DNA of 47,724 nucleotides from a virus. How positions within the stretch are numbered: position 1 is the first letter of the stretch; the number at the start of each line of letters is the position of its first letter. The stretch covers positions 1 through 47,724 of the IMG/VR virus record IMGVR_UViG_3300032047_000028; one strand, written 5' to 3'. The translations under genes and the position numbers were made by a program. Below, piece by piece: positions 1 to 47,724 of the stretch. The notes below the pieces were generated by a model. That model was not told where the DNA came from. It did no database searches and saw only the letters and a program-made list of their open reading frames with translations.

Positions 1-2
1 CA

Positions 3-173
3 TTTACAGACTACGACGGTAAAACTCACAAGTACTCACATGACAAAGTATACGAGTTATGTAAAGAAAGATTCGACAATATGAAATGCTTTCAAAAGTA
101 CAAGTACTACTCTCAAACATTTGCACTGCCAAAGTTTGTACGCGAGTTAGGTGATGAGGTTCTAGTCAAATAG
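3..173 (+). CDS. Partial hypothetical protein (C-terminal end only)
   Basis: An open frame runs in from the left edge of the window and ends at TAG (171-173), leaving the last 56 residues. It is rich in Lys, Tyr and Phe and has no motif I recognise. The start is outside the window. It is followed by about 310 bases without a convincing gene, so it probably ends a transcription unit. Confidence 0.6.
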   Translation, partial: FTDYDGKTHKYSHDKVYELCKERFDNMKCFQKYKYYSQTFALPKFVRELGDEVLVK

Positions 174-427
174 AGCTTCTCCCCTAGCGGGGGCTACCGC
201 CCTCGTGTACAGCATATGTATAGCAACGCGTATAGCACAGTGCGGTGAAGTACGCGAAAGATCAGGTCGGTAAGCAAAAGATTAGTAGCGTAAAGTGCGA
301 CACTAGCCTGTTATATTATATAATTAACTACCTAACGTCACACTTTTTAACTTTTCTGCACTTAGAGGTATGGTGTTACACTTGTATACTATTTTACTCT
401 TGTAAACACTTTACCTACTTTTGTTTA
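174..427. other. Non-coding stretch with GC-rich hairpin
   Basis: No convincing gene lies between the stop at 173 and the ATG at 484. Just after the stop there is a small hairpin, CCCC (181-184) against GGGG (189-192) with loop TAGC, and flanking AGC/GCT could extend it. It has no T-run, so it is at best an imperfect terminator. The GC-richer first 130 bases differ from the AT-rich remainder leading to the first promoter-like element. A GTG-initiated 75-codon frame (245-472) is rejected because it overlaps that element and has a Phe/Cys/Tyr-rich random look. Confidence 0.4.
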
Positions 428-459
428 CAAATTAAATACGTATCGGTGACGATAATATA
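428..459 (+). promoter_or_regulatory. Bipartite promoter-like element, copy 1
   Basis: CAAA (428-431), TAAATACG (433-440), then exactly 10 bases, then GATAATATA (451-459). The second box resembles a -10 element. The next usable ATG is at 484, 25 bases downstream. An ATG at 461 opens only a three-codon frame. The same two boxes with identical spacing occur five more times in the next 4.3 kb, always in the same orientation. Confidence 0.7.
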
Positions 460-483
460 TATGAAACATTAAAACACATTACT

Positions 484-621
484 ATGACAAAAAGTATAAA
501 CCTTACTGAAAACGATTGTACTTTCGTACACTATGTATTACGCCACTATGCTAAGACAACACCAGACTTAGACAGTGAAGACAGAGAAGAGATCTATGAA
601 GTAGCAAGTAAATTCAAGTGA
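484..621 (+). CDS. Small hypothetical protein, 45 aa
   Basis: ATG at 484 to TGA at 619-621 encodes a 45-residue acidic protein. It is the first gene after promoter-like copy 1, and the next gene starts 1 base after its stop, which suggests a shared transcript. I do not recognise the family. Its coding status is supported by the tight packing and by the promoter-like sequence 25 bases upstream. Confidence 0.6.
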   Translation: MTKSINLTENDCTFVHYVLRHYAKTTPDLDSEDREEIYEVASKFK

Positions 622-622
622 T

Positions 623-805
623 ATGAGTAAATTCAAACAAAATTTAAAAACTACACTTAATATGATAGGGCTAGAAGAGTTAAACAAATATATTGACTGG
701 GATGGTATAGTTAAAGACTATAACCTGAAGAGTGGTGATGTACCACTGCACGACCTAGTAGAGTTGGAACGAATAATAGAAACGTATATTAAAACAAATC
801 AGTAA
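623..805 (+). CDS. Small hypothetical protein, 60 aa
   Basis: A 60-residue, mostly helical-looking protein with no recognised domain. It starts 1 base after the stop of the preceding gene and is followed after 2 bases by a zinc-ribbon gene, so three tiny genes (484-933) form one early operon. Confidence 0.65.
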   Translation: MSKFKQNLKTTLNMIGLEELNKYIDWDGIVKDYNLKSGDVPLHDLVELERIIETYIKTNQ

Positions 806-807
806 TT

Positions 808-933
808 ATGGAATTAGTAAGCGAATGTTGCGGTGCTTCACCTTGGTTAGGCAACACTGACCTCGGAAGATGCGGCGATTGTAAAGAAAATACTGAGTTT
901 GTAGACCTAAGTGAAGATGAGTTTGCAAACTAA
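808..933 (+). CDS. Tiny zinc-ribbon protein, 41 aa
   Basis: ATG at 808 to TAA at 931-933. The 41 residues contain two Cys pairs, CC near residues 7-8 and CxxC at residues 22-25 (RCGDC), a pattern expected of a single zinc ribbon or rubredoxin-like knuckle. Small treble-clef proteins of this kind are common in phage early regions, and what they bind is unknown. The stop codon TAA is also the first three bases of the TAAATACG box of promoter-like copy 2, so the gene end and the control element are fused. Confidence 0.65.
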   Translation: MELVSECCGASPWLGNTDLGRCGDCKENTEFVDLSEDEFAN

Positions 934-957
934 ATACGAACACCAAACGATAATATA
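926..957 (+). promoter_or_regulatory. Bipartite promoter-like element, copy 2
   Basis: CAAAC (926-930), TAAATACG (931-938), 10 bases, GATAATATA (949-957). The ATG of the next gene is at 977, 20 bases downstream. The TAA of the first box is the stop codon of the upstream zinc-ribbon gene. The preceding bases TTTGCAAA form a small palindrome, partly kept in other copies. Confidence 0.72.
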
Positions 958-976
958 AATATAAAATACAAAAGTT

Positions 977-1180
977 ATGCCAAATATGAGTTATTGCAGG
1001 TATGAAAATACCTCGCTAGATATGCAAGATGTAGTAGATACCTTATGGGATAGTGACTGCAGTGAAAACTTAAGCGATTACGAGACACGTGGCTTAAGAA
1101 CCATACTAGAACTAGCTAAAGAAATAGTAGGTATGGAAGACAAAATAGATAACATACTTGATAATCAAGAAGAGCTATGA
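977..1180 (+). CDS. Small conserved-type phage protein, 67 aa
   Basis: A 67-residue protein beginning MPNMSYCRYENT. From memory, short phage proteins with an MSYCRFENT-like N-terminus are widespread, but their function is unknown to me. The second Met (base 986) would give the common MSYCR start. The remainder is predicted helical and acidic. Its stop overlaps the next ATG (ATGA at 1177-1180), indicating translational coupling. Confidence 0.7.
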   Translation: MPNMSYCRYENTSLDMQDVVDTLWDSDCSENLSDYETRGLRTILELAKEIVGMEDKIDNILDNQEEL

Positions 1181-1413
1181 GCGGTATTAATACAACACCA
1201 CTTACAGTACGTGACGTACCACTAACAGTAAGTTACTACCATCATGCCGGTGAACCAATGGTTATGTATTACAAAGACGGGTCAGGTCACCCAGGTGAAC
1301 CACCTTCAATTGAAATACAAGCGGTATATGCAGGTGAGATAGATATTTATGAGCTGTTAGATGCGGATATGTTAGATTATATAGAGTGTAAATTAATAGA
1401 AATACACTATTAA
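1177..1413 (+). CDS. Small hypothetical protein, 78 aa
   Basis: A 78-residue protein with a beta-rich N-terminal half (repeated PLTV motifs, then a Gly/Pro-rich turn) and an acidic C-terminal half. It is coupled to its upstream neighbour by ATGA and to its downstream neighbour by TAATG (1411-1415). No family could be assigned with confidence. Confidence 0.65.
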   Translation: MSGINTTPLTVRDVPLTVSYYHHAGEPMVMYYKDGSGHPGEPPSIEIQAVYAGEIDIYELLDADMLDYIECKLIEIHY

Positions 1414-1589
1414 TGAAACAGCATTATATAACAGTATTAGATTTTACGAATGGTAAAGTATACCAATACGAAGTTGGAGCAGGTATGTTATCAACCGAAG
1501 ACTATGAAGCTTGGCTAGACCAGAAAGGTCATAAGCTAAACAGTATTGAATGGATGCTTCACAAAAACAGTGAAATAATTACAAGCTAA
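1413..1589 (+). CDS. Small hypothetical protein, 58 aa
   Basis: ATG at 1413 shares its A with the preceding stop, and the frame ends at TAA 1587-1589, giving 58 residues. It has a predicted beta-beta-alpha look (tandem Tyr/Val strands, then an Asp-Tyr-Glu-Ala-Trp helix). As in the zinc-ribbon gene, the stop codon is the first triplet of the TAAACACG box of a promoter-like element. Confidence 0.6.
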   Translation: MKQHYITVLDFTNGKVYQYEVGAGMLSTEDYEAWLDQKGHKLNSIEWMLHKNSEIITS

Positions 1590-1613
1590 ACACGAACCAC
1601 ATACGATAATATA
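1582..1613 (+). promoter_or_regulatory. Bipartite promoter-like element, copy 3
   Basis: CAAGC (1582-1586), TAAACACG (1587-1594), 10 bases, GATAATATA (1605-1613). The next ATG is at 1632, 19 bases downstream. It differs from copy 2 at only one base in CAAA and at the Y position of the first box. Confidence 0.72.
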
Positions 1614-1631
1614 ATTGTAAAAAATATAATT

Positions 1632-1829
1632 ATGACTATAAAAATAACCAAGTACAGTAAACGACCACAAGTAAAGTTTAACCATACAAAGTTTATCGGC
1701 TTTAAAATCGGTAGCCTGCCAGTTAACTTTGCTTTCCACGACAAGCGCCAACCCATTACAGAATGGTTTAATGCTAAAGGGTACACGTGGATAAATGCAA
1801 ACAACCTCACACAATCAATTGCAAAGTAA
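1632..1829 (+). CDS. Small basic hypothetical protein, 65 aa
   Basis: A 65-residue Lys-rich protein 19 bases downstream of promoter-like copy 3. It is followed by TAATG coupling (1827-1831) to a zinc-finger gene. No recognised domain. The opposite-strand open frames over it are shadows. Confidence 0.6.
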   Translation: MTIKITKYSKRPQVKFNHTKFIGFKIGSLPVNFAFHDKRQPITEWFNAKGYTWINANNLTQSIAK

Positions 1830-2017
1830 TGAGGTGCAAATGCAATAACATAATACCAGCCGGGCGAGTAAATCTCGGGTACACCAAGTGCACAACTTGT
1901 TCAGACGTTGAACAGTATAGCTACGTACCCATTATCACCCATAAGACTGGTAACACTATTCAAATCGTCAGTCAGGCAACAAGTGCTGCAGTGCACCGGT
2001 CATGGCGACGTAAATGA
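1829..2017 (+). CDS. C4 zinc-finger protein, DksA/TraR-like, 62 aa
   Basis: Starting at ATG 1829, the protein opens MRCKCNNIIPAGR and continues to a second Cys pair (KCTTCSD), giving CxC and CxxC about 17 residues apart. The CxxC, IPxGR and C-x-x-CS arrangement is that of DksA/TraR-type C4 zinc fingers found in short phage proteins. In that family the finger binds RNA polymerase or another partner; the partner here is inferred only. The C-terminus has a THKTGNTIQI segment. An upstream in-frame ATG at 1787 lies inside the previous gene and is less likely. The stop TGA (2015-2017) is the first base-paired triplet of a strong hairpin. Confidence 0.65.
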   Translation: MRCKCNNIIPAGRVNLGYTKCTTCSDVEQYSYVPIITHKTGNTIQIVSQATSAAVHRSWRRK

Positions 2018-2065
2018 GGGGCATCCAAGCAGGGTACACACCGGTAAATGACGTGCGGCCCCTCA
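2015..2065 (+). other. 8-bp GC-rich stem-loop at the end of the zinc-finger gene
   Basis: TGAGGGGC (2015-2022) is perfectly complementary to GCCCCTCA (2058-2065), with a 35-base loop between. The left arm begins with the stop codon of the upstream gene. No T-run follows, so it is not a normal terminator. The right arm can also fold locally as GCCC/GGGC (2058-2061 with 2068-2071), giving a mutually exclusive structure with the RNA downstream. Confidence 0.5.
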
Positions 2066-2068
2066 ACT

Positions 2069-2164
2069 GGGCGTGAAATGGTGGGACTGTTTACTTTGCG
2101 TTCTGAGCTTAGGCAAGACGTTCACTTAGTACAGTTGACGCAGGTTCGAATCCTGCCACGTCCA
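2069..2164 (+). ncRNA. tRNA-like RNA with canonical T arm
   Basis: The 3' part has a perfect T arm: GCAGG (2140-2144), loop TTCGAAT, CCTGC (2152-2156). It is followed by seven bases CACGTCC (2157-2163) and a discriminator-like A, with CTA instead of CCA. CACGTCC pairs with GGGCGTG (2069-2075; one G-U) as an acceptor-like stem, or with GACGTG at 2050-2055 over six bases. No standard D arm or 7-base anticodon loop could be placed in the 64 bases between. Possible stems are GACTGT/ACAGTT (2085-2090/2131-2136) and TTTGC/GCAAG (2095-2099/2113-2117). It may be a degenerate tRNA, a class II tRNA with odd arms, or a tRNA mimic. Confidence 0.4.
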
Positions 2165-2166
2165 CT

Positions 2167-2241
2167 ATGGATAAATATGACACTTTTATATGGTTAGCGA
2201 TATTCTACACTGTGTTAATACTAGTGTGGTTTTTACACTAA
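2167..2241 (+). CDS. Possible 24-aa single-span membrane peptide
   Basis: ATG at 2167, three bases after the tRNA-like element, opens a 24-codon frame ending at TAA 2239-2241. After a short polar start it is almost entirely hydrophobic (Phe, Trp, Leu, Ile, Val), as in a single transmembrane helix. It may be chance. Support comes only from its hydrophobic pattern and its position between other small genes. Confidence 0.3.
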   Translation: MDKYDTFIWLAIFYTVLILVWFLH

Positions 2242-2266
2242 TCACAAACAAATAAAATTATTAATT

Positions 2267-2536
2267 ATGAGTGAAATAACTAACCGACCCTATAACGGGT
2301 GGAATAATTACGCGACCTTTCGTGTTCACCACGATATACTAAACGGATATCAGTGGGATGAGGACGAAGACATATACGTAGACTTACTAAAAGCAATAGT
2401 AGAGAATGCGGTATTTGAAAACAGCGGAGCAGTTGGTTTGATTGTAGACTATGCCAACCTGTTCCTAAATAATGTAGATTGGGAAGAACTAGTAGAAGTA
2501 TATAATTATGACAGAGAAGCAGAGCAATCAAGCTAA
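2267..2536 (+). CDS. Conserved phage protein with NGWxNYAT motif (DUF7249-like)
   Basis: An 89-residue acidic protein with an N-terminal YNGWNNYATFRV segment. From memory this matches a family of small phage proteins (DUF7249-like) whose hallmark is NGWxNYATW near the start; their role is unknown. Its 3' end overlaps the next gene by 29 bases. The preceding gap (2242-2266) has no copy of the promoter-like element. Confidence 0.65.
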   Translation: MSEITNRPYNGWNNYATFRVHHDILNGYQWDEDEDIYVDLLKAIVENAVFENSGAVGLIVDYANLFLNNVDWEELVEVYNYDREAEQSS

Positions 2537-2768
2537 ACGAATAGCAGAGCTGAGAGATACATACGGAATTACATTCCACGGCAACTCCGATGCTATACAC
2601 CTCCTCGAACGTGTCGAGCCGGTAATCCGTGACCAAATACTTGAAACAATAACTGAAGAGTTATTTGAAGACGGAATAGTTGAAGAGACTGATGACAAGT
2701 ACAGTTTATTATTGTCTGTACTATATTATGAGTTGATTTACAAATTAAACACGGATAAAAATAGATAA
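2508..2768 (+). CDS. Hypothetical protein, 86 aa
   Basis: An 86-residue, Glu-rich, mostly helical protein overlapping the end of its upstream neighbour by 29 bases in another frame. I do not recognise it. Its last eight codons and stop form most of promoter-like copy 6, which is therefore inside coding sequence. Confidence 0.6.
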   Translation: MTEKQSNQAKRIAELRDTYGITFHGNSDAIHLLERVEPVIRDQILETITEELFEDGIVEETDDKYSLLLSVLYYELIYKLNTDKNR

Positions 2769-2772
2769 TACA
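2741..2772 (+). promoter_or_regulatory. Bipartite promoter-like element, copy 6 (variant)
   Basis: CAAAT (2741-2745), TAAACACG (2746-2753), 10 bases, GATAATACA (2764-2772), one mismatch in the second box. It sits over the final codons of the upstream gene. The next ATG (2776) is only 3 bases after the second box, so the message would be leaderless or translation would start at the in-frame ATG at 2806. Confidence 0.6.
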
Positions 2773-2775
2773 AAT

Positions 2776-3009
2776 ATGAAAGAGAAATATCCAACTCTGT
2801 ACCAAATGCTTAAAGATGAGTACAGAATAAATTTAATTAATAACAAAGTTAAGTGGCAATACTTAGGCGAAGCAGCCGAAGAAGCACTTAGTAAAAACAA
2901 GTTTGTTGTAGACTTAACCGTTGGTGAGCTAGGTTATATAGCCGATATGGTAGAGTTATCAAGCTGGGACCAAATATACACAATTTTTAATTTAGAGATG
3001 CATGAGTAA
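2776..3009 (+). CDS. Hypothetical protein, 77 aa
   Basis: A 77-residue protein with no domain I can name. If the promoter-like element ending at 2772 acts as its promoter, the annotated ATG lies at or before the expected transcript start, and the in-frame ATG at 2806 (67 aa) becomes the better start. It overlaps the next gene by 8 bases. Confidence 0.6.
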   Translation: MKEKYPTLYQMLKDEYRINLINNKVKWQYLGEAAEEALSKNKFVVDLTVGELGYIADMVELSSWDQIYTIFNLEMHE

Positions 3010-3469
3010 AAAGAAGTACATTACAGACGAGTTAATCGAAAAGCGGTTAAATAAACAAGGCCTGTCTTCATACAATGGCTATGGGGCAGAAGATGAAGAT
3101 GAAGACTATAAAAAGTTATGTGAACATTATGAATTTGAACTTACCGATCAATGGAACAAGTATGTAGACTATTGGTTATATACTGAAACAACTGCAGACG
3201 GTTACGAAATATGGATTGCAACTGATAATGGTAATGGCGAAGTTAATGTAAATGAAGACGTTCACTATTACGATAATGACCTTTCAGAAGTTCTCACAGA
3301 ATGGATTAGATATGGTAGTTGTAAAATATATGTAGACGATATGGAAACGTATTATGTAACCGAAGCACTGGAGACTATGTGGGAAAACATGATTGACAGT
3401 ATTAAAGACAATATAATTGTAAAACTAGAAGATGAAGGATATGAATGGGAAGCCGACACTAATAAGTAA
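3002..3469 (+). CDS. Acidic hypothetical protein, 155 aa
   Basis: A 155-residue strongly acidic protein with a run of Glu/Asp near residues 30-36 and many Tyr and Trp residues. The high negative charge and small size recall phage DNA-mimic or host-inhibitor proteins, but that is only an analogy. It overlaps both neighbours by a few codons. No catalytic motif is visible. Confidence 0.6.
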   Translation: MSKKKYITDELIEKRLNKQGLSSYNGYGAEDEDEDYKKLCEHYEFELTDQWNKYVDYWLYTETTADGYEIWIATDNGNGEVNVNEDVHYYDNDLSEVLTEWIRYGSCKIYVDDMETYYVTEALETMWENMIDSIKDNIIVKLEDEGYEWEADTNK

Positions 3470-3686
3470 GCCACTACCAAAATGGTTCGATGGTGAAATA
3501 TATAACAAAGGTGCTACAGTAACAAACCCTTATACAGGTGAAACAGTAGACCTATCAGCTGAAGAGTTGTCTATGTACGATGTAATTAAAGGAGCTGAAT
3601 TTACAAGACACTATAAACTTTTGCAGCGAGGTTTAGACTGGTTTAGACAGTCAAACCCAGACGCATATATGACATTACTTGACTGA
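3441..3686 (+). CDS. Conserved phage protein with NPYTGE and KGAEF motifs
   Basis: A protein of about 81 residues from ATG 3441 (ATG 3432 adds three residues). It contains NPYTGETVDLSAEE, YDVIKGAEF and GLDWFRQSNPDAYM segments. From memory this belongs to a small conserved family in marine phages, often with NPFSGE at the same place, of unknown function. It overlaps the preceding gene by about 30 bases and stops 2 bases before the next ATG. Confidence 0.7.
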   Translation: MNGKPTLISKPLPKWFDGEIYNKGATVTNPYTGETVDLSAEELSMYDVIKGAEFTRHYKLLQRGLDWFRQSNPDAYMTLLD

Positions 3687-3688
3687 TT

Positions 3689-4069
3689 ATGAAGGACTTA
3701 CAAAACATTCTTAAGTTAGTAATTGATGAAACCGGAGTAGATATAACTAGTAGGAAACGGGATCATAAAACAGTAATACATAGGTGGATTTATTTTAAGT
3801 TAGCATCAGAGTTTACTAATAACTCTTTACATAAAATTGGTGCTGCAATAAATAAAAACCACGCTACTGTAATTCACGGTTTAAAACAGTTTGAATTTGA
3901 AACGCAATGGGATAAAGATTTGCAAACTCAATACGAACGGATTGCGATAATATATATGCAAGAAACAAAGTGCAATGATTTGAAAAAAATAAATAATAGA
4001 ATTGAATTTATGCACAACGAATTAAGCAAATTAGAAGCGATTAAAAATGAACTTATTAACGCAAAATAG
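3689..4069 (+). CDS. Stand-alone DnaA domain IV-like DNA-binding protein
   Basis: Residues 20-68 of this 126-residue protein resemble DnaA domain IV, the origin-box-binding domain. There is a basic segment SRKRDHKTVIHRW, then KIGAAINKNHATVIHGLK, close to the family signature with a central D/N-H-x-T-V-hydrophobic-H. The AAA+ ATPase domain is absent. Residues 90-126 form a Lys/Glu-rich, coiled-coil-like tail. It may bind the phage or host origin, or compete with host DnaA; these roles are inferred. Promoter-like copy 5 lies within codons 79-89, exactly where the domain IV homology ends. Confidence 0.7.
   Translation: MKDLQNILKLVIDETGVDITSRKRDHKTVIHRWIYFKLASEFTNNSLHKIGAAINKNHATVIHGLKQFEFETQWDKDLQTQYERIAIIYMQETKCNDLKKINNRIEFMHNELSKLEAIKNELINAK
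3923..3954 (+). promoter_or_regulatory. Bipartite promoter-like element, copy 5, inside a gene
   Basis: CAAAC (3923-3927), TCAATACG (3928-3935, one mismatch), 10 bases, GATAATATA (3946-3954). It lies entirely within the DnaA domain IV-like gene. The nearest downstream gene start is at 4047, 93 bases away. An in-frame ATG at 3957 could give a 37-residue C-terminal product. Retention of the spacing and both boxes under coding constraint argues against chance. Confidence 0.6.
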
Positions 4070-4652
4070 TAAATTAAAAAATACGAGTAAACAACTTGGC
4101 GTACGGGTATTCAATTTCGGTATACCTGCATACAAATCAGCCAGCGGTAAACTTACATGCCCAATGGCTAAAGACTGTATCAAGTTTTGTTATGCTAAGA
4201 AAGGCGCATATATATGGAGCAATGTAAAACCTGCTTTTGAAAAGCGCTATGAGCTAACTAAAACGGACAGATTTGTAGATGCAATGAATGCTGAAATAAA
4301 GCGTAAGAAACCCGATTACGTACGTGTCCATGATAGCGGTGATTATTATTCCGGCGCATATCTAAAAAAGTGGATAACGGTTGCTATACACAACCCCGAC
4401 GTCAAGTTTTATTCGTATACTAATATGGTAGATATGTTTCACAAAACCGATCTACCACCTAACTTCGATATCATATTCAGTGATGCCGGTAAACAAGTGC
4501 ATATGATTGATTATGAGCAAGATAGGTACACAAAGATATTCAAATCCGATCAAGAGTTAGATCGTGCCGGGTTTGTAAACGCAAGCAAGGTAGATTTGTT
4601 TGCGACGAAATGGTTCAGTAAGAACAAAAAAATTGGATTAGTATATCACTAA
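4047..4652 (+). CDS. GP88-family protein with Cys-rich radical-SAM-like motif
   Basis: A 201-residue protein that I recognise as the phage 'gene product 88' family. After NSKLKNTSK it has a Cys cluster C38-x5-C44-x3-C48 in CPMAKDCIKFCYA, then RVHDSGD and later FYSYTN segments. The cysteines and the barrel-like order of beta strands recall radical SAM enzymes, but spacing differs from the usual CxxxCxxC and no activity is established to my knowledge. It overlaps the preceding gene by 23 bases. Promoter-like copy 5 is 93 bases upstream of its start and copy 4 follows its stop. Confidence 0.7.
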   Translation: MNLLTQNSKLKNTSKQLGVRVFNFGIPAYKSASGKLTCPMAKDCIKFCYAKKGAYIWSNVKPAFEKRYELTKTDRFVDAMNAEIKRKKPDYVRVHDSGDYYSGAYLKKWITVAIHNPDVKFYSYTNMVDMFHKTDLPPNFDIIFSDAGKQVHMIDYEQDRYTKIFKSDQELDRAGFVNASKVDLFATKWFSKNKKIGLVYH

Positions 4653-4656
4653 TATA

Positions 4657-4688
4657 CAAACTAAACACGAATGGACACAGATAATATA
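4657..4688 (+). promoter_or_regulatory. Bipartite promoter-like element, copy 4
   Basis: CAAAC (4657-4661), TAAACACG (4662-4669), 10 bases, GATAATATA (4680-4688). It starts 4 bases after the stop of the GP88-family gene. A possible ATG at 4671 lies between the two boxes and would be upstream of any transcript start. The ATG at 4707 is 19 bases beyond the second box, the same distance as in copies 2 and 3. Confidence 0.72.
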
Positions 4689-4706
4689 AATAAAGAAGCC
4701 CATACC

Positions 4707-4892
4707 ATGATATGGTCGCGCTTGTCTACTGCTGAGCTAGATTTGCAACGAGCAAAAGACTGGGACGGCAGAGGTCATTTAGATACAGACGAAAGCTTTG
4801 AAGAAACGAAAGAAGCACATATTAATATGGCTCGTAGACGTGTAAACATTTATCATTATATACTAACCTTAATAGAAAAAGATGACGAATGA
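4707..4892 (+). CDS. Hypothetical protein, 61 aa (start reassigned)
   Basis: The frame is open from ATG 4671, but that codon lies inside promoter-like copy 4. The in-frame ATG at 4707 matches the box-to-ATG distance seen elsewhere and is chosen here. The 61-residue product is helical and charged, with a WDGRGHLD segment, and has no recognised domain. It overlaps the next gene by 11 bases. Confidence 0.6.
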   Translation: MIWSRLSTAELDLQRAKDWDGRGHLDTDESFEETKEAHINMARRRVNIYHYILTLIEKDDE

Positions 4893-5196
4893 ACAATTAG
4901 AACACTTCGCTGATATAATAGCGGAAAAAGTGTTTAAATTAATAATGGAAAGACAAGCGGAGTTTGATGAGCAATTTATACGTCAAGTTCAAGATGCAGG
5001 TCAGGATATTGAAATAACTTTACAACAAGATGTTTTTGGTAATGCCAAAGGCGAAACAGTTGAAGAGTATTTACTTGCGGAGTTAGCACGGCTTCTAACA
5101 CTGCAACAAAGTTATCTTGAAAAAGAAAACTATGAAAAAGCCGCGGTAATTAGAGATAAAATAATTAAAATTGAATTAAAACTAAAAAACATATGA
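4882..5196 (+). CDS. Small protein with C-terminal UVR-like motif
   Basis: A 104-residue helical protein. Its last 35 residues (LQQSYLEKENYEKAAVIRDK and onward) match the UVR motif, a helical hairpin with the pattern of Glu/Lys-rich helix, YEKAAxxRDxI, which in UvrB, UvrC and some other bacterial proteins mediates protein contacts. A role in repair or as an adaptor is inferred. It ends with ATGA coupling to the KTSC-domain gene. Confidence 0.6.
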   Translation: MTNEQLEHFADIIAEKVFKLIMERQAEFDEQFIRQVQDAGQDIEITLQQDVFGNAKGETVEEYLLAELARLLTLQQSYLEKENYEKAAVIRDKIIKIELKLKNI

Positions 5197-5417
5197 GCAA
5201 AGTAGGAATTGAAACAGTAACAGTGGACTCTAGTTTAGTATCAGTAATGACTTATTCTAGGAACGCAAAGATGTTATATGTAACATTTAAAAACGGTACA
5301 ATATATTTGTACAATAATGTAGACCACGCGACCTATGAAGATGTACGTAATTCAGAATCTATAGGTAAAGCGTTGCACAAAGAAGTGTTTGGTGTATTCA
5401 AATATCAAAAATTATAA
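5193..5417 (+). CDS. KTSC-domain protein, 74 aa
   Basis: A 74-residue protein consisting almost entirely of a KTSC-like domain: VDSSLVSVMTYSRNAKMLYV, then a Gly-Thr turn, YLYNNV, and SESIGKALHKEVFG, in the family's order (SS..I..I.Y, L.V.F..G..Y.Y..V, S.GK..N). KTSC domains are small beta-rich modules named after a lysyl-tRNA synthetase C-terminal region; their role in phages is unknown. It is coupled to both neighbours (ATGA upstream, TAATG downstream). Confidence 0.7.
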   Translation: MSKVGIETVTVDSSLVSVMTYSRNAKMLYVTFKNGTIYLYNNVDHATYEDVRNSESIGKALHKEVFGVFKYQKL

Positions 5418-5911
5418 TGAATTTATTTTATCTTGATAGAGACCCTGTTATAGCCGCATCTTATCATTACGATAAGCATAAGGTTAAAATGGTCTTAGAA
5501 GCAGCCCAAATGCTTTGTACAGCTCACCACGTGCTTGGCGAAAAGCATGAATATGACACTAGTTATATACCTTATCGTAAAGCACATGTTAATCACCCTT
5601 CGACCATATGGGTAAGATCAAGCGCAGAACAATATGTGTGGGCATATAACTATATGATGGCTTTAGGTAAAGAGTATACTAAACGTTACAATAAAACGCA
5701 TTTAACTATTGATAAGTGCCGTGATGTGCTATACACTTTGCCTAAATATATATTAATGAAAAGTTTTGAAGAGCCACCACAGTGTATGCCGGATGAGTAT
5801 AAAGTTGAAGGCGATAGCATTGCTGCTTATTGGAATTATTATGAAGGTGATAAATATAAAATAGCAAACAAAGGTGAAGCTATTATTAAAAGACCTTTTG
5901 TAGAAGTTTAG
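5417..5911 (+). CDS. Conserved phage protein, DKHxxKMxLExAQ family
   Basis: A 164-residue protein with N-terminal LFYLDRDPVIAA and DKHKVKMVLEAAQML segments and a later YRKAHVNHPSTIWVR. From memory, proteins with this layout are common in cyanophages and other marine phages and remain of unknown function, although some databases label them DNA glycosylase-like. The conserved His and Asp residues would suit a metal site. It is the last gene before a 72-base gap preceding the regulatory pair. Confidence 0.6.
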   Translation: MNLFYLDRDPVIAASYHYDKHKVKMVLEAAQMLCTAHHVLGEKHEYDTSYIPYRKAHVNHPSTIWVRSSAEQYVWAYNYMMALGKEYTKRYNKTHLTIDKCRDVLYTLPKYILMKSFEEPPQCMPDEYKVEGDSIAAYWNYYEGDKYKIANKGEAIIKRPFVEV

Positions 5912-5983
5912 TATATTTGCTGTTAGCATAGTGTTTTGTTTAGTATGACGCTAGCTAATTAAGTATCTAAATGTAACAGGCTA

Positions 5984-6598
5984 ATGTCACGTAAAATGCA
6001 GTACTTACATAGTAACAATATAATATATAGGAGAGATCCAATTAGTGATCAACCCACTGAAGTTTATGAGTGGGGTTGGTTTTACAAAGAGGGCACTCAC
6101 CAATGTTATGAGTTATTTAGAAGTAAGGCGCAGATAACTACCTACAAGTCGTTAAAGTGGCATTTGCTTGTTCTTTGGTACTTAAATCCACAGCTCAATC
6201 CAGATAAATTTGAAGAATTAGCTTATATTATAGCCAATAAATCAAATGGTTTTGCTACCTTTGATATGCCAGAGCAGTTGCTAAAGCAGATGATATATGA
6301 AATTAGCATGATGGATTTGGAGCAGCCTCCTAAAAATAAAATTAGAAAAGTTATTTTTAAAGATTTTACAGGGCTGACAAAAAGTGAAAAATTATCTATT
6401 GTAGGCAAACTGATTGGTAGGAGCAGCAAAGCAACTCCGGAGGATATATACGAAACTATGTTATTACTTCACGATGATGATAAAAAAATCACCGTGGCTG
6501 CAATAGCAAAGGTGCTTGGAGTTTCAACCCGTACTGTGTACAGGAATATGACTCATGAGCTAACCAAAGAAAAGGAACTTTTAAATGAAAAAATATAA
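5984..6598 (+). CDS. Helix-turn-helix protein, possible transcription or replication regulator
   Basis: A 204-residue protein whose C-terminal end (about residues 169-189, ITVAAIAKVLGVSTRTVYRN) is a clear helix-turn-helix of the resolvase/sigma region 4 type. The N-terminal part has Trp/Tyr-rich stretches without a recognised domain. It overlaps the sigma-like gene by 14 bases, so the two are probably co-translated. The upstream gap (5912-5983) lacks the 32-bp element. A TATATTTG at 5912-5919 looks like a Bacteroidetes -7 box but has no properly spaced -33 partner. Confidence 0.6.
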   Translation: MSRKMQYLHSNNIIYRRDPISDQPTEVYEWGWFYKEGTHQCYELFRSKAQITTYKSLKWHLLVLWYLNPQLNPDKFEELAYIIANKSNGFATFDMPEQLLKQMIYEISMMDLEQPPKNKIRKVIFKDFTGLTKSEKLSIVGKLIGRSSKATPEDIYETMLLLHDDDKKITVAAIAKVLGVSTRTVYRNMTHELTKEKELLNEKI

Positions 6599-7346
6599 TG
6601 TACAAAATTACATTCGGTATAAAAAAGATTTGGATGTTACACTAAATCGTATACCAGACAGAGCATTTAAAGACTATTCAAGGCATGAAATGATAACAGT
6701 TTTTTTACCACTTGTAGAGAACATAGCTAGACGATTTTCAACGTCACAACAAGCGTCAGGGGTATTATCTATAAATGATCTTATACAAGAGGGTAGCTTA
6801 GGTTTAATAGCTGCGGTTGATAGAATAGATTGGGTATCTCTTGAAAGTGTTGATGATACTGAAAAAGTGTTAAAAGCATTTTTAAGTAAACGTATAAGAG
6901 GTGCAATTCGTAGAGCTATAGATATTAATCGTGGTGACATGCGTATACCAGAACATAAATTAAATGAAATAAGAAAGAATGCCGGTAAAGATAGAATGAT
7001 AGTTGAAACGTTTTTTAATCAAATATTTTTAAGTATAGATAGTAACCCAAATGTAGATGATGAAAATTCAATGTTTCAAATACCGGATAAGTCTGAACCT
7101 TACAACATTGCATTACTAAATACATATTTGTTAAGTATAATGAAAGAACATTTGACAGACAAAGAATATGAAGTAATAAGATTAAGTTATGGATTAGACT
7201 GTGATAAAATGTCAGCAAAAGATATTGCAGACAAACTAAAAATTAATGGCATCGCTAGTTATGTGCGTGTTTCGCAGATAAAAAAAGAAGCTATTGATAA
7301 ATTAGTAGACAACGTTCCTAGCAGTCAAGTGATTGATTACCTGTAA
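6585..7346 (+). CDS. Sigma-70-family RNA polymerase sigma factor
   Basis: A 253-residue protein. About residues 35-75 match sigma region 2 (VENIARRFS, then INDLIQEGSLGLIAAVDRID), followed by a basic RIRGAIRRAI segment as in regions 2.4/3. About residues 188-245 match region 4 (LTDKEYEVIRLSYGLD, then SAKDIADKL and VRVSQIKKEA). This is RpoD-like rather than ECF-like in layout, lacking region 1. It is expected to redirect host RNA polymerase core to phage promoters. It sits just after the stretch carrying the six promoter-like elements, but whether it reads those or late promoters is unknown. Confidence 0.85.
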   Translation: MKKYNVQNYIRYKKDLDVTLNRIPDRAFKDYSRHEMITVFLPLVENIARRFSTSQQASGVLSINDLIQEGSLGLIAAVDRIDWVSLESVDDTEKVLKAFLSKRIRGAIRRAIDINRGDMRIPEHKLNEIRKNAGKDRMIVETFFNQIFLSIDSNPNVDDENSMFQIPDKSEPYNIALLNTYLLSIMKEHLTDKEYEVIRLSYGLDCDKMSAKDIADKLKINGIASYVRVSQIKKEAIDKLVDNVPSSQVIDYL

Positions 7347-7387
7347 GTTAGGACTAAAATAAATAGTATAACACGTAATAATTATAT

Positions 7388-7933
7388 ATGAACATTCACG
7401 AGAAATTAAGTAAAATTCAACAAGAATTTAAAGCTAAAAAGTCACGCTTTAATTCATTCGGAAAATATAATTTCCGATCTGCTGAAGATATACTTGAAGC
7501 GCTAAAACCATTTAATAATAAGTATAAAGTTTACTTTACTGTAGACGAAACTTATTTAGGTGAAGGTGTTATTGAATCCCACGCATCTATTGTAGACGCT
7601 GAGGGTGCAATGTCTGTTACTGCTAAAGCTATTGTAGGTGTAGACTTCAATCAAAAGGGTATGCAAGTACCTCAACAGTTTGGATCTGCTTCTAGTTATG
7701 GCAAGAAATATGCATTAGGTAATTTATTGCTTATTGATGACACAGCAGACTCCGACGCTACAAATACTCATGGCCGTGACCAGAAAGAAAAGCCGGTATT
7801 AAAAACTGGCACCGATGCTTTTGACAAAGCCATCGATTACATTAAATCTGGCGGCACAATTACAGCAATAAATGCTAAGTATAAAGTAGATGTCGCTGCT
7901 AAAGCAGAGCTTAAAAAGTATGAACAAGCATGA
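7388..7933 (+). CDS. erf: ERF-family single-strand annealing recombinase
   Basis: A 181-residue protein with ERF hallmarks: NSFGKYNFRSAEDIL (residues 22-36), a hydrophobic central sheet, and GSASSYGKKYALGNLL (99-114) followed by DDTADSDA. ERF proteins anneal complementary single strands during phage recombination and replication. The neighbour downstream is a RecE-type exonuclease, giving the usual exonuclease/annealing pair, with an SSB-like gene two genes later. Length is typical of the family. Confidence 0.85.
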   Translation: MNIHEKLSKIQQEFKAKKSRFNSFGKYNFRSAEDILEALKPFNNKYKVYFTVDETYLGEGVIESHASIVDAEGAMSVTAKAIVGVDFNQKGMQVPQQFGSASSYGKKYALGNLLLIDDTADSDATNTHGRDQKEKPVLKTGTDAFDKAIDYIKSGGTITAINAKYKVDVAAKAELKKYEQA

Positions 7934-8651
7934 GATAATTGAAAAACTAAGAGACGACGAACACTACTATGGAGCGTTTGGAAAGCAATATCTTAGTAAT
8001 TCAGACATCGGAACATTACTGAATGATCCTTTGCAATATGGTAAGCCCACGGCGGCATCTCCCAATTTAATAATTGGTAGTTACTTCCACACAGCTATAC
8101 TTGAACCGGGCAAGTTGGAAAGATTTAAAATAATTGAATCAAGTACACGCGGCACGAAAAAGTATAAAGAGCTTTCAGGTGGCGAGATGTGTATGCTTCA
8201 GCATGAGGTAGATAACATCGAGTTAATGCGTGAAAAGTTAATGGCTAACGATATTGCAAAAGGATTAATTCAAGGTGATAATGTAGAATATGAAGTGCCA
8301 GGTATAATTGAGCTGGCTAATAATATGTGGAAAGGTAAAGCTGATATTGTTAATCATGATGAAAAGCTTATTATTGATTTGAAAACAACAAGTAACGTAA
8401 ATGGTTTTCGTTCAAGTGCACGAAAGTGGAACTACGACAGTCAAGCTTATATTTATAGTAAGCTTTTTGGTTACGAGTTTTTATTCATTGCAATAGACAA
8501 AAATTCACATATTATTGGTATCTTTGACTGTTCGCCTGATTTTTATGAATCGGGTTTACGTAAAGTTGAAGAAGCAAGTGCAGCATATGACTTATTCTAC
8601 AACACTGAAGGTTTTGACCCTTCACAATTTTTTATTAATAAAACCCTTTAA
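7920..8651 (+). CDS. PD-(D/E)XK exonuclease, RecE/exodeoxyribonuclease VIII-like
   Basis: Taken from ATG 7920 (243 aa), which overlaps the annealing gene by 14 bases; an in-frame ATG at 7890 is less likely. It has YLSNSDIGTLLNDP near the start, IGSYFHTAILEP (the motif carrying the first catalytic His/Glu region), and GKADIV followed by IIDLKTT, giving D142, D153 and K155 as the metal-binding core. The later QAYIYSKLF matches the conserved Q-x-x-x-Y element. It would resect 5' ends to produce the strand used by the ERF protein. Confidence 0.85.
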   Translation: MNKHEIIEKLRDDEHYYGAFGKQYLSNSDIGTLLNDPLQYGKPTAASPNLIIGSYFHTAILEPGKLERFKIIESSTRGTKKYKELSGGEMCMLQHEVDNIELMREKLMANDIAKGLIQGDNVEYEVPGIIELANNMWKGKADIVNHDEKLIIDLKTTSNVNGFRSSARKWNYDSQAYIYSKLFGYEFLFIAIDKNSHIIGIFDCSPDFYESGLRKVEEASAAYDLFYNTEGFDPSQFFINKTL

Positions 8652-8662
8652 AACCAAATATT

Positions 8663-8842
8663 ATGTCACGTAGAAAAATGAAAGTGTGTAATGTTACTGG
8701 AATTAAAACCAGTGAAAATAATTTTTATAATAACCACAACCATGTAAAAGCAATCGACAATTTACGTCGCAACAGTGGTGTATCTTTAGATGTTTTACGC
8801 AGAACCTTTAACAATTTGAACACATATGGCTTCAATAATTAA
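8663..8842 (+). CDS. Small basic hypothetical protein, 59 aa
   Basis: ATG at 8663 to TAA at 8840-8842, 59 residues, with an MSRRKMKVCNVTG start and many Asn, Lys and Arg. It fills the 170-base space between the exonuclease and SSB-like genes and overlaps the latter by 17 bases. No family recognised. Its basic N-terminus suggests nucleic-acid binding, which is an inference only. Confidence 0.5.
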   Translation: MSRRKMKVCNVTGIKTSENNFYNNHNHVKAIDNLRRNSGVSLDVLRRTFNNLNTYGFNN

Positions 8843-9143
8843 AACAAGTATTGATCTTACTAAAATACCTAAAGATAAAATTATCGACGGTAAAAAAGGT
8901 AAGTACCTACCTGTTACTATTACATTAAATGACGAAGTAGATCAGTTTGGAAATCAAGGTCCTGTGATTGTATCACAATCAAAAGAGGAGCGAGAAGGAA
9001 AAGTTGATAAAGTTTATTTAGGTAATGTACAAGTAGTATGGACAAACGGAGAGAATGTGCCAGCTGCCCCTCGAGATGGTGGGCCTGCACCTGTACAACA
9101 AGCTGCAACGCCAGCGATGGCAGACGATGATTTGCCATTTTAA
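8826..9143 (+). CDS. Single-stranded DNA-binding protein-like
   Basis: A 105-residue protein with a beta-rich body (about 1-75, including KGKYLPVTITLND and VYLGNVQVVW), a Pro/Ala-rich linker, and the acidic tip DDDLPF, nearly identical to the DDDIPF protein-interaction tail of bacterial SSBs. The body is shorter than the usual OB fold, so homology by sequence is not certain, but the tail and the location between exonuclease and primase-helicase support the call. Confidence 0.7.
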   Translation: MASIIKTSIDLTKIPKDKIIDGKKGKYLPVTITLNDEVDQFGNQGPVIVSQSKEEREGKVDKVYLGNVQVVWTNGENVPAAPRDGGPAPVQQAATPAMADDDLPF

Positions 9144-9153
9144 AAACAATTAA

Positions 9154-10878
9154 ATGCAAGTAAATAATTCGGAGATCAATGGATTTTTGATTGACCAGTT
9201 TAATCAATATGACCTAAAAGTAGGTAGCACGCAGGGCGTTTGCCCTTTATGCTCTGAAGATAGGAAACCTGAAAATAAGAAAGCAAAGTGTGCTTCTTAC
9301 GATTGGGAACGGGGTCTCGGAACTTGCCATAATTGTGACCGCACATTTCAATTACATACATATCAACGCAAAGGAGCTAGTGAAAAAGTATATGTCCGGC
9401 CTGAAACGCCTGATGCTATACACGATGTTTCTACCAACGTTGAAAAATGGTTTGAATCACGCGGTATTTCAAAGCAAACTCTTAGGGCTCTCAAAGTAAC
9501 GGAGGGCCCTGAGTTTATGCCACAAACCGGTAAGGCCGAGAATACCATACAGTTTAACTACTATATGGGCGATCAACTTATAAATGTAAAATACAGAGAT
9601 GGTCGTAAGAATTTTAAATTATACAAGGGTGCCGAAAAAGTTTTCTATAATATAAATAGTATTGTTGGTTATGAATATGCTATTATAGTAGAAGGCGAAA
9701 TGGATGCCCTTTCATTATATGAAGCGGGTATTGAAAATGTTGTTTCAGTACCAAATGGAGCTACACTTAATAGTAATAATTTAGATTACTTAGACAATTG
9801 TATTGATTATTTTGATGACAAAGAAAAAATAATTATTGCAGTTGATGCAGATGAAGCAGGACAGGCTTTGCAACAAGAATTAGTTAGAAGACTTGGAGCG
9901 GAGGTATGTTATCTTGCTGATTTTAATGGTTGTAAAGACGCAAATGAATATTTATTAGAATATGGAAAAGAAGAGCTGGCAAAGCGTATTGCCAAAGCAA
10001 GACCGGTACCCCTTGAAAACGTCACAACTTTCAAAGACATTGAAGGTGAAATTACTGACTTCGTTACAAACGGCTTCAAGCCCGGTTATCAAATTGGGTT
10101 GGAAAATTTTGATGATATCTTTTCAACTTATACTGGTCAATTTATTACTGTCACTGGTATTCCTTCTTCCGGTAAAAGCGATTTCGTCGATCAAATGGTC
10201 GTTGGATATAACGCGAACTATGGTTGGAAGACAGCGTTTGCTAGTCCAGAAAATGCGCCAACTTATTTACATGCCCATAAATTAATGCGTAAAACGTGGC
10301 AAGATATGCCTCGTAAATCAGATATTGGTACCGACAAATGGAACCAGGTAGCTGAGCATGTAAATGACAACTATTTCTTTATTGATATGGAGCGCTATAC
10401 TTTAGAATCTGTATTACGTAAAGGAGCTGAGCTTGTTAAGCGTAAGGGTATAAAATGTTTAGTAATAGACCCATTTAATAAGATACGTGATGTTGATGCG
10501 GTTTCTGATGATGTAAATAGATACACAATGGACTATTTACAAAAGATTGAAATTTTTGCTAAGAAATATGATGTATTAGTTTTTATCGTCGCTCACCCTA
10601 CAAAAATGTATAAAGGCTCTGATGGTCAAATAGAAGAGCCTACTATGTACAACATTAAAGGTGGCGGTGAATGGTATGATGCTTCCTATCATGGAATATT
10701 AGTCCATAGAAATTATGAAGCTAAAACTGTTAAAGCTAAGGTGCTGAAAGTAAAGTTTCAAAACTTAGGTGAAAATGGAGCCGAAGCACATTTTAAATGG
10801 GAACCAAAATCAGGTTGCTTTATACCACACAGAGATATAGTTGTTAATGATGACCCATTACCATGGGAAGCGGTTTAA
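9154..10878 (+). CDS. Primase-helicase, T7 gp4/Twinkle type
   Basis: A 574-residue bifunctional replication protein. N-terminal zinc ribbon C30-x2-C33 and C58-x2-C61; TOPRIM primase core with VEGEMDALS (E180) and VDADEAG (D231, D233); RecA-like helicase with Walker A GIPSSGKS (335-342) and Walker B CLVIDP (D439). The order matches T7 gp4. The first 16 bases of the next gene overlap its end. It would unwind and prime at the fork, working with the SSB-like protein, while the polymerase must be encoded elsewhere. Confidence 0.92.
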   Translation: MQVNNSEINGFLIDQFNQYDLKVGSTQGVCPLCSEDRKPENKKAKCASYDWERGLGTCHNCDRTFQLHTYQRKGASEKVYVRPETPDAIHDVSTNVEKWFESRGISKQTLRALKVTEGPEFMPQTGKAENTIQFNYYMGDQLINVKYRDGRKNFKLYKGAEKVFYNINSIVGYEYAIIVEGEMDALSLYEAGIENVVSVPNGATLNSNNLDYLDNCIDYFDDKEKIIIAVDADEAGQALQQELVRRLGAEVCYLADFNGCKDANEYLLEYGKEELAKRIAKARPVPLENVTTFKDIEGEITDFVTNGFKPGYQIGLENFDDIFSTYTGQFITVTGIPSSGKSDFVDQMVVGYNANYGWKTAFASPENAPTYLHAHKLMRKTWQDMPRKSDIGTDKWNQVAEHVNDNYFFIDMERYTLESVLRKGAELVKRKGIKCLVIDPFNKIRDVDAVSDDVNRYTMDYLQKIEIFAKKYDVLVFIVAHPTKMYKGSDGQIEEPTMYNIKGGGEWYDASYHGILVHRNYEAKTVKAKVLKVKFQNLGENGAEAHFKWEPKSGCFIPHRDIVVNDDPLPWEAV

Positions 10879-11153
10879 AAAAGAAAAAAGGTAAATGGGG
10901 TTTTAACCCTATGCCTTCTTATTTTCGCAGCGAATTGGAAAATAATGCTTATATTTGGTGTATAAATAATAATATTAAAATTGCACCGTTTGCAGTAGCT
11001 AATAGCAGTCCACGTAAATGGTGGATTGATGTTAATACACAAGGTAAAATAAAACGAAGTCCATATCAGTATGATGAAAGTCAGATATGGCATAAATTAT
11101 TTGAATTATATGTTTTCTACTATAAGAAGTACGGATTACGAAATACAGTATAG
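10863..11153 (+). CDS. Hypothetical protein, 96 aa
   Basis: A 96-residue basic protein with several Trp and Tyr residues, overlapping the primase-helicase end by 16 bases and the thymidylate synthase start by about 44. I do not recognise it. The KWWIDVNTQGKIKRSP segment and compact size could suit a small DNA-binding or nuclease-like fold, but no catalytic set is visible. Confidence 0.6.
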   Translation: MGSGLKKKKGKWGFNPMPSYFRSELENNAYIWCINNNIKIAPFAVANSSPRKWWIDVNTQGKIKRSPYQYDESQIWHKLFELYVFYYKKYGLRNTV

Positions 11154-11901
11154 AGATATTATACATAGTTGCTTAGGTGACGAGGCTGTATATAGAGATG
11201 ATAGAACAGGTGTTGGGTGTTATTCAGTGTTTAATAAACAAATAGATATTTTAGTCGACAATAAGTTTCCTGTTCTTACCGGTCGCAAAATGTTTCCTAA
11301 AGTGTTCAATACTGAAATGCTTTGGTTTTTAAATGGCGAAACAAATATACAAAGGTTTAGAGATGCCGGCGTAAAAATATGGGATGCTTGGGCTGACGAT
11401 AGGGGCGATTTAGGGCCTGTATATGGATATCAGCTTAGAAACTTTAGCGGAGGCGGATATGATCAATTAGAAGATGTTATAAATAGCTTAAAGAACGACC
11501 CAGATAGTCGCCGCCATGTAATATCGCTATGGAATCCGGTGCAGCTTGAGCATATGGCTTTGCCACCCTGCTATTTGTATTTTCAGTTTTTTGTTGAAAA
11601 TGGCAAACTTAATATGTTTGTTGTACAAAGATCAGGTGATATGTACTTAGGTGTACCATATGATATTGCACTATTTACATTAATTATGAATTATGTAGGT
11701 GAAAAAACAGGGCTTGTGCCTTATAGATTATCTGTTAATATAGTTGATGCACATATATATAAAAACCAAATGGAGTCAATTAATAAATATTTAGATACAG
11801 ATATTTTATCAAGACCTGCATATAAGTTTTGTACAGAAAAAGGAGCGCGACTAATTGACTATCAGCACGGTCCACATATTCCAGCACCCGTAGCAGTATA
11901 A
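11110..11901 (+). CDS. thyA: Thymidylate synthase, ThyA type
   Basis: It makes dTMP from dUMP with methylene-tetrahydrofolate. Visible motifs are DDRTGVG, FPVLTGRKMF, WFLNGETNI, VYGYQLRNF, DPDSRRHVI, LPPCYLYFQFFV with the catalytic Cys (Cys154 from this start), QRSGDMYLGVPYDIA and VDAHIYKNQ. The conserved domain begins soon after ATG 11110. An upstream ATG at 11071 overlaps the previous gene more deeply and adds residues outside the family domain. Length of 263 aa is typical. Confidence 0.92.
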   Translation: MFSTIRSTDYEIQYRDIIHSCLGDEAVYRDDRTGVGCYSVFNKQIDILVDNKFPVLTGRKMFPKVFNTEMLWFLNGETNIQRFRDAGVKIWDAWADDRGDLGPVYGYQLRNFSGGGYDQLEDVINSLKNDPDSRRHVISLWNPVQLEHMALPPCYLYFQFFVENGKLNMFVVQRSGDMYLGVPYDIALFTLIMNYVGEKTGLVPYRLSVNIVDAHIYKNQMESINKYLDTDILSRPAYKFCTEKGARLIDYQHGPHIPAPVAV

Positions 11902-11904
11902 AGT

Positions 11905-12657
11905 ATGTATTATTTATATCACATTCCAGGTAAAAAGATAGGCGTAACACGTAATCCCTTTATACGCATTACTAAACAGCAGGGCTATAAGCCTAACGAA
12001 TACGAGGTTCTTGATCAAAGTGAAGATATAGATTACATATCTGATCGCGAAATAGAACTTCAAAAGTCTTACGGCTATAAAGTCGATAGAACTAAATATA
12101 AATATATAATTAAACCAATGAAGATAAACCCGACAGACCAAACAACAACATTTCCAGTGCCACTTAATAAATTAAAAGGGGCATTAATGGATAACATAGG
12201 AATTAAATGGACCACATGGTTAGGCGAATTTGAAATAACCAAAGAGACAATTCCTTGGATTGTACAAAATGCTAAGTCTTCTATGTACAATAACGAGCGT
12301 TGCTTTATCTACAACAAAGCATACCACGAAGCTTTTATAGCTGAACCCGCGATCCCAGTCAACAGCGTATTTGAGGATATACGCGCGTGGGCACACACTA
12401 GAGGTATATATGATTCTGGTGATGTGAAGACACAACTAATCAAACTATATGAAGAAACGGGAGAACTCGCGCAAGCGGTCCTTAAGAAGGACGATGACGG
12501 TATTATTGATGCTATCGGTGATAGTGTTGTGGTACTTACCAATCTTGCCACACTGGCAGGTTATGATATTGAACATTGTATCAATTCCGCCTATGCTGAA
12601 ATTCGGCAGCGAACTGGATCCATGGTAAACGGAACTTTTGTAAAAGATACAATATGA
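11905..12657 (+). CDS. MazG-like pyrophosphohydrolase with N-terminal GIY-YIG-like extension
   Basis: A 250-residue protein. The C-terminal part (about 155-250) is MazG-like: EETGEL at 183-188 and DAIGD at 202-206 form the ExxE/ExxD metal site of all-alpha NTP pyrophosphatases. The first 60 residues (YYLYHIPGKKIGVTRN and onward) weakly resemble the YIY/KIG core of GIY-YIG domains; a nuclease function is not established. It may remove non-canonical or excess NTPs, or alter (p)ppGpp. It starts 3 bases after thyA and is ATGA-coupled to the next gene. Confidence 0.7.
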   Translation: MYYLYHIPGKKIGVTRNPFIRITKQQGYKPNEYEVLDQSEDIDYISDREIELQKSYGYKVDRTKYKYIIKPMKINPTDQTTTFPVPLNKLKGALMDNIGIKWTTWLGEFEITKETIPWIVQNAKSSMYNNERCFIYNKAYHEAFIAEPAIPVNSVFEDIRAWAHTRGIYDSGDVKTQLIKLYEETGELAQAVLKKDDDGIIDAIGDSVVVLTNLATLAGYDIEHCINSAYAEIRQRTGSMVNGTFVKDTI

Positions 12658-12884
12658 GAGATCAAATAATTAAACAAGTAATTAAGAAAATAGAAAGTAG
12701 ATCAGACGTAGGTTACAAAAAATACGGCGTCACTCTTGCTGACGATGATCAACCTTTAGATAAGTGGCTTCAGCATTTACAAGAAGAATTAATGGATGCT
12801 GTTAACTATTTAGAAAAAGCGCGTATGATACTTCGCGAAGAGATTGAAGAATGTTATATTAGAGATGCGAAGAAAAACCTATAA
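12654..12884 (+). CDS. Small MazG-like NTP pyrophosphohydrolase domain protein
   Basis: A 76-residue helical protein with R-x-x-VGYKKYGVTL and WLQHLQEELMDAVNYLEKA. The HLxEELxDAxxYL pattern (E44, E45, D48) is the metal-binding helix of MazG-like or dATP/dGTP pyrophosphohydrolase-like phage proteins. It is shorter than complete MazG enzymes and may need oligomerisation. It follows directly from a larger MazG-like gene by ATGA overlap. Confidence 0.6.
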   Translation: MRDQIIKQVIKKIESRSDVGYKKYGVTLADDDQPLDKWLQHLQEELMDAVNYLEKARMILREEIEECYIRDAKKNL

Positions 12885-13320
12885 AAGAAAAAAGCGCGGT
12901 CCAGTGCAAGCAAAGAAAATATCATATGATGGTATTAACTTTGCTTCGGGCCTCGAACGCTATATGTATATGGCTTTAAAAAAAGCTAAGATTAAATCAA
13001 AATATGAGGGTGAAACTTTTGTGCTTATAAATGGTTTTCATTTTGAAAACGAAGCATACGAAAGACAGTCTAATGGAAAAGGTAATTTTCAAAACCGTGG
13101 AAGCAAACGTATATTGCCTATTAAATATACACCTGACTTTATTGGTAATGATTTTATTATAGAAACTAAAGGTAGAGCTAATGAGTCTTTTCCAATTAGA
13201 TGGAAGTTATTTAAGTTGCTAGTGTCGCAGCAGTTTCCGAACTATACATTATATAAACCACAAAATCAAGCAGAATGCGACAGGGTAATAGAGCTAATCC
13301 TCAACTCGCGAAAAAAATAG
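12865..13320 (+). CDS. DUF1064-like endonuclease, PD-(D/E)XK fold
   Basis: The first ATG in this frame is at 12865, giving 151 aa; an upstream TTG at 12844 is not needed. A basic N-terminus is followed by ISYDGINFASGLERYMY (E31) and KYTPDFIGNDFIIETKGR, giving D91, E100 and K102 as a PD-x8-ExK catalytic core. This layout fits DUF1064, a phage family related to endonuclease I that may resolve branched DNA. It overlaps both neighbours by 20 and 46 bases. Confidence 0.75.
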   Translation: MRRKTYKRKKRGPVQAKKISYDGINFASGLERYMYMALKKAKIKSKYEGETFVLINGFHFENEAYERQSNGKGNFQNRGSKRILPIKYTPDFIGNDFIIETKGRANESFPIRWKLFKLLVSQQFPNYTLYKPQNQAECDRVIELILNSRKK

Positions 13321-13448
13321 CGAGACAAAAATACAAAGAGCGGCAAATTGATAAGTTTATCAAGTGGTCAATCGAGGCGAGAGGTTATGTTAAATATCAA
13401 GATATAGTTGAGTACCATAATAAATATAATATAATAGTAAATGGCTAG
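13275..13448 (+). CDS. Small basic hypothetical protein, 57 aa
   Basis: ATG 13275 to TAG 13446-13448 gives 57 residues, very basic and helical in the first half. It overlaps the end of the endonuclease gene by 46 bases and the next tiny gene by 8. No family recognised. It fills otherwise empty sequence in a densely packed operon. Confidence 0.45.
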   Translation: MRQGNRANPQLAKKIARQKYKERQIDKFIKWSIEARGYVKYQDIVEYHNKYNIIVNG

Positions 13449-13575
13449 ATTAATAATAGGTAATTATTTAAAAAAACCTAAAAAACGTCGACCAGGCGTT
13501 AAAGCAAAAACAAAACACAGTAATAATAAACAAAGTAAAAATTATGTCAAAAAATACAGAGGGCAAGGCCGCTAA
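13441..13575 (+). CDS. Tiny highly basic protein, 44 aa
   Basis: ATG 13441 to TAA 13573-13575 gives 44 residues, about a third of them Lys or Arg, with KKPKKRRPGVKAK in the middle. Such composition suggests nucleic-acid binding or a disordered tail protein, but low complexity also makes chance possible. It overlaps the following frame by 32 bases. Confidence 0.4.
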   Translation: MARLIIGNYLKKPKKRRPGVKAKTKHSNNKQSKNYVKKYRGQGR

Positions 13576-13708
13576 AAAAGATTGGTCTATTAGTTTAGGA
13601 ACATATCCAGGGATTGTAATAGGAGCAAGAACATATCATGGAGATACACATCATCAACATGTATTCTATTTGCCTTTTATTGATATTGCTATTGAAATAG
13701 AAAACTAA
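13544..13708 (+). CDS. Small conserved-looking protein, 54 aa
   Basis: ATG 13544 to TAA 13706-13708 gives 54 residues: a Lys-rich start, then a beta-rich His-containing body (ISLGTYPGIVIGARTY, then HHQHVFYLPFIDIAIEI). Its stop overlaps the ribonucleotide reductase small-subunit start as TAATG. The well-formed alternation of strands and the coupling support a real gene. Function unknown. Confidence 0.6.
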   Translation: MSKNTEGKAAKKDWSISLGTYPGIVIGARTYHGDTHHQHVFYLPFIDIAIEIEN

Positions 13709-14667
13709 TGGGATTATTTGATGAGCGCGTAGCGTACAAACCATTTGAATATCCAGAATACTATACAGAGGGTTGGCTTAAACAAGCACAGGCGTTTTGG
13801 TTACATACTGAAATACCTATGCAGGGTGACATTAAAGATTGGAAAGAAAAATTAAATGATAAAGAGAAGAACTTGGTCGGAAACATATTACTCGGTTTCG
13901 CCCAGACAGAGTGCGCGGTATCAGACTACTGGACACAGAAAGTTGTCTCATGGTTTCCTAAGCATGAGATACAACAGATGGCTATGATGTTTGGCTCGCA
14001 AGAGACAATACATGCTGTAGCTTATAGTTATTTAAACGAAACATTAGGATTAGAAGATTATGAAGCTTTTTTACACGAGCCGGCAACTGCTGGAAGGTTT
14101 GACAATTTGGTTAGTTATAGCGGTACCGATTCTGTCGGTATTGGTAGGTCTCTTGCTGTCTTTAGTGCTTTTGCTGAAGGGGTTAGCTTATACTCTGCAT
14201 TTGCTGTTCTCTATAGTTTCCAGTTAAGAAATTTACTGAAAGGTATAGGCCAACAAATGAAATGGAGTGTACGAGATGAGTCATTACACAGTAAAATGGG
14301 TTGTAAACTTTTCCGCGATATGTGCAAAGAAACACCTGGTTTATTAGAAAATTGTCAAGAAGATATAGTTGAAGCTGCTAAAACAATGGTAGACTTAGAA
14401 GAAAAATATATTGACAAAATGTTTGAAATGGGTGATATTGAAAACCTAAAAGCATACGACCTTAAACAATTTATAAGAAAAAGAGCAAATGAAAAACTTG
14501 TTGAACTTGGTTACCTCGCGTTTTTTGAGGTTGACGTTAAAGCAGCAGATAATCTTGATTGGTTTTACCATCTTACCGGCGGGCATACCCATACTGATTT
14601 TTTTGCTATACGCCCTACAGATTACAGTAAAGCCAACGAAGGCGAAGACTTCGAGGACATTTGGTAA
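13708..14667 (+). CDS. nrdB: Ribonucleoside-diphosphate reductase small subunit, class Ia
   Basis: A 319-residue protein carrying the di-iron/tyrosyl-radical site. QTECAVSDYW, SQETIHAVAY (E99, H102, radical Tyr106), FAEGVSLY and RDESLHSKMG supply the expected metal ligands. The tail is acidic and ends in W, as in small subunits that dock on the large subunit. With NrdA it makes deoxynucleotides for phage replication. Length is typical of phage NrdB. Confidence 0.93.
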   Translation: MGLFDERVAYKPFEYPEYYTEGWLKQAQAFWLHTEIPMQGDIKDWKEKLNDKEKNLVGNILLGFAQTECAVSDYWTQKVVSWFPKHEIQQMAMMFGSQETIHAVAYSYLNETLGLEDYEAFLHEPATAGRFDNLVSYSGTDSVGIGRSLAVFSAFAEGVSLYSAFAVLYSFQLRNLLKGIGQQMKWSVRDESLHSKMGCKLFRDMCKETPGLLENCQEDIVEAAKTMVDLEEKYIDKMFEMGDIENLKAYDLKQFIRKRANEKLVELGYLAFFEVDVKAADNLDWFYHLTGGHTHTDFFAIRPTDYSKANEGEDFEDIW

Positions 14668-14671
14668 TCTT

Positions 14672-14713
14672 ATGTCAGAATACGAAATGTGGGAAGAGCT
14701 TAATAATAAATAA
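14672..14713 (+). CDS. Possible 13-aa leader-like peptide between nrdB and the next gene
   Basis: ATG 14672 to TAA 14711-14713, 13 residues. It exactly bridges nrdB and the following gene, whose ATG overlaps its stop as TAATG. It might serve only to couple translation. It is too short to judge by composition. Confidence 0.25.
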   Translation: MSEYEMWEELNNK

Positions 14714-14976
14714 TGAAAAAAAAGTGGTGGCGAGAAATCCTTAAAATGATGGTTAGGGATAGAAGATTAAGTCCGGTTGAAAGACTAGCAACTCGTGTAG
14801 GTTATATGGGTGTTGGCTTTTTAATTGCTGGGCAATGGACTATCCAGCCAATTTTGTTTATATTTGGATTTATATGCGTACTAATACAAGTCAGTGTTAG
14901 GCGCCAATGGAATTTAGTGGTGCTACAGCTAAATGGGTTAGTAGCATGGACGTTACATTTTTTAAAAAGTTTATAA
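14713..14976 (+). CDS. Small membrane protein, 87 aa
   Basis: An 87-residue protein with a basic N-terminal 25 residues followed by hydrophobic stretches at about 27-45 and 46-62 and another near the C-terminus, consistent with two or three membrane spans. No family recognised. It lies between the two reductase subunits, an odd place for a membrane protein. Confidence 0.6.
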   Translation: MKKKWWREILKMMVRDRRLSPVERLATRVGYMGVGFLIAGQWTIQPILFIFGFICVLIQVSVRRQWNLVVLQLNGLVAWTLHFLKSL

Positions 14977-14979
14977 TAA

Positions 14980-16743
14980 ATGTGGAATAATGAATGGAAA
15001 AAAGGTGTTGATTACCCATCTTGGGGAGACACGGAGGTATATAAAAAGACTATATCAGGAGGTTATTTGTTACAAGGCGAATCACCTAAAGACGCTTATA
15101 TGCGAGTTGCGAATACAGTCGCTCGGAGATTATTTAAGCCAGAATTGGCAGAAACTTTTTTTAATTACATTTGGAATGGTTGGCTGTGTTTGGCTAGCCC
15201 AGTACTTAGTAATACCGGTACTGACCGTGGTTTACCTATTAGCTGTTTTGGTATTGATGTAGGCGACAGCATAAACGATATTGGCACAAAAAATTTAGAA
15301 ATGATGCTACTCGCAAAGCACGGCGGCGGAGTTGGTATCGGTATTAATATGATTAGACCCGCCGGCGCAACAATAACAGGAAATGGAACATCAGATGGAG
15401 TCGTACCCTTCTGCAAAATCTACGATAGCACAATTCTTGCAACCAATCAAGGATCAGTTAGACGCGGAGCTGCAAGCGTTAATATCAATATTGACCACAG
15501 AGATTTTGAGCAGTGGCTTGAAATACGAGAGCCTAAAGGAGATGTCAACAGACAATCTCTTAACTTACATCAGTGCGCAGTGGTTGGCGATAAGTTTATG
15601 CGAAAGCTTGAACGAGGAGATGCAGACGCTAGATCTAAGTGGAGTAAACTTCTTAGAAAAAGGAAAAGCACCGGAGAACCGTATATCCTTTTTAAAGGAA
15701 ACACTAATAAAGCAAATCCAGCAGCGTACAAAGACAATGCCTTAAAAGTGCATATGACTAATATCTGTAGCGAAATAGTATTACATACAGATGAGTCACA
15801 TAGTTTTGTTTGTTGTTTAAGTAGCTTAAATCTTACTAAGTATGAAGAATGGAAAAATACAAATCTTATCTACGATGCTATCTGGTTTCTTGATGGAGTC
15901 TTGGAAGAGTTTATTCAGAAAGCTAAAGGGCTTAAAGGCTTTGGAAACGCTGTTAGATCTGCTGAGAAAGGCAGAGCACTTGGCTTGGGAGTCCTTGGAT
16001 GGCATACGTACCTGCAACAAAACGGTATACCCTTTGAAGGATTACAAGCACAATTCCAGACAAGACGTATATTTAGCCAAATTAAGATTGAATCTGAACG
16101 AGCATCAAGAGCGCTTGCTGAGGTTTATGGTGAACCTCTTTGGTGTCGTGGCACTGGCCTTCGTAACACTCATCTTAGGGCTGTTGCTCCTACTGTGTCT
16201 AATAGTAAGCTTGCCGGTAATGTTAGTCCTGGTGTTGAGCCTTGGGCCGCTAATGTTTTCACTGAACAAAGCGCGAAGGGTACGTTCATTAGGAAAAATA
16301 AAGAATTAGAAAAAGTACTTCGTAAAGCCGGTATAAATACCAAAGAAACATGGGATAAAATTATGGCTGACGGCGGAAGTATACAAGATATTAAAGAACT
16401 TGATGATTGGGGATATGTGAATGGTAAGCTTACGTTTATTGGCAACAATTCGTACGATCTAACGGGCTTTGATAAAGTTAAAGATGTATTTAAAACCTTT
16501 AAAGAAATAAATCAATTAGAGCTAGTTAATCAAGCCGGCATTCGTCAACAATACATTGACCAATCTGTTAGTTTGAATTTAGCTTTTCCTTCTGAAGCGT
16601 CGCCTAAATGGATTAATCAAGTTCATATGGATGCCTGGAAAAAAGGTATTAAAACATTATATTATATGCGTACGGAATCAGTATTGCGAGGTGATATAGC
16701 CGCAAGCGCAATGAATCCTGACTGTTTAAGTTGTGATGGATAA
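14980..16743 (+). CDS. nrdA: Ribonucleoside-diphosphate reductase large subunit, class Ia
   Basis: A 587-residue catalytic subunit. SPVLSNTGT leads to Cys89 (equivalent of the first substrate-reducing Cys). NICSEI has the thiyl Cys263 with its Asn and Glu partners. Cys278/Cys279 in the CCLSSLNL segment supply the second Cys, and Tyr561-Tyr562 (LYYMRT) form the radical relay. The tail ends DCLSCDG, a CxxC thiol shuttle. The protein begins directly at the catalytic region, without an N-terminal ATP-cone, so inhibition by dATP at that site is probably lost. Confidence 0.93.
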   Translation: MWNNEWKKGVDYPSWGDTEVYKKTISGGYLLQGESPKDAYMRVANTVARRLFKPELAETFFNYIWNGWLCLASPVLSNTGTDRGLPISCFGIDVGDSINDIGTKNLEMMLLAKHGGGVGIGINMIRPAGATITGNGTSDGVVPFCKIYDSTILATNQGSVRRGAASVNINIDHRDFEQWLEIREPKGDVNRQSLNLHQCAVVGDKFMRKLERGDADARSKWSKLLRKRKSTGEPYILFKGNTNKANPAAYKDNALKVHMTNICSEIVLHTDESHSFVCCLSSLNLTKYEEWKNTNLIYDAIWFLDGVLEEFIQKAKGLKGFGNAVRSAEKGRALGLGVLGWHTYLQQNGIPFEGLQAQFQTRRIFSQIKIESERASRALAEVYGEPLWCRGTGLRNTHLRAVAPTVSNSKLAGNVSPGVEPWAANVFTEQSAKGTFIRKNKELEKVLRKAGINTKETWDKIMADGGSIQDIKELDDWGYVNGKLTFIGNNSYDLTGFDKVKDVFKTFKEINQLELVNQAGIRQQYIDQSVSLNLAFPSEASPKWINQVHMDAWKKGIKTLYYMRTESVLRGDIAASAMNPDCLSCDG

Positions 16744-16751
16744 ACTTAAAT

Positions 16752-16787
16752 AAAAAAAGGGGTTCTTAACGAGCCCCTTAATTTTTT
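16752..16787. terminator. Bidirectional hairpin terminator between convergent arms
   Basis: GGGGTTC (16759-16765) pairs with GAGCCCC (16771-16777) around a TTAAC loop. It is flanked by an A-run on the left (16752-16758) and a T-run on the right (16782-16787), with AA/TT pairs extending the stem. It therefore has the stem plus U-tract form on both strands. It lies between the end of nrdA on the plus strand and the endolysin on the minus strand. Confidence 0.9.
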
Positions 16788-17244
16788 ATATTACACTATA
16801 TGTTGTTTTGCCGTTTATTCTTTTGGCTTTTAAACATCTATTTCTATTGCCATCTTGTGATACATAACTTATGTGCACCCAATCTGGGTTTTCATCTGTG
16901 CCAAACTCCCATATCATTTGATCAAAGTCTAAGTTTTCTTTAACCCAATGGTACATTTCTGCATTGGTTTTCCAACCGTATGTGTCATCAATATCAATTG
17001 CCCTACCTTGACAGTGTTGTGATTTAGATGATCCACCAATTGCTTGATTAAGCTCTACAGATCTAAAAAATGAATTTATTTTTATTGGGCCCCCGACCCA
17101 TTCTCTTAACGGCTCAAATATATTTTCAGCTACAGCGGTCATATTGACAAGCTCGTATTCGCCAGGTACATTTTTTATACCTCTTCTTTTAGCTGTATAA
17201 GATTCTACAGCTTCTTTCATACTTATATGTTTACTTATACTCAT
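16786..17244 (-). CDS. Peptidase M15-type endolysin
   Basis: A 152-residue zinc peptidase of the M15 (D-Ala-D-Ala carboxypeptidase/L-Ala-D-Glu endopeptidase) group. It has NSFFRSVELNQAIGGSSKSQH, with H77 and D84 of the SQHxxGRAxDI motif and H124 in WVHISY as zinc ligands. It is expected to cut peptidoglycan peptides at lysis. There is no signal peptide, so release would need a holin or similar. It is the last gene of the minus-strand arm, 2 bases from the outer-membrane barrel gene. Confidence 0.85.
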   Translation of the reverse strand: MSISKHISMKEAVESYTAKRRGIKNVPGEYELVNMTAVAENIFEPLREWVGGPIKINSFFRSVELNQAIGGSSKSQHCQGRAIDIDDTYGWKTNAEMYHWVKENLDFDQMIWEFGTDENPDWVHISYVSQDGNRNRCLKAKRINGKTTYSVI

Positions 17245-17246
17245 GA

Positions 17247-18593
17247 TTAAAATTTAAATTTGCTTCCTATTGTTATTGACCAGGTAGCCGGAATATTTTT
17301 ATTAGTATTTAATACTGCGTTGCCACCTATATTTGCTCTAAATCTTTTACTTATATTAAAATCAAAATTTGAACCTACAATATAGGTAAAATATTTATTA
17401 AATGTTATTTTATTATTAACAGTACTATAGCTAACAGGATTAAACGCAGCCGCCAACATAGGTGATACTATAAATCTTTTTAAATTAAACGGTTTTGTAC
17501 CAAAAAAAACAACAGAAGGTGAAACTATAAATTGCTTATCTATGTTTGTAACTCCCCCTGATATTGCATACCCTCCTACAGATCCTTTTAAAAAATTATC
17601 TTTTTGTCCTAAATAAACATTACTTAAGCCAAACGACGCAACTTTAGTTTTGTAAATATACATAAAGCTTAAGCTAACAGATTGAACCATCATTATACTT
17701 CCTCTACCATATGTTGAACCAAAATAAAGATCTTTTTTACCCGTGCTAGGGTTTCTTAAATATAATTTCTGTTCTTTATCATAATTAAAAAATACATTTG
17801 ATTGAGATACTCCTAAACTAAATTGATTAAGATTATCCCATATCATTGTATTTGCAGCATATGTTGTTGTACCTGTTAAAGAAGATTGAGAAAAGCCAAT
17901 GCTTGCGGCGTTAGTTATAGTACCATCTAAAGCAGACTGCGTAAGGAAATTTGCAGAAACATTAATAGGATTTCTTTTCTTTTGTTTTTTCTCTTCTTCT
18001 TTTTCTTCTTGCTCTTCTTCTTGTTCTTCTTTCTCTTCTTCTTTCTCTTCTTCTTTTTCTTCTTGCTGTTCTTCTTCTACCGCTTCTTCTTCTTTATCTT
18101 CAGTAGTTTCTTCGCTTGTAGTTTCACTTTCTTCAGAAGATGTTTCAGTTTCTTCAGTAGTACTTTCAGTTTCTGTAGAATTATTGTTTTCATTTTCAGA
18201 TGAATTTGAGGTGTTATTTTCTGTTTGAGTATTACTTTGTTCTGATGAGTTTGCTTGGGTTCCGCCCGTAGCATTTGAAGCTGCACTAGAAGCGTTGTTT
18301 GTTGCCTGCGTTGATGTATTTTGTGCCGCAGTTGAGGCAGCTTGATTAGAGGAACACGGCGAAATATTTTCCCACCATAAATACACCTCTTCCATCCAAG
18401 CTCTTAGCACGCCATTGCGTGCATCTTCTACGGTAAACTGCCGTGATTGATTGTAAAAAAATACAGTAGTATACCCAGTTGATTCAATAGATATTGTTTT
18501 AACTTCACCTGTGCACCTATCTGTAAATGTTTGTATTACTGATTGCGCATTAACCGTGAGACTAAATAATAATAATACATATAATCTAAACAC
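17247..18593 (-). CDS. Exported outer-membrane beta-barrel-like protein with Glu-rich linker
   Basis: A 448-residue protein. Signal peptide of about 16 residues ending VNAQ. An N-terminal globular part (about 17-80) has two Cys and several aromatic residues. It is followed by an Ala/Ser/Thr/Asn-rich and then almost pure Glu/Lys/Gln linker (about 80-205), and a C-terminal 240 residues of alternating strands ending in KFKF, as in outer-membrane barrels with a terminal aromatic residue. It is expected in the outer membrane of the infected cell. Function unknown; it could alter surface receptors or help lysis. The linker is encoded by a GAA/GAG-type repeat. Confidence 0.7.
   Translation of the reverse strand: MFRLYVLLLFSLTVNAQSVIQTFTDRCTGEVKTISIESTGYTTVFFYNQSRQFTVEDARNGVLRAWMEEVYLWWENISPCSSNQAASTAAQNTSTQATNNASSAASNATGGTQANSSEQSNTQTENNTSNSSENENNNSTETESTTEETETSSEESETTSEETTEDKEEEAVEEEQQEEKEEEKEEEKEEQEEEQEEKEEEKKQKKRNPINVSANFLTQSALDGTITNAASIGFSQSSLTGTTTYAANTMIWDNLNQFSLGVSQSNVFFNYDKEQKLYLRNPSTGKKDLYFGSTYGRGSIMMVQSVSLSFMYIYKTKVASFGLSNVYLGQKDNFLKGSVGGYAISGGVTNIDKQFIVSPSVVFFGTKPFNLKRFIVSPMLAAAFNPVSYSTVNNKITFNKYFTYIVGSNFDFNISKRFRANIGGNAVLNTNKNIPATWSITIGSKFKF
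17984..18095 (-). repeat. Glu-codon-rich low-complexity repeat
   Basis: On the plus strand this reads as runs of TTCTTC, TTTTTC and CTCTTC blocks. On the minus strand it encodes repeats such as EEKEEEKEEEKEE inside the barrel protein. The opposite frames give Phe- or Ser-rich shadows. The unit is irregular, so the length may vary between relatives by slippage. Confidence 0.8.
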
Positions 18594-18594
18594 A

Positions 18595-19302
18595 TTAATG
18601 ACTAAATATTTTTTTACGCACCATTCTTTTTACAACTTTAGCTACAGCTGTTTCTAATGCTTTTTTAGTTGATGTACCTATTGAAGATTGATTAAACTTT
18701 ACTTCTTCTAAGTTTTCATCATTTAATAAAGTAACTTCGCGGGTGGTTGTGGCTTTTCCAAGACCAGAACCAGTCATATACAACCCGGTTTCAGCATCGA
18801 CCATTTTTACTTGCAAGCCCAATCGTGTTACTAATTTGTTTTTCACGCCGTCTTTAAGGTTTACGGTTTCATCTTCTGATATAGAAAAGTCATACACCTC
18901 AATATAACAAAAGTATTTAGCTAACATAATTTTTCCGCGTATATCAATTTTATTAGCAGTAAAACCTTTTTGTGATGCTTTAAATTGAGTAATCATACGG
19001 TCTTTTATTTCGTCTTTTGTTTCAACGAATTCAAATCTAAATGTCTCATCTAAAAAAGCTACAGTAATATTAGTAAGCCCTAAGCCAATACGGTAATCAC
19101 CAAGCTCAGGATATTGCGATAATACTTCTTCACTGATACCAATATTAAGTAATGCAACTGTTACTGGATCACCATTATATTCGGGTATCGACCATATAGA
19201 TTCTCGGCTTTCAAAATCAGCCACATAATCTTCCGTTTTAGTGCTGCCTATAACTTGCGAAAAACCTATATATGAAGTTAAAATAAATATTATTAGTCTC
19301 AT
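18595..19302 (-). CDS. CsgG-like exported protein
   Basis: A 235-residue protein with a signal peptide ending GFSQ. The C-terminal half (VDAETGLYMTGSGLGKATTT and then SSIGTSTKKALETAVAKVVKRM) follows the CsgG family pattern of a beta-hairpin with Gly-rich turns and a terminal helix. CsgG forms the curli export pore in outer membranes. Unlike E. coli CsgG there is no lipobox Cys after the signal peptide. The start overlaps the previous gene's stop (ATGA). CsgG-like genes have been noted in other marine phages; their use by phages is unresolved. Confidence 0.7.
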   Translation of the reverse strand: MRLIIFILTSYIGFSQVIGSTKTEDYVADFESRESIWSIPEYNGDPVTVALLNIGISEEVLSQYPELGDYRIGLGLTNITVAFLDETFRFEFVETKDEIKDRMITQFKASQKGFTANKIDIRGKIMLAKYFCYIEVYDFSISEDETVNLKDGVKNKLVTRLGLQVKMVDAETGLYMTGSGLGKATTTREVTLLNDENLEEVKFNQSSIGTSTKKALETAVAKVVKRMVRKKIFSH

Positions 19303-19475
19303 ACGCTAATATCAAGAAAGCCAAAAGTCGCATTGCTAGTTTCAACTTCACCGGTAACCATCATGTAAATAAATCCTAATATACCGCATGTGGCTAAAGC
19401 TAACAATACTAGCGCATATGCATTAAGAATAGTTTTAATTACTTTACCAATTAAATTCTTTTTCAGGTTCTTCAT
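19299..19475 (-). CDS. Small single-span membrane protein, 58 aa
   Basis: ATG at 19475 (minus) to TGA 19299-19301 gives 58 residues. It has a Lys-rich start, one strong hydrophobic segment at about 20-40 (with one Cys), then an acidic tail. It overlaps the 82-aa membrane gene by 32 bases and is ATGA-coupled to the CsgG-like gene. A holin or spanin-type role is possible but not shown. Confidence 0.6.
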   Translation of the reverse strand: MKNLKKNLIGKVIKTILNAYALVLLALATCGILGFIYMMVTGEVETSNATFGFLDISV

Positions 19476-19692
19476 CTTTATGTTCTTTAGATTTAATAAT
19501 AGTTTGTTCCTGCATTATAATAGGTTGCTTTACAATTACCGTATCAGTAACAGTTTCAACAACTTCTACAGGGTCTGCCTCACTTGGGCTAAATATAGCT
19601 TCCATATTTGCTATAATAATTCCGCCCGCTGCGGTAATTACAAGTCCCACGGTTGCTACAATTTGGTTTTTAATTTCTTTAAAAAAGCTCAT
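19444..19692 (-). CDS. Small membrane protein with long acidic tail, 82 aa
   Basis: An 82-residue protein with a short basic cytoplasmic start, one membrane helix (about 11-33), and a charged, probably periplasmic tail rich in Val/Thr and Glu/Lys. This layout resembles inner-membrane spanin or stator-like proteins, but no family is recognised. The start overlaps the lipoprotein's stop (ATGA at 19689-19692), so the two are co-translated. Confidence 0.6.
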   Translation of the reverse strand: MSFFKEIKNQIVATVGLVITAAGGIIIANMEAIFSPSEADPVEVVETVTDTVIVKQPIIMQEQTIIKSKEHKDEEPEKEFNW

Positions 19693-20063
19693 CTTACAAC
19701 TGAAAATAATTCGCGACCTATTAAATCATTATCCATTGTTCTAAGCTCAACGGTATAAGAACTTTTTGGAAGCGACGATACATATATATTTAAAATGTTA
19801 TCACCCTTAACACCTTTTAACTTTTCTTGGTTTACTAACTTACCTGTAAAATCATATATTTTTATTCTATATGTGCCATCTTTAGGTAATTTAGTATTTA
19901 TGTTAACCTGCTGAGAAACAATAAGGCTACCAAGCTTTATGCCTTGAAACTCACCAATAACTAATCGCTCTGGCACTTCAATTATTGGGGCAATAGGATC
20001 TTCAATATCTCGTGCGCAGGATATTATAATTAAAAAAATTAGTAGGTTAAATAAATGTTTCAT
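19689..20063 (-). CDS. Lipoprotein with T9SS C-terminal-domain-like region
   Basis: A 124-residue protein with a hydrophobic signal ending IIISC, where C16 is a probable lipidation site. Residues 65-124 (YRIKIYDFTGKLV, then NILNIYVSSLPKSSYTVEL and a final strand) follow the pattern of Bacteroidetes type IX secretion sorting domains: IYDxxGKxV, hydrophobic-L-x-x-L-x-x-G/S-x-Y-hydrophobic. A lipobox and a T9SS-like end on one small protein is unusual, and it could instead be a fibronectin-like beta-sandwich. It follows the 533-aa secreted protein with one base between. Confidence 0.65.
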   Translation of the reverse strand: MKHLFNLLIFLIIISCARDIEDPIAPIIEVPERLVIGEFQGIKLGSLIVSQQVNINTKLPKDGTYRIKIYDFTGKLVNQEKLKGVKGDNILNIYVSSLPKSSYTVELRTMDNDLIGRELFSVVR

Positions 20064-20064
20064 G

Positions 20065-21666
20065 CTATTGTATTTTTAAAATTACCTTTTGACCGCTCGC
20101 TTTTACCGCGTCAGCAACATTAAAATATATTAATCCAGATGTGTTTGTTATATTTACTTTGGGTTTAAATATAAGCTTGTACGGTTTACCTGTTTTAACA
20201 AATTGCTTTCCTTCAGTATCTATACTTCCAAAAAACACTCGTTCATTTTTTGGTGTTGCAAAATTAGTTATTTCATTGCCGGCATCAAATATTACTTCTT
20301 TAAATTCTAGCATTGATTCGTCATATTTAATAACAAATTGCATACCAATTAAATCGTCTTTAGTAAGATTTGTTTCTAATACAACCATACCGCTATCATT
20401 TAAAAATGTGGCAATATCTAAATCGTATTGCTCAGCGGCAGTAGACAATGAAAGCCTTGACATAGCTGTCTGCTGTAATTTTTCAGCAGCTGTTGGCTCA
20501 AATGAATGTGAAAAATCTACGTCACCTATTAAACCATGTGCAAAGCTAAAAACTTTGTCGTTGTCGTTAGGTTCAAAATATATATTTTTACCAAAATAAT
20601 ATTCATCTGTAGATACACCATAATTTTCAGTTCTACCCCAATGATCATAAGAGCCATTTGTTTGGGAAGTAAACCATGTGCTTATATTATTACCCGATAT
20701 ATGGTTTAATAAAACATAAGAGTCAGCGTAATCAACATTACCACTATTGTTAACTTCGCCGTATAAATATTGTAATGAGTAATCAAAAGCATTTCCGGCT
20801 CCTGCTGTAGGGCCGCCGCTGCTTGAACCCGCTTGTCTAAACACAGAATAAACATCTGATATTGTTACAACTTGATCAAGCCACTCAGATGCCATTTGAT
20901 TATCTACATCTATTTCTAAAGAGTATTTTATGTCATTCTCAAGCCCTGTTACTACCGTTTGTTTTTGTCCATCAAAATAACCTGTAGCTACAACTTGATT
21001 ATTTGGAGTTGAAACTTTATAACTAAAATCCTCGGGATTAGCATTGGCAGTATCTAATTTTATAAGAACAGATCCAGCGTCACCACCGGTAACACCAGTA
21101 AGCCCTATAGCTTTTGTCTGTGCGTATATATCAAACAGGTTGCTGTCGCTTTGATCTTCATATCTAGCCCAACTTAAGCTTGTTAAATCTAAATAATCAG
21201 TATAATTATTTAGCGCTTTATCTTTAATTAAGTAATTTACTTTTATAATTTCATCACCTGCACCAAAACTATTTGAGCCTTGTACAACAATTCTTTCTAC
21301 GCTCCAATCTGAATTTGTAGAATACGAATTAGCCCCTGCTTCGCTGTACCACCATACATACTGATCTTTCAAATACGTATTACTTACACCTTGCTTAGGG
21401 TTAAAAGAATACCCATCCCAATGCGTTAAACTAGTTTGGTAATCCGTACTTACAGAAAACTGATGATTAATTTTTTCTAAAAGCTTATTGTTATATTCAT
21501 AATCAAATATAAGCAAGTTACCGGCATCAACTTCGTAATTAATATTAAATTTAATCGTAAGCGTATCACCAACCGCAAATTGTGTTCCATTTACAACACT
21601 ATGGTCTAAATAAGTATTTTGTGCAAATGAAATAATTGGTAGTAATAATAATAATATTTTTTTCAT
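20065..21666 (-). CDS. Secreted modular protein with dockerin-like and cohesin-like segments
   Basis: A 533-residue protein with a clear signal peptide (MKKILLLLLPIISFAQ). Residues 303-326 (GEVNNSGNVDYADSYVLLN and following) match one calcium-binding loop of a dockerin, x-x-N-x-S-G-x-x-D-x-x-D then LL. The C-terminal ~130 residues (DDLIGMQFVIKYDESMLEF, then FFGSIDTEG and LIFKPKV) resemble a cohesin fold, and the N-terminal domain has a similar beta pattern. Acidic, Tyr- and Asn-rich. It is probably exported during infection; role unknown. Overlaps the 162-aa gene by ATGA. Confidence 0.6.
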   Translation of the reverse strand: MKKILLLLLPIISFAQNTYLDHSVVNGTQFAVGDTLTIKFNINYEVDAGNLLIFDYEYNNKLLEKINHQFSVSTDYQTSLTHWDGYSFNPKQGVSNTYLKDQYVWWYSEAGANSYSTNSDWSVERIVVQGSNSFGAGDEIIKVNYLIKDKALNNYTDYLDLTSLSWARYEDQSDSNLFDIYAQTKAIGLTGVTGGDAGSVLIKLDTANANPEDFSYKVSTPNNQVVATGYFDGQKQTVVTGLENDIKYSLEIDVDNQMASEWLDQVVTISDVYSVFRQAGSSSGGPTAGAGNAFDYSLQYLYGEVNNSGNVDYADSYVLLNHISGNNISTWFTSQTNGSYDHWGRTENYGVSTDEYYFGKNIYFEPNDNDKVFSFAHGLIGDVDFSHSFEPTAAEKLQQTAMSRLSLSTAAEQYDLDIATFLNDSGMVVLETNLTKDDLIGMQFVIKYDESMLEFKEVIFDAGNEITNFATPKNERVFFGSIDTEGKQFVKTGKPYKLIFKPKVNITNTSGLIYFNVADAVKASGQKVILKIQ

Positions 21667-22151
21667 AACTTTAATTTACTAATAATATCAGCGCATAATT
21701 TTTTAATCGCAGTTGAAACTCCGGTCTGCGAAAATCTACCGTCATTAGATATAATTAAAGTTGAAGTGGTAATTGATTTTGATGTGCCTTTGGCGGTTAT
21801 TTGTTTAACAATCTTATTGTTTTTTATTTTGGTTGCTTTTGCTATAATTTGTGTTATATCGGCTTTTTTGCTATACACTCCTACTTGCAATGCGTTTTTC
21901 TTTACATCAAAATATAAAAATTCTATTTGTATTTTAGTGGAGGCGTCGCTAGACAAATAATAATCTTTATCTTGCAATACCTCTTCTAGTATATTTTTAA
22001 CACCAAAAGCTAAATTGCGGTTGCCAGCCATAGGCCCTAAAATAATATTATTCTCAATTTTACCAATAGAGATAAAATTTTGAGAATATATATTTAAACA
22101 AAGAAATGTTAAAAAAAATATTACTATTTTTTCTTTTTTAAATCTGTCCAT
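21663..22151 (-). CDS. Exported protein, possibly CsgG-related, 162 aa
   Basis: A 162-residue protein with a signal peptide ending IYSQ. The mature part has a beta-alpha arrangement with a final amphipathic helix (STAIKKLCADIISKL) preceded by a Ser/Thr-rich hairpin, similar in outline to CsgG or TolB-N-type domains. This is a weak resemblance. It is the first exported gene of the envelope cassette and overlaps the 51-aa membrane gene by 28 bases. Confidence 0.5.
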   Translation of the reverse strand: MDRFKKEKIVIFFLTFLCLNIYSQNFISIGKIENNIILGPMAGNRNLAFGVKNILEEVLQDKDYYLSSDASTKIQIEFLYFDVKKNALQVGVYSKKADITQIIAKATKIKNNKIVKQITAKGTSKSITTSTLIISNDGRFSQTGVSTAIKKLCADIISKLKL

Positions 22152-22279
22152 TTTGTTACTGTATAACCTATTGTTACTAAAAGCAAAACAATCTTTAAAC
22201 CCATTTCTATATTAGTAAATGTAGTTACTCCTAGTGTAGAGCCATTGATAAAGTAAATTCTTAATTCAGACAAATTCAT
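22124..22279 (-). CDS. Small single-span membrane protein, 51 aa, holin candidate
   Basis: ATG at 22279 (minus) to TAG 22124-22126. A 51-residue protein with an amphipathic start, one transmembrane helix (about 27-43, GLKIVLLLVTIGYTV) and a KWTDLKKKKK tail. From memory, this IGYTVxKW-type protein is common in uncultured marine phages, next to structural genes. Its size, single span and basic tail suit a holin, but that is untested. ATGA-coupled to the upstream gene. Confidence 0.65.
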   Translation of the reverse strand: MNLSELRIYFINGSTLGVTTFTNIEMGLKIVLLLVTIGYTVTKWTDLKKKK

Positions 22280-22542
22280 TTTTTCTTTTTCTTATATCTG
22301 CTTACTCTGCCTTTGGTATTTTTTTCTTTTTGACCGCGAGCTTTTTCCGCAGGGGTTAATTCACTCCAAGTTGAAGGAGTATCTTTTGAAATTTTTTTAG
22401 TAGGTCTAAATGTGTTTTCACCCTTTGTGTAATCTTTATTACCGCGAGGTGTTCTCCAGTCTTCTTTAAACCAACGCTTAAGAGCTAAACCTTTTTCCGT
22501 TTTTCGTACTTTAAACGGAGATCCTTTCATTTGAAATCCCAT
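22276..22542 (-). CDS. Small basic protein, DUF5872-like, 88 aa
   Basis: An 88-residue, very basic protein with a KGLALKRWFKEDWRTPRG segment and a Lys-rich C-terminus. The L-x-x-RWFxExW pattern resembles DUF5872, a family of small proteins in marine phages and viruses thought to be virion-associated. It belongs to a chain of four small basic genes following the giant virion protein. Confidence 0.6.
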   Translation of the reverse strand: MGFQMKGSPFKVRKTEKGLALKRWFKEDWRTPRGNKDYTKGENTFRPTKKISKDTPSTWSELTPAEKARGQKEKNTKGRVSRYKKKKK

Positions 22543-22544
22543 GA

Positions 22545-22706
22545 TTATTTATTACAACTTTTATTATGTTTAAACCATACACCGCATTTACATTTTATAT
22601 AATAAACAGTGGTTGCTACAAACGGGGTAGATGTGATAGCGGTAAAAATATTAGGGTGCCAGTGCTCTCCGCATAAGCCAAATGCATGTCGCAAAGCCTC
22701 TATCAT
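22545..22706 (-). CDS. Small His/Cys-containing protein, 53 aa
   Basis: ATG at 22706 (minus) to TAA 22545-22547. The 53 residues open MIEALRHAFGLCGEHWHPN and end with a CKCGVW segment and a further Cys, enough Cys and His for one zinc site. From memory, FGLCGExHHPN-type short proteins recur next to phage structural genes; function unknown. The start overlaps the previous stop (ATGA). Confidence 0.6.
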   Translation of the reverse strand: MIEALRHAFGLCGEHWHPNIFTAITSTPFVATTVYYIKCKCGVWFKHNKSCNK

Positions 22707-22870
22707 TTTATATTACCTTTTCTTTTTCTACACTTAGCAATATATCCTGACGCATAAGCAGAAGGGAACTTGCTGTATTTAGCTTTAGCTTTTCTATAAC
22801 ATGCGTCTTTTAATTTAAACGGTGATTCTTTTGTTTCTAACCCACCACCTTTTTTGCTTGTACCTGGCAT
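22703..22870 (-). CDS. Small basic protein with WPSAYASG-like motif (DUF5872-like), 55 aa
   Basis: ATG at 22870 (minus) to TGA 22703-22705. Residues 24-47 contain ACYRKAKAKYSKFPSAYASG and a following AKCRK. The CYxKxKxxYxxxPSAYASGxxxKCRK pattern is a recognised small module in marine phages and large viruses, grouped with DUF5872, presumably metal-binding through its two Cys. It lies 4 bases after the giant virion protein gene. Confidence 0.65.
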   Translation of the reverse strand: MPGTSKKGGGLETKESPFKLKDACYRKAKAKYSKFPSAYASGYIAKCRKRKGNIK

Positions 22871-22874
22871 AACT

Positions 22875-25800
22875 TTATTTTTTAATTGTTTTTTTCTTTT
22901 TATCCTTACTAATACCTTTTGGCTTTTTAGTTTGCTTTTCTATAAGACCTACATCCCATTTGCTATAACCTAGCGCTAATGAAATTGCTTGCCACATTTC
23001 AACGTCTTGGCGCACGGGTGTTGATAAGTTATCTAATTTACGTATTACACGATCTGCAGGTAAGTTAGTGGTTGCTGATACAACTTGCCCTAAAGCTTCA
23101 AAGGCTGGATTGTCAAGACTAAATCCTTCTTTAGCCATTTTTTCTCTAGTATTTCTATATGTAAATGCTCTACCCGCAGCCATAAGCTTTCTAATTTTAG
23201 AATCTACAGGAGGTGAAAGCGATAACGCTTTTAATGCTGCTTTTTCATAGTTAGGTCTGTTTTTGTTTGCTTGATTAATAGCTTCAAGTACCATATTTTT
23301 TGCCGTAGCTACAACAGCACCACCAAAGCCAATACCTCTTAATAAACCATCAGCCGAGCCATTTGCTATTCTAAAATACCTGTTTCTTATCTCCTCTTCT
23401 TCTTCGTCTTCAAACATTAAAGCGAATAAAGCTGTTTGCAAAGACGAGAACACTATGTTCTGAACAGCCCCATAATACATAAGCTTGCTAAGATTAGTCT
23501 TCCAATCACCTCTGTTATTTATTAAGTCTAAGGCTGCTTTTTTAGTTAACCTAGCATATTGCATAGGTGTGTTTGCAAAAGCCAATATAATGCGCCCTAA
23601 ACCGCTTGCTTGCTGCTGTGAAATTCTATCTGGGCGTGATGATTGTTGTGATTCTTCCGCTGTTTCTTGAAAATCTAAAAATGCTTGTTGTTCTGCTTGT
23701 TCTTGTGGCATTCCTTCTTTTAAATACCTGTTTAATCTGTTTCTATAAAACGAAGCACCACCCATCGCGATCGCATGTGAGTCAGCTAATTGTGTTGGTA
23801 AAAACCCTGTTTTTAAAAGCTTTGCAATTACAGATCTTACGGGGTTCCGACCTTCTTCAGCCGCCTTTGCAATTTCGTCTGCGTTAACATCGGTTTTCAA
23901 ACCTGAACGGCGTTCTTTTAAGAAATCAGAGTTAAACAGCATAGTGTAATCAGCCCAAAACTGAGATTGATTTGCAAATGCCGCACCAGCTGCTAATGGA
24001 TTGTTATCACTAAAATTAATAAAGTTAATCATTGATAACTGCTGTAATAAAGCAGACCGCGTGTTAAAGAACATAATAGCACCTACAGAATCATTAACCC
24101 AATTAACAAACCTATTAGTTAATCTGTTTGCGCCAGTAGGCCTCGCCCTTCCTGTCTTCATTCTATATAAAACATCGCTTAGCGCTTCTATATAGTTATC
24201 GCCATATGCAGCTCTTAATTTATTTGCTATAGGCCCCTGCAGCTTACCGCTTGGTCCAATTTTACCAAATATTTCTTCTATATTATTTAGGTAATCTTGC
24301 AAAAAGTTTTCGCGAGCAGATACGTTTATATAATCTAATATATCTGTAGTTATTGTTCCTGCATTCCAATTGTTCTCAGGTGCTTTTGTTTCAAATGAAC
24401 CAGTTAAATTTAAAATTTGTTTACTAAAGTTTTCTAAATTAGAATCATCTTTAACAATTTGTATTAATTCTTTAATTTCACTTTCATTTAATCCAGGTAT
24501 TTCCAAACCTCTTTTTGACCATATATAAACTCTTATAGCTACCTCATTTGTAAATCCTGTAGAATTAACTTCTTTAAGCTTTACTTTTTCTGCTCGTAAT
24601 ACTTTTTTAATATTTCTAAACTCACGCATAACATTTTGTCTATACTGTGTGAATTCATTTATGCCTTTAGCAAACGGGTCAGATATATTCTTTTTAATCC
24701 AGGCTAAATCTTTATCGCCTTGTTTTCCTTTACCAACCATGTAATACATAAGCCCCATTAAATCGTCAGCTGACGGTGGAATAAAAAATTTCCACTTACC
24801 TTTGTTTTTACCAAGCTGAGCAGCTTTCATATCAGATATTTCTGCGTTTTTATCTATGTCGGCGGTACGCTGTATCATATCCTCTATGCTTTCTTGCTTG
24901 TCGAACTGCGCTCCGCTCGATATCATACCATCAGATTGCATTTTGTCAAACACTTGCTTTCTTTGATCGGGTGTTAGCGATTCGTAGCTGCCCTGCGGTT
25001 GATTTGCTGACTCAGGGAACATTTGACGTGTAACAACGTCAAGCATATCAAATCTGTCTTCTTTAGCTATTTTATCGCGAGCCTCTTTATTTGCTTTTGT
25101 TATTTCATAGCTATTGCTTATCATATTACTAACAACTTCAGCTTTATCAAACTGCTCGCCTAAATATTCATAATCGTTATTAGGGTCATTAACAAAGTTT
25201 GTTAATATTTTTTTAAATGCTGATGCACTAAATTTAGTTTCTTTATTGCTGTCTCTAATATCAGCAAGCTCTTTAGGTATTAATACAGCGTTTGATTTAA
25301 ATTCTACTTTTGTATTAGGATCCACAATTATTTGTAAAATAATATCTTTCACAATTGACGCAATGGACTCAACATGCTCCATGTGATACTTCCCAACTTC
25401 TTTAGGGCTCCAAACTATACCTACCACATTTGATAGCGACCTAAAACCATTTACGGAATTTCTATTTGCGACTAAACTTATTATTATAGCTTTAAGTTTA
25501 TCTATTTTATTACCGGGTGCAAAATGATAAAAATCTTTAAATGTACTTATTAGCACTTCCGCTAATAATTTATTTGTAGGGTTATGTTCAGATAAAGAAT
25601 CATATGTTTTTTGGGCATCTGGCTTGGTGTTTTCGGGTGTTAGCCAATTTTTACGCGTTCTAATTTTGCTTGCAGAATTTGGCGTATTGCTAGTGCCTTT
25701 AGGTCTATTGTTTGCTAAAGATTTTTTATATTGTTTTGTTAATATTTTTGTTCTTTCGCTAGTCCATGCAGCTTGCTTTTCTTTTTCTATAGAGTCTCTA

Positions 25801-28800
25801 TATGCAGCAGATGTAATTCCCATAAATATGCTAATTAGTTCAGCATCAGCATCAATATTTAAAACTCTGCCGTCTTTTACTAATACTTTATAAGGGTTAG
25901 AGTCAAATTTAAATCCTCTGCCTGTGTCTCTATGATTTCCATAAATAGAACTTAAAAGAGTTTTATTAGAAACAATATCAGGGTCAAGCCCTCTTGTCAG
26001 TTCTAATATATTTTCGTAAAAATTAATTGCTTCATCGTATTTAACCTGTTGTTTTTTACCCTTAGGTTTATTAACAAGTAATGAACTAACTGTGTCTATT
26101 TTAGAAGGATCTATGCCTTGCTCTTTTAAAAGCTTTTGTATTCTAGGAGACATTAAGACTTCATCCATATTTTTAATTAAGCTCATAGATACATCATAAA
26201 CTCTTAAGTCATTAATAGCATCTTGCTCTACAGAATCAAACTGCCCAACACTAATCCCCGCTTTTAAATCCTGCTCTTGTTCTAATGTTAAATCTACAGC
26301 AGCTCTTACAGAAGTGTTGCTTAGCAATCTGCCTACGAGTCTAGCCATTGCTATCATTGATATAGCCCTAGCTTCACCGTTTTTTAAATCAGCAAACTTG
26401 CCATCTGTAGATATACCAAAAGTTGCTAAGAAATCTTTTTTAGTTATATTATCTTTAAGCTTAAAAGGCGCTAGCCCTGCCCCTAAAGTAACTCTGCCTT
26501 GTTTTTCGTAAAAAGCTTGTTGTATTTTTCTAGGTATTTTAAGGCCAGTATTAATTAAATTTTCTTTAGCGGTGTCGCCTTCTAATATTGCTCCATTAGG
26601 CAATAACCTTATTAGAGTGTCTGCATTTTCGTATATAAATTTTTGAGCTCTTGTTTTATCACCTGAAAAGTTAGCCGAAGTAGGGTTGCCGTCTTTATTA
26701 AGGCCTAAATATGCATTTAGCTTCATACCAAAAAGCTCTGCTGTAAGTTCAGGAACTAAATCAGGCATTTCTGCAAATGTTAAATTATTAAACTCTTCGT
26801 CAGACATTTGGTTTATAGCTGTTACACTTCTTGAATAATAATCTGCAGCTTGCTCTTCGTTAAAAAACGCAGACAAAGGGTTTATCTTAGCTTTTTGCAG
26901 CGCTTCTTCTTCTTGTCTTATTTCAATAAGAGATTGGCTATCCAAATAATCAGATGCAACTTGAAATCTTTCTTGTCCTTCTTCTGTAATAGACGAAAGG
27001 CTTTCTTCAAATTTTTGCTTAGTTCCAACTTTACCAGTTTTCTTTGCTTGTTTTATTTTATTATTGAGCTGAGCATTAATCCAGCCAGATAAATTGTCGT
27101 TCTTGCCAGGTTTAAAGTTACGAATATGGGGTATCAATTCTTCAACCGCACCCATTATAAAGTCATCTTCTTTAAAATTAGGTAAGGCTCTATCTTGCGA
27201 AGTTATTTTGCTGCCTATCAATCTATTTAATATACCACTTGCATATAGCTCAGCTATAGCAGTATCAGCACCACCTTTTTGCCATTTTTCATTTTTAAGA
27301 TTGCCTATTTGCTCTTCAGATAGTCCAGCAACATCTTCAGGCGATAGTTCAACTTCACCAAGCTTTTTAACTTGATTTTCAAAGTCAGTGTCAAACTGAG
27401 ACCCTGCAAAAGCTTTAACTTCATCTAAATTAATATCGCCTATTGCTGTTTCAACTACGTTGCTAAACTCTTGCCCTTGTGAAGCACTATATGACTTTAT
27501 AAAATTATATGTGCTTTGCCCAGATGCAAAATTCATATTATCAAAACCAAGCGGCTTAAATATACTTGTTATAGCTCCACCTATTTTTTCAAATGCTGTT
27601 TTATCAAAGCCAACTCTGTCTGTAGCAAGCAGATCGGAAAAAACATTCATATATTCAGTGTAATATGTAGAGCTATTTGCTCTTATATCTTTTCGTCTTA
27701 ACACTTTATCTACCTCTCTTCGTTGAGTTACAGTCATTGCGCGCTTTAACTGTTTAACAGCGTCTCGTTGCTTACCTGCGTTGCCAACAACAGCATTTAA
27801 TATGTTATGTAAAAATTCATGCTTAGCCACATTGACAGAAAAAGTTTCTCTAGCTAGTTGTTTATTTATTAATATTCTACCTTTACCTATAAATACACCA
27901 TTAGAATTAACTACGTCTTTGCCTGTTAGGTTTTTATATGCTTCGGCATATTCTTCTGATGTTTCAAAAGCTTCCACAGTTGTACCTCTACTAGAAGCTT
28001 CTTGCTGAACTGTAGATATATTTTCTTCTAATTTTAAGTTCACCAGCCTGTCTCTAGCGTTTTGGTACTGTGATTTAAAACCACCAAAAGCGGTAGCATA
28101 TTCAGTTTTGCTTATAATACCTAGTCTAAACTTTTTATTTAGTTCTGTAATTTCGTTTGCGGCAGTGTTGGCTAAATCTTTTAAGTTTTCTATTTCAGAA
28201 ATTTGTGAATCTGATAAAGACTCATATATTAAGTTACCTTTGTCAACTAAATCTGCAATTTTTTGTTCAACAATATTAATATTTTGCTGTATACCTTTTT
28301 GAACTGTAGGGTCTGTAACTCCAGTATAGTTTTTTCTAAAAATATAAAGTTTTTGTATAAGCCCGTCTATTTCTTTTAAATTAGTAGTTTCTCTTACTGA
28401 GTTTAAAGCCTTTGCAGAATAAGACCCTGCCGTCATACCTCCACCGCCTAAAAATCCTTGTAAGCCAGCCTCTAAGCCTTCTTCACTTGTAACTGCATTT
28501 AAGAAAGCAGATAGCACTTCAGCATTTTCATCTGTACCTGCTACGCTGCCAAGCTCTACGTTTATAGCGTCAGAAGCGTGCTGTAGTATTTCCGTTGTGG
28601 CTTCTAAAGAGCCTGTAGTTAGTATATGAGCTGCACGTCTTGCATTTTTATTGTAAAATAATTTTTGTGCAATTTGTTTGTTTATAAGCCCTAAACCAGT
28701 GCTGCCACTAACTCCGCCTGTAGCGCCTTTAATAATACCCCCAACAACAGCTCTATTACCTACGTTTTCTAATAGTCCGCTAAGGAACCCCATGGCTAAA

Positions 28801-29531
28801 GGAGCAGCTTCGTCTGCTTTATCTTGCTCAATAAGCTCTTCAAGTGATATACCTAGATTTTTAGCTTTTAGTTTATTAAACTCTGCATAGTTGTTAGCTA
28901 CGTAGTTTATAATATTTCCTGTACCTACTGTGCCGACTGTATAAAATGCGGAACCAATAACATTTGTGAATGCATTAATAACACCTGCAGCCATACCACC
29001 GACATCACCTTCTTTAGCACTTTCAATTATGCCTTTTGTTCTTTTAGTTTGTGCTAATTCTTTTTCGTATTCTTTAATTGCTTGTATAGTTTCTTCAGTA
29101 CCTAAGCCCCCACTTGCAAAATCAGATGTATTAGCTACATATTCATCAACTTTCTTTTGACCAAATATAGATGCAGCCACCGTATTAGTAGCTATATCAA
29201 GTGCAGAGCCCTGCCCCTTGTCTGCTCCATAAAATTCAAACACGTCGCCCATTTGTTCAAACATGTTTGATATGGAATTTTTTACAGACTGTATATTAGT
29301 TAATTCAATTTCTTGTGAAACCGATGAACCAGCTTCCGAATCTGAAGCCGTATTGTTTTCGGGTGCTGCAGTTTCCTCCACAAGCGCACCCTGACCTGTG
29401 GGAGTTGTCTTTCCCGGCTCTAAAGTAATTAAGCCGGACGCATCAATGTATTCTTCGAGCGTTTTATTTGATTTAGCAGCAGCTGCTTCAACTTGCGCTA
29501 AACTATATTGTTTACCTTTTAATTCAAACAT
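22875..29531 (-). CDS. Giant internal virion protein with HEFLH metalloprotease motif
   Basis: A 2218-residue protein, the largest in the window. An N-terminal linker is followed by Gly-rich hydrophobic segments (about 180-300). HEFLH at residues 571-575 is an HExxH zinc-protease motif with an E-containing TEYMNVFSDLL downstream. Long helical regions follow, and the C-terminal part has FANTPMQYARLTKKA and hydrophobic helices. The size and place after two smaller internal proteins fit an ejected core protein of podovirus-like phages or a large polyvalent protein. No lysozyme-type domain was recognised. The proteolytic activity is predicted only. Confidence 0.75.
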   Translation of the reverse strand: MFELKGKQYSLAQVEAAAAKSNKTLEEYIDASGLITLEPGKTTPTGQGALVEETAAPENNTASDSEAGSSVSQEIELTNIQSVKNSISNMFEQMGDVFEFYGADKGQGSALDIATNTVAASIFGQKKVDEYVANTSDFASGGLGTEETIQAIKEYEKELAQTKRTKGIIESAKEGDVGGMAAGVINAFTNVIGSAFYTVGTVGTGNIINYVANNYAEFNKLKAKNLGISLEELIEQDKADEAAPLAMGFLSGLLENVGNRAVVGGIIKGATGGVSGSTGLGLINKQIAQKLFYNKNARRAAHILTTGSLEATTEILQHASDAINVELGSVAGTDENAEVLSAFLNAVTSEEGLEAGLQGFLGGGGMTAGSYSAKALNSVRETTNLKEIDGLIQKLYIFRKNYTGVTDPTVQKGIQQNINIVEQKIADLVDKGNLIYESLSDSQISEIENLKDLANTAANEITELNKKFRLGIISKTEYATAFGGFKSQYQNARDRLVNLKLEENISTVQQEASSRGTTVEAFETSEEYAEAYKNLTGKDVVNSNGVFIGKGRILINKQLARETFSVNVAKHEFLHNILNAVVGNAGKQRDAVKQLKRAMTVTQRREVDKVLRRKDIRANSSTYYTEYMNVFSDLLATDRVGFDKTAFEKIGGAITSIFKPLGFDNMNFASGQSTYNFIKSYSASQGQEFSNVVETAIGDINLDEVKAFAGSQFDTDFENQVKKLGEVELSPEDVAGLSEEQIGNLKNEKWQKGGADTAIAELYASGILNRLIGSKITSQDRALPNFKEDDFIMGAVEELIPHIRNFKPGKNDNLSGWINAQLNNKIKQAKKTGKVGTKQKFEESLSSITEEGQERFQVASDYLDSQSLIEIRQEEEALQKAKINPLSAFFNEEQAADYYSRSVTAINQMSDEEFNNLTFAEMPDLVPELTAELFGMKLNAYLGLNKDGNPTSANFSGDKTRAQKFIYENADTLIRLLPNGAILEGDTAKENLINTGLKIPRKIQQAFYEKQGRVTLGAGLAPFKLKDNITKKDFLATFGISTDGKFADLKNGEARAISMIAMARLVGRLLSNTSVRAAVDLTLEQEQDLKAGISVGQFDSVEQDAINDLRVYDVSMSLIKNMDEVLMSPRIQKLLKEQGIDPSKIDTVSSLLVNKPKGKKQQVKYDEAINFYENILELTRGLDPDIVSNKTLLSSIYGNHRDTGRGFKFDSNPYKVLVKDGRVLNIDADAELISIFMGITSAAYRDSIEKEKQAAWTSERTKILTKQYKKSLANNRPKGTSNTPNSASKIRTRKNWLTPENTKPDAQKTYDSLSEHNPTNKLLAEVLISTFKDFYHFAPGNKIDKLKAIIISLVANRNSVNGFRSLSNVVGIVWSPKEVGKYHMEHVESIASIVKDIILQIIVDPNTKVEFKSNAVLIPKELADIRDSNKETKFSASAFKKILTNFVNDPNNDYEYLGEQFDKAEVVSNMISNSYEITKANKEARDKIAKEDRFDMLDVVTRQMFPESANQPQGSYESLTPDQRKQVFDKMQSDGMISSGAQFDKQESIEDMIQRTADIDKNAEISDMKAAQLGKNKGKWKFFIPPSADDLMGLMYYMVGKGKQGDKDLAWIKKNISDPFAKGINEFTQYRQNVMREFRNIKKVLRAEKVKLKEVNSTGFTNEVAIRVYIWSKRGLEIPGLNESEIKELIQIVKDDSNLENFSKQILNLTGSFETKAPENNWNAGTITTDILDYINVSARENFLQDYLNNIEEIFGKIGPSGKLQGPIANKLRAAYGDNYIEALSDVLYRMKTGRARPTGANRLTNRFVNWVNDSVGAIMFFNTRSALLQQLSMINFINFSDNNPLAAGAAFANQSQFWADYTMLFNSDFLKERRSGLKTDVNADEIAKAAEEGRNPVRSVIAKLLKTGFLPTQLADSHAIAMGGASFYRNRLNRYLKEGMPQEQAEQQAFLDFQETAEESQQSSRPDRISQQQASGLGRIILAFANTPMQYARLTKKAALDLINNRGDWKTNLSKLMYYGAVQNIVFSSLQTALFALMFEDEEEEEIRNRYFRIANGSADGLLRGIGFGGAVVATAKNMVLEAINQANKNRPNYEKAALKALSLSPPVDSKIRKLMAAGRAFTYRNTREKMAKEGFSLDNPAFEALGQVVSATTNLPADRVIRKLDNLSTPVRQDVEMWQAISLALGYSKWDVGLIEKQTKKPKGISKDKKKKTIKK

Positions 29532-29536
29532 AATTA

Positions 29537-30847
29537 TTATTCTATTATTGGCAGATCAGATTCAGTTTCATTTTCAGCTTCTGGTCTTGCTACATTAACA
29601 CCTAATAAGTCTGACCCTAAAGCTCTATATAATGCTTGCTGCACTAGGAACGGGTCACTAATTAAACTATTTGTTGATATATAAGATACTTGATCAACTA
29701 AAGGATGCTCAAAGGCATAACCTATAACGTCATCATCTTCATTAGTAACTCTTGTTACGTCTAGTCCCATTTGAGAAGATATATCAAATAAAGATTCAAA
29801 AGTTGGGCCATCTTCACCCGCATTTTGGTAAAGGCCAGTTAGATTGTCAACTACAGATTGTTGCGAATTAACAAACAAGTTTTCAACTTGTTGCATTTCT
29901 CTTTGGTATCTTGTTGCTGGTTTAGCTTTATTGTTTTGTTTTGCTTTCGCAGCGCCCTGAGCGGCGGTGTCTTTTAAAGCTTTAATATATCCGCTAATTA
30001 CTTGCTCTTTAAGTTGCTCCTCATTTTCTTTTTCGTAAAGTAATGGATCTGCAATCCCTAATCCGCCTTGCACAAAGAAATCATCATTAGCTAAAGATAA
30101 CAAAGTTGAGCGCCCACCTTGACTAATCAGGTTAGTAAGTTTCATGCGTAAAATGTTTTCTTTATTGCTATCTATTGATTGCCCCGCTGAATACACTGTT
30201 TCCATTAAATTAGTTAATTGATTAGCGGTGTCAAAATCTTTATTAAAGTAAGAAGGCAGATCTTTAAATAAGTCAACCTGTCCTAACTCATTTGAAAACG
30301 CGACATTACCGCTATCGTCAACCATAAACAAGGAGCTGTTGGTTAGAGCGTCGGTTGTAATAGCGAACTTGCCTACATCGTTGCCGTCAGATATTAAACC
30401 CGCATCTACGTCTTTTACAAATTGTTCTTTCATGCCCTTAAGCGAATCAACTTGCCCGGCAAAATTTTTCACTCTATTATTAACGCCATTCATTACATCA
30501 ATAAGTTCCATGTAACGGTCATCTGTAGGGTCATAGTTAGTTATTTGCATAGCTGCGTCAGCATACATTCTTTTCTGTGATACTAAAAAATCTGTTGCAG
30601 CTTTTTGTTGTTGACCATTAAGAGAAGTGATATCAACGCTGGTATTCATAGATTGCATGTATTGTGCAATCTTATCGTTTTGTTTCTGCTGTAATATTTT
30701 TTGAGCTTTGGCAAATTTAATTATATTGTCTCCGACCATAGCGCCCGCTTCGCCAAATATATTTCTATATCCTCCAGTAGCTTTATATTGTTCTGGTGTC
30801 ATACCGGAAGCTGCATAAGCCGCTATATCTAATGTTCTTTTATCCAT
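29537..30847 (-). CDS. Internal virion (ejection) protein, 436 aa
   Basis: A 436-residue, Gln/Asn/Asp-rich, largely helical protein with an Ala/Lys-rich stretch around 310-325. It has no catalytic motif. Its position between a 235-aa Ala/Gly/Gln-rich protein and the 2218-aa protein matches the three-protein internal core set of T7-like phages (small, medium, very large), on which the call is based. Confidence 0.6.
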   Translation of the reverse strand: MDKRTLDIAAYAASGMTPEQYKATGGYRNIFGEAGAMVGDNIIKFAKAQKILQQKQNDKIAQYMQSMNTSVDITSLNGQQQKAATDFLVSQKRMYADAAMQITNYDPTDDRYMELIDVMNGVNNRVKNFAGQVDSLKGMKEQFVKDVDAGLISDGNDVGKFAITTDALTNSSLFMVDDSGNVAFSNELGQVDLFKDLPSYFNKDFDTANQLTNLMETVYSAGQSIDSNKENILRMKLTNLISQGGRSTLLSLANDDFFVQGGLGIADPLLYEKENEEQLKEQVISGYIKALKDTAAQGAAKAKQNNKAKPATRYQREMQQVENLFVNSQQSVVDNLTGLYQNAGEDGPTFESLFDISSQMGLDVTRVTNEDDDVIGYAFEHPLVDQVSYISTNSLISDPFLVQQALYRALGSDLLGVNVARPEAENETESDLPIIE

Positions 30848-30850
30848 AAC

Positions 30851-31558
30851 TTACCCTGCTTGTGATTCTAAAAATGCCCCCGCGTCTTCCATAAACGTTC
30901 CGCCCCCTAATCCGCCAGCTATACCAGCGCCAGCCAGTGAAGTAACTCCGCCCATTAAAGATTCTGTAGCGGCTGCCCTTGCGGCTTTAGCAGCACCTAA
31001 TCTTTGACCTGCCATTTGGAATTTATCAGTAGCAAGCTCTTGTTGCATTTCCCTTTGCATTAAATCGCCTTGCATTTTTGTTTTTTGAAACGAGTCTGCA
31101 GCTTGGGCTTTTGTGCCAGCTAAATCAGCTTCTCTTGACTGTAAATTTGCAAGACCACTTGATATATTTTGTGATTGCTGACCCGCAATGCTTTGGGCTA
31201 ATGCAGCAATACCACTACCGCCAGCGGCACTTTTCATAGACCCTAAAGTGTTTGCAAGTGCTTGCTGTTGACCGGCAACGCGCATTTCATCTGCCTTTGT
31301 AGACACCGTTAAATCTTCATATTGATTTTCTAAGTTTTTAGTAGGGTCTGATATATCTCTATCTAATAATGACTGTTTAGCCATATCAAATTCGTTTTGA
31401 GCAGCTGCTTCTTCTGCTTTTCTTTTGCCACTACCTATAATACCTCCTGCAATACCACTCAAAGCTTTTACACCCATGCCAACGGCTGCCATAGGTAACA
31501 CTGAGTAATACAAGCCTGAGTCTTGCGATCCGATTAAAAATTCAATTATCCAATCCAT
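30851..31558 (-). CDS. Internal virion protein, 235 aa
   Basis: A 235-residue Ala/Gly/Gln-rich protein with a hydrophobic Gly-rich segment near 20-45, a long helical Gln/Ala-rich middle (about 50-200) and a Gly-rich end. This composition is common in small membrane-penetrating ejection proteins such as the T7 gp14 type. No sequence identity is claimed. Confidence 0.6.
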   Translation of the reverse strand: MDWIIEFLIGSQDSGLYYSVLPMAAVGMGVKALSGIAGGIIGSGKRKAEEAAAQNEFDMAKQSLLDRDISDPTKNLENQYEDLTVSTKADEMRVAGQQQALANTLGSMKSAAGGSGIAALAQSIAGQQSQNISSGLANLQSREADLAGTKAQAADSFQKTKMQGDLMQREMQQELATDKFQMAGQRLGAAKAARAAATESLMGGVTSLAGAGIAGGLGGGTFMEDAGAFLESQAG

Positions 31559-31575
31559 ATTAATTTTATTACGTT

Positions 31576-31902
31576 TTACTTGCTACTTTCAAATATTTCA
31601 GAGCCTACCGAAAACAGCTCTATTTTATCTGTAGAATCATTTTTAAATACAGCTTCAGCAAAGTAACCTGTTAAGCCACTTATATTAGCTGCGTTAGTTT
31701 TACTAAATAGTATAAAGCTTGTATTAGTAGGTCTTGGTGTAGACGAACTAATATTGCAATCTATGCTATACACCCCTACATCTGTTATTTCACCAATCTG
31801 CGTTATTGTTTCACCATTTAAATCGTTAGTGTAATAAGCAATATCTCCAATTTGTACAGAAACATTTAGGGGCTTTGGAAAAGTTAATGTTATACTATCC
31901 AT
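31576..31902 (-). CDS. Small structural-type protein ending in ELFSVGSEIFESSK
   Basis: A 108-residue beta-rich protein starting MDSITLTFPKPLNVSVQIGD and ending ELFSVGSEIFESSK. From memory, a small protein with nearly this end is widespread in uncultured marine phages and lies beside tail genes; it is presumed a virion component. It starts 1 base after the fibre-like gene's stop. Confidence 0.65.
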   Translation of the reverse strand: MDSITLTFPKPLNVSVQIGDIAYYTNDLNGETITQIGEITDVGVYSIDCNISSSTPRPTNTSFILFSKTNAANISGLTGYFAEAVFKNDSTDKIELFSVGSEIFESSK

Positions 31903-31903
31903 A

Positions 31904-34615
31904 CTAGCTAACGGTTACTGTATTATTAAATATATTAATTGAAACATTGCTTGCACTAGTTACCCCAAAACTATTACCATTGCTATCTAAAACCTCTTCT
32001 TGATTAGTACCGGCGCTATTTTCTTTAAATATCTGGAGCCACGCTGCTGAAGCATGCGCAAAGGCCGCGTACTTTTGATCAATAGACGTGTTTGTTTCAG
32101 TAACTCCTGTTCGCTCTCTCCAGGAGTCTGGAGCAAGTCTTATTGTAAATACACCCGTGGAGGTAGTTGAAGCCATTTGGGCTGCTAATGTGTTATTTAT
32201 TGTTAAATAATTTGATCGATGACTGCTACCAACACTTCCAGAAATATAATATGAATTAGGGTTAGAGGCTGCATATGTACCGCTTACGGTATTCTGATGG
32301 TCATATACATTTGAATTTAAATCAACTTGATCTGTATTTACACGCGCATTATTTGAAAGACCACTGGCACCATTACTAACAGGAGATACGGGTAATGTTA
32401 TATTGGACCATTCAGATGATTTTAAATTGTGATCAACCGAGTTTGCCGAAGTTGTACTAGTATTTCCTAAATGAGCTTGTCCTATTATAAATCTAACAGT
32501 ATTGTTAGATGAGTCAGTAGTTTCAGCAAGTAAAATAAAGTCAGCATTATTACAGGTGTGTCCAGAAACACTAGTGGGTTTAGCTGAAAGATTTATTGCT
32601 GAAGTTGTTTTAGGTGATTGACCAGAAGAAGTAGATGCTGCTATAGCATTAGATCGGTAGCTTACTAAAAACTCCATATTGGTTAATATATCATAAGCAG
32701 CGCTAACTATTATTGTTTCGCTATCCGCGTCACCTACAGGGTCTGTAGCCACTAATACTATAGTTGTTTGCCCCGCGGCAACAGTGCCTGATAGCGTTCC
32801 TGTTCCATTATTATTATCAGTTAATGTCCACCCACTGGGAAGAGAGTTTTGAGTGCTCATTGTTATTTCAGCATCAGTATGATCTACATCTGAGTATGTA
32901 AAATTATATGTGTATGTTTGACCTACTGTTCCAGTAAAAGTAGGTGCAGTGCTAGTTATTATAGGATGGTCGTTAACAGGGGTTACAGTAATTGCAATAG
33001 GAGCATTGTTTGAATCTACAGTTCCATCATTTACTTTGTAATTAAAATTTTCATTACCATTAAAGTTGGCGTCCGGTTTATATAAAAATGAAGAGCCTGT
33101 AATTGCGCCGGCTGTTAAAGGAGTTGTGAAAGATGTGTCTGTAGACGCATATAAATCTCCATTTACAGGTAAGCCTAATAAAGTATATGTTAAAGGGTCA
33201 TTATCTCCATCAGATGCCAAAAGTTGAACAACCAAATTAGCAGGATTTGTTTCGTCTTCATTTATAGTTTTAGTAACGGTATATGCTACAGGAACAGAGT
33301 TTGTGGTAATTAAATAATCTAAATTTAATGTACTAAGCACATCTGCAATACCTGTTTCTGTAGTTGTTCCTGAAAAAGTTACGGTATAAGTTAAATCATT
33401 ATTAGATAAAGCTGCTGAAACTGAATTTATTGTTGTGCTTGTGCCTCCATTATTATTTGGATTTAAATTAGTAAAATCATTAACAGTTGGAGATACATTT
33501 TCTGTTATTGTAGCGGTAGAAGTAGCGACAAGAGTACCTGTAAATGAATAATTACTGTCTGTTGTACTTAAAGTTTTATCCGGTTCATATAAAAATGAAA
33601 TTGTTGCACCAGGCGTAATATTTGAATTTTGAGTTGTTAATCCAAATGTTAAATTAATATCTACATATTGATTTACTGTAAATGTAGATGGTTGCTGTCC
33701 TGTTCCGTTAAAATTATTAGAAACACCATCTCCGGTCAAGGTAAAATCATAATCATCATTATCAGTAACAGCAGGGAAGGTTATGTTAAAACTAAAAGAG
33801 CCGGACCCTGGGATTACTTGGTTATTTATAACACCTAAAGATACCGGTGTTCCATCTTCATTTACAACATTTAAACTAAATTCAGCACCCGGTGTGCCAA
33901 ACACCACCATTGATCTTGTTTCACCATCACCGTCAATATTTACTGTAGAGAATGTATAACTTGTTATTTCAGAAACTATAACTGGTATTAAGTCAGCATC
34001 TGCAACTATAGTAAACACATCACCTGATACAGACTGAGATCCAAAAGTATAGTTGGCAATAAATGTTTTAGAAATTACTTCGCCATCATTATTTAAACCT
34101 TCTGTTGTAGTAAAAGTATAAGATGAACTATTTCCTGATGTTAAACTACCGGTTGGAGGATCAGGAAAGAAATAACCTGTATCAGCCGATATGGTTTGAG
34201 AAAACACTTGTACGGTATCACCTGTATTACCAGAAGCCGTGTAAGCTATATTGCCCGAGCTAGGAGTGACATTGGAACTGGCTATAACATTTATGTTACC
34301 AGACAAAGTATATGAAACCTCGCCTGACTCGCCTGATATACAAATAGGTATATCTAAATCGCTGCTAGGCATTACTGCGTTTGTATTAAATGTAACGGTT
34401 GCAATTACATTTTGACCCGATTGGGCAAAAGTTACACCAGAAACTTGACTTGGTCCTGAAGTATAACTAAAATCACCCGCGGTTATAGTATAACCTGCAT
34501 CTGGTATTAATGTTAATACAGCAGTTGATTGCGTAGCCGAAATATTTGTTCCGCTATCTACGCCAAATTCAACTGATGCAACCGAAAAATTTCCTATGTT
34601 AGTAGTGTGTCCCAT
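31904..34615 (-). CDS. Fibre-like or adhesin-like virion protein with cadherin and Ig-like repeats
   Basis: A 903-residue Ser/Thr/Asn-rich, low-Cys protein. It has many beta-sandwich repeats with a D/N-rich turn pattern. Around residues 430-545 there is a cadherin-like tandem-95 repeat (EDETNP, then YKPDANFNGNENFNYKVNDG, then ITVTPVND), followed by a He_PIG-type Ig domain (PSGWTLTDNNNGTGTLSGT). The last ~250 residues are a different, perhaps receptor-binding domain. It is presumably a tail spike or fibre recognising the host surface. Confidence 0.65.
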   Translation of the reverse strand: MGHTTNIGNFSVASVEFGVDSGTNISATQSTAVLTLIPDAGYTITAGDFSYTSGPSQVSGVTFAQSGQNVIATVTFNTNAVMPSSDLDIPICISGESGEVSYTLSGNINVIASSNVTPSSGNIAYTASGNTGDTVQVFSQTISADTGYFFPDPPTGSLTSGNSSSYTFTTTEGLNNDGEVISKTFIANYTFGSQSVSGDVFTIVADADLIPVIVSEITSYTFSTVNIDGDGETRSMVVFGTPGAEFSLNVVNEDGTPVSLGVINNQVIPGSGSFSFNITFPAVTDNDDYDFTLTGDGVSNNFNGTGQQPSTFTVNQYVDINLTFGLTTQNSNITPGATISFLYEPDKTLSTTDSNYSFTGTLVATSTATITENVSPTVNDFTNLNPNNNGGTSTTINSVSAALSNNDLTYTVTFSGTTTETGIADVLSTLNLDYLITTNSVPVAYTVTKTINEDETNPANLVVQLLASDGDNDPLTYTLLGLPVNGDLYASTDTSFTTPLTAGAITGSSFLYKPDANFNGNENFNYKVNDGTVDSNNAPIAITVTPVNDHPIITSTAPTFTGTVGQTYTYNFTYSDVDHTDAEITMSTQNSLPSGWTLTDNNNGTGTLSGTVAAGQTTIVLVATDPVGDADSETIIVSAAYDILTNMEFLVSYRSNAIAASTSSGQSPKTTSAINLSAKPTSVSGHTCNNADFILLAETTDSSNNTVRFIIGQAHLGNTSTTSANSVDHNLKSSEWSNITLPVSPVSNGASGLSNNARVNTDQVDLNSNVYDHQNTVSGTYAASNPNSYYISGSVGSSHRSNYLTINNTLAAQMASTTSTGVFTIRLAPDSWRERTGVTETNTSIDQKYAAFAHASAAWLQIFKENSAGTNQEEVLDSNGNSFGVTSASNVSINIFNNTVTVS

Positions 34616-34616
34616 T

Positions 34617-37600
34617 CTAATTATTTATATAACATGTGTCGTCTACAAATACATGCACCTTATAATTTCCTACAAAACAGTTATCAGCAATATAAACATG
34701 AACATTAAATTCAGTTCTTTCATCACCCGTAACTGTAGCGGTGCCAATCCCTTGAACAGAGAATTCTTGCGAGTCTACATTAGAAAGCGTTGTAGCTATA
34801 CCTTTTATATAGTTAAAATATTTGCCTTCCTTATTTAAAAATGTTTTTAATTGCCCTTCTTGCAAATCTGTGTTTATACTATCAGTCCACCACCCAGGCT
34901 CAATACTTTGGGATGTAGGCGTTAATCCTTTGGCTTGTATCTCTGCTAATGAGTACTTTATACCATTACCCGTCAGATATTTATAATCACGTGCTTCTGA
35001 ACCAGTGTAATTTAATGTTTTAAAGTTCTTAACGCTAGTTGGTTGATCATTTAGCAAAACAGTAAAGTGGCTTTCATATTGAACGCCATAAAAATTATTA
35101 TAAAGACTATTTGCCTTATGCTCCCATATTCTACCCGAATCAAAAGTATAATATTTATTATTAATACTTAATCCTTGTTCTTTCAAAAAAGAAAGCCTGC
35201 TAACCCAGCCATCAACGCTTTCTTGATACGATAGCGTACTGCCTACATTATTAAGAACTAAGTTGTAGGCACCTGAGGTTGTGTCATAGCTGCCTACCAG
35301 CTTGTTATTGAGCTGTAAATTATCTTCAAAGTAATCCGCCATACCTTTTCCAGATATTAGCGTAATTCCATCACCCCCGCCTAGTCCGCCCGATAAACGT
35401 ATAACTACACCTCTATTTTTATCGGTAAAATAAATTTTATTACCGTAAGCCGCAAAGCTTTCTGGGTTTGTGCTAATGCCGTAGTCACCTGCGTAAGGTC
35501 TCGCAAGCCCTAATACAGCAGAATTAGAAGTTAAATTAGCGCTTCCATCGGCGTTAAATAAAGCGTCTTTATTTGCCAATATATAAAAACACTTATCTTC
35601 ACATAAAGTGACCATATCGGTGTCCCTAGCATACAATTTTTGAATGCTACCGTGCCTTGGATTAAGGTCTTTTGTAATAGCTTCGGCTAATATGAATTGG
35701 TTAAGATTATTTACACCTGATCTACTATTAAATATTTGTGAAAATATAAGACCTGTGCTACGATGCTCCTCCTCATACGGCTCTTCTAATACCGTAGAAA
35801 CAATAGGGTTGTTATCTAAATATGTAGCCGCAAAGTCATCTCTAATCCTATTTGACTCAACTCCATTTCCAAATGCCCAACAGTTATGCCAATTTAATTC
35901 TTTAACTTGGTCGTGTTCTGCTATAGGAAATATGTCGCTTGCTGCATAATATAAATCTAAATCAACAGTTTCCTTAGGTTCTGTTTCCCAAATAGCTGGG
36001 TTATCAGACCTAAAAGTATCTCCATCTTCTATATAAGGTTTTATAATTTCTATAGGCGTCTTTGAGTTATTGTCGTTTTGAGTTAATACAGAAAGAGGTG
36101 ACCATACTAATCGTTTATCCAATTCTAATTGAAATATTTTAGTTCTTTCGCTTTCAAATTTACCTATTTTTAACTGAGCGGTTCGGCTTTCTATAGTAGC
36201 GTGTACCCTTGTGGATTTTATTATTTCATAAACAGGCTTGGGGGTGGTGGGGTCATCTGTAAACCTAAATTTAGTGCCGGGAGTGTCTATAGCATTTATA
36301 AAAGTTTGATATTGTGTAGTTTCACCATAACTACCAAAATCTCTCCATAACCATCTTTTATCTGCCCACCCTCTATTTTGGTTACCTTTGCCATCATTTG
36401 CGCGTATGCTTAAAGTTATTTTTTTAGAACTTTGGCTAGCTCCATGACCTACTCTATGTTTATATTGAGTACCAGTTCCTACGCCATTTTCCCAAATTTC
36501 CGTTTTGCCATTACCAACTCCATATGTATTAAAATGCCAGTCTTCTGGACCCTTTTTTGTGCTTGTCCATCCAAGATCTTGTTTATATACAGTAACATAA
36601 TCTTCTGTGGCTTTTGAGTTTAATAATTTATCTTCTAGTATTGAATCTCTATTTAGCTTAACAAAAAATCTACCCTCGTATTCTGATTTAGATTCGGATT
36701 CTTCTTTAAAAAATTCAACGTTTAATGTGCTAGAGGTTCTATTAGCAAATGTGCCATCTGTAGATGTAAAATCAACTGAATCATCAAATTTTTTGGCAAG
36801 GTATATTTCGTAATCATGAAGATCATCTCCATCGATTCTTTTAACGCTTGTTATTTCAAAATAATTAGATAAGTTTCCGGTGGAGCCAATTCTAACATAA
36901 TTGTTGTTTACACCAGTGGCAACTAAATTACCAAAAGGCGCAGAATCAAAAGCATCTCCTTTTAATCTAAATGACACTCTATCTACTAAAGGAAAACTGT
37001 TTTCTGCGTCTATTAAGCCAGACGAAAAATTATGCTCAATAGCCCCTAATGATTTTTTTGATAACTTTAAAAAACTAGGCGCATTATTAGATACAGATAT
37101 AACTTTATATTTTGCGGAGTCAGTAACAGCTTCTTGGTTATCATGCTCTTTTTTTAATTCTATAAATGTTTGTTCATTTATTTTATCCCTGTCTGCAGAT
37201 GGAAAAGACACCCATACATTACCATCGGCCGCGTCATACACCCTATCCATTGCTAAATTGTAATACTCGCTTGCGTTTTCTTTTATAAAATACTTAAAAT
37301 ATTTAGCCCACGAAGGCGGGGTAGAAAGCATTTTATTTGTAACGTTTGTCGCTATGCCGCTAAAACTTTTATTTAAAATTTTAGTCGCGGTGTCAGAAGT
37401 AAACACAGGAGATTGCCTACCATACTCGTCTATATAAACAATACCTAGCTGATACGTTCTTTGCGATTTTATAGATGGGTAAGGTAATACAGGTGGCGAA
37501 TAAGTTCCATCTTCATTTAAAACTTTAGCTTCAGCTATACCAAATCCAAAAATAGGTTTTACAGGCTGACCAGTTAAGGTTAGCATAGAATAATTTTGTT

Positions 37601-38975
37601 TATAGTTTCCGTAAATTAATCTATTTGCAACTATTTCTTGTGCTAAAGCTTGTTTGGGTATATTATCAAACGGTCTTAATATTTGGTTTGCCTCAACTAT
37701 TGAACTGATTATTTCACTTTCAATAACATATAAATTATCATTCCATTTTTTAGAATCTTTTTCAATTGTATCAACTTTATAAACAGCGTTATTTCCAGTT
37801 TCTTTATAAAGCAAATCAACGGCAATAACATCTGGTGGTATATTAGATGTTACAAAATTAGATAACTCTATAACGCGAGCTGTATTAACCATAGCTTCGT
37901 TGTATGCATTTTTAGTATCATACTCAAAAGACGCGCCGGGTAAAAAAGCTGTTTGTGTAAAAGGTGAAAATACAGAATATTGATTATCTTTATACTTATA
38001 TCTATAAGCAAACCTAGGAAATTTAAATTCAAATAAAGGATCATCAAGTAATAATTCTACTTCCCAGGGTAAAGTACCTGCGGGTATATCGTTGCTTATA
38101 GACTGAATGCGCCCTTTTATTAAATAAGGGCTTGTAACACCGGTAACTAATACACGAACTTCAAAATCTTCATTATATTCTGCAGCATCATCTATTAAAG
38201 AAAAAAGCAAAACATCACCTAATTTATAATCCATTTTAGATGAAAAACCAAAGGTTTGTTCAGGAGAACTGGAGTCACGTTGAGTTTGATCTCCATCAGA
38301 ATCAATAGATGCAAATCTATAACTTATATTTCCTTGTATATTTCCTGCGCGTTTTGTTCTTCTCATTAAAAGATTTGGTGCAGCTAAAGGATATTTTTTA
38401 ATTACACTAATATCTTGCTCAATGAAATTTCTACCGTATATTTTAGAATGAATTAAAAAATTAACTGTAGAGTTTTGCCAATCTTCTATAATAATTTTTT
38501 TAGGTTCTGTTTTATTGTCAGTCCAAAACAAAATACCTTTTAAAATATTTATACCTGTAATAATATTATCCGACGTAAAGTTTAAAAAATTTGACACCGT
38601 TTTCTTTTCTACAAGCAGCGGCTTTACTACATCTATCGTTTGGTCATATTCTGCAATTGCGTTTACTTCTGTAGAAGAAATAAACCAATAAATTTTTTCC
38701 GTCTCTTCATCTTTAATTGCACCTACGCAGGCAGCATTTGTGAGGTTAGAAATATAGTCACTATCCCAATCTTTAAAAGAAAGCGTGCTGGCATTATAAG
38801 ACTTATGTATAATTTCTTTATTGCCTTTTATGTTTTCAAATGCACCCACGTCTGAGCCTTCAGATACGGATAAATCTAAATTTAACGCGTCTCTGTACTC
38901 GCCATTTGGAACCATGCGCTCATCCAGGTCTTTATTCATACGACCCTTAGCAAACACTTTTACGATTTCCGGCAT
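34617..38975 (-). CDS. Large tail/stabilisation-type structural protein, 1452 aa
   Basis: A 1452-residue beta-rich protein beginning with KGRMNKDLDERMVPNGEYRD, followed by SEGSDVGAFENIKGN. From memory this N-terminal signature recurs in large structural proteins of marine podovirus-like and crAss-like phages, called stabilisation or tail-tube/nozzle proteins. Its place just after two ring-type proteins supports a tail nozzle role. No enzyme motif is visible. Confidence 0.65.
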   Translation of the reverse strand: MPEIVKVFAKGRMNKDLDERMVPNGEYRDALNLDLSVSEGSDVGAFENIKGNKEIIHKSYNASTLSFKDWDSDYISNLTNAACVGAIKDEETEKIYWFISSTEVNAIAEYDQTIDVVKPLLVEKKTVSNFLNFTSDNIITGINILKGILFWTDNKTEPKKIIIEDWQNSTVNFLIHSKIYGRNFIEQDISVIKKYPLAAPNLLMRRTKRAGNIQGNISYRFASIDSDGDQTQRDSSSPEQTFGFSSKMDYKLGDVLLFSLIDDAAEYNEDFEVRVLVTGVTSPYLIKGRIQSISNDIPAGTLPWEVELLLDDPLFEFKFPRFAYRYKYKDNQYSVFSPFTQTAFLPGASFEYDTKNAYNEAMVNTARVIELSNFVTSNIPPDVIAVDLLYKETGNNAVYKVDTIEKDSKKWNDNLYVIESEIISSIVEANQILRPFDNIPKQALAQEIVANRLIYGNYKQNYSMLTLTGQPVKPIFGFGIAEAKVLNEDGTYSPPVLPYPSIKSQRTYQLGIVYIDEYGRQSPVFTSDTATKILNKSFSGIATNVTNKMLSTPPSWAKYFKYFIKENASEYYNLAMDRVYDAADGNVWVSFPSADRDKINEQTFIELKKEHDNQEAVTDSAKYKVISVSNNAPSFLKLSKKSLGAIEHNFSSGLIDAENSFPLVDRVSFRLKGDAFDSAPFGNLVATGVNNNYVRIGSTGNLSNYFEITSVKRIDGDDLHDYEIYLAKKFDDSVDFTSTDGTFANRTSSTLNVEFFKEESESKSEYEGRFFVKLNRDSILEDKLLNSKATEDYVTVYKQDLGWTSTKKGPEDWHFNTYGVGNGKTEIWENGVGTGTQYKHRVGHGASQSSKKITLSIRANDGKGNQNRGWADKRWLWRDFGSYGETTQYQTFINAIDTPGTKFRFTDDPTTPKPVYEIIKSTRVHATIESRTAQLKIGKFESERTKIFQLELDKRLVWSPLSVLTQNDNNSKTPIEIIKPYIEDGDTFRSDNPAIWETEPKETVDLDLYYAASDIFPIAEHDQVKELNWHNCWAFGNGVESNRIRDDFAATYLDNNPIVSTVLEEPYEEEHRSTGLIFSQIFNSRSGVNNLNQFILAEAITKDLNPRHGSIQKLYARDTDMVTLCEDKCFYILANKDALFNADGSANLTSNSAVLGLARPYAGDYGISTNPESFAAYGNKIYFTDKNRGVVIRLSGGLGGGDGITLISGKGMADYFEDNLQLNNKLVGSYDTTSGAYNLVLNNVGSTLSYQESVDGWVSRLSFLKEQGLSINNKYYTFDSGRIWEHKANSLYNNFYGVQYESHFTVLLNDQPTSVKNFKTLNYTGSEARDYKYLTGNGIKYSLAEIQAKGLTPTSQSIEPGWWTDSINTDLQEGQLKTFLNKEGKYFNYIKGIATTLSNVDSQEFSVQGIGTATVTGDERTEFNVHVYIADNCFVGNYKVHVFVDDTCYINN

Positions 38976-38978
38976 ATT

Positions 38979-39887
38979 TTAGTGCTTTATTTGTTTTCCT
39001 TTATTTCTCATTATTTGCGTAAGCTCTTCTATTTTAAGATTAGATAATCTTAGCTTTGCTTTTCTTGTAGCTGCAAATTTTTCTTTTTTAAATCTAGCGA
39101 TTTGATATTCAGGTATATTTTGGCGTGCTGAAAGTATAGAATGTGCTACGTGTTTATATACCGCATCTTCAGCAAACTTATGTACAATTTTTTCATCTTC
39201 AGTCGCAACGCCGTCACTTATATATTTTAATGTAACGATTTTGTTTACCATGTTTGAATCAAAAAATATTTTATTCTTTATAGGATCTATAAAAAACGTG
39301 CCATTTGCTTGCGCCATTTCAGGCTCTAAGCCAATTCTACCTCCGTATGATTCTGAAAACTCAAATTGATCGCTTGCATTGCGCCTATCGTTTTGGGCAT
39401 TGTTTTGTCTCTTTTGAAATTTTTTCCAAGTTTCAGATTCGTTGGCGGTTAGTATTTCTTCATTTTGATAATCGAATAAATATTCGTATTGATCATCTTG
39501 TAGTATAGGTAATGGGTTACTTGTTTTTCTTGCAGGGTATAAAAGTCTTTCAATACCCGAATCATCTACCCAACTTAGTTTTACATAATTAACGTAATCA
39601 TGCGGCAGTATCATCATAAGCGATGGTGGTATTTCTATTTCTTGTGACTTTTCAGATTTAAATATATCATAAGAAAACTCTTGAATAGCACGCTGCATAT
39701 GAAAAGAAACATCAGCTCTTTTTATTTTGCTTATAATTTTATCTTCGCCTACGTAGTTAATTATAAAATTATTTACTAAATCTTTTAGCTTAATAAACTG
39801 GTAATTTCCATAGACTTCGTCATTGCTGCCCCATAAATTATCTGGGCCGTAATAATATTGTTTTTGAGTTCCTGTAAATAAAGCCAT
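38979..39887 (-). CDS. Head-tail connector/ring-type structural protein, 302 aa
   Basis: A 302-residue protein with RADVSFHMQRAIQEFSYD, IPPSLMMILPHDYVNYVKLSW and a C-terminal basic helical part. The motif set matches a conserved virion protein of uncultured marine phages located between the small ring protein and the stabilisation protein. A connector role is inferred from gene order. Confidence 0.6.
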   Translation of the reverse strand: MALFTGTQKQYYYGPDNLWGSNDEVYGNYQFIKLKDLVNNFIINYVGEDKIISKIKRADVSFHMQRAIQEFSYDIFKSEKSQEIEIPPSLMMILPHDYVNYVKLSWVDDSGIERLLYPARKTSNPLPILQDDQYEYLFDYQNEEILTANESETWKKFQKRQNNAQNDRRNASDQFEFSESYGGRIGLEPEMAQANGTFFIDPIKNKIFFDSNMVNKIVTLKYISDGVATEDEKIVHKFAEDAVYKHVAHSILSARQNIPEYQIARFKKEKFAATRKAKLRLSNLKIEELTQIMRNKGKQIKH

Positions 39888-39890
39888 TTA

Positions 39891-40592
39891 TTAAGATTTT
39901 TCTTGTTGTAGTTGTTCTATTTCTTCAGCGTTAGCGACTTGATAAACACTTGGGTCCTTAACAACAAGCCCTGCCATTTCTAGTATTTTTATTACAAGTT
40001 CAGTTTCTTCAGAAGCATGCAGCTCAAAATCAACTGAGTTGGTTGCGTTGTATAATGCCTCACCAAAAACCATTTGGTATTGCCATTCAACTTTTGCTGG
40101 TTTACTTATATAATTACAAGTAACACCTGATGTTATACTGGTGGGGTAAATTTGTATTGCAGAAGAGGATGTCTGCACATATATAGGAGAATTTACTGTC
40201 GGCGCTGTTAATTTTGAGTTTATATAATGGTTTAATTCATTTTGATTAATTTTTTCAACCTCTATATATTCACCGTTATTTAAATAAGATAGCTGCCCCA
40301 TTCTATAGTATGCAGGCAGAGTTCCGACGCCACCTGTTGTTACGGTGACATCTTGTCTAAATTTTTCAAATATATCAATCTTTTCATTTAGCAAATCCAC
40401 TACGTCGCCGTAAGTGCTATCATTGCCTGGTAGGCGCATAAACTGATTTAAATCATAAAAGTATTGCTCAAATATATCAAGTTGTGCTTGGTTAGCAAAT
40501 AAATTAAACTCTTGAGGGGTGATGTAACCTCTCTGCTCTTTATTTAATGCCGCCAGCACTCTTTGGTATACTGTATCTATGCTTACTGCCAT
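39891..40592 (-). CDS. Ring/adaptor-type structural protein, 233 aa
   Basis: A 233-residue protein starting with DTVYQRVLAALNKEQRGYIT, then PQEFNLFANQAQLDIFEQYF. From memory the NKEQRGYITPQEFNLFA signature marks a conserved tail or connector protein of Bacteroidetes phages, including crAss-like ones. It follows a 9-bp hairpin in the 58-base gap after the 254-aa gene. Confidence 0.65.
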   Translation of the reverse strand: MAVSIDTVYQRVLAALNKEQRGYITPQEFNLFANQAQLDIFEQYFYDLNQFMRLPGNDSTYGDVVDLLNEKIDIFEKFRQDVTVTTGGVGTLPAYYRMGQLSYLNNGEYIEVEKINQNELNHYINSKLTAPTVNSPIYVQTSSSAIQIYPTSITSGVTCNYISKPAKVEWQYQMVFGEALYNATNSVDFELHASEETELVIKILEMAGLVVKDPSVYQVANAEEIEQLQQEKS

Positions 40593-40610
40593 ATTTTTGT
40601 TTTTATAATA

Positions 40611-40637
40611 GTTAGGCCGCTATTACAACGGCCCAAC
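40611..40637 (-). other. 9-bp stem-loop upstream of the ring-protein gene
   Basis: On the minus strand GTTGGGCCG pairs with CGGCCTAAC (one G-U) around a 9-base loop. The bases that follow (TATTATAAAAAC) are AT-rich but not a U-run, so it is not a standard terminator. It may be an attenuator or a transcript-processing site 18 bases before the ATG at 40592. Confidence 0.5.
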
Positions 40638-40650
40638 CGTTATAAGCGAC

Positions 40651-41415
40651 TTATTTAAGTCTTTTTTCTATAGATTTATAAACTTCAACGCCTTCATCAG
40701 TTTTAAACCAAGCAGCTAAAGCTGAATATGGGTTTTCATCAAATGGAACAGCCATAAGCTTTCTTCCGTTGCTTCCCCATTGAAAATTTCTTTGGTCATC
40801 ACTTAATTTGATAATACCTGCCTCAACAGCTTTAATACCAAAGTTTCTTATTTGAACGTTTTCGTCGTTTGCTAATTCTAAAAATAAAGAAGGATTTCTT
40901 CGTGCCATAAGCAGCACATCACGCTTTACTTCTTTACTTGTCATAGTATTTACTTTACTACCCGCTTCCACTCTTAAAATAGCTTCTAGCATGTCTATCT
41001 CCAGCTTAGTAGCTAAATTTAACGCTTCGATCTCAACTTCTAAATAATCTAAGTCGTCTTCAGCATTTTTAACTTCATCAAGTTCAGAATATATTGAATC
41101 TTTTAACGGATGATATAATGAAAGTAATAATTGTAAATTTTGCCTCGATTTAGGAACAAACAACGATCCATCTCTAAATGCTATTTGTTCTAATGTAACC
41201 GCACCTTCTTGTTCGTCTACAAATGGTGATGGTTGGTTTGTTGCGTATCTTAATTCTCTTTGATAACCTTTTTCTTCATCAAACCACAGTAAAGGTCTTT
41301 TTGAAGTATGCTTTGTTGCAATAACTTTTACAATAGGTTGTTTATTTCCGGTTAAATAATATACGCGATCTTTAATTTCCCAATTCTTGGGCTTAGTAAT
41401 TTGTCTTGTTTTCAT
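40651..41415 (-). CDS. Hypothetical structural-region protein, 254 aa
   Basis: A 254-residue protein with a beta-rich basic N-terminus and a helical acidic centre. The NEEKG-like and LELANDENVQIRNFG segments resemble short HEAT-like helices, but no family is assigned. It stands alone between a terminator and a hairpin, just after the capsid gene. It could be a decoration, head-completion or assembly protein. Confidence 0.6.
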   Translation of the reverse strand: MKTRQITKPKNWEIKDRVYYLTGNKQPIVKVIATKHTSKRPLLWFDEEKGYQRELRYATNQPSPFVDEQEGAVTLEQIAFRDGSLFVPKSRQNLQLLLSLYHPLKDSIYSELDEVKNAEDDLDYLEVEIEALNLATKLEIDMLEAILRVEAGSKVNTMTSKEVKRDVLLMARRNPSLFLELANDENVQIRNFGIKAVEAGIIKLSDDQRNFQWGSNGRKLMAVPFDENPYSALAAWFKTDEGVEVYKSIEKRLK

Positions 41416-41420
41416 GATAT

Positions 41421-41472
41421 AATATAATTAAAAAAATAAAATAAACCTAGGGCCGCACAAAACGACCCTAAG
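41421..41472 (-). terminator. Strong hairpin terminator after the major capsid gene
   Basis: On the minus strand CTTAGGGTCG pairs over 10 positions (two G-U) with CGGCCCTAGG around a 7-base loop. It is followed by TTTATTTTATTTTTTT, a long U-rich tract. It lies 15 bases after the capsid stop, so it should cut transcription from the capsid gene into the downstream tail genes and raise relative capsid output. Confidence 0.85.
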
Positions 41473-41486
41473 TTTAATGGGTGTTA

Positions 41487-42929
41487 TTATCCTCCAGCAG
41501 CTGCTGCAGTATCTTCAAATAAGATAAAGTTGTTAGCACCTTGTACACATAGGGCTCTTTCAGATAGGAAGTGTACATTCATTTCGTCAATATCAGAAGT
41601 GAAGTTTCCTCCTACAGAACCAGTGATCCAAGACTTCATTCTACGATCGTCTGCTTCAGAAGCTCTGTAACGCACGTGTAGGAATGGTCGTTGAATGTTT
41701 TTACCTAGTGTTTGGTCATATACTGTAGATACGCCAGCAGGCACAAGTACCCCGTCGATATCATCAGTCATACCACGTGTAGCTGCATCATTTAGATATT
41801 TCCAGTCAGTTTTGTAGAAGTCATAAGAACCTCTGCGGAAACCGCTGAATCCTAAATTAAGCGCCATATCTTCGCTGTTTTCAAATACGCCATAAGATGT
41901 ACCGCCAGTTCCGTAAGAATTAGCGCGTGCTAGCATATTATCAATAGACAAAGAAGTGTCACGATCTAAGAAAAGCATATTTTCTTCAATAGCCCCTTGC
42001 TTATCAAGTTCTTTGAGAATTAAATCAAATTCTCCTAAACCAGTAAGACCTGAAGCATTATCAAAGTCATGATCTTGGAATACAAGGCCGCGGCTTTCAA
42101 TAGCTGCAAATAGACCTTCTGTACCTCTTACATCAGCACCTGAGTCAGCACCTGCGTTATCAAGAATGTTAATAGTTTGAGTTGCTTTTTCAGCTTCAAC
42201 CATTGACATTTCTAGATAATCTTCAAAGCGTAGACGAGTTTCGTGCTCAGATTTCAAATACCATAGATATCCAGACGTACCCATTTCAGTAGTTACTTCA
42301 ACCCACCCGATTTGAGCAGTATCAGAACCATTGATTGAATATTTATCTTTTAGGATAATAGGGCTATTTGAAAACTTTTGGAAACCAGCGTCAACTGATC
42401 CAGACATACCAGCAGAACCTTTGCCAAATTCTGAACCATATACAAACACTTTTAGTGCAGGCGCAGGATCAGCGACAAAGCTTGCGGGCCAAGTAGCAGA
42501 TGTTAAAGGGTAAGCTTCAATGCTATCCGCTGCAACAGACTGTACAAAAGCTTTTACAGTATCAGTACCTTTAGAAACAACAATTGTTTGGTTTGGACGA
42601 ATAGCATGTCCAGTAATATTAATTGTTTTTTCAGTGTTACTTGAGGTACTGCCTAGTGTTGCGTTATCATATGCAATATGCAAACGCCCTTGCTCAGTCC
42701 ATACAACTTCGTCAGAAGCCATAGGCATTTCAGCACCTACCATACGCAAGAAAGAAGAGATAGAACGATTTCCGTAACGCTCTACTTCTTTTTCATATAC
42801 TTCTGGCAGAAACTGCTTAGTAAAGTTAAAGTCGTTGTCTCCGATAGAAAGATAGTTTTTATCAAACAACGTTTTTGTTGGTGATGGAGTCAATCCAGCT
42901 GGAAAGGCTCCTCCTGTTTGAAAACTCAT
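41487..42929 (-). CDS. Major capsid protein
   Basis: A 480-residue protein with FLPEVYEKEVERYGNRSISS near the start and a long alternating beta/alpha body. Codon use is visibly less AT-rich than neighbouring genes, as expected for a highly expressed gene. Position after an acidic scaffold-like gene and a portal gene, length, and the following terminator all support a HK97-fold capsid protein, though no single motif proves it. Confidence 0.75.
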   Translation of the reverse strand: MSFQTGGAFPAGLTPSPTKTLFDKNYLSIGDNDFNFTKQFLPEVYEKEVERYGNRSISSFLRMVGAEMPMASDEVVWTEQGRLHIAYDNATLGSTSSNTEKTINITGHAIRPNQTIVVSKGTDTVKAFVQSVAADSIEAYPLTSATWPASFVADPAPALKVFVYGSEFGKGSAGMSGSVDAGFQKFSNSPIILKDKYSINGSDTAQIGWVEVTTEMGTSGYLWYLKSEHETRLRFEDYLEMSMVEAEKATQTINILDNAGADSGADVRGTEGLFAAIESRGLVFQDHDFDNASGLTGLGEFDLILKELDKQGAIEENMLFLDRDTSLSIDNMLARANSYGTGGTSYGVFENSEDMALNLGFSGFRRGSYDFYKTDWKYLNDAATRGMTDDIDGVLVPAGVSTVYDQTLGKNIQRPFLHVRYRASEADDRRMKSWITGSVGGNFTSDIDEMNVHFLSERALCVQGANNFILFEDTAAAAGG

Positions 42930-42948
42930 TTTTTATAGTTTTAATTAA

Positions 42949-44160
42949 TTATTTTCTTATTTTTACTCTTAATCTTGAAGAATCGTCACCAGATACTGCT
43001 TTAACAGTAAGCCCAGACGAAGATGTAACTTTTTCATGTACCCCTCTCGGATCCATCTTTACATTCTTAGCCTTAGAAATACTTTCTTTTAAAGCATCTG
43101 CACGACCTTGTTCATAAAAGTGTTGAGCAATTTTATCTGTATTCATAGCTGTAAATAAAGCTTTGTGATAACCTTTAGCATCTTTCATAGTATTTTTTTC
43201 ATCCAAAAACTTTTGAACAAAATTGTTTATGTCAGACTGGGCTTCTTTCACTTCATTTATTTGCTTTACATTGTATCTATACTTTTTATCACCAACATTG
43301 TATTCAAAACCTTTGAACGAGTCAGAGAAAACATCTTGAGTTTTCTTTTTAAATATAGATTTTTGCTGCTCTGCAACTTTCGTGATTTCTTCATTCTCTT
43401 TATTATAGCGGTTAAAAAAATCGACAGCTTTTTGTTGATCAGCTGTTAATCTTGAACCCGCTTTAATTTCTTCATAATATTGACTTTTTAATCCTTCTAA
43501 AGAGCTTTTTGCTTGGGCAACCTCTTCTTTAAATCGCAGCTGCTTACGCTTTACTTCTCTTTCTTCGTCAACCTCTTCGTCATATGAAAAGTTGTCTTCA
43601 ATTAAAAAATCAATTTCATCCGCAGATAAGTGCGGTTTATTTTTTGTATAATATTCACGCAGCAATGCCATATCCTCTACATCAGAGTAATCTTTGTTTA
43701 GTGCCACGTAGTCTTCAAGTGTGCCTCCTGTTTCATTAATGAAGTCCACAACTTTTTGTATATTTTCAGGAAGAGGTTCTCCTGTTTGCTGCGCTTCTTC
43801 TATTACTTCTTCTACTTCTTTAGCGAGCTCTTCAGCTTCTTCTTGTATTTCCTCTTCTGTAATCTCTTCTAATACCGTTTCTTCAGCCCCATCATCTGTA
43901 ATGGGCTCTTCATTTTGTTCGGGCTCCCGTACTTCTTCAACCACTTCTTCGCTACTTGGCGTGTCTTCGGGTTGTTCGACAGTATCATCGCTTGCATCTG
44001 TGCTTTGCTCTTGAACGGCATCTTCGTTAGTTTCTAAATTTCTTAAATCAATTTTTACTACATTAGGATCTTCTTCTTGCTGAGGCTCAACTATTTTAGC
44101 CTCTACAATTGGATCCTGCGTTTGTTCTTGCTGAACGTTTGCTTCTTCTTGGTTTTCCAT
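42949..44160 (-). CDS. Scaffold-like protein, 403 aa
   Basis: A 403-residue protein: the first ~125 residues are very acidic (Glu/Asp/Gln/Val-rich, disordered-looking). The middle (about 180-330) is highly charged and coiled-coil-like, and the C-terminus is basic. This charge pattern and its location between portal and capsid genes fit a capsid scaffold. No protease motif is visible. Confidence 0.6.
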   Translation of the reverse strand: MENQEEANVQQEQTQDPIVEAKIVEPQQEEDPNVVKIDLRNLETNEDAVQEQSTDASDDTVEQPEDTPSSEEVVEEVREPEQNEEPITDDGAEETVLEEITEEEIQEEAEELAKEVEEVIEEAQQTGEPLPENIQKVVDFINETGGTLEDYVALNKDYSDVEDMALLREYYTKNKPHLSADEIDFLIEDNFSYDEEVDEEREVKRKQLRFKEEVAQAKSSLEGLKSQYYEEIKAGSRLTADQQKAVDFFNRYNKENEEITKVAEQQKSIFKKKTQDVFSDSFKGFEYNVGDKKYRYNVKQINEVKEAQSDINNFVQKFLDEKNTMKDAKGYHKALFTAMNTDKIAQHFYEQGRADALKESISKAKNVKMDPRGVHEKVTSSSGLTVKAVSGDDSSRLRVKIRK

Positions 44161-44193
44161 GATAAAATATTATATAATTATATACACTATAGA

Positions 44194-46617
44194 TTACTTG
44201 GGTTCAAAAGAACCTAAGTCAAAATCACCGCTAAGTATATCATTTCCTGATGATTCAAATACTTTTGGTGGTAAATTGTTTTTTCTTTGATTAATTAGCT
44301 CGCTTTGTTGGCTAGCTTGTATTTTTGTTCGCTCGTCTTTGCGATCCTCTTTTTCTTTAATTGCTTTCTTTTGACCATCAACTTCTATGCCTTTGAGCTG
44401 CATGTTCATTTGAAACTCTAACTGCATTAATTCTTTTTTAAGCTGCGCTTCTTGGTTTAGCTTATTACTATCTATTTGCGCTTTTATCTTTTCTAATTCT
44501 GCTTTTTGAGAAGTTAGCGCTTGATTCTTTTGAATCTCAGCTTGCGCGGCAACTTGTTGAGCCTGTGCGTTTGCGTCGGCCTGCGCTTTTATGTTTTCTT
44601 GTTGTATTTGCTGATCGCGCTCTTGTTTCTTTTGTCTTCTTATTTTAAGCAATTGATTTGCTAGTTTGATATTTCTTATATCTCTAATATCTATAGCGTC
44701 ATCTAAATCAATGAGGCCGGCTGACAGGGCGGTTTGAATATTGTTTTCTAATAATTGTTTTTCTTCTTCATCAGGCGTTAGCTCTAAAAATATACCAAAG
44801 TCTCTTAAATGTAACTGTGATATTTCGTCTAACGTTGCTACATTATGCGCGCCTATGCTTTGTATAAACGCTTCCGCTGTAGGCGAGTATTCTAATATAT
44901 CAGATATGCGCATTGATATCGCCTCTGCTACTTCAGCTGTTAAAAACAATCCGCTTTGTAATATATGTCTTGTAGCTGTATTAGAGTTTGCGGCGGCTAA
45001 TTTTTGTACGCCCACTAATGCGTTTTTATCAGGCATGCTTCCGTCACGTGCTTCATTTAATCCCGTCACGTCACGAATCATTTGTAAATAATAATTATAC
45101 GTATTAATTAATACACCTAATTTATTACCGCCACTTCCGCTTGTAATTTCTTGAATAGGTATTTTACCTGGATTCATATCACCTTCGGATGTAAACGATC
45201 TTCCAATTACAGAACCTGTTTGGAAAAACATGTTTAACGCTTCCTGTGGATTATAGTTTGTACCATTACCTAAATCAATCTCTGCAATACCGTCTGCATC
45301 TAAATAAACACCATCAGGCACCATCCGTGACATTACCTGCTGTAATTTTAAATGTGTAAGCTGAATCATATCAGCAAATCCGGTTATACGGCTTACTAAA
45401 GATTCAACTTTTCCTTTATACATACGAGGCGCAACCATCGCATAATTTGTTTTAACTTTGGTCACATCACTTTTAGGGCGCATCATATTTTGGGCCATTT
45501 CCCATTTAAGTAACTTATCGGTGCCTAATATTAATGCGCCTTCATATAACACCTCTAATGATCTCGAAACTTTTTCAAACCTAGTTCTTTCATCTTTTGG
45601 CGGATCAAACTGGTCCGTTTTTATTAATGCTTTTTCTGCACCACTAGCGGTAGATTTAATTTTGTAAACTTCATTCATATAAGTTTTATAATTAAAATAC
45701 AAAATTTGCACCGAGTTAGCGTCTACATTATTTGTTTCATTTAATGTCCTATGATAAAAGTCAGTATTATACACGCCTTGCTTAGTTATATCTTCTAAGT
45801 CTTCGTTGGTTAAGTTCGGAAACTGAACTTTAAGTTCGTTAATAGGTATTGTTTTAATCTCACCTATATAATATATATCATCAAAATATGGCGAGTCTGT
45901 ATATGAATAAACTAAATCTGCAGGGTCAACGTATTCAATTTTAATTCCTTCAGAAGTGCTAAAGGTTGTTTTAGCTGCACCAATACCTAATACTGCTAAA
46001 TCATAATAAAATTGTTTTTTAATTAACTCATATCTGTTTTGGTCAAATACCGTGTTAATAGCTTGCTCCTCCGCTAACTCAACAGCTTGTTTATATGATA
46101 ATTGCATATGCACCGAAAGCTCTTCTTCAGAAGACGGTAACGTTGTTGGCTCATTTTCAAATAAGTTTATACCAAACTTTTGTTGAACAAAGTTATTTAA
46201 ATCTTGCGTTTTCATATCACGCAAAATTGATTCCATATATTTTGTTCTTTTTTCTACACCGTAAGGATCTTGCGAGTATGCTTTTACGTCGTATGTTCTT
46301 TCAGCAATACCATTAACAACAATATCAACAAACTTAGGTATGATAGGTACAGGCTTCCAGTCTAAATTAAGATAAGACAAATCACCATTAATAGACAACT
46401 CGTCTTTATACTTTTGCACTGGCTGCTCACCTCTCGCATACAACCTTAGCTTGTGATATTGGTTTTGATTATTATAAAATCTAGTAGTGCCAGAGTCTCT
46501 CTTGAACCATTCATGCTCAATAGCTTTAGCAACTTTTAGCCCATACTCTGAACTAATTTTTTCTAAATCGCTTGCGACTTGACTTGGAAAATAACTTTTT
46601 ACAACTGACTCAGCCAT
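44194..46617 (-). CDS. Portal protein, 807 aa
   Basis: An 807-residue protein with a portal-like mixed N-terminal two-thirds (for example GIGAAKTTFSTSEGI and VTGLNEARDGSMP) and a long Gln/Lys/Glu-rich coiled-coil C-terminus (about 640-770). It lies directly after the terminase gene (1-base gap) and before the scaffold-like gene, as is usual for portals. The length of about 800 aa matches crAss-like-type portals. Confidence 0.75.
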   Translation of the reverse strand: MAESVVKSYFPSQVASDLEKISSEYGLKVAKAIEHEWFKRDSGTTRFYNNQNQYHKLRLYARGEQPVQKYKDELSINGDLSYLNLDWKPVPIIPKFVDIVVNGIAERTYDVKAYSQDPYGVEKRTKYMESILRDMKTQDLNNFVQQKFGINLFENEPTTLPSSEEELSVHMQLSYKQAVELAEEQAINTVFDQNRYELIKKQFYYDLAVLGIGAAKTTFSTSEGIKIEYVDPADLVYSYTDSPYFDDIYYIGEIKTIPINELKVQFPNLTNEDLEDITKQGVYNTDFYHRTLNETNNVDANSVQILYFNYKTYMNEVYKIKSTASGAEKALIKTDQFDPPKDERTRFEKVSRSLEVLYEGALILGTDKLLKWEMAQNMMRPKSDVTKVKTNYAMVAPRMYKGKVESLVSRITGFADMIQLTHLKLQQVMSRMVPDGVYLDADGIAEIDLGNGTNYNPQEALNMFFQTGSVIGRSFTSEGDMNPGKIPIQEITSGSGGNKLGVLINTYNYYLQMIRDVTGLNEARDGSMPDKNALVGVQKLAAANSNTATRHILQSGLFLTAEVAEAISMRISDILEYSPTAEAFIQSIGAHNVATLDEISQLHLRDFGIFLELTPDEEEKQLLENNIQTALSAGLIDLDDAIDIRDIRNIKLANQLLKIRRQKKQERDQQIQQENIKAQADANAQAQQVAAQAEIQKNQALTSQKAELEKIKAQIDSNKLNQEAQLKKELMQLEFQMNMQLKGIEVDGQKKAIKEKEDRKDERTKIQASQQSELINQRKNNLPPKVFESSGNDILSGDFDLGSFEPK

Positions 46618-46618
46618 A

Positions 46619-47724
46619 CTAATCTATTATTTGCGATCTTAGACCGCTATTTTTATATTTTGAAAAACTTAAATTAAGTTTAGTTTTATTTGTTTGTCCT
46701 ATTGGTGAATATAAATGCCTGTTACAAGCCATAATTGCTAATCCTGAACTTATAGCAGCATCAAATTTTGTTCGCTTATTTATATCAAACTTAGCCCAAT
46801 CATTCAATGTTCTGTTAAAATATATATGATTGTTTATACCATTTTCATTATTACCTACATAAGATTGAATATAAGTTTCAATAGCAGCGGCATGCGCTTG
46901 CTTAATATCTTCAGACGAGTTTGGTATACCGCCTATTTCTTTTTCGGCTATTGATAATTTATTCCATATTTTATCAGGTCTGCTCATCGAATAACCTCTA
47001 TAACCTCTTCTCTTTAAATAATACAATAATCTAGGTTTGTTATTTTCAGCAAGCAGCGGCATACCATAAAAAACCAAAGCCATAAGAACATCTTCAAAAA
47101 AAGTTTCTGCTGTTTGAGGCCTAGCTATATATTCTAAAAAAAATGAGTTAGACGGGGCTTCTTCCATACTAAACTTAGTAAGCCCGTGCAAAGCGCCTTT
47201 AGAGCCTTGTCCGTCGGTTGTTCCTGATATATCATATGAATCACAGCCGAAAGCTCCAACATGTTCATTACCCGGAAATCGCCTGCCATTTTTTACAGTT
47301 GATTTGTTTTGCAATCCAATAGGAGGCACCCAGCTAACATTAAATCTACCGTTGCTATCTGGTAAAAAAATTACTTTTGTATCTTTTACGCCGTACTCCC
47401 ATTGGAAATTACCGCGGTTAACAGTATTATGAGCTACTTCTTCATTATAATCTATTTGCTCATATATTTTAGCTAGATTAAATATACTATTTTTAGTTTC
47501 GTCTCTAAAAGCGTGCTCTTCTGTACGTGGGAATTGACGATAATATTCATTTAAGCTATCCTGGTCGCCTTTTAATCCATCAACCTCATTATCCCAATGC
47601 TCGATAACCCCGGTGTCTATAACGTCTCCGTATGGTCCCTCAGCGAACGTTTTTGGCGTATTGAATACAGGGTGTCCATAAGTATCAATGAATCCTTCGT
47701 AATTCCACTCCATAGGTATAAACA
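46619..47724 (-). CDS. Large terminase subunit, C-terminal part (cut by the window edge)
   Basis: The reading frame is open to the right end, so the ATG at 47713 is not a proven start and the ATPase domain is missing from view. The visible part is the RNase H-like nuclease: GAFGCDSYDIS (first Asp), AENNKP (Glu), KFDAAISSGLA (Asp). This packages DNA into the prohead through the portal. It is immediately followed by the portal gene. Confidence 0.8.
   Translation of the reverse strand, partial: FIPMEWNYEGFIDTYGHPVFNTPKTFAEGPYGDVIDTGVIEHWDNEVDGLKGDQDSLNEYYRQFPRTEEHAFRDETKNSIFNLAKIYEQIDYNEEVAHNTVNRGNFQWEYGVKDTKVIFLPDSNGRFNVSWVPPIGLQNKSTVKNGRRFPGNEHVGAFGCDSYDISGTTDGQGSKGALHGLTKFSMEEAPSNSFFLEYIARPQTAETFFEDVLMALVFYGMPLLAENNKPRLLYYLKRRGYRGYSMSRPDKIWNKLSIAEKEIGGIPNSSEDIKQAHAAAIETYIQSYVGNNENGINNHIYFNRTLNDWAKFDINKRTKFDAAISSGLAIMACNRHLYSPIGQTNKTKLNLSFSKYKNSGLRSQIID

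Follow-up and report, generated by a model that had tools for sequence, protein, structure and literature searches.

Six copies of one element upstream of a phage sigma gene

The window, by which we mean the whole stretch of DNA that was analysed, is an IMG/VR virus record of 47,724 bases. Its left arm carries, in this order, a series of small genes, an HTH gene that overlaps the gene of a small sigma-70 family protein, and genes for recombination, a primase-helicase, thymidylate synthase and ribonucleotide reductase, with the structural genes on the opposite strand. The features discussed here are listed in Table 1; a search of the window against Rfam gave no match. The portal protein shares 43-54% identity with its counterparts in Maribacter phage Panino, Flavobacterium phages elemo and an uncultured podovirus; its kinship to Cellulophaga and Tenacibaculum phages is more distant. 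The host of the window phage is therefore likely to belong to the Bacteroidetes.

Table 1. Probable promoters (from -38 to the predicted +1), inverted repeats and regulatory genes in the left arm of the window.
Feature	Position	Strand	Remarks
45-bp inverted repeat, upstream copy	297..341		86 bp before promoter 1
Promoter 1	425..463	+	Predicted +1 at 463; reading frame 484-621 next
Promoter 2	923..961	+	Predicted +1 at 961; gene 977-1180 next
Promoter 3	1579..1617	+	Predicted +1 at 1617; gene 1632-1829 next
Promoter 4	2738..2776	+	Predicted +1 at 2776, where the ATG of gene 2776-3009 begins; predicted leaderless message
Promoter 5	3920..3958	+	Predicted +1 at 3958; within reading frame 3689-4069; next gene 4047-4652, GP88 family
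Promoter 6	4654..4692	+	Predicted +1 at 4692
45-bp inverted repeat	5945..5989		Over the HTH start codon
HTH protein gene	5984..6598	+	Pfam HTH_23; overlaps the sigma gene
Phage sigma-70 family gene, 253 aa	6585..7346	+	Pfam regions 2 and 4, phrog_351, TIGR02937; co-occurrence with the promoters

The sigma protein scores above the Pfam cut-offs for Sigma70_r2 (32.3 bits, cut-off 24) and Sigma70_r4 (26.2, cut-off 24.1) and above that of the general family TIGR02937 (58.3, cut-off 42.9). Its scores for the subfamilies FliA/WhiG, SigB/F/G, RpoD and RpoS all lie far below the respective cut-offs (for example 47.5 against 189.6 for FliA_WhiG). In a structure model of low overall confidence (pTM 0.46), the best fold matches are sigmaA chains.

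Upstream of this gene, six copies of a 32-base element with identical internal spacing, all on the plus strand, were found at exactly the coordinates given in the original prediction when these were re-checked in the window. An ATG follows four of them within the claimed range, namely 25, 20, 19 and 19 bases after the copies at 428, 926, 1582 and 4657. Two details had to be amended. The parts CAAR and TAAAYACG, described as adjacent, are both present but are separated by one base (C or T); and the sequence is not entirely uniform, with slight deviations in the copy at 3923 (TCAATACG) and the copy at 2741 (GATAATACA). With up to three mismatches allowed, the window contains exactly six matches, against 0.02 expected from dinucleotide shuffles. 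A weight matrix built from the six copies gives them scores of 42.9-49.9 bits and the next best site, with both strands searched, a score of 7.6; there is no seventh copy anywhere in the window on either strand. The conserved element is longer than reported, starting at about -38 (TTA or TTG before CAAA) and ending with a T-purine step at the predicted -1/+1.

Anatomy of the probable promoter and predicted transcription start

We scanned IMG/VR with a strict DNA pattern, without the use of protein information, and found the pattern in at least 119 stretches. The full promoter reads TTTACAAACTAAATACGA-N9-GATAATATAAATR. Relative to the predicted start, the upstream box TACAAACT occupies positions -37 to -30 (with CAAACT at -35 to -30), an AAYACGA block fills -28 to -22, and GATAATA lies at -12 to -6, with a spacer of 17 bp between CAAACT and GATAAT (-12 to -7). 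The geometry is rigid, in that AAYACG-N10-GATAAT occurs 335 times and any other gap from 4 to 16 at most 3 times. In the flanks of the pattern matches, TTA precedes CAAA, A follows ACG, and T-purine-W follows the -10 box, with about 20 A-rich bases on its 3' side. T-1 and the purine at +1, seven bases after GATAAT, are conserved. The positions -11 and -7, occupied here by A and T, are the most important ones in sigma-70 promoters generally. Plain sigma-70 promoters do not usually have a conserved block between -28 and -22; AAYACGA may either extend the contact with sigma region 4 or be bound by another factor.

Among 723 promoters with a downstream gene, 92 have an ATG that begins exactly at the predicted +1, compared with 3 and 9 at the neighbouring positions, which supports the predicted start base. 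ATGs overlapping -2 to +1 open a frame of at least 40 aa in 17 of 268 cases, the background for ATGs at large being 27%. The remaining start codons mostly lie 8-24 nt downstream of the predicted +1. The geometry of the element is that of a sigma-70 promoter and defines a predicted start point: transcription would begin at the purine seven bases after GATAAT and produce a leader that is short and A-rich, or none. For promoter 6, the predicted start places the start codon of the next gene at 4707 and not at 4671.

A repeated, mostly intergenic element that is clustered on one strand might also be an operator or a repeat involved in replication or packaging. We consider this reading very unlikely, because start codons come shortly after the element and peak sharply at the predicted +1 itself, because the core contains the key -10 positions of sigma-70 promoters, and because the element depends on a sigma gene, as described below. 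The original prediction had likewise offered a shared regulator site as its second option; this is less likely than a promoter, since the start codons track the element and GATAAT sits at the -10 position.

Comparison with host promoters and with virion polymerases

In Flavobacterium johnsoniae, promoters have near-invariant T-12, A-11, T-8, T-7, T-6 and G-5 (PMC6847099), and the primary-sigma promoters of Bacteroidetes follow the pattern TTTG / TAnnTTTG (PMC6847099, PMC9723704). The phage element has G-12, A-11, A-8, T-7, A-6 and T-5. It therefore conflicts with TAnnTTTG, placed at -12 to -5, at four of the six near-invariant positions (-12, -8, -6 and -5) and shares only A-11 and T-7, which confirms the claimed mismatch to the host consensus. 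The two promoter classes are also alike in their short leaders and in the absence of a Shine-Dalgarno sequence, whereas their upstream boxes are unrelated.

Among related phages of Bacteroidetes, those of the crAss group are reported to transcribe their early genes with a virion-carried RNA polymerase (PMC8375218). Such an enzyme could be the reader of the element in the window phage, which encodes a 2218-aa protein without a family match as well as a protein with a crAss muzzle domain. However, the 2218-aa protein has neither a match to a polymerase family nor a DFDGD-type catalytic motif, and a search of the large window proteins, which a very diverged enzyme could escape, revealed no RNA polymerase catalytic motif or family. 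Moreover, A-11, T-7, the 17-bp spacer and a +1 seven bases further on are geometry of the sigma-70 type. We consider a virion polymerase very unlikely as the reader.

The element is tied to the sigma gene

When contigs were collected by their sigma gene, 41 of 50 contained the motif (up to two mismatches), against none of 50 for a reversed-pattern control. Further scans gave 172 distinct sigma sequences with their genomes, in which a second weight matrix, trained on sigma loci, found 878 matches on the strand of the sigma gene and 12 on the opposite one. Some of these loci had served for the training, in which strand and position played no part. The copies cluster in the 10 kb or so that precede the sigma gene, at a density of about one copy per kb from -9 to -4 kb, falling to near zero downstream. 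Of the 117 genomes in which the sigma gene is preceded by 6 kb or more of sequence, 114 have at least two copies. Among the exceptions in the sigma-encoding genomes are L132, in which unrelated sequence lies directly upstream of the sigma gene, probably owing to a chimeric join, and L319, L272 and L242, in which altered upstream boxes precede an unchanged GATAATA.

The converse collection, of contigs chosen by the DNA motif only, gave 32 of 50 that encode the sigma factor. In the other 18, sigma region 2 is absent, and in all 18 the copies are oriented towards a contig end that lies about 1 kb past the last of them; because they end before the expected position of the sigma gene, they are uninformative rather than contrary. 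In an independent control, relatives were chosen by their portal protein, and all 31 records without the sigma gene also lack the motif (up to three mismatches); seven of these are complete or isolate genomes and the other 24 are mostly fragments. The element is thus confined to sigma-encoding genomes. Absence from related phages had been named in the original prediction as evidence against a promoter family; the motif proved to be present in the relatives with the sigma gene and absent in those without. The sigma gene and the promoters are inherited together, and their co-occurrence alone is no proof of recognition.

In every informative genome the element goes with the sigma gene. Together with the sigma-70 geometry and the lack of fit to the host box, this supports the proposal of a promoter family that is specific to the phage and is read by a modified polymerase. 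We consider it highly probable that the six elements are the promoters of a regulon governed by the phage-encoded sigma factor, which is the simplest candidate for their reader and very probably recognizes them. The sigma protein most likely associates with the core RNA polymerase of the Bacteroidetes host; we propose that its region 2 reads the constant -10 box GATAATA and its region 4 the upstream box TACAAACT. The small genes driven in this way would belong to the early or middle class.

The HTH protein and a second element

The same promoters could instead be read by the host primary sigma holoenzyme together with a phage activator, for example the HTH protein bound to AAYACGA in a MotA-like manner. 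In nearly all genomes the HTH gene lies next to the sigma gene or overlaps it (adjacent in 75 of 75 loci tested), the AAYACGA block is placed where an activator could sit, and the genes driven resemble those of early regions, which classically depend on the host sigma factor. Against this stands the -10 region, with its four conflicts among the six near-invariant host positions. In addition, five genomes (L290, L295, L297, L308 and L241) have no HTH gene beside the sigma gene and nevertheless retain promoters, with changed upstream boxes and, in three of them, an intact TAATAC, which weakens the case for the HTH protein as the reader of AAYACGA, although an unrecognised substitute is possible.

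A more plausible target for the HTH protein is an inverted repeat of 45 bp, GTGACAATAGCCT-N18-AGGCTAATGTCAC, which occurs 203 times, compared with 0 in shuffles. In 94 of 113 genomes it covers the start codon of the HTH gene, and it recurs some 5-10 kb upstream, where it often precedes a promoter by 60-400 bp. Of the 113 genomes that have the HTH gene, 106 contain the repeat; the five that lack the gene have no copy. This joint loss of gene and repeat suggests that the HTH protein most likely acts on the repeat rather than on the promoters, and we regard the combination of host sigma factor and activator as unlikely. A cascade in which the host sigma factor drives the HTH-sigma pair was also considered and set aside; the window has TAnnTTTG upstream of the pair, at 5912, but of 75 relatives only 16 have it.

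Relation to known systems

Phage sigma factors with their own promoters include gp28 of SPO1, for middle genes, and gp55 of T4, for late genes. The arrangement proposed here would resemble them in that a phage protein of the sigma-70 family directs the host core polymerase to a promoter class foreign to the host. Sequence, hosts and promoter differ, and the present sigma factor reaches the general sigma-70 cut-off only. Where T4 gp55 uses a bare TATAAATA -10 box, the element described here has the three blocks TACAAACT, AAYACGA and GATAATA. The middle promoters of T4, which have a MotA box near -30, likewise combine an extended -10 region with a conserved block close to -35. In contrast to T4, a homologue of MotA or AsiA was not identified, and the adjacent HTH protein appears to be tied to another element. 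Promoters of FliA (sigma-28), TAAAGTTT-N11-GCCGATAA, are similar in their upstream TAAA and CGATAA-like -10 region, and FliA is among the profiles that the sigma protein matches; however, the spacing from TAAA to GATAA is 18 there and 14 here, and the FliA subfamily cut-off is not reached.

Genome-specific change of the upstream box

In a set of 744 promoters from 106 genomes, copies from the same genome are more alike than shuffled copies. Within-genome sameness exceeds that of shuffles most strongly at -13 (77% vs 28%, z 54), at -23 (86% vs 64%, z 30) and at -30 (63% vs 39%, z 24). At the spacer positions -20 to -16 it is close to that of shuffles, so that the copies are not recent duplicates. 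Their likeness is maintained at the positions that a reader would be expected to contact; shared descent contributes to the sameness as well.

In the most extreme genomes the whole upstream box is replaced while GATAATA is kept (TCGAAACATAATACGA, CACGGACTTAT, CCCCAACTAATTAC, CACAAATTAAATT and TTACAAACAAAATAT). The promoter sets of individual genomes were collected by means of GATAATA, and its constancy in them is partly by design; it is also the most constant part when the whole matrix is scored and change is allowed anywhere. Distances between upstream boxes show no correlation with distances between sigma regions 4 (rank correlation 0.005). Attempts to pair promoter changes with single residues of the sigma or HTH protein gave weak distance correlations, from which nothing is claimed, and single associations, for example between sigma Q231E and a T-to-A change at -30, track clade membership.

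We speculate, with a little less than even confidence, that a large group of uncultured Bacteroidetes phages uses a private transcription code. It would consist of one sigma family, an unchanging GATAATA -10 box and an upstream box with a history of repeated rewriting (TACAAACTAAATACGA, TCGAAACATAATACGA, CACGGACTTAT, CCCCAACTAATTAC, CACAAATTAAATT), with the copies in each genome changing together and lineages carrying mutually distinct sigma-promoter pairs. Rewritten upstream boxes beside a constant -10 box offer a natural series for the study of co-change between sigma factors and promoters. To our knowledge, few independent promoter parts exist for Bacteroidetes, and the box variants could supply such parts.

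Apart from a few crAss-like isolates, we know of almost nothing on gene regulation in Bacteroidetes phages. For hundreds of genes, spread over more than 100 uncultured phages, the present analysis supplies a promoter with its predicted start base, along with a likely reader; the promoter model also corrects start-codon calls and flags leaderless messages. We found no earlier description of the promoter in the open-access literature searched. No cultured phage with this sigma factor was found among 50,697 phage records, and in genome bins the sigma factor occurs on 8 contigs only, which we take to be phage from their sizes and mixed bin names.

An inverted repeat of 45 bp lies both across the start codon of the HTH gene, which overlaps the phage sigma gene, and upstream of the first of the six predicted sigma promoters. 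The related loci carry 203 copies of this repeat, but none of the five genomes that lack the HTH gene has one. The repeat is likely the operator of the HTH protein.

Features of the promoter region and the HTH gene
Feature	Window position	Remark
Inverted repeat, 45 bp	297-341	upstream of promoter 1
tRNA-Gln gene, anticodon CTG, 97 bases	2069-2165	between promoters 3 and 4
Inverted repeat, 45 bp	5945-5989	across HTH start codon

Predicted promoter 5 (window 3920-3958) falls within reading frame 3689-4069, which has a DnaA-type HTH domain, and would therefore be an internal promoter for the next, GP88-family gene. At 926-940 and 1582-1595, the promoter box CAARCTAAA contains the TAA stop codon of the preceding reading frame.

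The sigma contig L132 has unrelated sequence, devoid of promoters, upstream of about 8729; its near-identical relative L133 has ten promoters. L132 is probably a chimeric assembly. The phage sigma also occurs in contigs L219-L226, whose bins bear names such as Aliivibrio, Ilumatobacteraceae, Halieaceae and Sphingobacteriales; these contigs probably belong to phages and were wrongly assigned to bacterial genomes during binning.
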